This document shows, piece after piece, positions 1-39,414 of a DNA stretch of 39,414 bases. A model generated the notes under the pieces. It did no database searches. It was not told where the DNA came from and worked only from the letters and a program-made list of their open reading frames with translations. Source of the stretch: Paracoccus sp. (in: a-proteobacteria) (GTDB lineage Bacteria; Pseudomonadota; Alphaproteobacteria; Rhodobacterales; Rhodobacteraceae); the NCBI GenBank assembly GCA_030538425.1, contig JAUNTZ010000023.1, positions 1-39,414 on the forward strand. The letters are read 5' to 3'. The first letter of the stretch is position 1; each line of letters opens with the position of its first letter. The position numbers were made by a program, and so were the translations under genes.

Positions 1-55
1 TTTCCCCCACGCTGGTTTTCAAGACCAGAGCCTTAAACCACTCGGCCACTCTTCC
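1..55 (-). tRNA. tRNA-Ser (anticodon UGA), partial at window edge
   Basis: Read on the minus strand from 55 the sequence starts GGAAGAGUGGCCGAG, the usual 5' arm and D arm of a bacterial serine tRNA. The anticodon loop reads CUUGAAA, so the anticodon is UGA. The long variable arm, T arm and 3' end lie beyond the left edge. It is host DNA outside the prophage, just downstream of the original tRNA-Pro 3' end. Confidence 0.88.
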
Positions 56-82
56 GGTGGCAGCGGGATGGCCGTCTGCCGG

Positions 83-132
83 ATGGTCGGGGCGAGAGGA
101 TTCGAACCTCCGGCCTACGGTACCCAAAACCG
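83..132. other. attL: displaced 3' end of tRNA-Pro
   Basis: This 50-bp stretch repeats at 39339-39388 with a single difference (C at 103, T at 39359). On the minus strand it covers the anticodon loop through the encoded CCA of tRNA-Pro, but the 5' half of the tRNA is missing here. It is therefore the displaced tRNA end and the left attachment site. The differing base lies in the T loop (TTCGAAT here, TTCAAAT on the right); both are normal T-loop sequences. Confidence 0.9.
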
Positions 133-292
133 CGCCGACGCCCTGCCATCAAAGCGAAATATCGTAAAAAAGCACCCATTGTCAACCCAATGATAACAAT
201 GGGTTATGCGATGAATGAAAAAACCTCGAATACGATTTCTCAAGAGCCTTCGATTGATCTTCGTAAAGTAGCAGCCCCGCCGCCACCGCCTT
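133..292. other. Gene-free left end with an inverted repeat
   Basis: This AT-richer stretch follows attL. It contains a 9-bp inverted repeat, ACCCATTGT at 174-182 and ACAATGGGT at 196-204, overlapped by a -35-like TTGTCA at 179-184 with a poor -10. It may hold the promoter for the SRAP gene or arm-type sites for the integrase. No convincing gene is visible. Confidence 0.35.
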
Positions 293-643
293 ATGTTCTC
301 ATCATGTTCCGCACGATTCGAGACGCCGATGACCCGCCGATCCACCCCGCAGTCAAAAATGGACGAGCGCGCCTTTCCCTGTCGCATCCTGATTGCTGCG
401 CGCGGCACCGGGATCTGCGAGGACGTCCACGGCTGGCTGCGTGATCGGCTCGGGTATAGCAACTTCGCGGTTCATTCGGGGCGGTCGATCGGGCGCGACG
501 CCATCGCGTTTTACTTTCGGCATCCCGGCGCAGCGACAGAGTTTCTGCGAGCGTTCCCAGCCCTCGAACTTGCTGACGGAACGATGCGCGCGGGCTATAC
601 CAGTCCTTATCTGCCCGTGGGCCGCGCCGAGGAGGATGGCGAT
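293..643 (+). other. Unknown N-terminal domain in frame with the SRAP gene
   Basis: This open frame runs without a stop into the SRAP domain. Possible starts are ATG at 293, 329 or 359, none with a clear ribosome binding site; the start at 359 gives about 95 residues before SRAP. The sequence reads like a real small folded protein (for example DAIAFYFRHPG and FPALELADGT) and not like a shadow frame. It may be a separate small gene that lost its stop codon, or the N-terminal half of a true fusion. I do not recognise the domain and assign no function. Confidence 0.5.
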
Positions 644-1288
644 TTGTGCAATCTCTACAACAACACGGCCGCGCAAGACGCCACGCGCGCGCTGTTTGCA
701 GGTCACGCCTTCCGCGATCTGGCGGGCAACCTCCGGCCCGGCAGGGTCTATCCAGATCAGCAGGCGGCCATTATCCGCCACGGGGACGACGCGCTTGAGA
801 TGGTCAAGGCACGATGGGGCATGCCCTCGCCTCGCGGTGTCTTAAGGACCGAGCGAGATCCGGGCGTGACCAACGTGCGTAATCTCGGCTCGCCGCACTG
901 GCGACGCTGGCTCGGCCCTGCCCATCGGTGCCTCGTGCCGGTGACGGAATTTGCCGAGCCTCTTGGCGCGGGCCGGGGAAATCAATGGTTCGCAGCGGCC
1001 AAGCCCGGCACGCCGATGTTTTTCGCGGGCATCGAGACGCGCGGTTGGGCCTCTGTTCGCAAAGTCAAGGATGGTGAGACCGTCGATGACCTGTTCGCTT
1101 TTCTCACCTGCCCGCCCAATCGCGAGGTCGTAGCAGTCCACCCCAAGGCCATGCCGGTGATCCTGACCGATCCCGCCGAATGGGAAGCATGGATGACAGC
1201 GCCCTTCGAGATTGCGGCGAAGCTCCAACGCCCGCTGCCGGATGGTGCGCTGCGAATGGTCGACGAGCCGCCAAAGCCAGAGGTGTAA
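644..1288 (+). CDS. SRAP-family (YedK/HMCES-like) abasic-site DNA-protein crosslinking protein
   Basis: SRAP proteins shield abasic sites in single-stranded DNA by a covalent link through Cys2 exposed after Met removal. From the TTG at 644 the product begins MCNLYNN, putting the catalytic cysteine at position 2, and GAGGAGG at 629-635 sits 8 nt upstream, so I chose this start. Other expected residues are visible: N77 (TNVRN), E102 (VPVTEF) and H166 (VHPKAMP). Length is 214 aa, typical of the family. The frame is open upstream to 293, giving a 331-aa reading in which the cysteine would be internal (residue 119). In a phage it could protect replicating DNA or counter base-excising host enzymes; that role is inference. 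Confidence 0.85.
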   Translation: MCNLYNNTAAQDATRALFAGHAFRDLAGNLRPGRVYPDQQAAIIRHGDDALEMVKARWGMPSPRGVLRTERDPGVTNVRNLGSPHWRRWLGPAHRCLVPVTEFAEPLGAGRGNQWFAAAKPGTPMFFAGIETRGWASVRKVKDGETVDDLFAFLTCPPNREVVAVHPKAMPVILTDPAEWEAWMTAPFEIAAKLQRPLPDGALRMVDEPPKPEV

Positions 1289-1315
1289 AAACCGCCGCGA
1301 TCGGGATTTTAGGGC

Positions 1316-1344
1316 TTGCAATGTTCGTTTTGCGAACATATATT
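1316..1344 (+). promoter_or_regulatory. Promoter with palindromic operator in the spacer
   Basis: TTGCAA at 1316-1321 and TATATT at 1339-1344 are separated by 17 nt and precede the gene at 1395. Positions 1321-1339 form a palindrome, ATGTTCG-N5-CGAACAT, which overlaps the spacer almost exactly, as expected for a repressor site. It also reads GTTC-N7-GAAC, an inverted relative of the alphaproteobacterial LexA box (a direct repeat GTTC-N7-GTTC). The binder is unknown; the helix-turn-helix protein at 2175 and LexA are both candidates. Confidence 0.6.
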
Positions 1345-1394
1345 GTGTTTATAGGCAGACGGCAAAGGGCCGCGCCTCTCATCGGAGATCAAAA

Positions 1395-1745
1395 ATGCTG
1401 AACATCGACCTGAAAGCCTTCAAGGCACTCTGCGAATCCAGCCGGGCGCATTACGCACAATCTGGTATGGACGCCGAGATGATCGCACTCCTGCATTGCG
1501 ACGGCATCCAGATGCAGCGGAGCAAGTGGGGCCGCAAGGCTGAAGCCGAAGCCCCGGCAAGCGAAGGTGAAATCGCAGCCGACCTTCGTCAGGCCGCCAT
1601 GCGCTGCGTCGACCGGGCCTCTGAAAAGCAGATCAAATATCTTGCGGCTCTGATCGTTCGCGCCGGGAAAAGCAACCAGCGTTGGGATGGTGAACCGCTG
1701 TCCAAAGCCCGCGCCTCTCGCTACATCGAAGAACTGAAAGGCTGA
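1395..1745 (+). CDS. Small protein with a C-terminal DUF3072-like helical motif
   Basis: 116 aa. The ATG at 1395 is preceded by GGAG at 1384-1387. The first half (DLKAFKALCESS, then a charged region) is not recognised. Residues from about 78 to the end (SEKQIKYLAALIV ... LSKARASRYIEELK) resemble the DUF3072-type pattern of two helices ending in KA.AS..I..L; that is from memory. It is the first gene behind the palindromic promoter and lies 4 nt before the next gene, so they form an operon. Candidate accessory (moron or anti-defence) protein; no function can be read directly. Confidence 0.7.
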   Translation: MLNIDLKAFKALCESSRAHYAQSGMDAEMIALLHCDGIQMQRSKWGRKAEAEAPASEGEIAADLRQAAMRCVDRASEKQIKYLAALIVRAGKSNQRWDGEPLSKARASRYIEELKG

Positions 1746-1749
1746 ACAG

Positions 1750-2016
1750 ATGCAAGACGACTTGACCCGCGCTGATCTGGCCCGCCGCCCGCACATTGTG
1801 AAATACACAGGCGGCAAGACCCCCGGATACATTGGCTTCAAGACCGCTAAGAACGCCGAGGCGTTCAAGGCCCGCGCCACCGAATACGGGCCGGTTGAAA
1901 CCGCCAGCCCTGACGACTTGCCAAATGGATATTGGCGACCGCTGGAAATGTGGGAGCAGCGCGGGATTAATGGGGTGATCTCGCTCACGGGCGGCGAACT
2001 ATGGGTCCACCACTAA
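1750..2016 (+). CDS. Small hypothetical accessory protein
   Basis: 88 aa, starting 4 nt after the stop of the preceding gene and clearly in the same operon. The sequence is rich in aromatic and Gly residues (TGGKTPGYIGF, NGYWRPLEMW, GGELWVHH), suggesting a compact beta fold. I see no signal peptide or membrane segment and do not recognise the family. A strong hairpin follows the stop by 6 nt. Position and size fit an anti-CRISPR or other anti-defence candidate, but only by context. Confidence 0.65.
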   Translation: MQDDLTRADLARRPHIVKYTGGKTPGYIGFKTAKNAEAFKARATEYGPVETASPDDLPNGYWRPLEMWEQRGINGVISLTGGELWVHH

Positions 2017-2020
2017 ACAA

Positions 2021-2095
2021 AGCCCCGGCAGCCGTAGCTGCCGGGGTAATGTGGTGCGCCGGGGCGCTTGCCAACCGCACCCGAAGATACGGCGG
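2021..2095 (+). repeat. 75-bp structured element, copy A
   Basis: These 75 bp recur without change at 2571-2645, 550 bp away, each time directly behind a gene stop. The element starts with a perfect 10-bp hairpin (CCCCGGCAGC, loop CGTA, GCTGCCGGGG at 2023-2046). A second possible hairpin follows (GGTGCG pairing with CGCACC). Similarity decays after 2095 but patches continue. It could be a shared 3' UTR or terminator module, or a small RNA. Confidence 0.85.
2023..2046 (+). terminator. Perfect 10-bp hairpin after the 1395-2016 operon
   Basis: The stem CCCCGGCAGC/GCTGCCGGGG with a CGTA tetraloop begins 6 nt after the stop at 2016. No U-run follows, so it may act as a transcript-end stabiliser or a weak terminator rather than a classical intrinsic terminator. 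The second copy at 2573-2596 lies between converging transcripts. Confidence 0.55.
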
Positions 2096-2174
2096 ATCAA
2101 TGATACTGCCGGGCTGTGCTTTGCACATTATCGCCACCAAGCCGGGTCCGTCAACACAAAGGGCTTAAAACACG

Positions 2175-2567
2175 ATGACTAACAACGCTTTCGCCGCCTG
2201 CCTGATCCGCACCCTTGGCCTCACGGCCAGCGATCTGACCGAAATCGGCGGCTGGTCCGGCCCCCGGACGGCACAGTACATCATGGCCGGGACACGGCAA
2301 TGTCCGCCCGACGTGCTGGAGGCTCTCGAAGATTTGCAGGATGACCTTGAGTCCATCACCGATGAACTGGTCGCAAGGATTGAAGCGGGTGAGGCCGTGA
2401 TTTGGGTTTACCGTGATCTCGACCGCCTGCGCGATGACTGGCCCCATTGGCCGGGCCGGGGCAAGGCAGCAGGTGGATTCCTTGGTCCATTTCAGATCGC
2501 GGCTCACACAGCCGCCGCGATGATGGAGGAGAAAGGCATTGAGGTCGATCTGCTGTTCCCGGCATGA
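2175..2567 (+). CDS. DUF1870/Aca2-like helix-turn-helix regulator
   Basis: 130 aa. The N-terminal region (residues about 10-50, LGLTASDLTEIGGWS.RTAQYIMAG then CPPDVLEALEDL) has the XRE-type helix-turn-helix pattern of the DUF1870/YdiL family. The remainder keeps the layout I recall for anti-CRISPR-associated Aca2: a long helix, a YRDLDRLRDDWP-like segment, then a helix with IAAHTAAAMMEEKG. It has its own short leader (2096-2174) behind element copy A and is followed by copy B. As the only DNA-binding protein in this small cluster it is the natural candidate to bind the palindrome at 1321-1339. Aca2 assignment is an inference from memory, without alignment. Confidence 0.72.
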   Translation: MTNNAFAACLIRTLGLTASDLTEIGGWSGPRTAQYIMAGTRQCPPDVLEALEDLQDDLESITDELVARIEAGEAVIWVYRDLDRLRDDWPHWPGRGKAAGGFLGPFQIAAHTAAAMMEEKGIEVDLLFPA

Positions 2568-2570
2568 GTA

Positions 2571-2645
2571 AGCCCCGGCAGCCGTAGCTGCCGGGGTAAT
2601 GTGGTGCGCCGGGGCGCTTGCCAACCGCACCCGAAGATACGGCGG
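2571..2645 (+). repeat. 75-bp structured element, copy B
   Basis: Identical to 2021-2095. It starts 3 nt after the stop of the helix-turn-helix gene and carries the same 10-bp hairpin (2573-2596). Its hairpin would face the end of the late minus-strand transcript, which stops at 2732, so it may serve both directions. Both copies also encode the same first 16 codons of a tiny ATG reading frame (MWCAGALANRTRRYGG), which diverges afterwards. Confidence 0.85.
2573..2596. terminator. Perfect 10-bp hairpin between converging transcripts
   Basis: CCCCGGCAGC at 2573-2582 and GCTGCCGGGG at 2587-2596 close a CGTA loop. The plus-strand gene ends at 2567 and the late operon ends at 2732 on the minus strand, so the hairpin is placed to end or protect both transcripts. 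There is no U-run on either side. Confidence 0.5.
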
Positions 2646-2731
2646 CCTAATAACACTGCCGGGGTGTGGTTAGCAGCATTGTCTACGCGGGGCCGAACGT
2701 CAAGCAAACCGCGGGCGCGGTCGGCTCAAGA

Positions 2732-3088
2732 TCATGTCATCGCGCCCGCATCCCGCAGCGCCTCGGTGAGCGCGTCGGCCTCCTCGACCGCCTCATGGGC
2801 CTGACGCTTGGACCAGACGACCCGCGTGCGGCCCATTAGCCGCTCTGCAAACGCCCAAAGCTGCCCGAGCACGAAGACGATACCCACGATCCCCTCGGCC
2901 CAAAGCTCCGGCGAGCCGGGCAGCACGATGCCCGCAAGCAGCAGTATCCCGGCCAGCGTGGCGATGACCTGCGCAATAAAGCTGCGGTTGGTCAAAAAAA
3001 GCGACCATCGCGGCCCCTCACCCGCCTGACCGGCGATGCGGTTGGCTTGGGTAACAAGCTGATTGATCTGTCGGATGACGTTGAACAT
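2732..3088 (-). CDS. Holin-like membrane protein
   Basis: 118 aa. I chose the ATG at 3088 because AAGGAG lies 7 nt upstream on the minus strand; the longer reading to 3328 overlaps the amidase gene. Two hydrophobic helices are visible, around residues 37-58 (SFIAQVIATLAGILLLAGIVL) and 64-85 (GIVGIVFVLGQLWAFAERL), with charged ends. It is the last gene of the late operon, 11 nt after the amidase stop, and size, topology and place fit a class II-type holin that lets the endolysin act or depolarises the membrane. The exact family is not recognised. Confidence 0.72.
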   Translation of the reverse strand: MFNVIRQINQLVTQANRIAGQAGEGPRWSLFLTNRSFIAQVIATLAGILLLAGIVLPGSPELWAEGIVGIVFVLGQLWAFAERLMGRTRVVWSKRQAHEAVEEADALTEALRDAGAMT

Positions 3089-3099
3089 TGCTCGGCTCC

Positions 3100-3732
3100 T
3101 TAGTTGAGGATGAAAAACGCAGCCGCAGCCGCCAGCGCGAGGCCAAGGATGACGCCTGCGGTCAGGTCTGCGCGTTCGGCAGGTGCCGGGAGCGGCGGAA
3201 TCGTCACGGGCTTGGGATCGGGCCTGCGCGGCGGGGCCGTCGCAGCGGTGATCCGCGACCGCAGCTTGTCGCCCACCTGCACGGGCGGCGCGGGCGCTGC
3301 CATGCCGGGCAGCCATGTTACGTCCCATTTTCCCGCCTGCGCCACGCCCAACGTGATCGGCACTTCAGCATGGGTCAGCACAGTCTGCCGCGTGATCGGG
3401 ATCTTGTATTCCCGCGCCAGACGCGCCACTTCGGCCACCATCGCGTCAAGCTGCACCGGGGTAATCGGCGCGGCCCCCGGCGAAAAGGGCCGCTCACGCG
3501 CCCCGTGCATAGCGCAGAAGGCTATCCCGATGCTGTCAGTATTCAGCCGGGCGGTGTGTGCGGCATAGGTCGCGCTGTTATTGGGCTGGCGGATGGGCGC
3601 GGCATTGGTGCTGATCGGGTGCAGCCCGTCGATGACCGTGCCGTCGCCCTGCACAAGCCGGTGATAGGCCCGCAGATCGGCAGGTCCGGCGCGGTATCCG
3701 CCACCAGACCAATGTATAATAATGCGCTTCAT
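3100..3732 (-). CDS. N-acetylmuramoyl-L-alanine amidase (endolysin) with C-terminal membrane anchor
   Basis: 210 aa from the ATG at 3732, which has GGAGG upstream. The N-terminal 140 residues form an Amidase_2/PGRP domain that cuts the bond between muramic acid and L-Ala in peptidoglycan. Likely zinc ligands are H7 (RIIIHWS), H121 (VLTHAEV) and D137 (KWDVTW). A Pro-rich linker follows (about 145-185), then a hydrophobic C-terminal helix (VILGLALAAAAAFFIL). The membrane helix at the C-terminus is less usual than an N-terminal SAR signal and may tether the enzyme. The next gene encodes a holin-like protein, consistent with a lysis cassette. Confidence 0.88.
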   Translation of the reverse strand: MKRIIIHWSGGGYRAGPADLRAYHRLVQGDGTVIDGLHPISTNAAPIRQPNNSATYAAHTARLNTDSIGIAFCAMHGARERPFSPGAAPITPVQLDAMVAEVARLAREYKIPITRQTVLTHAEVPITLGVAQAGKWDVTWLPGMAAPAPPVQVGDKLRSRITAATAPPRRPDPKPVTIPPLPAPAERADLTAGVILGLALAAAAAFFILN

Positions 3733-3740
3733 GTCGCCTC

Positions 3741-3771
3741 CAAATGCAAAAGCCCCGCGCGATGGCGGGGC
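3741..3771 (-). terminator. Intrinsic terminator upstream of the lysis genes
   Basis: On the minus strand GCCCCGC-CATCGC-GCGGGGC (3771-3752) is followed by TTTTGCATTTG. The 7-bp GC stem plus T-run fits a rho-independent terminator. It sits between the membrane coiled-coil gene and the amidase, so amidase and holin expression may depend on read-through or antitermination. Confidence 0.6.
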
Positions 3772-3797
3772 GGAAGGTGTCAAGGATTGCTTGACGA

Positions 3798-4064
3798 CTA
3801 ACTGCTGATCTTACGGTCGATCCGATCGAGGGTTGACCGGACGCCGGATATCGATTCTTCGATGCGACCAAGCTGAACCGCCTGCTGGCGCGCCGCGGCG
3901 TCAAGCGTTTCGACTTTTGCCTCCAGCCGGGCGATCTCGCGCTCGTTACGGCTGGACACGGCCTTTCCGCTCGACAGCGCAACCTCCATCCGCGCCCACA
4001 GTCCGGCGACCACAACAATCAGAGGCGCGGCATCTTTCAGGCTGTCCCAATCCGGCAAGTTCAT
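3798..4064 (-). CDS. Small membrane-anchored coiled-coil protein of the lysis region
   Basis: 88 aa from the ATG at 4064, with GGAGG 6 nt upstream; an upstream in-frame ATG at 4076 overlaps this ribosome binding site and is less likely. Residues about 12-30 (APLIVVVAGLWARMEVAL) form one hydrophobic segment. The rest (EREIARLEAKVETLDAAARQQAVQLGRIEESI) is heptad-like coiled coil. An N-terminal anchor with an outer coiled coil is the layout of an inner-membrane spanin, though other phage proteins share it. No partner outer-membrane lipoprotein gene is evident nearby. Confidence 0.68.
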   Translation of the reverse strand: MNLPDWDSLKDAAPLIVVVAGLWARMEVALSSGKAVSSRNEREIARLEAKVETLDAAARQQAVQLGRIEESISGVRSTLDRIDRKISS

Positions 4065-4109
4065 ACGCGCCTCCATAAAGATGACAAATCAGCCAATCGG
4101 ATGTCGGCA

Positions 4110-5375
4110 CTAAAACGTCCCTCTCCACGACAGCGCCCACTCTTGATGCGGCTCGTCGGTCAGCACGCCCGCGACGGCACGATCTTTGCGCAACAGGCCG
4201 CGATGAGCGGGATAGTTGACGCCGCCGACCGCGTGAGCCGTCACATCCTGCTTTTGCATCGCATAGGACCATCCGGTCGCGGGAACATCGCTGGTCAGCA
4301 CCACGCTGCGGCCATCCGCGCCGATCTGGACCGTTTGCAGCGTGGCCCCGGTCAGCTCAAACCCTTCGTTCGTGACACCGCCAAACGCGTCATATTTGCC
4401 GGAGCGGTCAAATGTCAGGAAATCGCCCGCCGCCAGACCGGTCGAATAATCGAGAACCACCTGCTGCCCGGTCTGCCGCGCGGTTGGGATAAAAGGCGGA
4501 AGGTGCCGCCCTGCCTCGAAGCTGGTCAGATGATAGCCTATCAAGTCGGCCATCTTGCGGCTTTCGATCCAGTCAGGATGCACGTTGTTATCCGCGATCG
4601 CGAAAGGATACCAGCACGGCAATACGATACCGCCCAGATCCATCGTCGCTTTAACCTGTGCGAGCTTGACGCCGTAATCGGGGCCAGTCGCAGCTGCATA
4701 GCTGCCGATTTGAGTCGTGCAGGGAATCGCCGCATGACCGGTCGCCTCGGCGATGACGCGCAACCGGTCACGGCGGGCACGCATAAACGCCGTGTAATAG
4801 GCGGTCTCTGCCATCGCAGCATCTGCCTCGCCCTGCGAGAAAATGTCGTAGGGAACCGGCCCGGCGAGATCGCCCAGGACGGCCTGACCCTGCCGCAGCC
4901 AATAGGCCATGTTGTCGAGCAGTCGCGTGCCTTGCGTGCCGGTGGCGAGATCGGCATCAAATTCGGCGATGCCCATGCCGCCCTGCCCATTGCAGCCGGT
5001 CAGGATGCGCGGATTCGGCAGGCCCATCAGATACCGGCGGCGGCGCAGCGCAACAGAGGTCCAGAACGCCATCGTCCAGTTGCCTTCGACCACCGCCGGA
5101 CCAATGCCTGTCGCGGCCACGGTCTGGTCGTATCGTCCGCCCTGCGGACCCTGAAGATTGACTGTCTGACCGACGGTATTGCGCAGCCCCTTTACCATCA
5201 GCACACCGCCCGGATCTAACCGCGCCGCGCGGGCGTTGTCGGGCCGCGCCGATACCCCGTTAATCAGCGACAGGGACTGTCCGTCGTAAATGAGCCTCTG
5301 GATCGGACCGGGTGGCGGCAAATTTGCGCCGGTCATGGCGGCCACCAGCCCGTTAATTTGCGCCGCGTCAATCAT
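4110..5375 (-). CDS. SGNH-type esterase (sialate O-acetylesterase-like), tail-fibre associated
   Basis: 421 aa. Residues 31-36 (DGQSLS) match the block I GQS nucleophile motif of the SASA/SGNH family with S34 as the nucleophile; IFSQGEAD at 178-185 matches the HQGESD-like block, and NNVHP at 263-267 carries the likely catalytic His. Such enzymes remove acetyl groups from polysaccharides and, on phage tails, modify surface sugars. The start overlaps the stop of the fibre gene by 4 nt (ATGA), so the two are coupled and probably act together in adsorption. The C-terminal 130 residues look beta-rich and may be a sugar-binding or trimerisation part. Confidence 0.8.
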   Translation of the reverse strand: MIDAAQINGLVAAMTGANLPPPGPIQRLIYDGQSLSLINGVSARPDNARAARLDPGGVLMVKGLRNTVGQTVNLQGPQGGRYDQTVAATGIGPAVVEGNWTMAFWTSVALRRRRYLMGLPNPRILTGCNGQGGMGIAEFDADLATGTQGTRLLDNMAYWLRQGQAVLGDLAGPVPYDIFSQGEADAAMAETAYYTAFMRARRDRLRVIAEATGHAAIPCTTQIGSYAAATGPDYGVKLAQVKATMDLGGIVLPCWYPFAIADNNVHPDWIESRKMADLIGYHLTSFEAGRHLPPFIPTARQTGQQVVLDYSTGLAAGDFLTFDRSGKYDAFGGVTNEGFELTGATLQTVQIGADGRSVVLTSDVPATGWSYAMQKQDVTAHAVGGVNYPAHRGLLRKDRAVAGVLTDEPHQEWALSWRGTF

Positions 5376-6934
5376 CGCGCATCTCCTCGTGTCAAAATAA
5401 GGGCCTCATGCAAGGTCAACTGGCAGCCAGCACCCAAAGAAATGCGCTTGAGCGTCAGAGCTTTCAGGGCCGGGGGCGTGAACCGGACCGGTATCGTCAT
5501 CGGGCTTTGCCAGATCAGGGCAAGACCGTTGCGGTAATCCAGACTGGCCGCAAGTTGGATACGATCTCCGTTCGGATAATGGTGATCGTTATCCAGATAG
5601 GTCACGCCGGGCAGTTCAAACCGAAATCGAGAATACCCCGCGCCGCTGGCCAAGAGCGCGATCTGAAGCCGAGTGTCCGCATCGGTGGACAGCGTTAGCA
5701 CCGTTTGAGCACCAGAGCCGGTCGCGTTGACTGTGAAATCCAAAAAGACATCCAGCACCGGCACGGGATGCTCGATCAGCGGCGTGGCTGACAACCGTTC
5801 AAGATGCCCTGCACCGAACGCGATCCCATCAACGGTCATAACCGCAGCACTCGCACCCGCCCGCGCCAAACCGACGCCCCAATGCCCGGCGGGCGTCAGC
5901 GCCGCGACCGGACCAGCAGGCGCTGATGAGACATCAATGTGCAGCGCCGCTGCCGCTACGATCTGCTCGCGCAGAGATCCACCCGCCCCGTGTCCGCGTC
6001 CTATTATCGCCGCATCATGGGCCGTTTGCAGCGCCGCACTTAGCGCCAGATCGGGGACACGCGGGGGACGCGCGACGGCCTGCCAGCCCGACCAGATATT
6101 GCCGCTACGCCGACGCAGCCAGCGCAGCCCCGCAGCCTCGAAGTTCTGCACCAAGATGTCGGCCTCGCGGACGTTCCAGACCCGCCCGCCTGCGCCCAGA
6201 TCGGCCATCGGCGGTGCATTCGCTATCGATGTGTTGGCCGCGATAACTGCCTGATCGCCCGCTGCGTCAAAAACGTCGAGATTGCGGCGCGCAATGGGCG
6301 TGGACGCCTCCAGCCGCTCTACTCGGTCGGCAAAGCCCGGAACGACGGACTGCTGGACCCAAGCCCCCCACACCTCGCCGACGCGCACGCGGCGGTAGCT
6401 CTCGCCACTGACTGACTGCCATGTCTGGCTAATCCCTTGTGCCGTTTCATCTACGATAATATCTGCCGAAGCCGCCCCGCCGACGGGCGCATTGCTGATC
6501 TGCGCATCAACGACCGCGAGCCGGGCGGGTGCCGAGGTCCAGCTATTCGCGTTGCGGCTTACGGCGGCCGAATCCGCGGTGATGATGCTTTGGGCGGGAG
6601 TGAGCGCATCAATTGCGCTTTCCAGATGGGAGGTGTCGATGCGCTGGACAACACCCCAACGCGCGCCACTCTCGAAGAGCGGGTCATCGGCAAAGGCGGT
6701 GCGCGAACGGATCACAAGCGCGGTGCCCTCGCGCACAAAGATCTGTGTTACTGACGCAGGCAGACCGGGCGCCCCCGTTACGGCTGCGGCGCGCGAAGTA
6801 TAGATTGGCGAGGCGCGCGCTTCGGTTGCATCGATCCCGCCGACCAGATCAAGCATCAGCCTGCGGATATCGCTCATGTCCGGCGGAACATTATTCATCC
6901 AGACCTGCGAAACAGGTTTTGTCAAATTGACCAT
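5372..6934 (-). CDS. Phage tail fibre protein
   Basis: 520 aa from the ATG at 6934, which has GAGGG upstream and lies 18 nt after the preceding stop. The N-terminus (KPVSQVWMNNVPPDMSDIRRLM) looks like a conserved tail-attachment region. The middle carries two pyocin-knob-like segments (TWQSVSGESYRRVRVGEVWGAW cut short here, and RRRSGNIWSGWQAV), commonly repeated in host-recognition fibres. The C-terminal half is beta-rich. Alternative starts farther upstream overlap the preceding gene and lack support. It probably forms the receptor-binding fibre together with the esterase. Confidence 0.8.
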   Translation of the reverse strand: MVNLTKPVSQVWMNNVPPDMSDIRRLMLDLVGGIDATEARASPIYTSRAAAVTGAPGLPASVTQIFVREGTALVIRSRTAFADDPLFESGARWGVVQRIDTSHLESAIDALTPAQSIITADSAAVSRNANSWTSAPARLAVVDAQISNAPVGGAASADIIVDETAQGISQTWQSVSGESYRRVRVGEVWGAWVQQSVVPGFADRVERLEASTPIARRNLDVFDAAGDQAVIAANTSIANAPPMADLGAGGRVWNVREADILVQNFEAAGLRWLRRRSGNIWSGWQAVARPPRVPDLALSAALQTAHDAAIIGRGHGAGGSLREQIVAAAALHIDVSSAPAGPVAALTPAGHWGVGLARAGASAAVMTVDGIAFGAGHLERLSATPLIEHPVPVLDVFLDFTVNATGSGAQTVLTLSTDADTRLQIALLASGAGYSRFRFELPGVTYLDNDHHYPNGDRIQLAASLDYRNGLALIWQSPMTIPVRFTPPALKALTLKRISLGAGCQLTLHEALILTRGDAR

Positions 6935-6951
6935 CTTACCCTCGATTTTTC

Positions 6952-9009
6952 TTAGAAGCTTCCGACCGTGGTCGGCGCGGACTGCGCACCCGAGCCGTTT
7001 TCGGAGCGCAGCCAGTAGTTTGTCGGCGTCGCAGTGAGCGGCACGCGGATAGTGACCGTCGAATCCGGCGAGCCCGCCCAATGGATCAGTTCGGCCCCGG
7101 CATAGGTGTCGCCGCGATAGAGCCCGGTGCGCGCGTAATTGGCGCCCAGCGCGGGCCGGAAGATCACAAGAAGCTCACCTTCCTCAACCTCCGCCAAGAC
7201 GAGTGCTGGTGCCGCCGGGGGGCTGGGATTGGCGATCACCAGAATGCCGCCGACCTCGGTCCATGGTCCGTAGCGGGTCGTGTCCCGCGACATATCGCCA
7301 AAACCACCCGACAGGATCGCGGACAGGCCTGCCCGCACGCGCCGCGCGCGCAGATCGTAAACCTCGCCATCGGTCAGCGCAGGCGTGCGAAACACGCCGG
7401 TTTCCTGATCGACCGAGGCCACCGCGAACCATTCATTTCCCGGCGTTCGGTATTGCGCGACCGTCACCAGACCCGGCAGCGGTGCCACCTTGCCGGTGAT
7501 ATAGACCGGGCTGTATTGATAGCCCATTAAACCGACGCGGTCCTGCGCGACCCGCACATCCAGCAGTACCGGCGCAAGGATCGGCTCAGGCGTGTAGCCA
7601 ATGCGCGGGGGTGCGGCGGGCTTCTTACCTTCTTCCTCGGCGGTCCAGTCGAAAGCTGCCGGGTCGATGCTTTCAAGCTCGACACGCACAACCCCGTCCG
7701 AGCCGTCAAGATCGAGCGACAGGCCGGTGATCCGCATCGGTGCCATGTGGAGGCCCAGCTCGGGCCGGTTGAGATAGACGCTCTCCTGACCGATCAGCCG
7801 AAGGCCCCAGAAGCGCAGCGATTGCGAGGCCGTGATGCGCGGGTTGACCTCGGCGGCATGGATCTTCGCCAAGGCCCGCGCCTGCCCGTGGTGCTGCGCC
7901 CATGGCAGGGACAGTTCTCGGGGTTTCGGCTCGCCGTAACGAGCAATCGCGCGGGCATCCTCCCACGGATCCGCCGTGGTCTCGCTATAGTCGAGGTCCG
8001 GCTCGACATACTGCGGAACCAGCGTCGTCACCCGGTCCAGTGCATCGCGCCCGGCCCCCATATCGCTCGACACGATCTTGCGGGCGTCGATCACCAGTTC
8101 CGGCGGTCGATATTTGCCGACCCGCAGCCCGATCAGCCCCTCGGGCGTCTGGTAAAGATGGCCCGCACAGGCGGCCAGCATCCGGCCCGCCACGTCCTTG
8201 ACCGGCTCGGCCAGCCCGTAGCTGCCGCCGCCGTGATAGCGCGGGCGGGTGCCGTCCTGTGTGGGCACCAGTTCATCGGCATCGGCCATGGCCTGCGACC
8301 AGACAGGCCCGTCCAGATCGGCCAGCGTCAGACCATTATCCAGCAGATATTGCCGCAATTGGCGCGGAATGTTCTCGCTGTAGAACCAGACATCATTGTG
8401 GTGGTCCCGCACCGGGGCGCCCCGGATCACCGCCGTCACCTCGGGCGGGCTACCGCCGGGATAAACATCCATCACCTGTTCGGGATCGACGTGATCGAAC
8501 TCCGCCAGAATCGTGGCGACACCATCGAGCCGGTGATCTTCTGTCCAGCGCGTCGGGAAAGCATCGCGCAGTTCGGCCCAGTCACCGCCCGAATATTCGT
8601 CATCCCGGCCCTTGCGGAGCCGCAGGCGTATGCGGTTTTTCCAAGGATCCGTCTGCACCCAGCCGCCTGCGTCCACCTCGACCGGCTTGCCGTTCAGATA
8701 CCACGTTTCAACCCCGGTGATCCCGCCTGTCGAGACCGCCAGCAGCACAAAGGCCCGCCGACGATTGCCGACCTGCGCCCAGTCCGCATAAAGCAGCGTG
8801 CCACCGACCCGGACGCGCCCGAAATGCTGGAACCTCTCGGCATTGCCCGAGCGAATCGTGGTTTGCAGATCGCGCGGCTTCGGGCCTTTTGGTGTCAGCA
8901 GTTTCGAGGCCGCGAAATTAAGGGCCAGCGACAGGCCCATCTGGACAAGCGCAGCCTTCATCCCGCCAGCCGCTAGAGCGCCAGCTATCCATACCCCAAC
9001 CTGCGGCAT
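6952..9009 (-). CDS. Tail tip / baseplate hub protein
   Basis: 685 aa. After a hydrophobic N-terminus (IAGALAAGGMKAALVQMGLSLAL) come conserved tail-tip features: a RIRLRLRKG region, the VMDVYPGGSPPEVTAVIRG segment, then a domain with GHLYQTPEGLIGLRVGKY as in hub proteins that follow the NlpC-type gene. The last 200 residues look like fibronectin-type beta domains. It starts directly behind the stop of the DUF6950 gene (TAGATG). In lambda terms it takes the place of the central tip protein; in gene transfer agents the large gp15-like hub. Exact family not certain. Confidence 0.8.
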   Translation of the reverse strand: MPQVGVWIAGALAAGGMKAALVQMGLSLALNFAASKLLTPKGPKPRDLQTTIRSGNAERFQHFGRVRVGGTLLYADWAQVGNRRRAFVLLAVSTGGITGVETWYLNGKPVEVDAGGWVQTDPWKNRIRLRLRKGRDDEYSGGDWAELRDAFPTRWTEDHRLDGVATILAEFDHVDPEQVMDVYPGGSPPEVTAVIRGAPVRDHHNDVWFYSENIPRQLRQYLLDNGLTLADLDGPVWSQAMADADELVPTQDGTRPRYHGGGSYGLAEPVKDVAGRMLAACAGHLYQTPEGLIGLRVGKYRPPELVIDARKIVSSDMGAGRDALDRVTTLVPQYVEPDLDYSETTADPWEDARAIARYGEPKPRELSLPWAQHHGQARALAKIHAAEVNPRITASQSLRFWGLRLIGQESVYLNRPELGLHMAPMRITGLSLDLDGSDGVVRVELESIDPAAFDWTAEEEGKKPAAPPRIGYTPEPILAPVLLDVRVAQDRVGLMGYQYSPVYITGKVAPLPGLVTVAQYRTPGNEWFAVASVDQETGVFRTPALTDGEVYDLRARRVRAGLSAILSGGFGDMSRDTTRYGPWTEVGGILVIANPSPPAAPALVLAEVEEGELLVIFRPALGANYARTGLYRGDTYAGAELIHWAGSPDSTVTIRVPLTATPTNYWLRSENGSGAQSAPTTVGSF

Positions 9010-9384
9010 CTATCGTCCCCACATCCTGATAGCTTTGGCCGGCGCCTCGCCCAGACCGCGCGGCGTCCGAAACGCCCATTTCTCGCCGGTGCAGATCGCC
9101 GCGACCTCTCGGCCCGCAATGCGGATCACACCGACATCACCCGCCCGCGCCGCCTCGATCTCGCGCAGCGGGGCCATCAAAGGTGCGATGGTCTGGGCCA
9201 GTCCGGCAGCGATCAGAGCCTCGGCCCCGACCTCGCTGTCATAGCACCCGCGCAGGCCTGCCGCGGGGTCATGCCCGAAATGGATCATGCACCAGTCGGC
9301 AACCCAGATCGTGCAATCCGAACGACCCCAGATCCATGGCAGGCCCGCCCCTTGTGCCAGATAGGCACCTAGCCCTTGAGCCAT
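9010..9384 (-). CDS. DUF6950/NlpC-P60-like tail assembly protein
   Basis: 124 aa. The segment WIWGRSDCTIWVADW (residues 17-31) carries the Cys of the DUF6950/NlpC-like fold, seen in tail genes next to the hub. H36 or later His residues could complete a catalytic pair, but I cannot confirm activity. In siphophages such proteins are tail-tip peptidases that open peptidoglycan during DNA entry. The start overlaps the previous gene by 16 nt and there is no strong ribosome binding site, so translation is probably coupled. Confidence 0.75.
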   Translation of the reverse strand: MAQGLGAYLAQGAGLPWIWGRSDCTIWVADWCMIHFGHDPAAGLRGCYDSEVGAEALIAAGLAQTIAPLMAPLREIEAARAGDVGVIRIAGREVAAICTGEKWAFRTPRGLGEAPAKAIRMWGR

Positions 9385-9935
9385 CCGGTCAGCTCATGCT
9401 CGACCATCTGCGCCGCATATTCGCAGCCACGATCACCGGGGCTGCGCATCTGTTGGTCACGGTCGGTATATTGGCCGAGCATCGTGGCGTTGCGGTCCCG
9501 GAACGGCCCTTCGGCGCGGATCTCGAAGTAATCCTCGCTGACTGTCTCACGGCGGCGGATATCCGCGATCTTGCCGCGATGCAGGTGGATCGGCGGGCCG
9601 ACCGGCCTGCCATCCACCAGCAGTTGCAGCCGCTGGATGATCGGCGCATCCTGCCATTCGGCTTGATCGGTCAGATGGGCAAGCGACAGCGCCGGGGTGA
9701 TCCGGCCCGTGCGATAGACGGCGGGGTGGGCATCCATGATATTGCTGACGGCGATTGGTTCTGCGGCGATCAGATCATGCGCGGGCTGCCATGTTCGCCC
9801 GCCGGTGTTCAGCGGCGTGCTGCCCTCGCAAAGGTAATAGCTGGCAGATGTGAAATGGACCTCAAACAGCCTGCGCGCCTCGACCGCCGAGCGGTTGGCC
9901 TCAAGATATTCGATCTGCTCGATGGTAAAGCTCAT
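9369..9935 (-). CDS. Minor tail protein (DUF2163- or lambda-L-like)
   Basis: 188 aa. Gene order (tape measure, tail protein, this gene, NlpC-like, hub) matches the place of DUF2163-type or gpL-type distal tail proteins. Visible pieces are SASYYLCEGSTPL near the start and a conserved C-terminal stretch (TDRDQQMRSPGDRG) typical of such proteins. The single CE and GC cysteines (about C36 and C173) could hold a metal or cluster as in gpL, but that is speculative. It starts in a 4-nt overlap with the upstream gene. Confidence 0.68.
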   Translation of the reverse strand: MSFTIEQIEYLEANRSAVEARRLFEVHFTSASYYLCEGSTPLNTGGRTWQPAHDLIAAEPIAVSNIMDAHPAVYRTGRITPALSLAHLTDQAEWQDAPIIQRLQLLVDGRPVGPPIHLHRGKIADIRRRETVSEDYFEIRAEGPFRDRNATMLGQYTDRDQQMRSPGDRGCEYAAQMVEHELTGWLKG

Positions 9936-10606
9936 CGGTCGAAATCCTCGACAAAGGTCAGGGTGATCCCGGCGCCACGTCGCAGGCGCTCTCGGCTACG
10001 TTCGCCTTCCCGATCATCTGCAAAGCGGCATCGAAACTTGGGCGGATCGGTTTCCAGCACGGTGCCGACCCGCAAATCACGGCGGAATGGCGGCTCGACA
10101 ACCACCCAGCCGTCATTGTTCGACTCGACCACACGATGCAGCCAGCCGTCGAAGGTGAACAGATCGCCAACCCGAAGCCGTGGCCGGGTCGGCTCTGTCA
10201 GGCCAACAAAAAACCCGGTTCCGCCAGCGGCGCCCGCGCCCGTCACCTCAATCGGCTGCACCCCAGACGCCGCAAACCCCACGCCGCTCGAATGCCACTC
10301 CCCGCCTGAATGCGGGATCTGGCGCGGACTGACCCGCTCCCCATAGCGAAAGGGATCGCAGATACAGAGCAGCGCCGAGTTGAGGCGCCCGCGCATTTGG
10401 GACGCCACAGCCTCGAAGCGGCGCGCGCGCATCGGATCACGCTCCGGCGCAATGGTGATAGACACCTGCCAGACTCCGACGCCTGCGGCGATAAACTGTT
10501 CGTCGCCCGCCAATGAGCGCCCAGCCGAGCGCGTTTCCCATTTGATAAAAAAGCTCGTATCCACCGGGCGGATCAGCCCGCAGGGCCATTCGATCACCGC
10601 CATCAA
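9932..10606 (-). CDS. Distal tail / minor tail protein
   Basis: 224 aa, placed directly after the tape measure gene and overlapping it by 4 nt; ATG at 10606 or 10603. The sequence is beta-rich with pairs such as RVGDLFTFDGWLHRVVE and DGWVVVEPPFR near the C-terminus. Length and place fit a distal tail or baseplate protein. I do not recognise a specific family. Adjacent overlaps on both sides show strict co-translation within the tail operon. Confidence 0.68.
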   Translation of the reverse strand: MMAVIEWPCGLIRPVDTSFFIKWETRSAGRSLAGDEQFIAAGVGVWQVSITIAPERDPMRARRFEAVASQMRGRLNSALLCICDPFRYGERVSPRQIPHSGGEWHSSGVGFAASGVQPIEVTGAGAAGGTGFFVGLTEPTRPRLRVGDLFTFDGWLHRVVESNNDGWVVVEPPFRRDLRVGTVLETDPPKFRCRFADDREGERSRERLRRGAGITLTFVEDFDR

Positions 10607-13600
10607 CCGAACCTTTCAGCATTATATTGCTGCGCGCGGGCAACATTCGCCGCGAAGTTCCGCCGTTCCCGATTCATTTCTGCCCGAATCGCCGCAATGT
10701 CGCTATGGGTAACATTCCCGCCAACGTGGATCGTCGGCGCGAAGGTGAAGTTATTGCCCCGACCAAGCGCATGGTTCGGGATAACCGTGCCGGGCGTCTT
10801 CGGCACGATCATTTCAGGCCCGCGCTCCCCGACGATATAGGCCCGGCCCGGCGAGACCGGCCCGCCTGACGCGCGGAAGCCGCCGAAGATACTGCCGATC
10901 AGACCACCAACCAGCCCCTTGCCTGCCCCGCCTGACATCGGCCCCTCGTTGAACAGCGCCGCCTGAAGCGCGGCGCGAGCCAGCATCTGCGCGACTTTGC
11001 CAAGAACATCGGCAAAGGATTTGCCCGCGATGATCGAGTCCAAAAGGCCGTTTTTCAGGTCTTGCTGAACCTGATTGTAAAAGCGCGCCCGATCTTCGAC
11101 ACGCTGATAGGCTTTCGCCGCTTCTTCCTGCTTTTCTGCCAGTTCGCCCGCCTGCCGCGCGGTTTCGGCAATCTGCTGGCCATAGGTCTGCTCTGACCCG
11201 GCCATTTTCTCGGTCAGATCAATCCCCCGCTGCTTGGCCTCATTCGTCAGCATATATTCGGTGCGGAGCCGGGCCTGCTCCGCCGCAGATTTGCCAACAA
11301 GGGTCAGCTCAAATTCAGCGTCCGCGATTTGACGCTGCGCCATTTCGAGCAGTTCTTGGCGCGATTCCAGATCCGCCTTCGCCTGACGTTCGCGCTCTTT
11401 GGCCAAGTCCTCGGCGGCTCTCTGGGCGTCTTTTTGCGCGTCAACCAAGTCGCGCTCTCGTTGCTCGACTTCGTTAACTACACCGCCGTAAGCGCCAAGC
11501 AGAGCCTCGGCGCGCGCAATATGGCCATCAAATTGGCGCCCGTTGACAGCATCGGTCACATTCGACACAACGCCACCTGCCGCGAGGTCCGAGGCCGTGA
11601 CGTTGCGAGCGTTGCCAGACAGCACCGCCGCATAGACGTTCGCTAGAGAGTCGCCGGCGCGCACACCGGCATCCACGAGATAGCGCCCTGCCGCCTCAAC
11701 TTGGTCAGTGATCGAGGATTGCGGGCTAACGCCGTAGCGGCGGCCCTGTGGCTCGCCAAACTGAATAAGCCCGAAATGCTGGCCCCATTTCGTCGTCGGG
11801 CCCATAACATCGGGGCGCAATTTCCCGCCGGTCTCGAACGACATAACGGCGAGAAGGTCACGCGCTGCGATGCCAAGACGCTCTGACACTGAAACAACTG
11901 CGCGGACCAGCTCTTCGTCCTGACTGCCTGCACCTCGCGCACGGGCTGCAACATAGCCCGCCTCCAACCCTCCCCGCGAATTGGCCCATTCCTGACCTGC
12001 CCGACGCGACGCGTCATACTCGCTATAGGCCGCTGCGAGTTCGCGCACCCGCGAAGCCGCCACGCGCGCGCCCGATGACACCTCTGCGAAAATATCGCCC
12101 TGCGCCATAATCTCTTGGGCAAGTTCAAGGTTGCCATCAAGTGCTGCCTCAAGCGCCTTAATCATCCTCTCGCTGTCGGCAATGTCCCGCAGCCCCTTGC
12201 GCAAGGTCTGATACAGGTCGCGCCGCAACACCGCGCCAGCCTGTGCTGCCGTCGCCATGGACTGGCGCAGCCGGTCAAAAGCCGCCCGCTGCGCCTCGGC
12301 CCCTTGCGCGTTCTCAAGCGCGTCCAGTTCGTTCTCAAAGCCGCCAATCGCGCGAGCCATGTCGATGAGCGCCGATTTTGCCTCGTCAAGCGCCCGGGCG
12401 TTCCCGCCCTGCGACAGCCGCTGATCGACCTCGGCCAGAAGGTTCGTGACCTCGTCCCCGGCGCCCGCCAGCCTGTCCATTTCACGAACAAGATTCGCGA
12501 TGTTCGTTCGACCGCTGGAGACACCTTGGAGCTGGGTACGGATGCTCCAAAGCTCGCGATTAAAGTTCGCCCCGGATTGAGACGCTGCATGCAGGTTGTT
12601 GATCGCGCGGTCAATGTCGCCCGAAAAGATGATGCCGCTCGACAAACCGTCCAATGACGACTGCCGCGCCGTTCGGGCCGCTATCAACTGTTGCTGCATG
12701 TTGGCCCGCGCCTGCGTCAGCATATTGTCAGTCGCGCGCGAAATTTCACCCGAAAGGCCAGATTGCTCTCGCTTAGCGCGCTCGCTTGCGGTCGCAAAGG
12801 CGTTGAGCGCGGTCGCCGCCTCACTCGACGCAGCCTGCAACGCCTGTGTGCGAGACGCCGCGCCACTTGTCAGGCGAGGCAGGAGCGCCAATCCGGCCAG
12901 CACCACTCCCACAGGCCCACCGACGATAGCCATTGCCGCCCGCAGGCCTGCAAGAGCGCCGGTCGTCGCCGTTGCAGCCGTCCCCATCCCTGCGATACCA
13001 ACCGCAGCCGCGCGTGCGGTGCGCCCCACACTCATCAGCATGGACAGCATCGCCGGGCCAAGAACGCGGCCCGCCATGACGCCGCCCGCCGCGACCACGA
13101 GGTCAATATTATCCGCAAGGAAGATCAGCGCCTCGGCCAAGCGTGCCGTCGCCCCCACAGCGTCATCGGTGCCGCCGACATAAACAAGGAGGGCGTTTTT
13201 CAGGAGCACAAAGGCATCGGGAATGGTCGCAGCCATAGCCCCAGCTTCTTCACGCAGTTTTTCAAGATTGCCCCGCAATGCGCGGTCAATGACTTGGCCG
13301 GTGATCTTGCTCTCGCGGCCAAGTGCTCGCAGCCCGCCAACCGTCGTCCCCAATTCAGCCGCGAGAAGCTCTGCAACGCGCCCGCCTGACTGAATGACTG
13401 TGGTCAGGTTCTGGCCTGTTAACGCCCCATCCGTCATTGCTTTCGACAGCGCGTTCTGGACAGCCTCGGCACGCTGGGCCTTCGCGCCAGAGACAACCAT
13501 CGCATTGTTCAGCGCCTCGACATAATCCAGCGATTGATTTGTGGTCAGACCGAAATCGGCCAGTGCCGTGCTGTTCAACAGCCAGCCCTCGGCAGTCAGT

Positions 13601-13989
13601 TGCAGGTCCGAATAGGTGCGCCGGGCCATGTCCGCGATCCTCGACATAACCTGTGGCGCCGCCTCCATATCACCAATCGCAAGTCCGACGCGCCCCGAAA
13701 GGTCAGTCCATGCAGAGGTCATGTTGACTAGTTCGCGGGTCGAGACAAAGCCCGCAAGCGCCCCACCGATGCCAAGCGCGGGCAATTTGATGCCGCCAAG
13801 CTGCATGTTCGCTTGGTTCTTCAGCCGCTCGAAATCTTTGGCGATCTTTTCATTCGCGCGCAGGAAATTGCGCTCCGATCGCTGCGACGCCCGCGTGAAC
13901 TCGGCCTCGACACGCGCCACTTGACGCGCGATCTTCTGGAATGAGACGCCGATATCAATCGCAAGATCGGGGTTCTGGCTCATGCACAA
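10603..13989 (-). CDS. Tape measure protein with internal lytic transglycosylase domain
   Basis: 1128 aa; it may start at the second ATG (13983, MSQNPD). Residues about 88-240 match the tape-measure N-terminal domain (VNMTSAWTDLSGR ... LTGQNLTTVIQSGG). Hydrophobic segments at about 296-376 suit membrane insertion. Coiled-coil regions follow at 380-660. Residues 690-810 form a transglycosylase SLT-like domain with likely catalytic E719 in VMSFETGG and the GLIQFG motif. The C-terminus has the usual SPGRAYIVGERGPE repeat-like end. It sets tail length and probably helps DNA cross the peptidoglycan and inner membrane. With roughly 0.15 nm of tail per residue, a tail near 170 nm would be expected from the general rule. 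Confidence 0.93.
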   Translation of the reverse strand: MCMSQNPDLAIDIGVSFQKIARQVARVEAEFTRASQRSERNFLRANEKIAKDFERLKNQANMQLGGIKLPALGIGGALAGFVSTRELVNMTSAWTDLSGRVGLAIGDMEAAPQVMSRIADMARRTYSDLQLTAEGWLLNSTALADFGLTTNQSLDYVEALNNAMVVSGAKAQRAEAVQNALSKAMTDGALTGQNLTTVIQSGGRVAELLAAELGTTVGGLRALGRESKITGQVIDRALRGNLEKLREEAGAMAATIPDAFVLLKNALLVYVGGTDDAVGATARLAEALIFLADNIDLVVAAGGVMAGRVLGPAMLSMLMSVGRTARAAAVGIAGMGTAATATTGALAGLRAAMAIVGGPVGVVLAGLALLPRLTSGAASRTQALQAASSEAATALNAFATASERAKREQSGLSGEISRATDNMLTQARANMQQQLIAARTARQSSLDGLSSGIIFSGDIDRAINNLHAASQSGANFNRELWSIRTQLQGVSSGRTNIANLVREMDRLAGAGDEVTNLLAEVDQRLSQGGNARALDEAKSALIDMARAIGGFENELDALENAQGAEAQRAAFDRLRQSMATAAQAGAVLRRDLYQTLRKGLRDIADSERMIKALEAALDGNLELAQEIMAQGDIFAEVSSGARVAASRVRELAAAYSEYDASRRAGQEWANSRGGLEAGYVAARARGAGSQDEELVRAVVSVSERLGIAARDLLAVMSFETGGKLRPDVMGPTTKWGQHFGLIQFGEPQGRRYGVSPQSSITDQVEAAGRYLVDAGVRAGDSLANVYAAVLSGNARNVTASDLAAGGVVSNVTDAVNGRQFDGHIARAEALLGAYGGVVNEVEQRERDLVDAQKDAQRAAEDLAKERERQAKADLESRQELLEMAQRQIADAEFELTLVGKSAAEQARLRTEYMLTNEAKQRGIDLTEKMAGSEQTYGQQIAETARQAGELAEKQEEAAKAYQRVEDRARFYNQVQQDLKNGLLDSIIAGKSFADVLGKVAQMLARAALQAALFNEGPMSGGAGKGLVGGLIGSIFGGFRASGGPVSPGRAYIVGERGPEMIVPKTPGTVIPNHALGRGNNFTFAPTIHVGGNVTHSDIAAIRAEMNRERRNFAANVARAQQYNAERFG

Positions 13990-14192
13990 CCTGCTTTTTC
14001 GCGGTTAAATTGTTCGCCCAACGCCTCAAGCGCTGCATGGTCAGCATCGGAAAGCTCCGGGGCCGGGCCGGTGCCTTGCGCCCGGTTGTAGCCGGCCACG
14101 CAGGCGTCAAACTCATCCAGCGTCATCTCGCGGACCTCGCGCGGCGTGAAACCCATCACCGCACCGGATCCGTACAGCGAGACCTCATCCAT
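13980..14192 (-). CDS. Second tail assembly chaperone ORF (T-like, made as frameshift product)
   Basis: 70 aa as an independent frame from the ATG at 14192, which overlaps the stop of the upstream chaperone gene (TAATG). The sequence (MGFTPREVREMTLDEFDACVAGY) resembles the small chaperone ORF found between the tail tube chaperone and tape measure genes of gene-transfer-agent-like tails. The frame is open upstream through the A10 run at 14210-14219, so it can also be read as a -1 extension of the upstream protein. It ends overlapping the start of the tape measure gene, the expected position for a gpT-like extension. Confidence 0.75.
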   Translation of the reverse strand: MDEVSLYGSGAVMGFTPREVREMTLDEFDACVAGYNRAQGTGPAPELSDADHAALEALGEQFNREKAGCA

Positions 14193-14566
14193 TAGCTGGC
14201 CGGGGTCTCTTTTTTTTTTGCATCGTCATCGGCACTTTCGTCCGGCTCACCCTGCCCTTTCAGCGACGACATCAGAACCGACAGGGCCAGCGGGGCAAGT
14301 GCCATCAGCCCGACACGATCCGCCGTCATCTCGACCAGTCGTGCGGCTTGGGCCTTGTCCATGCCGCCGCCGATCAGCCCCAGCCGAATGACCTGCGTCA
14401 CGTCATTGACATACCATTCAAGCGAGTGGTGCAGGCTCGCGGCCAAGCGACCAAAAATAACCGCCACGCCGGCATTGCAGGCTTCTTCCAGTGCCAACAG
14501 TTCGCCGATGCACAGCAGGAAGGGATGTTCCCCTCCTGCCCAGTTCAAAATCACCGGCTCTTGCAT
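14192..14566 (-). CDS. Tail assembly chaperone (GTA-gp10/TAC-like, G-like)
   Basis: 124 aa, starting in a TGATG overlap with the tail tube gene. The sequence (MQEPVILNWAGGEHPFLLCIGELLALEEA) matches the GTA TAC family; these proteins coat the tape measure protein during tail assembly. The end is acidic then Lys-rich (ESADDDAKKKETPAS); the three Lys codons are the A10 run. A -1 slip there would fuse it through RDPGQL to the next ORF, as in lambda gpG/gpGT. Confidence 0.82.
   Translation of the reverse strand: MQEPVILNWAGGEHPFLLCIGELLALEEACNAGVAVIFGRLAASLHHSLEWYVNDVTQVIRLGLIGGGMDKAQAARLVEMTADRVGLMALAPLALSVLMSSLKGQGEPDESADDDAKKKETPAS
14210..14219 (-). other. A10 slippery run, candidate -1 frameshift site
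   Basis: On the minus strand the chaperone gene reads GCA AAA AAA AAA GAG, ten A residues in a row, five codons before its stop. The following ORF is in the -1 frame and has no stop between the run and its ATG (the joined reading is KKK-RDPGQL-MDEV). A-runs are efficient -1 slippage sites for ribosomes or RNA polymerase. A sequencing length error of one base would also join the frames. Confidence 0.7.
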
Positions 14567-15015
14567 CAGGAAACCGTTTTATAGACCATTTCGCCGTCGG
14601 AGGCGGCGTTGACCGAAACGCCCGCGCGCTCTCCCCGATTGCCGGTCACCTCGAATTGCGAAATGTGCAGGCGGCCTTCCCAGAACCGCCCGTTCGTCGT
14701 GTCATCGGGCTTGCCGATATAGACTCGCGCACTGACCGATTCCAGCGAGTTGAACGCAGCCCACCACTTGTCCACCGCTTCGGCGGCCAACGTCCCGGAA
14801 CCCGTCAGCGAAAAGTCAAGCGACGAAACCTCGCGCTCGATCCATGACGGCAGGTCGGGGTCGTCACAGTCGGGAACATCGACCTCGTTCATGTTTTTCG
14901 AGAACGAATAGCTGTGCTGGGTCAAGCCGCAAGGTTTGAGGAACTGCCCTTCATTTTCGGGATCTTCAAGATACAGGGCGACAACGGCCCCGCGATATGT
15001 AGTCGGTCTGGCCAT
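14566..15015 (-). CDS. Major tail tube protein
   Basis: 149 aa from the ATG at 15015, preceded by CAGGAG; a longer frame reaches 15048 but lacks support. Pattern (ARPTTYRGAVVALYLED, DVPDCDDPDLPSW, DFSLTGSGTLAAEAVDKWW, FEVTGNRGERAGVSVN) is that of TP901-1-type tail tube proteins. It lies just before the tail chaperones. It forms the hollow tail around the tape measure. Confidence 0.85.
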   Translation of the reverse strand: MARPTTYRGAVVALYLEDPENEGQFLKPCGLTQHSYSFSKNMNEVDVPDCDDPDLPSWIEREVSSLDFSLTGSGTLAAEAVDKWWAAFNSLESVSARVYIGKPDDTTNGRFWEGRLHISQFEVTGNRGERAGVSVNAASDGEMVYKTVS

Positions 15016-15019
15016 GCTA

Positions 15020-15196
15020 TTACTCCTGTTTGCTGGCAATAGGTTCAAGCGCGCCGAGGCTTTGACCCCGTTCGATCTGGGCCTTGGTCAGCCCTGCGCG
15101 TTCTTCACCGGCACGGAACGCCATGACGACGCCGGGGCGCGGGTGAAAATCGAAGTCCTTCACCACCCGATACCGGGCGGCGCTCTGTTTCGGCAT
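15020..15196 (-). CDS. Small hypothetical head-tail region protein
   Basis: 58 aa, fits between the tail tube and gp10-like genes with a strong ribosome binding site (GAGGAGG 5 nt before the ATG at 15196) and ends 4 nt before the tail tube start. Product begins MPKQSAARYRVVKDFDF and has GLTKAQIERGQSLGAL near the end, reading like a small basic folded domain. It probably belongs to the structural or assembly set. Function unknown. Confidence 0.7.
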   Translation of the reverse strand: MPKQSAARYRVVKDFDFHPRPGVVMAFRAGEERAGLTKAQIERGQSLGALEPIASKQE

Positions 15197-15206
15197 GACT
15201 GCCTCC

Positions 15207-15629
15207 TCAAATTGACTTGACGGCTTTCTTGATCTCGCGGGTCAGGCCCGACCGGATGCGGCGCCGATTGGACCGCCAGACCGGATAGAAAAACGGGTTG
15301 GCCTTGTGATTCTTGGTCCCGAATTCCTGCATGCGTGCATAAAAGGCGTCCCGATCGCCAAGCGACTTGTCGCGGGTGCCGGCGTAGATGGTGATGAAAA
15401 AACCCTCGGTGTCGCGGCCTTTGACCGTCACGATACCCATGCTGCCTTTGGGCTTGTCGCCCCATGTCCAACCGATGCTGTCGCGCAAGGCTCCGCTTTC
15501 GACCGGCACAAGAGCTTTCATTTCTGCGACGAGTTCCGCAGCGTATTTCTCCATCCGGGCAGTCAGGGCGGCGGTGATCTTGCGCTGGATCTGCGCCAGC
15601 TTGCGCTTGAGGCCAGAATTGTCCACCAT
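15207..15629 (-). CDS. HK97 gp10-like tail completion / joining protein
   Basis: 140 aa from the ATG at 15629 (AAGGAAGG upstream). The layout KALVPVESGALRDSIGWTWG, then FFITIYAGTRDKSLGD, then ARMQEFGTKNHKANPFFYPVW is characteristic of the HK97 gp10 family. Such proteins finish the tail end that meets the head. The frame is open further upstream, but that part is antisense to the moron's leader and is unlikely to be used. Confidence 0.88.
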   Translation of the reverse strand: MVDNSGLKRKLAQIQRKITAALTARMEKYAAELVAEMKALVPVESGALRDSIGWTWGDKPKGSMGIVTVKGRDTEGFFITIYAGTRDKSLGDRDAFYARMQEFGTKNHKANPFFYPVWRSNRRRIRSGLTREIKKAVKSI

Positions 15630-15677
15630 CCTGAAAACCTTCCTTTCAAAGACGATCATCTGACGGGAGAAACCACA

Positions 15678-16004
15678 ATGCGTCTGATTGCTGCCGCTTT
15701 TTTGATGCTCGTGCCGCAAGCTATAGGCCCCGCGAATGCACAATTGCGCACGGAACCTCAGCATAGCACATCTTGGGATGTCGCTGACTGCCTGCTGGCG
15801 ATCAATTACGCCAATGCAGTCAAAGAGCGCGAAAATTTTGCGAACGAAACGGCATCACTTTTCCAATGCCCGAGGCTTTTTCTAACCGGTGAAGAGTCCG
15901 AAGAATGCGTCGAATGGCATGAGCGGCATATCGATCTCGAAAATGCTGTTTATCACGCCGAGAGCCAGTTTGAGCGACTTGTTACCGTTAGATGCGCACC
16001 CTGA
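15678..16004 (+). CDS. Moron: small secreted protein with four cysteines
   Basis: 108 aa on the plus strand inside a minus-strand structural operon. The ATG at 15678 has GGGAG upstream. The first 21 residues (MRLIAAAFLMLVPQAIGPANA) are a typical Sec signal peptide with an ANA cleavage site. The mature 87-residue part is acidic, alpha-helical and has four Cys (in ADCLL, QCPRL, EECVEW and VRCAP), enough for two disulfides in the periplasm. GC content looks lower than in the flanking genes. Opposite strand, own ribosome binding site and odd composition all indicate a late acquired moron probably expressed in the lysogen. Possible roles are exclusion of other phages or envelope change; none can be shown. 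Confidence 0.78.
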   Translation: MRLIAAAFLMLVPQAIGPANAQLRTEPQHSTSWDVADCLLAINYANAVKERENFANETASLFQCPRLFLTGEESEECVEWHERHIDLENAVYHAESQFERLVTVRCAP

Positions 16005-16035
16005 CTGCTGTATCTCTTGCCCACTCAGAGAAGGT

Positions 16036-16440
16036 CTATGGCGCCTCATCCAGCACCACCGTGATTTGCACAACGCCATGCGCAAATGAGGGGTTTTGGT
16101 CGGGGAACACTCGCGCGCCCTCGCAGACAACCTCGATGACAGGATACCCGCCCGCGCTTTCCGGTTCCCATAGCCGGAATGCCCGCATGACTGCATCCGT
16201 TACCTGACGCGCCACTGTCAAATCGGGCCGGGCACTGGCCCAGACGTGGACGGTCAGAAATTCCTCGCGCCCCTCAAGGCAATCGGCGTCGTCAAGCACG
16301 GTCTGGCTGTCTCCAATAACCAGATATGGCGTCTTGGTATCAACCGGCGCGGATCCATCAAACACGCGCCGCTCAACCGCTAAGACCCGGTCACGAAGCC
16401 GGTCAACGACCATGCTTTGGACCACCTCACTGACCGACAT
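16036..16440 (-). CDS. DUF3168 tail completion / head-tail connector protein
   Basis: 134 aa. The sequence (VVQSMVVDRLRDRVLAVERRVFDGSAP, then TPYLVIGDSQT, and a C-terminal VVQITVVLDEAP) matches the DUF3168 family found between joining proteins and tail tube genes. Its start overlaps the stop of the head-tail joining gene by one base. It likely finishes the tail-to-head junction. Confidence 0.85.
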   Translation of the reverse strand: MSVSEVVQSMVVDRLRDRVLAVERRVFDGSAPVDTKTPYLVIGDSQTVLDDADCLEGREEFLTVHVWASARPDLTVARQVTDAVMRAFRLWEPESAGGYPVIEVVCEGARVFPDQNPSFAHGVVQITVVLDEAP

Positions 16441-16760
16441 TATCCCTCCGCCAGCATTTCAAAACCGTCGCGCGCCTCGCGCAAGCGCGGGGTTTCGCGA
16501 ATCTCGTAGGGGCTGCCATCGATCATGACCCGCCAATTGTGTTCGATTCGCCGGGTTTGGCTACTGGCGCGGACAATCACGATGACTGGATTTTTCGCCG
16601 CCATGCGGGCTTGCATAACGGTTTCGCCGCCGCGCAGAGGTTTGACCTGCGCCCAAACTGTAAATTCATCCGTCCAGCCATCCGTCCAGCCGCCAGCAGG
16701 AGTTTCGACACGTCTTTTGCTTTGAAACAAAACACGTCGATCGAGCTTGCCTGCGTCCAT
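16440..16760 (-). CDS. Head-tail joining (head closure) protein
   Basis: 106 aa. It has the pattern of SPP1 gp16-type head closure proteins (GKLDRRVLFQSK at the start, EFTVWAQVKPLRGGE in the middle, then WRVMIDGSPYEIRE). A small duplication (WTDGWTDEF, from ATCCGTCCAGCC twice in the DNA) extends one loop. It closes the head after packaging and offers the docking face for the tail. Confidence 0.85.
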   Translation of the reverse strand: MDAGKLDRRVLFQSKRRVETPAGGWTDGWTDEFTVWAQVKPLRGGETVMQARMAAKNPVIVIVRASSQTRRIEHNWRVMIDGSPYEIRETPRLREARDGFEMLAEG

Positions 16761-17305
16761 CAGATTCTCCGCAGCCGGAATGGCGTGATAAGGCTCTCTA
16801 CCTCACGAGGCAGATCGCCGGCGGGCGCAGAGCCGCGATTGTCATACAAAAATCCGGTCAGCAGCAATATCGCGCTACGCAAAGCGGGCGGCACATCCTC
16901 GGCGCGCGTGCCATAGCCCGACGTAAAGCGGACACGGATCCCGCGATGCCAGCCGCCTGTCGGCGTGACCCAGACCCGCCCCCGGACATCCTGCGCCCGA
17001 AAACCAACCGGGGCATCGTTATCGCCGGTTACGGTAATATCCCGCGCATCGCTGAACGGAAGAAGAATATGGCCGTCACACCGCGCACAATCGGCTTGCC
17101 AGACCTGATTAATCAGGCACCGCCCCAGCACACCCCCGCGTCCATCCAGCCACGACACTGCACCCTCAAGCGCGGCCTGAACAAGCGCCACCTCGCCCGC
17201 GTCATCCACCCGGCAATGCCGCATCGCCAGATCAATCCCCACCGGCAGCTCCGCCGGTGGGGTGACGCGCGTCAGCCGCATATCAGTCAGCCCCACCCGC
17301 ATCAT
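16760..17305 (-). CDS. Head-tail connector protein (HK97 gp6-like)
   Basis: 181 aa. Residues about 28-70 (MRHCRVDDAGEVALVQAALEGAVSWLDG) and the C-terminal RSAILLLTGFLYDNRG segment are the hallmarks of gp6-like connectors, which form a ring below the portal. The start overlaps the previous gene by 23 nt; ATG at 17305 or 17302 are both possible. Confidence 0.87.
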   Translation of the reverse strand: MMRVGLTDMRLTRVTPPAELPVGIDLAMRHCRVDDAGEVALVQAALEGAVSWLDGRGGVLGRCLINQVWQADCARCDGHILLPFSDARDITVTGDNDAPVGFRAQDVRGRVWVTPTGGWHRGIRVRFTSGYGTRAEDVPPALRSAILLLTGFLYDNRGSAPAGDLPREVESLITPFRLRRI

Positions 17306-17579
17306 CAGTCAGACCATAGACCGATCTGTCCAGCCCCTGACCTGCGAAATCCGCATCCTGTGGCGTGCGACGTTTTGCATCATTCCAGTCGGTGGAATTC
17401 TGCTCCGCCGTGGTGCCCGCGCGCGGATTGGCGTCCACGCTCTCATGCGTCAGATCGACAGCATCAGCGATGGCAGGCTCGATAATCGCGCCGGCGGCGC
17501 TGTCCATTTCGGTTGCAGCGGCGGGATCGGCAATCCCGCTGTCTTTCGCGGTATCAGCCGCGCCTTTCTTGGTGGCCAT
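17283..17579 (-). CDS. Hypothetical Ala/Asp-rich protein between capsid and connector genes
   Basis: 98 aa from the ATG at 17579, with GGAGGG upstream. The sequence is low-complexity and Ala-, Asp- and Thr-rich (MATKKGAADTAKDSGIADPAA), probably disordered. Proteins like this occur after the capsid gene of many HK97-like phages, where they may be assembly or decoration factors. Function not known. It ends within the start of the connector gene. Confidence 0.7.
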   Translation of the reverse strand: MATKKGAADTAKDSGIADPAAATEMDSAAGAIIEPAIADAVDLTHESVDANPRAGTTAEQNSTDWNDAKRRTPQDADFAGQGLDRSVYGLTDDAGGAD

Positions 17580-17607
17580 TGCGCCCTCCATAGAATAATT
17601 GGTGACA

Positions 17608-17631
17608 CCCCCGGCAGCGGCCCGCCGGGGG
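17608..17631 (-). terminator. Hairpin after the major capsid gene
   Basis: CCCCCGGC at 17608-17615 pairs with GCCGGGGG at 17624-17631 across an 8-nt loop. No T-run follows on the minus strand. Such hairpins behind capsid genes usually lower read-through or stabilise the capsid mRNA, so that capsid is made in excess. Confidence 0.5.
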
Positions 17632-17643
17632 CAAGAACCGGCC

Positions 17644-18882
17644 TTAGCCAGCCATTTTCAGGACGCGCAGTGCCTGCGGGTCCAACAAGCCGCCGCCCAC
17701 ACGCTTTGTCGTGTAGAAATGGACGTAGGGCTTGTTGGTGTAGGGGTCGCGAAGCACGCGCACCCCGTGACGATCAACGATCAGATAGCCGCGCCGAAAA
17801 TCACCAAAGGCGACCGGGATCGCGCCGGCGGCAACATTCGGCATCGCGGCCATTTCGGTGACCGGATAGGCCAGCAAGCTCTGCGGCTGGCCTGCCGAGA
17901 AGGACGGCTGCCACAGATAATTGCCCTCGCCGTCCTTCAGCTTGCGCACCAACGCCAACGAGGTGCGGTTGAGCACAAAGCGGGCATTTTGCGCCACGAC
18001 GCCGGGCAGGCTATACACCAGATCGATCAGTTCGTCTCCGGTGATCGTATCCGCCGCAGCCGTGGTCTTGGTCGGGATCGCGCCAAAAGGATGAGCGCCG
18101 GCATTGGTCGCGCCCTCGGCATAGGTCAGTACCCCGGCGGGCTTATTGACACCATCGCCCGCAACGAACGCCAACCCTTCTTGAAATGCGAATTCGGTCT
18201 CGACCTCGGTGGCCAACCAGCTTTCAAGGTCGATCGCGGCATCGTCCAGCAGCTGTTGCGTGGCTGCCGGGTTCGCATACATTTCCCCGACCGAATAGCT
18301 CATCGGCCCAAAACTGGGCGTCGCGGTCTGGGGGCGCGCTGCGGTCTCGCCAACCCAGCCCGAACCGACGCCGCGCTGATTGAACAACTTTTTGAAACCC
18401 GTGCCCGAAATCTTCTGCACCGAAGCGATCTGCCGCATGGGCGAGACCTCGACCAGCTTGTCCGTGATCGTCCGATCCCATTCGACCGGCGCCAAATAGC
18501 CGCCCTCCGAATCCTCGCCCTTGTTCAGCGCGGCCTTGACATCGCCGCGCCGGAAATGGGCGCGAAAAGCATCAGTATATTCGGCGTCGATCTGCGGGCC
18601 TTCCGTCCCCGGCCCGCCCAGTTTCAGGGCCGCCAATTGGCTGGCTTGAACATCCAGCGCAGCCTGCAATTCGCCGATCTGGTCATTCAGCCGGTCCACC
18701 TTGTCGGACTGCACCACATCGGCCTGACCTTTTTTCAGGGCAGCGATTTGTGCATCATTTTCGGCCCGAAACTCGGCGAAGGCTTTTTGTAGATCCGCGA
18801 AGATTTTTTTCGGATCGCTGGACGCATCAGCGCGCACGGCCACAATCCCGCGCGACAGCGCGGGCTTTTCAAATTTGCTCAT
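17644..18882 (-). CDS. HK97-family major capsid protein
   Basis: 412 aa. Residues about 28-90 form a charged coiled coil (FADLQKAFAEFRAENDAQIAALKKG), the delta scaffolding domain removed by the protease. The HK97 fold follows from about 100 (DAEYTDAFRAHFRRG, GGYLAPVEWDRTITDKLVEVSPMRQIA, GWVGETAARPQT) and ends with the usual GDFRRGYLIVDRHGVRVLRDP and RVGGGLLDPQALRVLK. It builds the icosahedral head. Confidence 0.95.
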   Translation of the reverse strand: MSKFEKPALSRGIVAVRADASSDPKKIFADLQKAFAEFRAENDAQIAALKKGQADVVQSDKVDRLNDQIGELQAALDVQASQLAALKLGGPGTEGPQIDAEYTDAFRAHFRRGDVKAALNKGEDSEGGYLAPVEWDRTITDKLVEVSPMRQIASVQKISGTGFKKLFNQRGVGSGWVGETAARPQTATPSFGPMSYSVGEMYANPAATQQLLDDAAIDLESWLATEVETEFAFQEGLAFVAGDGVNKPAGVLTYAEGATNAGAHPFGAIPTKTTAAADTITGDELIDLVYSLPGVVAQNARFVLNRTSLALVRKLKDGEGNYLWQPSFSAGQPQSLLAYPVTEMAAMPNVAAGAIPVAFGDFRRGYLIVDRHGVRVLRDPYTNKPYVHFYTTKRVGGGLLDPQALRVLKMAG

Positions 18883-18892
18883 GTCATACCTC

Positions 18893-19720
18893 TTAGGTGA
18901 GCGTCTCGATCAGGGCGCGCGCAGCGGCGGCCCACTCATCGTCAGCGCAGGGCGTGACGGTGGCGGCAGCGCGGGGCGTGCCACCCTTGACCTCGGCCAG
19001 AAGCGCACGGCGTTCCGACCGGGGGATATCCTGTTTAGCAAGCAAGGCGTCGATACGGCGGGCCGCGTTGGGCTGTGCGCCCTCATCCTCGCGCAGATCG
19101 GCGATCAGATAACCATCGGCCAATCCTGCCTCGATTGCCGCCTCGCCGTTAAAAAACGTCTCATCGTCCATCCATCCGGCGGCAACAGACCGTTGGACAC
19201 CGGCCTTGGCGGCATAAACGGCGGCCATTGCGTCGTCGAACGGCTCCATCTGACGCGCCGCCTCAGCCATGTCATGCCGGTTCCCGACCGCAACGACCCA
19301 AGCGTTATGAACCATCAGGAACCCGGCCCGGCCGATCTGCACCTCGTCGCCAGCCATCGCAATCACCGAAGCGGCTGACGCGGCAAGGCCCAGAATGCGC
19401 ACGGTGATCTTGCGCGAGTCCTGCCGCAGCATGTTGTAGATTGCGACACCCTCAAAAAAATCGCCGCCAGGCGAATTGATATCCACGATGATCTCATCCG
19501 CCTTGATCGACCGCAGGGCTGCGCCGATGCGCTTGGCGCTGACCCCTTCGCCCCAGTAGTTTTCGCCGATCACATCCAGCACACTGATGACATTGCTGCG
19601 GTCGTCGCCCTCGGCCCGCAGCCCCTCGTTCCAGCGTGCCATCAGCGCCGGGTCCGGCTCATAGGCCTGCACCTTGGGCGGCCGCGACATCTGAATGTCA
19701 GGCGCTTGTCTGATCGTCAT
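18893..19720 (-). CDS. ClpP-like (S14) prohead maturation protease
   Basis: 275 aa from the ATG at 19720, which has AAGGAG upstream; the frame upstream overlaps portal and is not used. The ClpP fold is clear: DINSPGGDFFEGVAIYN, then GLAASAASVIAMAG with S115 as nucleophile, and FLMVHNAW with H138. The C-terminal 75 residues are extended and may act in scaffolding. It cuts the capsid delta domain. The start lies within the end of the portal gene (23-nt overlap). Confidence 0.92.
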   Translation of the reverse strand: MTIRQAPDIQMSRPPKVQAYEPDPALMARWNEGLRAEGDDRSNVISVLDVIGENYWGEGVSAKRIGAALRSIKADEIIVDINSPGGDFFEGVAIYNMLRQDSRKITVRILGLAASAASVIAMAGDEVQIGRAGFLMVHNAWVVAVGNRHDMAEAARQMEPFDDAMAAVYAAKAGVQRSVAAGWMDDETFFNGEAAIEAGLADGYLIADLREDEGAQPNAARRIDALLAKQDIPRSERRALLAEVKGGTPRAAATVTPCADDEWAAAARALIETLT

Positions 19721-20978
19721 GTCTCGCTCCTTTCGCCGCCGCCATGGATGGCGGCAGATCATCGCGCGGCGGCAGTTCCAGCCAGTCGCGCGCCTCTTGT
19801 GGGTGCATCCACGGATGATGACCGCCCGCACCCAACGCCTTCGCGAAAAACTCCGCCTGATCTTTCATCGACCCACGCAAAAGGCCGCCTGCGTTGAATT
19901 TCGGGTAGTAACGTTCAGCGTCCCGTTCACTCAACAGATCCCGCGTGATCGCCTGTTCCCACGCCTGAAACCACGGATTGAGGCCATACCGGACAAACAA
20001 CTGCCCGAGCACGTCGATGCCGCTGCCCCAGCTGGTGTCGTCAATCATCAGCAGCGGGCGCGGGATGCCAAACACCCGCGCGATTTCCTCGATCTGCAAG
20101 CGCCGGTTTTCCAGATGCTGGTTATCGGACGCGCTGTCCGAAAACGTCTTGGCCTTGGCCCCTTGCTCCAGGACGATCCAGCGTCCGGCGTTTTCGGCAC
20201 CCTCGCGATCGGCCATGCTGTCTTGCAGCCGCTCATAGGCTTCTTGCGACAAGAGCTGCCCGTCTGGCATCTCGATTGCCCCGCCCGCCATCATGCCGCT
20301 GCGATAGAGCCGCGCCGCTGCCGTTTGGGCAGACGCCGCCAGCCCGATGGCATCCGCCGCCTGCCGCACCAACGACAGGCCCCGCAAACCGTCCAGCGTG
20401 AACCCGCGCAGGTGGAAAACCTCGTGCGCAGCCAGATCTTTCTGACCGCCGCGCGCAGCGCAAAAAGTGTAATGCAGCGACATATCCGCGCCTTGCCTGA
20501 CCTCAACACGGCGCGGATCCATCGGAGCGAGGCCAACCACACGGTCACCGCGCATGATTTTTAGCGCGTAGGCATTACCATAGAGCAGCGCCCACGCCTG
20601 CATCAGTTGCCGAAACTCGAACGCCGTCTGCCAGTCGTTCGGGCGGCGGTGCAGCACCCGGAACAACGGATGCGCATCCGCCTTGCGCCGCGCCGTGCCA
20701 GCCTCGAACAGATGCAGCGGCAGCATCGCGATGCTGTTTGACAGCAGCGAGACCGACCGAAACACGGTCGTATTGCGCAACGCGCCCTCGACCGTCACCG
20801 TCCCGCCCGCCGCATCATGACCGGCGCGCATAAACTCTCGAAGGCGCGGATCGTGCAGGCTCATGACCTCGACGCCTTCCGCGCCCGACATGGCCTGCGG
20901 GCGACGCGCCTCTGGCGCGGGTGGCGCACTGGGAGCCGCCTCGGGCCGCGCGGACAGCCAAGACAAAAGGCCCATCAT
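19698..20978 (-). CDS. HK97-family portal protein
   Basis: 426 aa. Recognisable portal elements are LRNTTVFRSVSLLSNSIAMLPLHLF, the YGNAYALKIMRGDRVVGL segment, HLRGFTLDGLRGLSLVRQAADAIG (interrupted here), and IEEIARVFGIPRPLLMIDD. It forms the dodecameric ring through which DNA enters the head. The start is in a 4-nt overlap with the terminase stop. Confidence 0.94.
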   Translation of the reverse strand: MMGLLSWLSARPEAAPSAPPAPEARRPQAMSGAEGVEVMSLHDPRLREFMRAGHDAAGGTVTVEGALRNTTVFRSVSLLSNSIAMLPLHLFEAGTARRKADAHPLFRVLHRRPNDWQTAFEFRQLMQAWALLYGNAYALKIMRGDRVVGLAPMDPRRVEVRQGADMSLHYTFCAARGGQKDLAAHEVFHLRGFTLDGLRGLSLVRQAADAIGLAASAQTAAARLYRSGMMAGGAIEMPDGQLLSQEAYERLQDSMADREGAENAGRWIVLEQGAKAKTFSDSASDNQHLENRRLQIEEIARVFGIPRPLLMIDDTSWGSGIDVLGQLFVRYGLNPWFQAWEQAITRDLLSERDAERYYPKFNAGGLLRGSMKDQAEFFAKALGAGGHHPWMHPQEARDWLELPPRDDLPPSMAAAKGARHDDQTSA

Positions 20979-22678
20979 AGCACCAATACGCCGCGCGATT
21001 CATACACCGACGCGCCACGCGCGACCGGATTGCCGAACATCAGCATGGCAGCGTTAAACGTCGCCATCAGCAGGTCGATTTTTGCGCTGCCCGCGACCTG
21101 CTTGGTGACCACGTAGTTGCTCCCTTTCAATTCAGTTTTTGCATTCCCGACATTCCAGCCCATCAGACCGGACCCGCCATGGATCAGCTTTCGATCTTTC
21201 AACCGGCGCGGCAGCGTGATGACTGCCTGTTGCAGCTTCCACCCCTGCCCCACCGAAACAAACCGGCTATCGTCAAAGCCGCGCTCTTCCAACTCATCCA
21301 GCAGTTCGGCCACCCCGTAGGCGTCCAACCCGATTGCAGGGCTGGCGCGCGGTAACAGATCCGCCCCCTCCAACCGCTCGATCACGTCGCAGGCCGCGGC
21401 CAGATCCTCGCCAACCTCGGAACAAATCGTCAGCTCGCCCGCCTGCGCGAAATCATGGAGCCGTGGCGCGATATTCTTGCGCTGCGCCAGAACATCGGGA
21501 AATGCCCAAGCATGGCCCCAATGCAGCCAATCGCGCGTCTCGCGTTCCCGCCCAAGCACGGCCAAGGCGAACAGATCGTCCAAGCCCCCGCCGTCGATGC
21601 CGACCACACAAACCTCGGACCGCGCGATCAGCGCCTCAAGCGTCAGCGTCTTGTCTGCGCATCCATCCCAATAGGGCGCGCCCGGCCATGCGCTTGCCCG
21701 CATCGCCATGCCGATCTCGACGTTAAAATGCTGGCTGGCCAGCAGCATAAGTGCATCCGGCCCCGCCGCCTCTGCCGCGATCAGCTCGTCGGCTAGAAAA
21801 TCCGGCGATACTGATTGGCCCAGCCCCGGATTGACCAACGGCCAGTATTTTGGATTCTTCCAGCCACCCTCGGCGGCGACGGTCAGCGGCAGTTCATACA
21901 GGACCGCCAGCAGCGGCAGGATGATGTCGCCATCCCGAACAGACCGCGCCTTCTCCAGTTCCGCCTTGAACACCCCCGCTGGCGGCTCTTTTGACTGGGT
22001 CGTGATCGTCAGCAAAAATCCGTCCGGGCGCGAGGCCAAACCGCCCTTGATCTCGCGCATCACCGCAGCCGCGCGCGACATCGCGGCGAATTCGTGCAAC
22101 TCGTCGATCAGGATATAGGCCGCCTTTGATCCCGTCACGACCTTCGGATCGGCAGCCTTGATCGCCAGCACCGCGCCCGTGTTGCGATGCGTGATCGTTT
22201 TCAGATGTGCTTGCGCGTGCATCACTTTAGACAGTTCGGGATCGAGCGCGATTATCCCCACGGCCTGATCGTAGCTGATTCCGGCAACGCTGATCGTGGG
22301 CGCGATCAGCAGCATTTCGCAAAGCGGGCGTTCGTTGAGGATCAACGCCGTGACCATGATCGCCGCAGCGATAGAGGACTTCCCGTTCTTTTTCGGCACC
22401 AGCAGAAAAAATTCGCGGATCATCCGCCGCTTGGTTTCGGGGTCGTAGCTTCCGAAGACTGCCCGGACAAAATCAAACACCCAATGGCCGCAGACTTCAC
22501 CATAGGTCGGCGTGCCGATGATGTCCGGCACCCGCAGCCGCTTGAAGATCCGCAGGGCCTTTTCGGCTACGGCATCAAACAACGGCAATTGCGGAACCAG
22601 CGATTGCCGCGCCATGATCCGATCTTCCCAGTCCGGCAGGGCCGTCGCCCAGCCCTCCGCCCGGATCGGCGCCGTCAT
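20975..22678 (-). CDS. Terminase large subunit
   Basis: 567 aa. The packaging ATPase motifs are present: Walker A at residues 94-102 (VPKKNGKSS) and Walker B at 188-193 (YILIDE). The nuclease part carries acidic residues in VVGIDGGGLDD, AIGLDAYGV and SAKIDLLMA. It cuts concatemers and pumps DNA through the portal. It starts in a TGATG overlap with the small subunit. Confidence 0.95.
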   Translation of the reverse strand: MTAPIRAEGWATALPDWEDRIMARQSLVPQLPLFDAVAEKALRIFKRLRVPDIIGTPTYGEVCGHWVFDFVRAVFGSYDPETKRRMIREFFLLVPKKNGKSSIAAAIMVTALILNERPLCEMLLIAPTISVAGISYDQAVGIIALDPELSKVMHAQAHLKTITHRNTGAVLAIKAADPKVVTGSKAAYILIDELHEFAAMSRAAAVMREIKGGLASRPDGFLLTITTQSKEPPAGVFKAELEKARSVRDGDIILPLLAVLYELPLTVAAEGGWKNPKYWPLVNPGLGQSVSPDFLADELIAAEAAGPDALMLLASQHFNVEIGMAMRASAWPGAPYWDGCADKTLTLEALIARSEVCVVGIDGGGLDDLFALAVLGRERETRDWLHWGHAWAFPDVLAQRKNIAPRLHDFAQAGELTICSEVGEDLAAACDVIERLEGADLLPRASPAIGLDAYGVAELLDELEERGFDDSRFVSVGQGWKLQQAVITLPRRLKDRKLIHGGSGLMGWNVGNAKTELKGSNYVVTKQVAGSAKIDLLMATFNAAMLMFGNPVARGASVYESRGVLVL

Positions 22679-23166
22679 CAGTTCGGTCGCCCGAACCCGG
22701 GCGTCAGATCATCGCCCCAAAGCGTCCCCTCGCCCCCTGCCGTTTCTGCGGCGAGTTGAGCAGCCTCTTTCTTGCCGAGAGGCTTTTCCGCCGGTGCGCG
22801 GCCCCGCTCTTGCGCCGCCGCGAATTTACGCCCCGCCAGCATCTGGTCATTGCGCTCGATCATCCGACCAAGCTCTTTGATCGCGCCGACATTGCCGGCA
22901 TTGGCCTGATCCATCACCAACTCAAAGCGCCGCAGTTCCAGCTGATCCCGCGCCATATCGCGCTCTTTCAGCTCGGCTCTAAAATACCGCTTCAACGTGG
23001 CCGGCGAGCAGGCGATGCCATTCGCCAAACGCTCGATCGACCAGCCAAGGGCAAGCCCCAGCTTGATTTTATTGATTTTTTCCGGCGTGACCTCAAAGGC
23101 AGGCCGCCCGCGCTTACGCTCGGACTGCGTAACGGGCAGCCCGAAGAGGTCAAAATTCACGTCCAT
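22678..23166 (-). CDS. Terminase small subunit
   Basis: 162 aa from the ATG at 23166. The frame is open far upstream but that part is antisense to the HNH gene in another frame. Residues 20-75 (RKRGRPAFEVTPEKINKIKLGLALGWSIERLANGIACSPATLKRYF in pieces) form a DNA-binding helix-turn-helix, followed by a long helical oligomerisation region (ELRRFELVMDQANAGNVGAIKELGRMI in pieces). It recognises the packaging start site and directs the large subunit. Confidence 0.87.
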   Translation of the reverse strand: MDVNFDLFGLPVTQSERKRGRPAFEVTPEKINKIKLGLALGWSIERLANGIACSPATLKRYFRAELKERDMARDQLELRRFELVMDQANAGNVGAIKELGRMIERNDQMLAGRKFAAAQERGRAPAEKPLGKKEAAQLAAETAGGEGTLWGDDLTPGFGRPN

Positions 23167-23287
23167 CCGAAAAAAATCTCCGCTTGAGGGGGGCGTGGGT
23201 CCGGCGGGAAGCGGGCTTTCAGACTTTTGACCACCCCCCCTTGGCCCCGCCGCCGGTCGCGCGCACGGGTGGCCCGCCGCCCGAACG

Positions 23288-23623
23288 TCAGAAGCCCGCC
23301 GCCGCGCGCTCCTCTCTCTGCTTGTCGCTGTCGTGACACCGCTTGCAGAGACATTGCAGGTTGCCTCGGTCCCAGAACCGCGCTTCATCTCCACGATGCG
23401 GCTGAATATGGTCTGCCACCAAATTGGCCGACAGACAGACGAGCTCGCACCGCGCACAACGGAACCCGGCTGCAACCAGCACATCCCAGCGCAGATCTCG
23501 CCATCCCTGCGTTTTATACCAGCGCCGCCAGCTATCGACCCGATCTCGCAAGCGCGGCGCATTGCGAGGCGCGCGCACATGGAGCGGTCCGACGCGCGGC
23601 GTCAGTTGCTTCATCCGTCCCAT
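23288..23623 (-). CDS. HNH endonuclease of the packaging module
   Basis: 111 aa from the ATG at 23623, with AAGGA close upstream. Two zinc-binding Cys pairs (CARCE and CKRCH) flank the HNH core (LVADHIQPHRGDE and then RGNLQCLC). HNH proteins beside terminase genes in HK97-like phages are needed for specific DNA cleavage by terminase at cos. The place, one gene before the small terminase subunit, fits this role. The gap 23167-23287 between them contains G- and C-runs and could hold the packaging site. Confidence 0.88.
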   Translation of the reverse strand: MGRMKQLTPRVGPLHVRAPRNAPRLRDRVDSWRRWYKTQGWRDLRWDVLVAAGFRCARCELVCLSANLVADHIQPHRGDEARFWDRGNLQCLCKRCHDSDKQREERAAAGF

Positions 23624-23742
23624 ATTTTCCTTGGATACCGGCACCCATGTCCCGGGAATGACAAACGCCCGCGCGGGGTATGATCCCGCCGGGCGCACGT
23701 CTAGATAATAATGATTCCTTTGCCACAGCCGGACGTAAGAGG

Positions 23743-24450
23743 TCAATATGTTTTTTGACCCCGATAACCAATCATCCGGTCCAGCGAGGCGCAGAGCGCC
23801 GCTATGGCAGCCTCGCGGGTCGGTTTGTTGACCGACCAGCCATGAAGGCGCAGCACTGCCGCAACCGTCCGATCTCCAAGGCAGACCTGATCGACCAGCA
23901 CCCGATCCAGAATGTTGGAGCGAGCACCCCGAACCGAGGGCCGCACCCGTCGCACAGCCATGGACACGCCGCCACCGATCCGGCGATGGATAGCCGCCAG
24001 TTCGCGACCCTCGGCCAGAAAGGCGTCCATGAACTCCCTGCCATCACCGCCCCGCGCGCCGCGATCCATCTGCGACAGCTTGATGCCGCCCGCCGCGTGG
24101 CGCTCTGTCAGGCTACGATAGTGCCGCGCCACAGCGATCTGACCGGGTGTCAGCAGCCACGGCACCCGCGCCTTCTCTGCCCGCGCGATCATCTGGTCAA
24201 ACACGTCCGCGCACCGGATGCCGGTGCGGTGACCGTATCCAGTCTGCGCTGCCGACCACTGATCCCGCCCTTCGGCATCCTGACCGGACGGAACCATGGT
24301 CACATGCCGCACGAGGACAAAGCCGCCTCGCGCCGGGGCAGGCGCGATATCCGGCCCGCAGGCGGTCGGAATGGCCGCCGCCGCTTTGATCCTGTCCAAT
24401 CCGGCCTGCATATTCAGCCCCTCATCGCTTATTTTGTGGTTCTTTTTCAT
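23743..24450 (-). CDS. Putative late-gene regulator with C-terminal helix-turn-helix (DUF6456-like)
   Basis: 235 aa. The middle (LLTPGQIAVARHYRSLTERHAAGG) and the C-terminal part from about 182 (RVLVDQVCLGDRTVAAVLRLHGW, then AALCASLDRMIGY) form a helical domain like DUF6456 and phage late activators. It is the first gene before the packaging genes, 120 nt ahead of the HNH start, which is where antiterminators or late activators sit. It has no strong ribosome binding site and follows a long AT-rich leader. Function is inferred from place and fold pattern. Confidence 0.6.
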   Translation of the reverse strand: MKKNHKISDEGLNMQAGLDRIKAAAAIPTACGPDIAPAPARGGFVLVRHVTMVPSGQDAEGRDQWSAAQTGYGHRTGIRCADVFDQMIARAEKARVPWLLTPGQIAVARHYRSLTERHAAGGIKLSQMDRGARGGDGREFMDAFLAEGRELAAIHRRIGGGVSMAVRRVRPSVRGARSNILDRVLVDQVCLGDRTVAAVLRLHGWSVNKPTREAAIAALCASLDRMIGYRGQKTY

Positions 24451-24785
24451 CTCAACACTACCTGTTGTTTCGCTGATTTGAGTTTGGTTGAGATAGAGAG
24501 AGTTCTTGTTTTTCTTGGTTGAGGTTCAGAAAGTGGGTGAGAGAGTAAGAAAAAAGGTAAAAACAGAAGGTTGCGCAAGATGTGGTGGGGATGGTGACGA
24601 TGGTGTGCCGGTATCGACCTACGCATGAGGACGGTTTTTTCTTTCCCCGCACCCTGACCCCTTCTATACGCACGCGGGCGAAAGACGCACCATCGTCACC
24701 AAATCCACCAACTTTCATCCAAGCGACTGATGTTTCACGATATTCACCCCTGACCCCATATTCGCAACCTTCACCGTGAAAATCG
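24451..24785. other. Gene-free AT-rich region with nested inverted repeats
   Basis: No convincing gene; the open minus frame 24458-24718 is low-complexity. Two inverted repeats are nested: GAAGGTTGCG (24566-24575) with CGCAACCTTC (24763-24772), and GGTGACGATGGTG (24593-24605) with CACCATCGTCACC (24688-24700). CTGACCCC recurs around 24654 and 24750. Purine-rich tracts lie at 24520-24560. It separates the early and late minus-strand genes. It could be the late promoter and leader, or a replication origin. Confidence 0.5.
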
Positions 24786-24789
24786 CAAA

Positions 24790-24824
24790 CCCGCCACCAG
24801 ATATACAGAAATTGCGGTGGCGGG
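24790..24824 (-). terminator. Intrinsic terminator after the Bro-N gene
   Basis: CCCGCCACC at 24790-24798 pairs with GGTGGCGGG at 24816-24824. On the minus strand the stem is followed by TTTGCGATTTT. It starts 18 nt after the stop of the Bro-N gene and would end the early transcript before the late region. Confidence 0.6.
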
Positions 24825-24841
24825 CGCAGGTCATACTATAT

Positions 24842-25663
24842 CTAGACCCCTTCTTTCACGGCCTCGACGGTCTGGGCAAAGCTTTCGGTCAGCCGGATGC
24901 CGTCGAAATATTTGATCCCGACCGAGATCCGCCGCCGGAATCGCCCGCCCGTGGGTGATCGCCAGTGCTGTTCGGCATCGCCAAGGCGGCGCGCAATGGT
25001 GCCGTCGGGCCAGCCCGGTTCTCCCTCGATCTCCTGCCAGATGGCAAAGGCATCGCGCAGATCGGTGGACCTGATACTGTCGTCGCGGTCCCCAGACACC
25101 ACGCAACATTGCCGTAAGAATCGGTCGATCTGTGACGACACGGCCCCGCAAGTCACTGATGGGGTTGGGCTTTCATCCTCAAATTGCGGCAGTGGCAGCG
25201 TGTCCCACAGCCGGATCGCGGCCTGTTTTCCGCGCAGGATGCGGGTTTCGCGAACCATGGCCAAGGCGTTCGAGGTGGTGCGGTCAGACTGGTTTTCGAT
25301 GTCGAACGGCACGGGGTCGGGGGTGCGGGGCGCATCGCTCATCTGATAGGCGCCGGTGCGGCGCAGGGCGGGCAGCAGGTCTGACGTGACCCATTTGCGG
25401 AACCGTCGCGCAGCGGGAAGGCGACTGGTGAACACGAGGACATACAGGCCCGATTCAGACACGGTGTTAACCGTCTGACGCCCGCCAAGGGTGTCGAGAA
25501 CCGCGACACCCCTTTCATCGTCATCCAGACGGCCGACGGCATCGCGGCTGTTCGCAATCCCCAGAACCGCGCAGACGTCGGCCGCGACGAACCACGGGTC
25601 ATCCCCGCGCATGACGATGCGAACATCGTGATCCTCGAATTGATAGGTGGTCAGATCAAGCAT
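24842..25663 (-). CDS. Bro-N domain protein fused to a D5-helicase-type C-terminal domain
   Basis: 273 aa from the ATG at 25663 (GGAGG upstream). Residues 1-105 are a Bro-N/antirepressor domain (DDPWFVAADVCAVLGI, VSESGLYVLVFTSRLPAARRFRKWV in pieces). After a linker, residues 183-263 align without gaps to residues 515-595 of the prophage's own helicase (27779-29668); I count 46 identities in 81 positions, including SIR.TDLRDAF, ARRLGD and RRISVG. This is not the usual KilA-C or ANT partner. It may act as an antirepressor or replication-control protein that uses the helicase's DNA- or partner-binding end. Last gene of the early operon, followed by a terminator. Confidence 0.85.
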   Translation of the reverse strand: MLDLTTYQFEDHDVRIVMRGDDPWFVAADVCAVLGIANSRDAVGRLDDDERGVAVLDTLGGRQTVNTVSESGLYVLVFTSRLPAARRFRKWVTSDLLPALRRTGAYQMSDAPRTPDPVPFDIENQSDRTTSNALAMVRETRILRGKQAAIRLWDTLPLPQFEDESPTPSVTCGAVSSQIDRFLRQCCVVSGDRDDSIRSTDLRDAFAIWQEIEGEPGWPDGTIARRLGDAEQHWRSPTGGRFRRRISVGIKYFDGIRLTESFAQTVEAVKEGV

Positions 25664-26138
25664 TTTGAACCTCCGCTTTGGTTTGAGTGCTGGAAAGGTG
25701 AAAATCACTCGACGCAAAATTGCGGCTGTTGTCGCGGGCCTCGGCCATCTCAACCAAGGTCCGGGGCCGGTGGCCCAGATGGGCCAATGCCTCGGCCGCC
25801 AGACCGGCCGTGCCGGCAACTTCGATCAGGTCGAAATCGCCCCAAGTCGCGGCCATGATCTTGGCCAGCGTGTCGCGGGCATCCTGCGACGGGGCAGAAA
25901 GCAGCGCGGTCAGAATGTCATGTTGCGTGGCAACAAAGGGCGCGGCGTCGAGATCGTCATCGCCGGCACGGGCTGCTGCATCCCAGCGATCGACCAGATC
26001 GGCCCAATCACGATACAGCGCCATGCAGGGCGTTTCCTGCGCCACAAGCTGCGCAGAAACAGGCAGCGCCGCGACTACGGCACTGGCGGCGATCACGCCG
26101 CGTCTTGTCATATGGTTTTGGGGGTTCGTTCCGCTCAT
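25656..26138 (-). CDS. Hypothetical protein with Tat-like signal peptide
   Basis: 160 aa from the ATG at 26138, in a 4-nt overlap with the HNH gene; a second start at residue 10 is possible. Residues 10-29 (MTRRGVIAASAVVAALPVSA) contain twin arginines, a hydrophobic core and an AxA-like cleavage site (VSA), so the product is probably exported. The mature part is acidic and helical (YRDWADLVDRWDAAARAGDDD). An exported protein inside the replication-control operon is unusual. No family is recognised. Its stop overlaps the Bro-N start by 8 nt, so the two are co-translated. Confidence 0.7.
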   Translation of the reverse strand: MSGTNPQNHMTRRGVIAASAVVAALPVSAQLVAQETPCMALYRDWADLVDRWDAAARAGDDDLDAAPFVATQHDILTALLSAPSQDARDTLAKIMAATWGDFDLIEVAGTAGLAAEALAHLGHRPRTLVEMAEARDNSRNFASSDFHLSSTQTKAEVQNA

Positions 26139-26785
26139 GGCATCACCCCTTTGGTCACAACATGCCGATCTGACCCCATCCCTTTCGCCGCATGGCAGTC
26201 TACACACAGCGCCTGAATGTTTTCAGGGTGGAACCCCAGTTCTGGATAGAGATAGCGGGGCTTAATATGGTCTATCTCGATTTGCGCGCCGCCATGAGCT
26301 GACGCACCACAGACCGCGCAGCGTGATCCAAAGGCGATCAGCGCAAGATAGCGAAACCGACGCCATTCGTGTGTCCTGTAAAACCGGGCCGCAGGCAGGT
26401 TCGCGATAACTTCGGCGTGCTCGACACCAACATCATCCAAAAAGTTCCAAAGCGGGGCCAAGCGTTCCGCGCGGATGCGCAACACCTTGCTTAAAGCAAC
26501 ATCGCGCTCGACAATGCGTCGATCCTTGTGCGCACGCGCCTTGAAACGCTTGAAAACATGGTGCTCAAACCATGGCCTTCCGAAGTTTGTGTTAGTGGCT
26601 GCGGTGTGCAGTAACCCGCGTTTTTGTCGCGCGCTGACCCAACCCTTTGGCGTTGGATAGCCATTAGCGCGCATGATGCTGTCGAAAAGGTCGGGTAGAC
26701 TGTCGCCCACACCTGAAATGACGCCGAACTGCTTTGCAAAATTGACATGCGCCTCATTTGCGCACAGGGGAATGTTGCTCGCCAT
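26135..26785 (-). CDS. HNH endonuclease, early region
   Basis: 216 aa from the ATG at 26785 with GGAGG upstream. The C-terminal 70 residues carry a McrA-type HNH core: CAVCG, IEIDHIKPRY, ENIQALC, VDCHAAKG. The N-terminal 140 residues are helical and unfamiliar. GC content seems lower than in its neighbours, suggesting a different origin. It could be a homing-type nuclease, a host-DNA or exclusion nuclease, or a replication nuclease. It is unrelated to the HNH gene at 23288 apart from the core motif. Confidence 0.82.
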   Translation of the reverse strand: MASNIPLCANEAHVNFAKQFGVISGVGDSLPDLFDSIMRANGYPTPKGWVSARQKRGLLHTAATNTNFGRPWFEHHVFKRFKARAHKDRRIVERDVALSKVLRIRAERLAPLWNFLDDVGVEHAEVIANLPAARFYRTHEWRRFRYLALIAFGSRCAVCGASAHGGAQIEIDHIKPRYLYPELGFHPENIQALCVDCHAAKGMGSDRHVVTKGVMP

Positions 26786-27071
26786 TATGCGAACCTCCGT
26801 GAGATCGAGTTAACTCGGTCCACAGAGGTGAGAATGTCTGGTGGACCGAGACAAACAGGGTTCTCACCGCCGATAGTCGCCTCACGGTACGAAAACCGGC
26901 CCGCTTGCGCGGCCCTGTTCGCTCGGTCCATAGGAAAAGCCCGCGCAATAGGTGGCGCAGGCTCCAAGCGCCGTGAGGTGGTCGGGGGTGAGAAAATCCC
27001 GACATGGCGGATTTTGCCACCATGCGCGGCCAGATTGCCCGCCCAGCCCCGGCGCGTCAAGGGGATGATTT
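26786..27071. promoter_or_regulatory. Gene-free regulatory region with interleaved inverted repeats
   Basis: CTCGGTCCAC at 26814-26823 is inverted at 26841-26850 (GTGGACCGAG) and occurs again as CTCGGTCCA at 26922-26930. GGTGAGAA at 26827-26834 is inverted at 26861-26868 (TTCTCACC) and repeated at 26987-26994. A small hairpin GTCGGG/CCCGAC lies at 26981-27003. The two repeat families interlock upstream of the HNH/Tat-like/Bro-N operon, consistent with operator sites or an origin with iterons. Several open frames cross it, none with a credible start and composition. Confidence 0.55.
26938..26963 (-). terminator. Terminator-like hairpin on the minus strand
   Basis: On the minus strand AGCCTGCGC and GCGCGGGCT pair (one G-U) across an 8-nt loop and are followed by TTTTCC. 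It lies about 150 nt before the HNH gene start, so it may attenuate transcripts entering the HNH/Bro-N operon. Confidence 0.5.
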
Positions 27072-27130
27072 TTATATACGCTTTGGCGTATTTTTTTTCT
27101 TGACTTAAATTGCGCCAAAGCGTATATAAG
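27072..27130 (+). promoter_or_regulatory. Toxin-antitoxin promoter covered by a 17-bp inverted repeat
   Basis: Arms at 27072-27088 (TTATATACGCTTTGGCG) and 27113-27129 (CGCCAAAGCGTATATAA) are perfectly complementary with a 24-nt spacer. A promoter lies in the same span: -35 TTGACT at 27100-27105, 17-nt spacer, -10 TATATA at 27123-27128 inside the right arm. This is the usual design of autoregulated type II toxin-antitoxin operons. The Xre antitoxin, with or without toxin, is the likely binder. Confidence 0.85.
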
Positions 27131-27153
27131 AGGCAGCAAGAAAGGAGCTCCAA

Positions 27154-27390
27154 ATGCAGGTCATCTATAAAAGCGCGGCTCGAAAAGCACTCGGCAAGAT
27201 GCCTGCGCAAGACAAAGACGCCCTGCACAACAAGCTCACGGCCTTTGCCAAAACCGGGGCTGGCGATGTCAAGAAACTCAAAGGCCGCGAGGGCTATCGC
27301 CTGCGTCATGGTGTCTGGCGGGCGATTTTCACGATCGAGAATGATGTTGTCGTCATCCAGATCGCGCATCGAAGTGACATCTATCGGTGA
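27154..27390 (+). CDS. RelE/ParE-superfamily toxin
   Basis: 78 aa, with AAAGGAG upstream. The RelE pattern is clear: MQVIYKSAARKALGKMP at the start, VKKLKGREGYRLRHGVWRAIF in the core (basic residues that bind the ribosome-held mRNA in RelE), and a C-terminal VVVIQIAHRSDIY. The family cleaves translated mRNA or, in ParE members, poisons gyrase; RelE/HigB type seems more likely. Gene order toxin first, then an Xre antitoxin, is that of higBA-type operons. It may stabilise the prophage or act against other phages. Confidence 0.88.
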   Translation: MQVIYKSAARKALGKMPAQDKDALHNKLTAFAKTGAGDVKKLKGREGYRLRHGVWRAIFTIENDVVVIQIAHRSDIYR

Positions 27391-27402
27391 AAGGAGATCA
27401 CC

Positions 27403-27768
27403 ATGAACAAAGCAGTTACCCCCACCGGCGCAGAAATGATTGTCCTGACCGCCGCCGAATATAACGACCTGCTGGAGCGCATCGAGGATGCGGGCGACAT
27501 CGCCCTCTTTGATGATGCGCGCGAAAACGATAGAGGCCATCCCGGTATCAGTATGGAGCTGATCGTCGCAATCGAGCGCGGCGAAATACACCCCCTTGCG
27601 GCGTGGCGCAAGGCGGCGGGGCTCACGCAGACCGAACTGGCCGATCGCGCGGGCCTGCGCACCGCCACGGTCAGCGACATCGAGAGCGGCAAGATCGACC
27701 CTCGCCTGTCCAGCATGAAGGCGCTGGCGGAGGCGCTGGGGCTTGACCTCGACAGCATCGCAGGATGA
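27403..27768 (+). CDS. Xre-type antitoxin
   Basis: 121 aa, 12 nt after the toxin stop with AAGGAG upstream. The N-terminal half (MIVLTAAEYNDLLERIEDAGD) has the helix seen in toxin-binding parts of such antitoxins. The C-terminal half is an HTH_3 domain (WRKAAGLTQTELADRAGLRTATVSDIESG in pieces, then LSSMKALAEALGL). It should neutralise the toxin and bind the inverted repeat at 27072-27129. Confidence 0.88.
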   Translation: MNKAVTPTGAEMIVLTAAEYNDLLERIEDAGDIALFDDARENDRGHPGISMELIVAIERGEIHPLAAWRKAAGLTQTELADRAGLRTATVSDIESGKIDPRLSSMKALAEALGLDLDSIAG

Positions 27769-27778
27769 CAGGCGCAGA

Positions 27779-29668
27779 TCAGAAATCATCTGCGCTATAC
27801 CCTGACTGGCCCGCCCCTGACCCGCTGCGCGCAGGCACGGGGCGGCCATTATTGTTGCGGGGGGCATCGAACAAGGCGCGGTCGAACAGATCGTTAAACC
27901 TGATCCCGTCATAAAATTTGACGCCGACCGAGATGCGCCGCGCATACATTTTACCATCAGATGATCGCCACTTGCCCTGCTTATCACCCAGCCGGCGCGC
28001 GACCGTGCCATCGGTCCAGACATGGCCACCGTTTTGCATTTGCCAAAATTGGAAAGCATCGCGCAGATCAGTTGCCCGGATGCTGTGCTCCGGCAGCCCG
28101 GTCACGACGCAACAATTGGTCAAAAACTGGCCCAGCGGGTCGCTGTCCTCTCGATATTCGGAGGTCGCGTTGAGAACCAACTCCGGCTCCGCCAGCCCGT
28201 TTTCAAGGTAGTCGCACAGGCCCGCGATCAGCCAGTTAAGGATTCCCGACCGCTCCGCCCACAGTTTTGCAGGCAAGTCTCGGTCACGCTCGGCTTTCGG
28301 AATCTGCACATCGAACGGGACCAGCATCACGCGCCGCCAGATCCCGTCATCGTCACCACGTATCTCGGGCCGGTGGTTGCCGCTGATGGTCAGCTTGAAA
28401 ATCGGCAGGAAATCAATGAAATCGCTATGCAAGGCACGGACCTTCATTGGCTCGCCGCCAGTCAGCTCTTTAATCAGCCCTTCTTGCAACTGGGTTCCCT
28501 GATCCGGTTCAGACGCGCGGACCATCCGCGCCCCGACGAGCGGCATCATGTCGGGCGTGGCATCGGCGCCACCGCGCCGTGTGTTGCCGGTCAGGGACTC
28601 GATCTTGGCGGTGCTGGAATAATCGCCCAGAATCTTGGCGATCAGATCCACCAGCACCGATTTGCCGTTCCCGCCGCCCCCGTGGAAATAGGCCAGCTTC
28701 TGTTCGCCGGTCAGGCCGGTCATGCCCAGCCCCATCCAACGGGCCAGAAAACCGCGCATATCCGCGTTGGGCTGGATGCGGAACAAAAACTGCTCAAACA
28801 CGTCGGCGCGCGCATCCGGGTCATATTCGACCGGCATAATCTTGCTGTGACGCTGCGAACGGTTATGCGGGACCAGATCGACACTCGCATAGCCGTCTGT
28901 CGTTTTGCCAAAGCGCAGCACGCCGGAAAGGCAATTGATTTCCAAAGGGGCGGCATCCATTTCCGCCGGATCGACGGTCAGCATGGTCCGGGCCTCATTT
29001 ATCATGTGGTTCAGCGGGCCATTATTGCCCGCGTTTTTCGCATGATTAATGTGACGGCCAACCCGGCTTTTGTGTGATTTCAGGATAGATTCGAGAGCCT
29101 TGAGACGGGCCATGACACCCGACAATTCGGCCTTTTCCTGATCGTCCAGATCGCGGTCCAGCCCTTCAAGCTCGACGGCGCGGCGCATCAGCTCGCGCTC
29201 TTCGTCCAGCAAGGATGCCTCGCGCGAGGTGGGGCGCAAAAAATCGACCTCTTGTTCGATCAGCGCGCCCAGACGATGCGCCATGCGCCTCACGCGGGGT
29301 GCCAGATCTTTGCTGATCTCTTCGTCGGGCGACCATCGCATCCCGTCCCAGACATGCCAGCCAACCCGGCTGACAAATAACAATTCTGTCCCGAAATGTT
29401 CGACGAAACGACAGCCGTTGCCATAATCATTCAGCGGGAAAGTGGCGCATGTCTCGATTGGATTGCTGTTTTCCGGGGGTGCGGGGTGGCCGCGACCGGG
29501 ATCATCTGGCATCGGGCCGGGATCGCCCGGATCATCAGGCGGCGGTGCATTGCCACCATCGCCGAAGGATGCCGCGACGGACTGGATCTGACCCGCGTCC
29601 ACCTCGATCTGCCGCGACATCGCATCCCGCGCGGCCTCAAGGCCTTCATTATCCTGATCGTCCATCAT
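27779..29668 (-). CDS. D5/P4-type phage replicative helicase (primase C-terminal helicase)
   Basis: 629 aa. The first 80 residues are acidic and Pro-rich. Residues 110-210 form a helical D5_N-like region. The SF3 helicase core has Walker A GGGGNGKSV at about 330-338, a TPDMMPLVGARMVRASE segment, and the GNHRPEIRGDDDGIWRR motif with the arginine finger. Residues 515-595 form a C-terminal domain shared with the Bro-N protein at 24842-25663. It probably unwinds the origin with the primase encoded just upstream; its start overlaps the primase stop (ATGATG). Confidence 0.9.
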   Translation of the reverse strand: MMDDQDNEGLEAARDAMSRQIEVDAGQIQSVAASFGDGGNAPPPDDPGDPGPMPDDPGRGHPAPPENSNPIETCATFPLNDYGNGCRFVEHFGTELLFVSRVGWHVWDGMRWSPDEEISKDLAPRVRRMAHRLGALIEQEVDFLRPTSREASLLDEERELMRRAVELEGLDRDLDDQEKAELSGVMARLKALESILKSHKSRVGRHINHAKNAGNNGPLNHMINEARTMLTVDPAEMDAAPLEINCLSGVLRFGKTTDGYASVDLVPHNRSQRHSKIMPVEYDPDARADVFEQFLFRIQPNADMRGFLARWMGLGMTGLTGEQKLAYFHGGGGNGKSVLVDLIAKILGDYSSTAKIESLTGNTRRGGADATPDMMPLVGARMVRASEPDQGTQLQEGLIKELTGGEPMKVRALHSDFIDFLPIFKLTISGNHRPEIRGDDDGIWRRVMLVPFDVQIPKAERDRDLPAKLWAERSGILNWLIAGLCDYLENGLAEPELVLNATSEYREDSDPLGQFLTNCCVVTGLPEHSIRATDLRDAFQFWQMQNGGHVWTDGTVARRLGDKQGKWRSSDGKMYARRISVGVKFYDGIRFNDLFDRALFDAPRNNNGRPVPARSGSGAGQSGYSADDF

Positions 29669-30795
29669 CCCTTGCCCATCAAAATATCGTTCAGATCCAC
29701 CCCGTCGCCGGGGTCCACGATGCGCCCGACCAGACCCGGACGCAGGCGGATCGCGCGGCGCAGACCTGCCTGCAATTTCGCCAGCGTCATGTTCCGGTCG
29801 CTGTCACCGTCGCGGATAAAAATCAATTCGCGCACCCATTGGGGCGGCACGAACGCCCCGGAATCGCTCATGTCCGGCTCACCAGACCATCGGTTTTTAG
29901 GCACCCGCAACATTCGGCCCGCCATGTTGCCCAGATCGACACCGGCCCAGAACGCAGCGCCCCGCAGGGCATCGGGGACCGCAACCATGGCCGAGGCCGT
30001 GGTCTCGACCCCCTCACCCATAACCAGAACCCCCGATTCGGTGCCCCCGCGAAGGCGGATCGCACCGCCCTTTTTTGACCCCAGAACCTTTTTCGCGGGC
30101 AGCAGGCGCGCCGGATCGGCGGGATCCGGGATCAGCACCTTGCCGCCGGGCTGGTCCAGATCGATCCAAGTCCGATGCACCGCCGTCACGCGGTTGGACG
30201 GATCAGTCACCGCGCAGACCATCGCGGGCCCCTCATGCAATGTCACCCACTCGCCCCGCCGCGCAGGGTCGGGATGGGTAAATCGCAGCGCCGGCGCGAA
30301 TCTGATTGTTGCGGGCAGATCAGGCCACAAGGCGCGGCCCAGCCCGCGACGGGCCAGATAGTCCCGCACGATACTGTCTTCGGCAGGCTGTGCCGCGTGC
30401 CAGATGTCGCGCGCGGCATCGATCGCGCGGGCGCGCTTGGCGGATGCGATGCGATCCTGCTTGGCGCGTGCCTCGGCGGCCCGCACCGCCCGACGCGCGC
30501 GCTCTGCTTCGCTGATCGTTTCGGCTGGGCCGATCAGCCAATCCAGCGCGCCACGAAAATCTATGCCCAGGACATGCTGGACCAAGGCCACCTGATCGCC
30601 CCCCACGCCGCATCGGCGGCACAAAAAAACAGCGCGATCCGGGTTAATCCCAAAGCGATCGATTCCGCCGCATTTCGGACACGGCCCGATCAGCTCTCCA
30701 CCGGCAGGGCGCAACTCGGTCAGTTCCAGCCGCAAGGCTACGTCGCGGATCGGTGTCGCCTTGGCCTCATTCAGCCGCCCGTCATCCTGCCGCAT
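29665..30795 (-). CDS. Phage DNA primase (CHC2-like zinc finger plus Toprim)
   Basis: 376 aa. The zinc finger uses C39, C42, C59 and C62 (GPCPKCGG and FLCRRCGVGG), as in P4/T7-type primases. The Toprim part carries GVLVMGEGVETTASAMVA with the catalytic Glu, and later an FIRDGDSDRNM acidic motif. It makes RNA primers for the helicase next to it. Its start lies 14 nt inside the end of the preceding regulator gene. Confidence 0.9.
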   Translation of the reverse strand: MRQDDGRLNEAKATPIRDVALRLELTELRPAGGELIGPCPKCGGIDRFGINPDRAVFLCRRCGVGGDQVALVQHVLGIDFRGALDWLIGPAETISEAERARRAVRAAEARAKQDRIASAKRARAIDAARDIWHAAQPAEDSIVRDYLARRGLGRALWPDLPATIRFAPALRFTHPDPARRGEWVTLHEGPAMVCAVTDPSNRVTAVHRTWIDLDQPGGKVLIPDPADPARLLPAKKVLGSKKGGAIRLRGGTESGVLVMGEGVETTASAMVAVPDALRGAAFWAGVDLGNMAGRMLRVPKNRWSGEPDMSDSGAFVPPQWVRELIFIRDGDSDRNMTLAKLQAGLRRAIRLRPGLVGRIVDPGDGVDLNDILMGKG

Positions 30796-31405
30796 GACAC
30801 GCTCTGTATTTCAGGGCCAGCATCAGCGCAGCCTGACCGTCGATCGACAAATGCCCGCGATCTGTCAGGATCGGACTAAAGTCCCGCAGCGCCTGCCAAC
30901 GGGCGCGCGCCACCTGCGGCTCACAGCCCAGATCATCGGCGACAATCGCAAAATCCGTGCGGTCCAACACGGCCCGCGCCAGATCCAGATCATCGGCTGG
31001 CGCAAAACTGTCATCTAGGCCCGCCAGATGCGCCAGCACATCGTGGGCAAGACCGGTCAGCATGGCGGGCGGGACCGGGACAGCCTCTGCGGGCGCGGGA
31101 TCTGATGACGCCACCGGCGCGACAGACTGGGCAACCTTTTGCGCGGGCCGGGGCGCGGCAGCCTTGCGACTGGCGGGCCGGTCTGCGGATGGTTTTTGAC
31201 GGTGAGGCCCGTTGATCCGGGCAAGCCGCACAGAAATCGCCTTCGCCGTACGACCAAGCCGCTCACCAATCTGCGCATAGGTCAGACCATCGACGCGCAA
31301 TGCAACCATCCGATCCTGCTCGGCCCGCGTCCAAGGACGCGGTTCGCCCGGCGCGGCGACAGGTGGGGCATCAAAAACAGCGGGCGCGGTCGGGCGCTCA
31401 TCCAT
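30782..31405 (-). CDS. Helix-turn-helix (Myb/GcrA-like) protein behind a G16 tract
   Basis: 207 aa from the ATG at 31405. Residues about 24-65 (RPWTRAEQDRMVALRVDGLTYAQIGERLGRTAKAISVRLARI in pieces) form a SANT/Myb-like helix-turn-helix as in GcrA and phage regulators. A Pro/Ala-rich linker follows. The C-terminal half (LDLARAVLDRTDFAIVADDLGC then ARWQALRDF) looks like a second DNA-binding helical domain. The only purine-rich ribosome binding site is the G16 tract 7 nt upstream. The frame is open through the tract, so changes in its length could fuse this gene to the preceding one. Confidence 0.75.
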   Translation of the reverse strand: MDERPTAPAVFDAPPVAAPGEPRPWTRAEQDRMVALRVDGLTYAQIGERLGRTAKAISVRLARINGPHRQKPSADRPASRKAAAPRPAQKVAQSVAPVASSDPAPAEAVPVPPAMLTGLAHDVLAHLAGLDDSFAPADDLDLARAVLDRTDFAIVADDLGCEPQVARARWQALRDFSPILTDRGHLSIDGQAALMLALKYRACHAAG

Positions 31406-31658
31406 GGCAGCGCCCCCCCCCCCCCCCCAGATCTGCAACATCCGCAAAATGCGCAGGCGGATCAGCCGGGACCAAAACCGGCGCGCCCTCATCCGCAACC
31501 GGATCGGCTACATCCGCAACCGGCCGCAGCGCATAGGCGACATCATGCCGGGGCCGGATCTCGTCGATCAGCTCCAGTTGGTCGATAAATTGCCCCAACG
31601 ACATAAAGCGCAGATCAGACGCCGCCAGACGGCGCAGTTCATAGATTTCCCAACTCAT
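31398..31658 (-). CDS. Small hypothetical protein ending in a poly-Gly tract
   Basis: 86 aa from the ATG at 31658 with GGAGG upstream. The N-terminal half is well folded in appearance (MSWEIYELRRLAASDLRFMSLGQ), then comes a region with repeated VADVADP and a GGGGG stretch coded by the G16 run. It ends RCHG, with its stop overlapping the start of the next gene. With 15 G instead of 16 it would continue into the next protein. No family recognised; part of the pre-primase operon. Confidence 0.65.
   Translation of the reverse strand: MSWEIYELRRLAASDLRFMSLGQFIDQLELIDEIRPRHDVAYALRPVADVADPVADEGAPVLVPADPPAHFADVADLGGGGGRCHG
31413..31428 (-). repeat. G16 mononucleotide tract (C16 on the plus strand)
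   Basis: Sixteen identical bases lie at the end of one gene and 7 nt before the ATG of the next. Tracts this long are very prone to slippage in replication and transcription, and also to sequencing error. No other mononucleotide run in this window is as long. Confidence 0.95.
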
Positions 31659-31960
31659 CGCACACCTCCGCGCTCGCGTAGCGCGGTCTGGGCATCGCCC
31701 AGCCGCGTCAGATGGAAAAACCGCATCGCATGGCCAATCTCGGCCTCGAACGCGGTGTAATCATCAACCGATGACAGCGCCGATGCCGCCCGGTCGATCT
31801 TGGTCAGCATCCCCGACATGATCGGCTCTTTGCGCGTGATCTGCCCCGACAGCATCTGCAATTCACGGATCACCAGTTGGCGGTGATCGTCCGGCGCGCG
31901 CAGCGCCAGCACGGTCAGCCCGTGGATCACCGCCTGATCTGCCACCGTCAGCCGCATCAC
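31655..31960 (-). CDS. Small helical hypothetical protein
   Basis: 101 aa, starting in a 4-nt overlap with the preceding gene and ending in a 4-nt overlap with the next, so it belongs to the early operon. Sequence is helical (ADQAVIHGLTVLALRAPDDHRQLVIRELQ in pieces, then KIDRAASALSSVDDYTAFEAEIG). There is no membrane segment or known motif. It may assist replication or regulation. Confidence 0.65.
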   Translation of the reverse strand: MMRLTVADQAVIHGLTVLALRAPDDHRQLVIRELQMLSGQITRKEPIMSGMLTKIDRAASALSSVDDYTAFEAEIGHAMRFFHLTRLGDAQTALRERGGVR

Positions 31961-32247
31961 AGATCCCCCGACATGCGCGGATCCGGCACCGGCCAGCAGG
32001 CCCGTTCGGCAGCCCGCATCAGCATCGCGCCGGCATCTTCAAGCGCCGCCCGGTTATGCCGCAAATCCGGCCAACGCCGGGCTACCCCGGCAACCGCGCG
32101 GGTCAGCGGATCGTCCAGCCCCAGCGCATCACTGGTCGCAACGGTGGCGCGGCCCAAGGCCTCTCCATCTGCCTCACCCAGCCGACAGCGCATCGCGAAA
32201 GCAAATGCGATCAGGATACTGGCATGACGTCTGTTGTGCTGTCCCAT
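31957..32247 (-). CDS. Small hypothetical protein of the early operon
   Basis: 96 aa from the ATG at 32247 (GGAGA upstream); the longer frame to 32334 lacks a ribosome binding site and crosses a hairpin. The first half is hydrophobic and helical (RRHASILIAFAFAMRCRLGEADGEALGRATV in pieces), the second has RWPDLRHNRAALEDAGAMLMRAAERA. No recognised family. It overlaps the next gene by 4 nt. Confidence 0.62.
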   Translation of the reverse strand: MGQHNRRHASILIAFAFAMRCRLGEADGEALGRATVATSDALGLDDPLTRAVAGVARRWPDLRHNRAALEDAGAMLMRAAERACWPVPDPRMSGDL

Positions 32248-32610
32248 CGGTCTCTCCGATCCCAAAACTCTGGTGCGGGGCGGCAAAAGGGAGTGGATCG
32301 CCGCCCCGCAAACTGCGCCAGCCATTCGGCCCATGCGCAGCGGTCTGCCCTGCCGCAGTGCGGCTCTCGCCCGGGCGGGGCGCAGGTTCCGCAGATCGGT
32401 CAGTCCTCGTCCAGCGGGCCCGATCCGCGGCGGGTTGCGGTCAGGTCACGATACCCCACCCTCTCCCGCCCGCTGGAACCTGTGACCGGGGCGACACGTG
32501 ACGCCCCGGATTCCGCGTGCCTCTAGGCCTTGCGCGGGACGCTTTGACCTTCGCGCACGGCGCTGCCACCGTGCCGCGACAGAATCGCTCCAACAGAAAG
32601 GCCCAAAGCC
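32248..32610. other. Gene-free region with two strong hairpins
   Basis: This stretch lies between a minus-strand and a plus-strand gene. Hairpin 1 is a perfect 11-bp stem, TGCGGGGCGGC (32274-32284) with GCCGCCCCGCA (32300-32310) and a 15-nt loop, within the 5' leader of the gene at 32247. Hairpin 2 is CCGGGGCG (32486-32493) with CGCCCCGG (32502-32509) and an 8-nt loop containing CACGTG. No credible gene is visible; it probably contains the promoters of both neighbours. Confidence 0.5.
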
Positions 32611-32913
32611 ATGAACATGACCGCCGAAGAAATCGCTGCCGCCGTCGCACTCATGGAGGCGCACATGCCACCATCCCCCTGTCCTGACGACGCCGAGGGT
32701 GCATTTGAACCGGCATCCTTTGCACTCTCAGCCGGACGCGGACAGCTATTCCTGCGCTTTGCTGATCGCGATGACGCCGTGCTGGATCTCGCACTCAACC
32801 AAGCCGTCGCAGTCGCGATCGTCACGAATCTTGCAAAACTGGTCCATGCATTGGACTGGGCCGATTCGGCGGGGCACATCATCGCAGACCCGGCCGCGTG
32901 CGGCGAAAGCTGA
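32611..32913 (+). CDS. Small hypothetical protein, plus strand
   Basis: 100 aa, beginning MNMTAEEIAAAVALMEAHM, with GAAAGG upstream. Acidic, with a beta-helix pattern (RGQLFLRFADRDDAVLDLALNQAVAVAIVTNLAKL in pieces) like small phage proteins. It is alone on the plus strand between early minus-strand genes. The antisense frame 32523-32978 is rich in Ser, Ala and Arg and looks like a shadow, which supports this strand. Function unknown. Confidence 0.62.
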   Translation: MNMTAEEIAAAVALMEAHMPPSPCPDDAEGAFEPASFALSAGRGQLFLRFADRDDAVLDLALNQAVAVAIVTNLAKLVHALDWADSAGHIIADPAACGES

Positions 32914-32977
32914 AGCGTAAATTCCGGCCGATACTCGATGATGCAGCCGCGAACATCCTGTTTGGCAAGCGCGCCCA

Positions 32978-33304
32978 TCACACACCCCCGCCCATGATCT
33001 CGACGTAACGCGGCAGGGTGCGGCGGGCGTGCTCGACCGCATCGCCATAGGGCCGGTGCAGCCCGTCCACCCAGTTGCAGGCGGTCTGAAAACTGACCTC
33101 GAAATGCGCGGCCACATCCTCGCGCCGCGCGAAACTGGCAATCATCAGCAGCGACCAGTTGCGGGTGAAATCGTCGCGCTGGGGTGGCGCGATATGCGCC
33201 CTGCGCCGCGCGGCGGGGCTGCGTCCCCGGCCATCAAACATCTTGGCCGGGGACTTTTGACCAGTTCCAAACCGATCAGTCTGGAAAGCGGGAAACATAG
33301 GCAT
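32978..33304 (-). CDS. Small helix-turn-helix protein downstream of cro
   Basis: 108 aa from the ATG at 33304, which has GAGG 7 nt upstream and lies one base after the cro-like gene's stop. The C-terminal half (ASFARREDVAAHFEVSFQTACNWVDGLHRPYGDAV in pieces) is a helix-turn-helix of the type that recognises operators or origins. Genes in this place (just after cro) are often cII- or O-like. Which of these it is cannot be told. Confidence 0.68.
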   Translation of the reverse strand: MPMFPAFQTDRFGTGQKSPAKMFDGRGRSPAARRRAHIAPPQRDDFTRNWSLLMIASFARREDVAAHFEVSFQTACNWVDGLHRPYGDAVEHARRTLPRYVEIMGGGV

Positions 33305-33305
33305 G

Positions 33306-33596
33306 TCAAACCTCATGAGATTGCGGAAAGGAAGGCGGGGGCGACACGACAGCACCGGCCCCCTCGGTAATGTCGGGCGCAGAACGCAGCGCCCCGGCTG
33401 TATGGTCGGTATCGCCATCGACCCAGCTTTCGACAGGCACCATGCCACCCGTTTCGCGCGCGATGCGCACCGCGACCTCAAGCGAAGGGCGCTTTCGCCC
33501 GGTCTCAAGGCCCGACAGGAACGGGCGACCAACGCCGATGCGCTTGGCGAACTCGGCGCGGGTCATGTTCAGGGATCTGATGGCTTCGGTAAGCAT
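33306..33596 (-). CDS. Cro-like Xre-family regulator
   Basis: 96 aa from the ATG at 33596; an upstream TTG at 33632 falls in the -35-like TTGACG and is unlikely to be the start. Residues 1-55 form an HTH_3 domain (LNMTRAEFAKRIGVGRPFLSGLETGRKRPSL in pieces). The C-terminal part is Pro-rich and probably flexible. It diverges from the cI-like gene across the operator region, the classical cro position; it should favour lytic growth. Confidence 0.8.
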   Translation of the reverse strand: MLTEAIRSLNMTRAEFAKRIGVGRPFLSGLETGRKRPSLEVAVRIARETGGMVPVESWVDGDTDHTAGALRSAPDITEGAGAVVSPPPSFPQSHEV

Positions 33597-33613
33597 GACC
33601 GAAGTTTTCTGAC

Positions 33614-33665
33614 AGGAAACTTTAAACGTCAAGCAGAAAGTTTCCCGCGGGGAAATATTTTCTGC
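33614..33665. promoter_or_regulatory. Immunity operator between cro-like and cI-like genes
   Basis: Half-sites of the form AGTTTCC recur: GGAAACT at 33615-33621 (inverted), AGTTTCC at 33639-33645, and GGGAAA at 33650-33655. They make TTTCCC-GCG-GGGAAA at 33641-33655 and the outer pair GCAGAAA (33633-33639) with TTTCTGC (33659-33665). A -35-like TTGACG for cro lies at 33632-33627 on the minus strand. Divergent regulators on both sides make this the likely CI/Cro switch. Confidence 0.75.
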
Positions 33666-33706
33666 TGGACCATTCCTATGCGCCTAGCCTTTCAGGACAA
33701 AGCGAC

Positions 33707-34315
33707 ATGAGATTGCGCTTGGGAAAAATTCTTCTAGATCGAGGCATTAAGCAGCGATGGCTCGCCGACGAGCTTGACACATCACCCGGCTACATCAGCA
33801 ACCTGATTAGCGGGAAAAAGTTGCCATCGCCCAAGATGCTGGCGCGGATCGCTGAAGTGCTTGGCGTGCCATCAAGCATGATCATCAGCGACAGCGGTGC
33901 AGTTGCTGTCGCTGGCAAGGTTGGCGCGGGTGCCGCCGTCGATCTTATAGACGCCTATGAAAAGGGCGGCGGCCTTTTTCACGTCGCCGCCCCTGATGAC
34001 CTTCCCCCAAGCGGTATCGTGGCCGTCGAGGTCGAGGGCGATTCGATGCTGCCGATGATCGAGCCGGGCGACATCATCTTTTTCACTCGCCATTTTTATG
34101 GCGTGGATCCGGCGGTCATCAACTCGGTTGGCATCTGCCAGACCGAAGACGGGCGCGCGCTCATCAAGCAGATCCGACAGGGGCGAGAGCCGGACATCTT
34201 CGACCTGCACTCGGTCAACCCGGCCACACCGGTTGAATACGGCGTCAGACTGCTTTGGGCTGCGCCTTGGCGCAGAATGCTGCGCAAGCAAGATGTTGAG
34301 ATTGTCGAGCCTTAG
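33707..34315 (+). CDS. CI-like repressor with LexA-type S24 peptidase domain
   Basis: 202 aa, with AGGA upstream. Residues 1-57 form the helix-turn-helix (IKQRWLADELDTSPGYISNLISGKK in pieces). The C-terminal S24 domain has the nucleophile S113 in VEGDSMLPMIEPGD and the general base K154 in RALIKQI. A candidate self-cleavage site is A74-G75 in GKVGAG. Such repressors keep lytic genes silent and are cut when RecA is activated by DNA damage, so the prophage should be SOS-inducible. Convergent with the DUF2513 gene. Confidence 0.9.
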   Translation: MRLRLGKILLDRGIKQRWLADELDTSPGYISNLISGKKLPSPKMLARIAEVLGVPSSMIISDSGAVAVAGKVGAGAAVDLIDAYEKGGGLFHVAAPDDLPPSGIVAVEVEGDSMLPMIEPGDIIFFTRHFYGVDPAVINSVGICQTEDGRALIKQIRQGREPDIFDLHSVNPATPVEYGVRLLWAAPWRRMLRKQDVEIVEP

Positions 34316-34330
34316 CACGAAAGGTCTGGG

Positions 34331-34681
34331 CTAAATATCAAGCCCTGTAATATCGCGCAGCTTTGCCCGCGCGTAGCCCTCGGCGACCTGAAAAAGCATG
34401 GTCACCGAATGGCCACCCAGCTTTGACAGAGCGGCTTTCGTCTTGCCCCAAATCTTGTCATCCCGCGTCGTCGCGACAAAGTCATGACCTTTGTTCGTCA
34501 TCCGGTATTCTGAACATGGGCGCACCTCTTCCAAGAAGCCTTCGTCGCACAGCAGCTTTGCGTGAAACAGCGATTTGTCAGCCGCCACCTGATCCTCTTC
34601 ATACCCGACCAGATGTAGCCAGTCGTCCGAGGCCTCCATCGCTCGAAGCATATCCCGCAGATAATCGTCGTCGCGGCGCAT
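34331..34681 (-). CDS. DUF2513 family protein
   Basis: 116 aa from the ATG at 34681 (GGGAG upstream), giving the family-typical start MRRDDDYLRDMLRAME. A second start at 34756 (GAAGG upstream) would add 25 residues. The middle (ADKSLFHAKLLCDEGFLEE then YRMTNKGHDFVATTRDD) is a winged-helix-like domain. The C-terminal 30 residues are helical. The family is common in prophages near repressors; function unknown. Confidence 0.78.
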   Translation of the reverse strand: MRRDDDYLRDMLRAMEASDDWLHLVGYEEDQVAADKSLFHAKLLCDEGFLEEVRPCSEYRMTNKGHDFVATTRDDKIWGKTKAALSKLGGHSVTMLFQVAEGYARAKLRDITGLDI

Positions 34682-34782
34682 CGCTCTCCCACCCCTAAGC
34701 AATCGAGCCAATGTTGCGTCACACGCCTGCGCTTCGCAATCCAGACCGTTTTTCATTTCACACCTTCTACATTTCACCAAAA

Positions 34783-34962
34783 CTAGCCGCACAAGCGGCG
34801 CAAGCCGCGCAAGATTTCGACAAGGATCGTGATCGGCAGTAAGTTGAGCGTGGTGTGCAGCAGCGTATACCACACGACCATCTCAAGTATCCGCCCTTCA
34901 TCAAGCGCCGCCCAGCAGCGACGGTCCATCCAGTTGCATAGCTCCAGCATCAATATCTCCAT
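34783..34962 (-). CDS. Candidate small membrane protein
   Basis: 59 aa, MEILMLELCNWMDRRCW at the start, then one hydrophobic segment (MVVWYTLLHTTLNLLPITIL) and a basic end (LRGLRRLCG). GGGCGG just before the ATG at 34962 is a weak ribosome binding site. It is directly upstream of the DUF2513 gene on the same strand and next to the repressor, a common place for superinfection-exclusion membrane proteins. Support is composition and place only. Confidence 0.42.
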   Translation of the reverse strand: MEILMLELCNWMDRRCWAALDEGRILEMVVWYTLLHTTLNLLPITILVEILRGLRRLCG

Positions 34963-35012
34963 GCCGCCCGCATGGCGGAATAGAGCAATGGCTATCCCAA
35001 TGTTCGCTCTAA

Positions 35013-35054
35013 GGCAACTTTTCTCTTGACTTAAGTTTGCCGTCAGGAAACATT
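35013..35054 (+). promoter_or_regulatory. Promoter/operator of the right-hand plus-strand operon
   Basis: TTGACT at 35026-35031 is followed by a 17-nt spacer and AACATT at 35049-35054. It sits in a near-palindrome GGCAACTT (35013-35020) and AAGTTTGCC (35033-35041). AGGAAAC at 35045-35051 repeats the half-site of the immunity operator. The repressor may therefore control this operon as well. Confidence 0.45.
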
Positions 35055-35129
35055 GATATCACCCGCCGAAGACGCGCCGATCGCCAGACGGCAACGGGCG
35101 CAGATCGCGGACCCTGATGGAGCAAGTTT

Positions 35130-35378
35130 ATGACCTCGCTGACCGACATCCCCCGCTCGCCCGTGGCCACAGCGCCGCGCCCGACCTTGGCCCAGTTGCG
35201 CAACGACATCCCCGCGCTGATCCTCCATGACCCCGATCTGGTCGGGGCTGCGTGGCAGATCATGCGCGACCCGCATGTGGCCGCAGAAACTACATCGGAC
35301 AATCGCCTGACCTGCTGGCTCATCATGCTGGCCGCGCGCAAAGCCGCACGCGCCACGCGGCCAGACAGCGCGGCATGA
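35130..35378 (+). CDS. Small hypothetical protein, first gene of the right operon
   Basis: 82 aa with GGAG 8 nt upstream. The sequence is Pro/Thr-rich at first and then helical (LILHDPDLVGAAWQIMRDPHVAAETTSDNRLTCWLIMLAARKA in pieces). No membrane segment of full length. Its stop overlaps the start of the next small gene (ATGA). Function not recognised. Confidence 0.6.
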   Translation: MTSLTDIPRSPVATAPRPTLAQLRNDIPALILHDPDLVGAAWQIMRDPHVAAETTSDNRLTCWLIMLAARKAARATRPDSAA

Positions 35379-35485
35379 TCCGGCTGCTCGATCTGCTGTT
35401 TGCGATCGCGGTGATCCTGATGCTGATCCCGCTGATCCGAATGTCCCTGACCGCGTTCAGCGTCATCGGCGACGCGACACGCTGA
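35375..35485 (+). CDS. 36-residue single-span membrane protein
   Basis: MIRLLDLLFAIAVILMLIPL begins the product, which is almost entirely one membrane helix with a short polar tail (FSVIGDATR). It overlaps the preceding gene by 4 nt (ATGA), which supports translation. A hairpin follows 46 nt after the stop. Too small for function to be judged. Confidence 0.55.
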   Translation: MIRLLDLLFAIAVILMLIPLIRMSLTAFSVIGDATR

Positions 35486-35530
35486 CGTTTTTTTGCCGCG
35501 CGGGAATCGCCTGTCCCGCCCGGCCAGACT

Positions 35531-35557
35531 GCCCCCGGCCTTGCCCGCGCCGGGGGC
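35531..35557 (+). terminator. GC-rich hairpin between small genes
   Basis: GCCCCCGGC at 35531-35539 and GCCGGGGGC at 35549-35557 form a perfect 9-bp stem, followed by GCATTTTC. It could reduce read-through from the first two small genes into the next group. Confidence 0.5.
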
Positions 35558-35583
35558 GCATTTTCAAACGACAGGAGGCTCCA

Positions 35584-35910
35584 ATGGCCCGCAAAACATG
35601 GACCGACGACGAAAAGCGCGCAGCCTGCGCCGATCTGGCCAAGCGACTGGACGAACTGCCGCCGATCGCGCCCGACGAAAACGGCGGATATATGGTCAGC
35701 CATCGGGCCTATCGCGAGGCATCCAACCAGATCGTGATCCGCGCGATCGCGTCTTATGGCGCCCGGATCAGCGACAGCCCTGTGACCTGCCGCGTCAGCA
35801 TGATGGGCCTGACCGTCACCTGCACAGCCGGCCCCGCCGCCGCGCTGAAACGATGGGTCCAGCGCATGACCGATATTCTGGCCGAGGCCATCCCGGATGA
35901 GGCCAACTGA
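35584..35910 (+). CDS. Hypothetical protein
   Basis: 108 aa with GGAGG 5 nt upstream. The N-terminal part is charged and helical (TWTDDEKRAACADLAKRLDEL); the rest has beta pairs (VTCRVSMMGLTVTC) and ends helical (ALKRWVQRMTDILAE). It overlaps the methyltransferase gene by one base (TGATGG), so it may act with it. No known family. Confidence 0.65.
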   Translation: MARKTWTDDEKRAACADLAKRLDELPPIAPDENGGYMVSHRAYREASNQIVIRAIASYGARISDSPVTCRVSMMGLTVTCTAGPAAALKRWVQRMTDILAEAIPDEAN

Positions 35911-36572
35911 TGGACCGGCCCCGCGGATCCTACGCCACCATGTCGCAACGCGCCGAACCGCGCGACAGCTTGGACGATTTTCCAACCCCGCCATGGGCGA
36001 CCCGCGCGTTGTGTGAGGCGATCCGGGATTACATCGACCCACACATCAGCCAGCGCGAGGCGCGCGAGCCCGCCGCCAATCGCGGCTATATGGCCCGCCC
36101 GCTGGCCGAATATTTCGCGCGGGTCGAGGCATCCGACATCAAAGATTACGGGGCGGGCTATCCCGTCCGCGACTATCTGGGCGCAGCTCCGATGCCGGCG
36201 ACGCACTGGACCATCACCAACCCGCCTTTCCGCCGGGCCCAAGACTTTATCACCCGTGCGCTCGATACCAGCTCGATCGGCGTGGCGATGCTCGTCAGGC
36301 TGGCCTTTATCGAGGGTATCCACCGCCACGCCACGCTTTACGGGCCCCGCCCGCCGCGCTTTGTGCTACAATTCTCCGAGCGCCTGCCCATACTCCGGGG
36401 CCGCTACGATCCAAAGGCCAGCACCGCCAGCGCCTATTGCTGGCTGATCTGGACCCCTCCGCAAACCCGCGGCGCGGTCACATACCTTAACTGGATTGCG
36501 CCCTGCCGCAGGCGTCTGGAACGAGCCGACGACATCTGGCCCGGCGCCAAATCCGAAAGGGAATCCCAATGA
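35910..36572 (+). CDS. Phage DNA adenine methyltransferase-like protein
   Basis: 220 aa. FPTPPWAT at residues 24-31 and the SAM-binding-like segment EPAANRGYMARPLAEYF at about 53-69 precede an acidic ASDI at 74-77 and the catalytic NPPF at 104-107 (TITNPPF). This is the order of N6-adenine methyltransferases of the Eco57I/TaqI-like phage type. It may modify phage DNA against restriction or regulate expression. No restriction partner is seen nearby. The C-terminal 100 residues are less conserved in appearance. Confidence 0.78.
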   Translation: MDRPRGSYATMSQRAEPRDSLDDFPTPPWATRALCEAIRDYIDPHISQREAREPAANRGYMARPLAEYFARVEASDIKDYGAGYPVRDYLGAAPMPATHWTITNPPFRRAQDFITRALDTSSIGVAMLVRLAFIEGIHRHATLYGPRPPRFVLQFSERLPILRGRYDPKASTASAYCWLIWTPPQTRGAVTYLNWIAPCRRRLERADDIWPGAKSERESQ

Positions 36573-36856
36573 CCAATCACCCCGCCCGCATCTGGGCTAC
36601 TGTCAACGGCGGCGGCACGAGCCTGCCGTCAGGCGCGCCTTACGTCCAAGGCGGCTGGGAGGACCGGCCCGACAAGCCCCGCGCCGTCGAATATGTGCGG
36701 GCCGATCTGGTGGAGGCGCTGATGGCGAAAGCAAGCGCGATTGCCGGGCACAATCTGTTCTTGGACCGTGAATATCTGTCAGCGGATCTGAACAGCAAGC
36801 TGGATGAGCTGCGCGCCACCCTCGCTGCTATCAACGGAGGGCAGAAGGATGAGTGA
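36569..36856 (+). CDS. Small hypothetical protein (Ead/Ea22-like)
   Basis: 95 aa, overlapping the methyltransferase by 4 nt. It has the AVEYVRADLVEALMAKA motif found in many small phage proteins that vary in their other parts, then a helical end. Likely accessory. Function unknown. Confidence 0.62.
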   Translation: MTNHPARIWATVNGGGTSLPSGAPYVQGGWEDRPDKPRAVEYVRADLVEALMAKASAIAGHNLFLDREYLSADLNSKLDELRATLAAINGGQKDE

Positions 36857-37082
36857 CAAAAAGCACTGGACCGCCGAACGGACAGCGCACCCGAGCGCCG
36901 CAGACCACAAATGGGCGATTATCTATGACCCGACGCCGGGTGGCAGAGATAACGGAGACGGGACACGCTCGTATAGTATGCGTTTCCCGGCCTTGTTGGT
37001 TTCCGATCTCGTAGACGAACCTAAAAAAGCGGCTCTCGAAATCGCGGACATGCTCAATCGCGCGGAGGCACAAAGTGTCTGA
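36849..37082 (+). CDS. Small hypothetical protein
   Basis: 77 aa from the ATG at 36849, overlapping the previous gene by 8 nt, with AGAAGG upstream. It begins MSDKKHWTAERTAHPSAADHKWAI and ends helical (KKAALEIADMLNRAEAQ). Reads like a small single-domain phage protein; no family recognised. Confidence 0.6.
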   Translation: MSDKKHWTAERTAHPSAADHKWAIIYDPTPGGRDNGDGTRSYSMRFPALLVSDLVDEPKKAALEIADMLNRAEAQSV

Positions 37083-37425
37083 CCGCATCCCCGAAGCCCG
37101 AGTTAAGGAACTGCTGGCGATAGATAAGGAGTTTCCTGAATACGCCTATGTTTATTTCGGCAAACTCCAAGCCGCCCTCTCCCAAGTCGTCGCAGAGCGG
37201 GACAGGCTGCGGGACGTTGCGGCCCGTGCCGCCAGATTGGCGACCGATCTGGACAGATGGATCACTAGCCATACCAGCAAGGATTACGACGGCATAACCG
37301 AGGCCGAGCAGGCGCAGGCGTTCGATGATTTCGAGCGTGATTGGAACGGTGCAGGTTGGGGTGCATCAAGCCGTGATGAACTGATAGAGTTGCGCGAGGC
37401 GCTGAAAGGAAACGACGATGACTGA
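37075..37425 (+). CDS. Small hypothetical coiled-coil protein (GTG start)
   Basis: 116 aa from the GTG at 37075, with GGAGG 6 nt upstream and an 8-nt overlap with the previous gene. The middle has a coiled-coil stretch (LQAALSQVVAERDRLRDVAARAARLATDL in pieces). The C-terminal half is acidic. Typical of Ead-like variable accessory genes. Function unknown. Confidence 0.62.
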   Translation: MSDRIPEARVKELLAIDKEFPEYAYVYFGKLQAALSQVVAERDRLRDVAARAARLATDLDRWITSHTSKDYDGITEAEQAQAFDDFERDWNGAGWGASSRDELIELREALKGNDDD

Positions 37426-37633
37426 TGAATGGAAAATTGGGGACGCGATTGAGATTGAGCGTCTAATGTTCGACGGAACCTTACCGCCAAAGGAAGTATG
37501 GACGCCCGCAACCGTGTGCGGCCTGAACCCTTTGACAGTCGCCTTCTCGGATGGTGAACGGCTGGCCTTGAATGAGAATATCGGAAGGCGCAGGCCCCTT
37601 CGTGCCACCCTGCAAGGAAACGATAATGAGTGA
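37418..37633 (+). CDS. Small hypothetical protein
   Basis: 71 aa, overlapping both neighbours by 8 nt, with AAAGGA upstream. It is probably a beta-barrel-like domain (WTPATVCGLNPLTVAFSDGERLAL). No known family. Part of the small-gene string before the integrase. Confidence 0.6.
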   Translation: MTDEWKIGDAIEIERLMFDGTLPPKEVWTPATVCGLNPLTVAFSDGERLALNENIGRRRPLRATLQGNDNE

Positions 37634-37796
37634 TCTGTTCCCATGCCCGTTTTGCGGCGGAAAGGGATACAGACGATGTGCCTGTTGGCCGGCCGATTGC
37701 ATCTGCGGATATGGCGACCAGACCTGTGAGGAATGCTGTGGCGAGGGCGTGATCTGGCCCGATGAGGATGGCCGGACAAGAGAGGCGAACGCATGA
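37626..37796 (+). CDS. Small zinc-finger protein
   Basis: 56 aa from the ATG at 37626 with AAGGA upstream. It has eleven residues of Cys in patterns such as CPFCGG, CACW, CICGYG and CEECCGEG, like DnaJ-type zinc ribbons or Lar-like restriction-alleviation proteins. It may bind one or two zinc ions and act in protein or nucleic acid contact. Function is not established. Overlaps its neighbours by 8 and 4 nt. Confidence 0.65.
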   Translation: MSDLFPCPFCGGKGYRRCACWPADCICGYGDQTCEECCGEGVIWPDEDGRTREANA

Positions 37797-38059
37797 CCGA
37801 GCGCCAGCACATCGCCAATGCAGCCGCCGCGCTGGACGATCCAACCGTCACTCGCTTCGCCGGAACCGAGATCCGCATTGTCGAGGATGGCCACAAGATC
37901 AGAGATCCGCGCACCGGCGACTTGCACGAAGTGTCAAAAGGCACCGTGGTTTTCACCGATGCAGGTCGCCGTCTCTATTGTGTGCAGTCCGATTTCGATC
38001 TGATGAAGGCCGAAGCAGAAAAGGCTCTGCCGTCCCGATTTGGCGGAGCGAAGGGGTGA
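37793..38059 (+). CDS. Small hypothetical protein
   Basis: 88 aa, overlapping the zinc-finger gene by 4 nt. Contains TEIRIVEDGHKIRDPRTGDLHEV and a VVFTDAGRRLYCVQSDFDLMK end. Beta-rich small domain. No family recognised. Last but two in the operon; ends in a TGATG overlap with the next gene. Confidence 0.6.
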   Translation: MTERQHIANAAAALDDPTVTRFAGTEIRIVEDGHKIRDPRTGDLHEVSKGTVVFTDAGRRLYCVQSDFDLMKAEAEKALPSRFGGAKG

Positions 38060-38238
38060 TGGGACGGCGCGCCACTTTTACCGAGGCACAAATCAAACGG
38101 GCCATGAAAGCCGCCCGTGAGATCGACGCGCGCGCGGTGATCGAGGTGACAAGAGACGGCACGATACGCATAATGCCCGCTGATGAACGCCCGCAACCTG
38201 CAAGCGAGGTCGATAGCTGGTTCGATGGTCAAGGTTAA
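38059..38238 (+). CDS. Small basic protein before the integrase
   Basis: 59 aa, MGRRATFTEAQIKRAMKAAREI at the start and VIEVTRDGTIRIMP in the middle. Short proteins of this pattern commonly precede integrases in alphaproteobacterial prophages. It could be an excisionase-like factor, but no winged-helix motif is clear. It overlaps the integrase start by 14 nt, so the two are co-translated. Confidence 0.62.
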   Translation: MGRRATFTEAQIKRAMKAAREIDARAVIEVTRDGTIRIMPADERPQPASEVDSWFDGQG

Positions 38239-39298
38239 CCTGAAAGGCATTCACCGCGTCAAAGCCAAGCTGCCCGGTGGCCGGCGGCGCGAGTATCATT
38301 ATGCGTGGCGAGGAAAGGGCGCGCCACGCTTCTGGGACAGCGAAAGCGGCATCGCAATCGGCTCGCCCGAATATCTAGCGGCACTGGCAGCCTGCGCCCC
38401 GGTCGCATCCGCCGCTAGAGGCAAGTTTCGTGAATCTATTATAGAATTTCTAAGCAGCGCCGATTTTACCGGCCTCGCGCCCCGCACGCAGGCCGATCTC
38501 CGCAAGTCCATTTATCATCCAAAAAACGGTATAGATCATCGCTTCGGTGATGCACCAATCGCAGCCTTCAACGATCCGCGCATCCGCGCCCAGGCGCTGA
38601 AATGGCGTGACGAAATCGGCGGTAAGGTCGGAGATGACCGCATCCGCCATTTGCAGCGAATCGTGGGCTTTGCGCTGGACCGCCGAATGATCCAGATCCA
38701 CCAATTGCGCGACATAAAATCGGTCTATAGATCGACCCGCGCCGAAATTTTCTGGACGCCGGAAGAGATAGAGGCCTTCAGGGCGGGCGCACCCGCACAC
38801 ATTTGGCGGATCCTTGCAATCGCGCTTGAAACCGGCCTGCGCCCCGGCGATCTGGCGGTCTTGTCACGTGAGCATATCCACCGGACACCTCATGGCAGAC
38901 GCATCGTAATGTGGACGCGCAAGCGCAAGCGTCTGGCGTCGATACCTGTTACCGACCGCATGGCCGCGCTGATCGATGCGACACCACAGACGCAAGGGCA
39001 CCTGATCGTCGGGCTGCGCGGTCAGCCCTACCGCCACGAAAACTATCTGGGCGATGCAGTTAGCGAGTGGCGAGACAAGCTGCGAATCCGCCGCGAACTG
39101 CGCCTTTATGACGCTCGAGGCACCGCCGCGACCCGGCTCCTCGAGGCCGGAGCCGAAATGAAAGAAATCGCGACGCATATGGGCTGGTCGCTCAAGCACG
39201 CCGCAGAGGTAATCGAGCGGTATGTTGCCCTGTCGCCCGCCATGTCCGACACGCTTGCGGAGAAGCTCAAGCGGGCCGAAGCGCGAACGAAACTGTAA
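38225..39298 (+). CDS. int: Tyrosine-family integrase
   Basis: 357 aa from the ATG at 38225; an ATG at 38183 in the same frame overlaps the previous gene more. An N-terminal arm-binding part (VNLKGIHRVKAKLPGG) and core-binding part (70-165) precede the catalytic domain. Active-site residues: R206 (TGLRPGDL), R298 (YDARGT), H318 (THMGW) and the nucleophile Y333 (ERYVALS). The first position of the HxxR box holds Tyr (Y295) rather than His. It recombines attP with the tRNA-Pro attB and sits beside attR, facing it. Confidence 0.93.
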   Translation: MVKVNLKGIHRVKAKLPGGRRREYHYAWRGKGAPRFWDSESGIAIGSPEYLAALAACAPVASAARGKFRESIIEFLSSADFTGLAPRTQADLRKSIYHPKNGIDHRFGDAPIAAFNDPRIRAQALKWRDEIGGKVGDDRIRHLQRIVGFALDRRMIQIHQLRDIKSVYRSTRAEIFWTPEEIEAFRAGAPAHIWRILAIALETGLRPGDLAVLSREHIHRTPHGRRIVMWTRKRKRLASIPVTDRMAALIDATPQTQGHLIVGLRGQPYRHENYLGDAVSEWRDKLRIRRELRLYDARGTAATRLLEAGAEMKEIATHMGWSLKHAAEVIERYVALSPAMSDTLAEKLKRAEARTKL

Positions 39299-39317
39299 AA
39301 ACGGGTGTAAAAACGAC

Positions 39318-39334
39318 TAGCTGAAATTCAGCTA
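39318..39334 (+). terminator. Small hairpin between integrase and attR
   Basis: TAGCTGA at 39318-39324 and TCAGCTA at 39328-39334 pair across a 3-nt loop. It lies 19 nt after the integrase stop and just outside the att repeat. It may end integrase transcription or be a binding site near the crossover; the stem is AT-containing and weak. Confidence 0.4.
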
Positions 39335-39338
39335 AGTT

Positions 39339-39388
39339 ATGGTCGGGGCGAGAGGATTTGAACCTCCGGCCTACGGTACCCAAAACCG
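39339..39388. other. attR: prophage-restored 3' end of tRNA-Pro
   Basis: Fifty bases matching 83-132 with one difference (T at 39359). Together with the bases to the right they rebuild a full tRNA-Pro on the minus strand, so the phage supplies the anticodon-loop-to-CCA part. Crossover probably happens within this repeat, near the anticodon loop as for other tRNA-targeting integrases. Confidence 0.9.
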
Positions 39389-39414
39389 TCGCGCTACCAG
39401 GCTGCGCCACGCCC
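39340..39414 (-). tRNA. tRNA-Pro (anticodon UGG), first two bases beyond the window
   Basis: On the minus strand the visible 75 nt run from GGGCGTGGCGCAGCC to CGCCCCGACCA with CCA encoded. The anticodon loop TTTGGGT gives anticodon UGG. The acceptor stem implies that two more bases (CG) lie past the right edge. The T loop is TTCAAAT. The gene is intact because the prophage replaces the 3' part. Confidence 0.93.

Follow-up and report, generated by a model that had tools for sequence, protein, structure and literature searches.

A probable acr-aca-type locus in a Paracoccus prophage with a candidate RNA anti-Cas9 that resembles a single-guide RNA

The window, that is, the whole 39,414-nt stretch of Paracoccus sp. 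DNA analysed here (contig JAUNTZ010000023.1), probably contains near its left end an acr-aca-type counter-defence locus whose key product would be an RNA anti-Cas9, acting either as a decoy or as a retargeting guide; the probability of this reading is put at about 0.6. The locus lies between an SRAP gene (293-1288) on its left and an endolysin gene (3103-3783, with a PHROG match) on its right. As originally predicted, it has three open reading frames on the plus strand, which encode proteins of 116 aa (P0001, 1395-1745), 88 aa (P0002, 1750-2016) and 130 aa (P0003, 2175-2567). The original prediction of an acr-aca-like locus holds for its Aca2-like helix-turn-helix (HTH) protein, its promoter operator and its variable small cargo behind one conserved leader, but it missed the strongest anti-CRISPR candidate, an RNA on the minus strand.

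The window is contig C56 of genome bin G000 (2.69 Mb in 92 contigs, 86.6% complete). It is identified as a prophage by its encoded proteins, since eight of the nine scanned match PHROG phage families (integrase, terminase, tape measure, primase, endolysin, major head, portal and repressor). A tRNA-Pro is located at its right end, and a sub-cutoff tRNA match at 87-145 is read as the att repeat. The SRAP (SOS-associated peptidase) gene sits close to the left att site, and a relative of this gene is found at the genome end of Paracoccus phage MK291445, with a DNA identity of 71.5% over 626 bases.

Putative RNA genes on the minus strand and their Cas9-linked relatives

The locus includes a 106-nt direct repeat (2020-2125 and 2570-2675, 92% identical). 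One copy is what had been described as a hairpin with the HTH gene's own leader after it; on the opposite strand it reads as an RNA gene. The two minus-strand genes (about 2120-2014 and 2670-2564) would each yield an RNA of about 105 nt, predicted to be a naturally fused single-guide RNA (sgRNA) for type II Cas9, with a guide-like 5' stretch, a shortened duplex of repeat and anti-repeat capped with a C(UNCG)G tetraloop, a nexus hairpin and a terminator. In copy 1, a promoter-like site (2127-2154, TTGACG-16-GATAAT) is followed by the guide-like stretch (2097-2124), whose 5' end is placed from the -10 site only, and by the sgRNA-like scaffold (2016-2098), which consists of a UUCG-loop repeat/anti-repeat-like hairpin, a nexus-like hairpin and a terminator hairpin (2046-2023). 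Copy 2 has its TTGACG -35 site at 2703-2698, its guide-like stretch at 2647-2674 and its scaffold at 2566-2648, with the terminator hairpin at 2596-2573. A counterpart is present as one copy in Rhodovulum phage vB_RhkS_P1 (P1), between Rhks_59 and Rhks_58.

Both the structure and the strand of this RNA are conserved. On the minus strand the 83-nt cores fold alike (z -3.4 to -4.0), each into three hairpins: a long one whose loop is C(UUCG)G or C(UGCG)G, one of 4 pairs, and the terminator, whose loop is C(UACG)G. Several stem pairs of the repeat are G-U on this strand and mismatches if read on the plus strand. In the three copies 98.7% of the cells are paired, while slid controls reach 36-52%. 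Ten of 25 pairs have changed on both sides, which none of 500 shuffles matched; as two of the three copies, which come from two phages, are close, this covariation amounts in effect to one comparison. All three copies have a -35-like TTGA(C/A) 56-58 nt before the first paired base; a good -10 site is found in copy 1 only (GATAAT), those of copy 2 and P1 being poor.

An initial reading of the repeat on the plus strand was abandoned. Pattern scans for its plus-strand core found it in no viral contig and in 19 genome contigs, about the estimated chance number. Rfam had nothing at gathering threshold for the RNA region. Two sub-threshold Rfam matches were set aside as chance-level: isrL (12.3 bits), which overlaps the terminator of the RNA, and Atu_C9 (16.9 bits), on the opposite strand of the G081 copy. 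A blastn search of phages with the scaffold gave no relevant match.

A search with a model built from the phage RNA copies only (R2) leads to type II CRISPR loci. At E≤0.01 it has matches in nine of 115 genomes of the family, at 12 places, two of them those of the window. Nine of the ten places outside the window adjoin a Cas9 gene (C27, G080, G081, G007, G035, G053, G106 and two in G054), including a 41-bit match at C27:3900-3964 in the window's own genome bin; the tenth and weakest, in G109 (30.0 bits), shows none of the Cas9 motifs within its 3 kb and is regarded as unproved. Five other genomes, four with HTH relatives plus G094 with a weak HTH match, have no R2 match. The Cas9 genes were recognised by an open frame and motifs, and Pfam was run on two of them: the C27 protein passes the cut-offs for HNH_4 and RuvC_III, and for G007 the N-terminal piece has a Cas9_a match below the cut-off. 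CRISPR arrays are present in all five cas9 loci fetched at length, and the G007 RNA contains GTTCAAAATTCGCGGTC, the exact complement of part of the G007 CRISPR repeat. The cas9 neighbours, the arrays and this repeat-complementary stretch identify the R2 places adjoining cas9 as type II tracrRNAs. StsR, a Rhodobacter sRNA, was an early candidate for the RNA and was dropped because cas9 adjoins the relatives of the RNA.

Some of these loci have features of their own. G054 has two tracrRNA-like copies 344 bases apart and one cas9 (L082 1157-1228 and 1501-1567, minus strand). The cas9 beside the G053 tracrRNA (L080) looks broken, since its two Cas9 motifs are in different frames. The cas9/tracrRNA locus of G081 adjoins a gene that by eye resembles that of a conjugation coupling protein (L077 1732-3075, minus strand), a hint that this locus lies in a mobile element.

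By its homology the phage RNA is a tracrRNA relative whose anti-repeat is predicted to be closed on a repeat-like arm via a UNCG tetraloop. The repeat-like arm of P1, GUUGCGGC, matches exactly the opening 8 nt of the CRISPR repeats in G080, G081, G007 and G035, and GUUAACAAGC of P1 is also present in the tracrRNAs of the same four genomes. The arm of the window RNA is diverged, and it resembles the G000 repeat (beginning GTTGTCGC) less than the P1 arms resemble other repeats. A guide-like stretch of about 20-25 nt precedes the repeat-like arm, at the position of a spacer. The features of tracrRNAs and sgRNAs that can be recognised are thus the anti-repeat-like arm and the nexus and terminator hairpins homologous to those of Cas9-linked tracrRNAs, and the predicted layout is the plan of an engineered sgRNA. 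Engineered sgRNAs are capped by a tetraloop in much the same way. The RNA is not encoded beside cas9: P1 has none of the Cas9 motifs tried, the window has no array, no Cas9 was found among the 13 window proteins scanned, and the cas9 of G000 sits on another contig of the bin (C27).

When viral contigs were scanned for the tracrRNA core, three came up, of which L090 and L092 have plain tracrRNAs adjoining cas9 and L091 looks like chance, so that no third phage copy was found there. L090 and L092 (IMG/VR) are filed as viral yet carry cas9 and an ordinary tracrRNA, and are perhaps misfiled host DNA or cas9-bearing elements. The annotation of P1 is Mu-like (mobile element proteins and Mu-like head genes), while the window prophage has an integrase and is tRNA-adjacent; the presence of a common module in both suggests exchange between phages of different integration style. 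The HTH and RNA genes are not obligate partners, since the RNA is absent from G374, G456 and G426, each with an intact HTH gene.

The Aca2-like protein, its promoter and the leader

P0003 is probably, on profile evidence, a distant relative of Aca2. The sequence alone has no match above the curated cut-offs of Pfam or NCBIfam and none in PADLOC; its match to PHROG 955 (HTH DNA binding protein) has an E of 0.0023, and in a single-sequence search of PDB sequences Aca2 is second in the list (E 0.82). With a three-member profile of the family Aca2 comes first (E 0.0028), and with a five-member profile four Aca2 sequences lead (E 0.0012, 0.0012, 0.0014 and 0.016), followed by Aca1. The description of the protein as Aca2-like is supported by this profile ranking, but its assignment to the DUF1870 type is not matched in Pfam, where DUF1870 gave no match for P0003 at E≤1 nor for three family members at E≤10.

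The predicted secondary structure of P0003 (helices 4-14, 18-25, 30-38 and 45-70, strand 75-78, helices 80-87 and 95-119, strand 124-127) tracks the published elements of Aca2 one by one (2-13, 16-24, 28-38, 43-70, 74-78, 81-89, 93-110 and 114-116, forming α1-α4, β1, α5, α6 and β2; PMC8434428, as far as available), with the reservation that the single-sequence AlphaFold model is weak (pLDDT 58). Foldseek with this model (pLDDT 58) gave Aca2 first and then SO3848, itself described as an Aca2-like protein in the available parts of PMC8434428, with a best E of 0.074 and none below 0.001. Arg31 of P0003, invariant in all five members, is aligned by profile to Arg30 of ZF40 Aca2, the DNA-binding arginine of the recognition helix. 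P0003 shares with the Aca2 of Pectobacterium phage ZF40 (PMC8434428, in part) the recognition-helix arginine and an inverted repeat in the promoter, and resembles it in the order and rough length of the predicted secondary-structure elements, whereas its sequence match is at profile level only (E 0.0012), without a Pfam DUF1870 match, and its C-terminal GKAxGGFxGPF-like motif is different.

Relatives of P0003 are few. Among 50,697 phage records the relative found is Rhks_57 of P1 (51%, E 2e-23), in two records of this one phage; none was found in plasmids, and the pattern method yielded no confirmed one among viral contigs. A two-row profile found four of 394 genomes (G000, G374, G336 with a broken copy, and G094 with a weak match, E 9e-4), and a three-row profile three of 292 (G000, G456 and G426). 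The broken gene of G336 is in two pieces (L029 1296-1508 and 1573-1710, minus strand). A 70-aa protein with CPC and CSSC motifs (L026 2374-2586, plus strand), which we take to be reminiscent of phage Mu Com, is encoded divergently from the G374 operon and has no Pfam match. In G426 and G456 (L036 2002-3006, plus strand; L035 374-1393, minus strand) two palindromes and the leader stand before the Aca2-like gene, here the first gene, and an HNH endonuclease gene is next (Pfam was run on the G426 protein only), an arrangement that is possibly a self-regulated nuclease or homing module. The presence of HNH genes behind the HTH gene indicates that regulators of this family do not go with acr genes alone.

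The promoter and the palindrome of its spacer are as originally described: TTGCAA-17-TATATT (1316-1344, plus strand), with the palindrome ATGTTCGTTTTGCGAACAT (1321-1339) filling the spacer as a putative operator. Of 40,000 random 17-mers taken from the window, 277 contain an inverted repeat with arms of at least 6, so that chance would not be expected to place a palindrome in the spacer; that it recurs in relatives adds to this case. All four readable promoters (window, G374, G456 and G426) have an inverted repeat within the core promoter; in the three relatives TTGACA is followed by a 17-nt spacer with GTTCCG-N4-CGGAAC, and G456 and G426 have a second palindrome copy. The P1 record starts inside the promoter, at GGAACTATAGT, and its palindrome layout is not readable. 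An inverted repeat inside the core promoter is a feature of acr-aca loci (PMC9410906, in its available parts). The Aca2-like protein would bind the palindrome between the -35 and -10 sites and repress its own operon.

The promoter is followed by a conserved 5' leader RNA (1350-1397, plus strand), which reaches the start codon and consists of a hairpin (GGC-AGA-CGGC-loop-GCCG-C-GCC) and a small CTC/GAG hairpin round the Shine-Dalgarno site. This leader of about 45 nt is alike in all five HTH-linked loci, while the first gene behind it varies, being P0001, Rhks_59, a 79-aa ORF or the HTH gene itself. The leaders of the window and P1 are identical at 25 of 28 positions (best of 1000 shuffles, 18). 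The five HTH-linked leaders score 50-68 bits with a leader model (R1), and the maximum elsewhere in 295 genomes, apart from the window's own copy, is 26.4 bits; the exact leader pattern is found in one of 394 genomes, the window's own, and in no viral contig. A wider distribution, seemingly indicated by R1 matches in 131 of the 295 genomes at E≤0.05, was rejected: these E-values are too kind, and the inspected matches resemble coding DNA or ordinary ribosome sites (the L039, L040 and L045 matches were left out and minus-strand ones reversed). P1 also has a second, degenerate leader before Rhks_58 (L004 679-743, plus strand, 25.8 bits), which overlaps the promoter region of the minus-strand RNA.

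The two common hairpins fold in all five leaders, the second round the Shine-Dalgarno site. Only the G374 leader is clearly more stable than its shuffles (z -3.2, the other four 0.0 to -1.4), and one of ten pairs has changed on both sides, equalled by 107 of 500 shuffles; the leader pairs rest on conservation and like folding in all five, not on covariation. The leader hairpin ahead of the Shine-Dalgarno site would be a possible second control point. Aca2 reportedly binds RNA as well as DNA, which makes translational control via the leader a fair guess.

In the collections searched neither P0001 nor P0002 has a relative, which speaks neither for nor against an anti-CRISPR role, and to call them further anti-defence proteins is a guess. 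The C-terminal third of P0001 has a DUF3072 match below the cut-off. The locus could also be an ordinary accessory operon in which the Aca2-like protein regulates unrelated cargo and P0001 and P0002 have nothing to do with defence. This explanation, compatible with the RNA reading, is a real possibility if a somewhat doubtful one: it agrees with the HNH genes of G426 and G456 and with a survey, in its available parts, in which upstream acr genes were found for only 35 of 1223 Aca2-like proteins (PMC9410906), but it leaves aside that in the window and in P1 the HTH gene stands with a gene for a Cas9-guide-like RNA.

Spacer match, guides and possible modes of action

The genome bin of the window includes a cas9-tracrRNA-array locus on C27, and its type II array has 14 repeats and 13 spacers. 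One of the 13 spacers agrees with a protospacer-like site (21035-21063, minus strand) within the window's gene for the terminase large subunit in 24 of 29 positions, differing at 2, 8, 14, 17 and 29, and none of 300 shuffles was as good; the other 12 have 17-20 matching positions, within the range of shuffles. Given this match, the bacterium or a relative has probably been immunised against a relative of the window phage. Since G000 is only a genome bin of 92 contigs, the window and C27 may not share one cell.

Upon infection or induction, the phage RNAs would be made from their own promoters and load apo-Cas9, blocking uptake of crRNA:tracrRNA. By occupying Cas9 in place of crRNA:tracrRNA, they would leave it loaded with a useless or foreign guide, as a decoy, or steer it to a target chosen by the phage. 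P0003 would shut the plus-strand operon once enough product has been made.

That the RNA is a true single guide, which leads host Cas9 to a chosen DNA site and does not jam it, is a less probable alternative. The most tempting target would be the intergenic region between cas9 and the tracrRNA gene, where binding would repress cas9 in the manner of tracr-L of S. pyogenes; a rival phage would be another. The guide stretches of copies 1 and 2 each agree with C27:4059-4075, between the divergent tracrRNA and cas9 genes, at 13 of 17 positions, all differences being transitions, and this is the sole other place in the 2.69-Mb bin to match the shared 17-mer at 0-1 mismatch. A natural single guide, tracr-L, is known to repress Pcas (PMC11417352, in its available parts). 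However, the 17-mer pattern was written from these same three sites, so that the zero mismatches at C27:4059-4075 arise by construction, and the reversed pattern also has three matches at ≤1 mismatch. In an ungapped scan the copy 2 guide matches the C27 site at 14 of 20 positions, which several unrelated places equal, and the scaffold-side (seed) part of the guide has mismatches. The guides of the window RNAs have no clear target: against 13 sequences the last 20 nt of the guides, with the first scaffold base included in the P1 stretch, match at most at 15 of 20 positions apart from each guide itself, and the copy 1 guide has no convincing match in 50,697 phage records (best E 0.8). The bolder proposal, that phages invented the single-guide RNA, a tetraloop-joined molecule with its own guide that under an Aca2-like regulator would turn host Cas9 into a repressor of the cas9 promoter or a weapon against rival phages, is speculative in like measure.

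A captured tracrRNA relic that now serves as an antisense RNA, its terminator reducing read-through into the HTH gene, would fit an RNA that is antisense between cargo and HTH gene, again behind the HTH gene, and that ends in a strong terminator-like hairpin. This is improbable, however, as both phages preserve the nexus, the loop letters and the duplex despite sequence change, more than an antisense terminator needs.

Comparison with known RNAs

The proposed anti-Cas9 RNA has partial parallels. RNA anti-CRISPRs (Racrs; Camara-Wilpert et al. 2023, PMC10651486) are phage small RNAs that imitate CRISPR repeats. Racrs, as presented in the available parts of that paper (PMC10651486), mimic a CRISPR RNA part, as the window RNA is proposed to do, and are often found amid other anti-CRISPR genes. 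They trap Cas proteins (PMC10651486, in part), whereas trapping of Cas9 by the window RNA is a proposal. Racrs are described there as solitary CRISPR repeat units, while the window RNA would imitate the tracrRNA scaffold with a built-in duplex, and the main text, in the sections available, makes no mention of tracrRNA (PMC10651486). The window and P1 RNAs are not such solitary units: all they have is a short arm resembling the repeat, which is clear in P1 (GUUGCGGC) but has diverged in the window.

The tracr-L of the S. pyogenes type II-A system, reportedly described originally by Workman in 2021, is similar in plan. It also joins guide, duplex and tracrRNA scaffold in one RNA (PMC11417352, in its available parts). 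In the same source tracr-L loads Cas9, which for the phage RNA is a conjecture, and comes from the host's own tracrRNA locus to regulate cas genes, whereas the phage RNA is phage-borne and duplicated in the window (PMC11417352). The UNCG tetraloop cap is a feature of the phage RNA in contrast to tracr-L. A phage-encoded inactive Cas9 acting with a phage tracrRNA, as reported in the available parts of PMC11656645, likewise sets a phage tracrRNA against host immunity, but it needs a phage Cas9, and the Cas9 motifs tried are absent from P1, as is Cas9 from the 13 window proteins. A search of the open-access literature found no phage sgRNA mimic in print.

The locus brings an Aca2-like regulator and an RNA anti-CRISPR candidate together in two different phages, and the RNA provides a ready search model for tracrRNA-like RNAs in phages without cas9. 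If the present reading is true, phage RNAs that imitate the tracrRNA or sgRNA scaffold would add to the RNA inhibitors a class directed specifically at Cas9 systems, and nature would also have joined crRNA and tracrRNA through a tetraloop.
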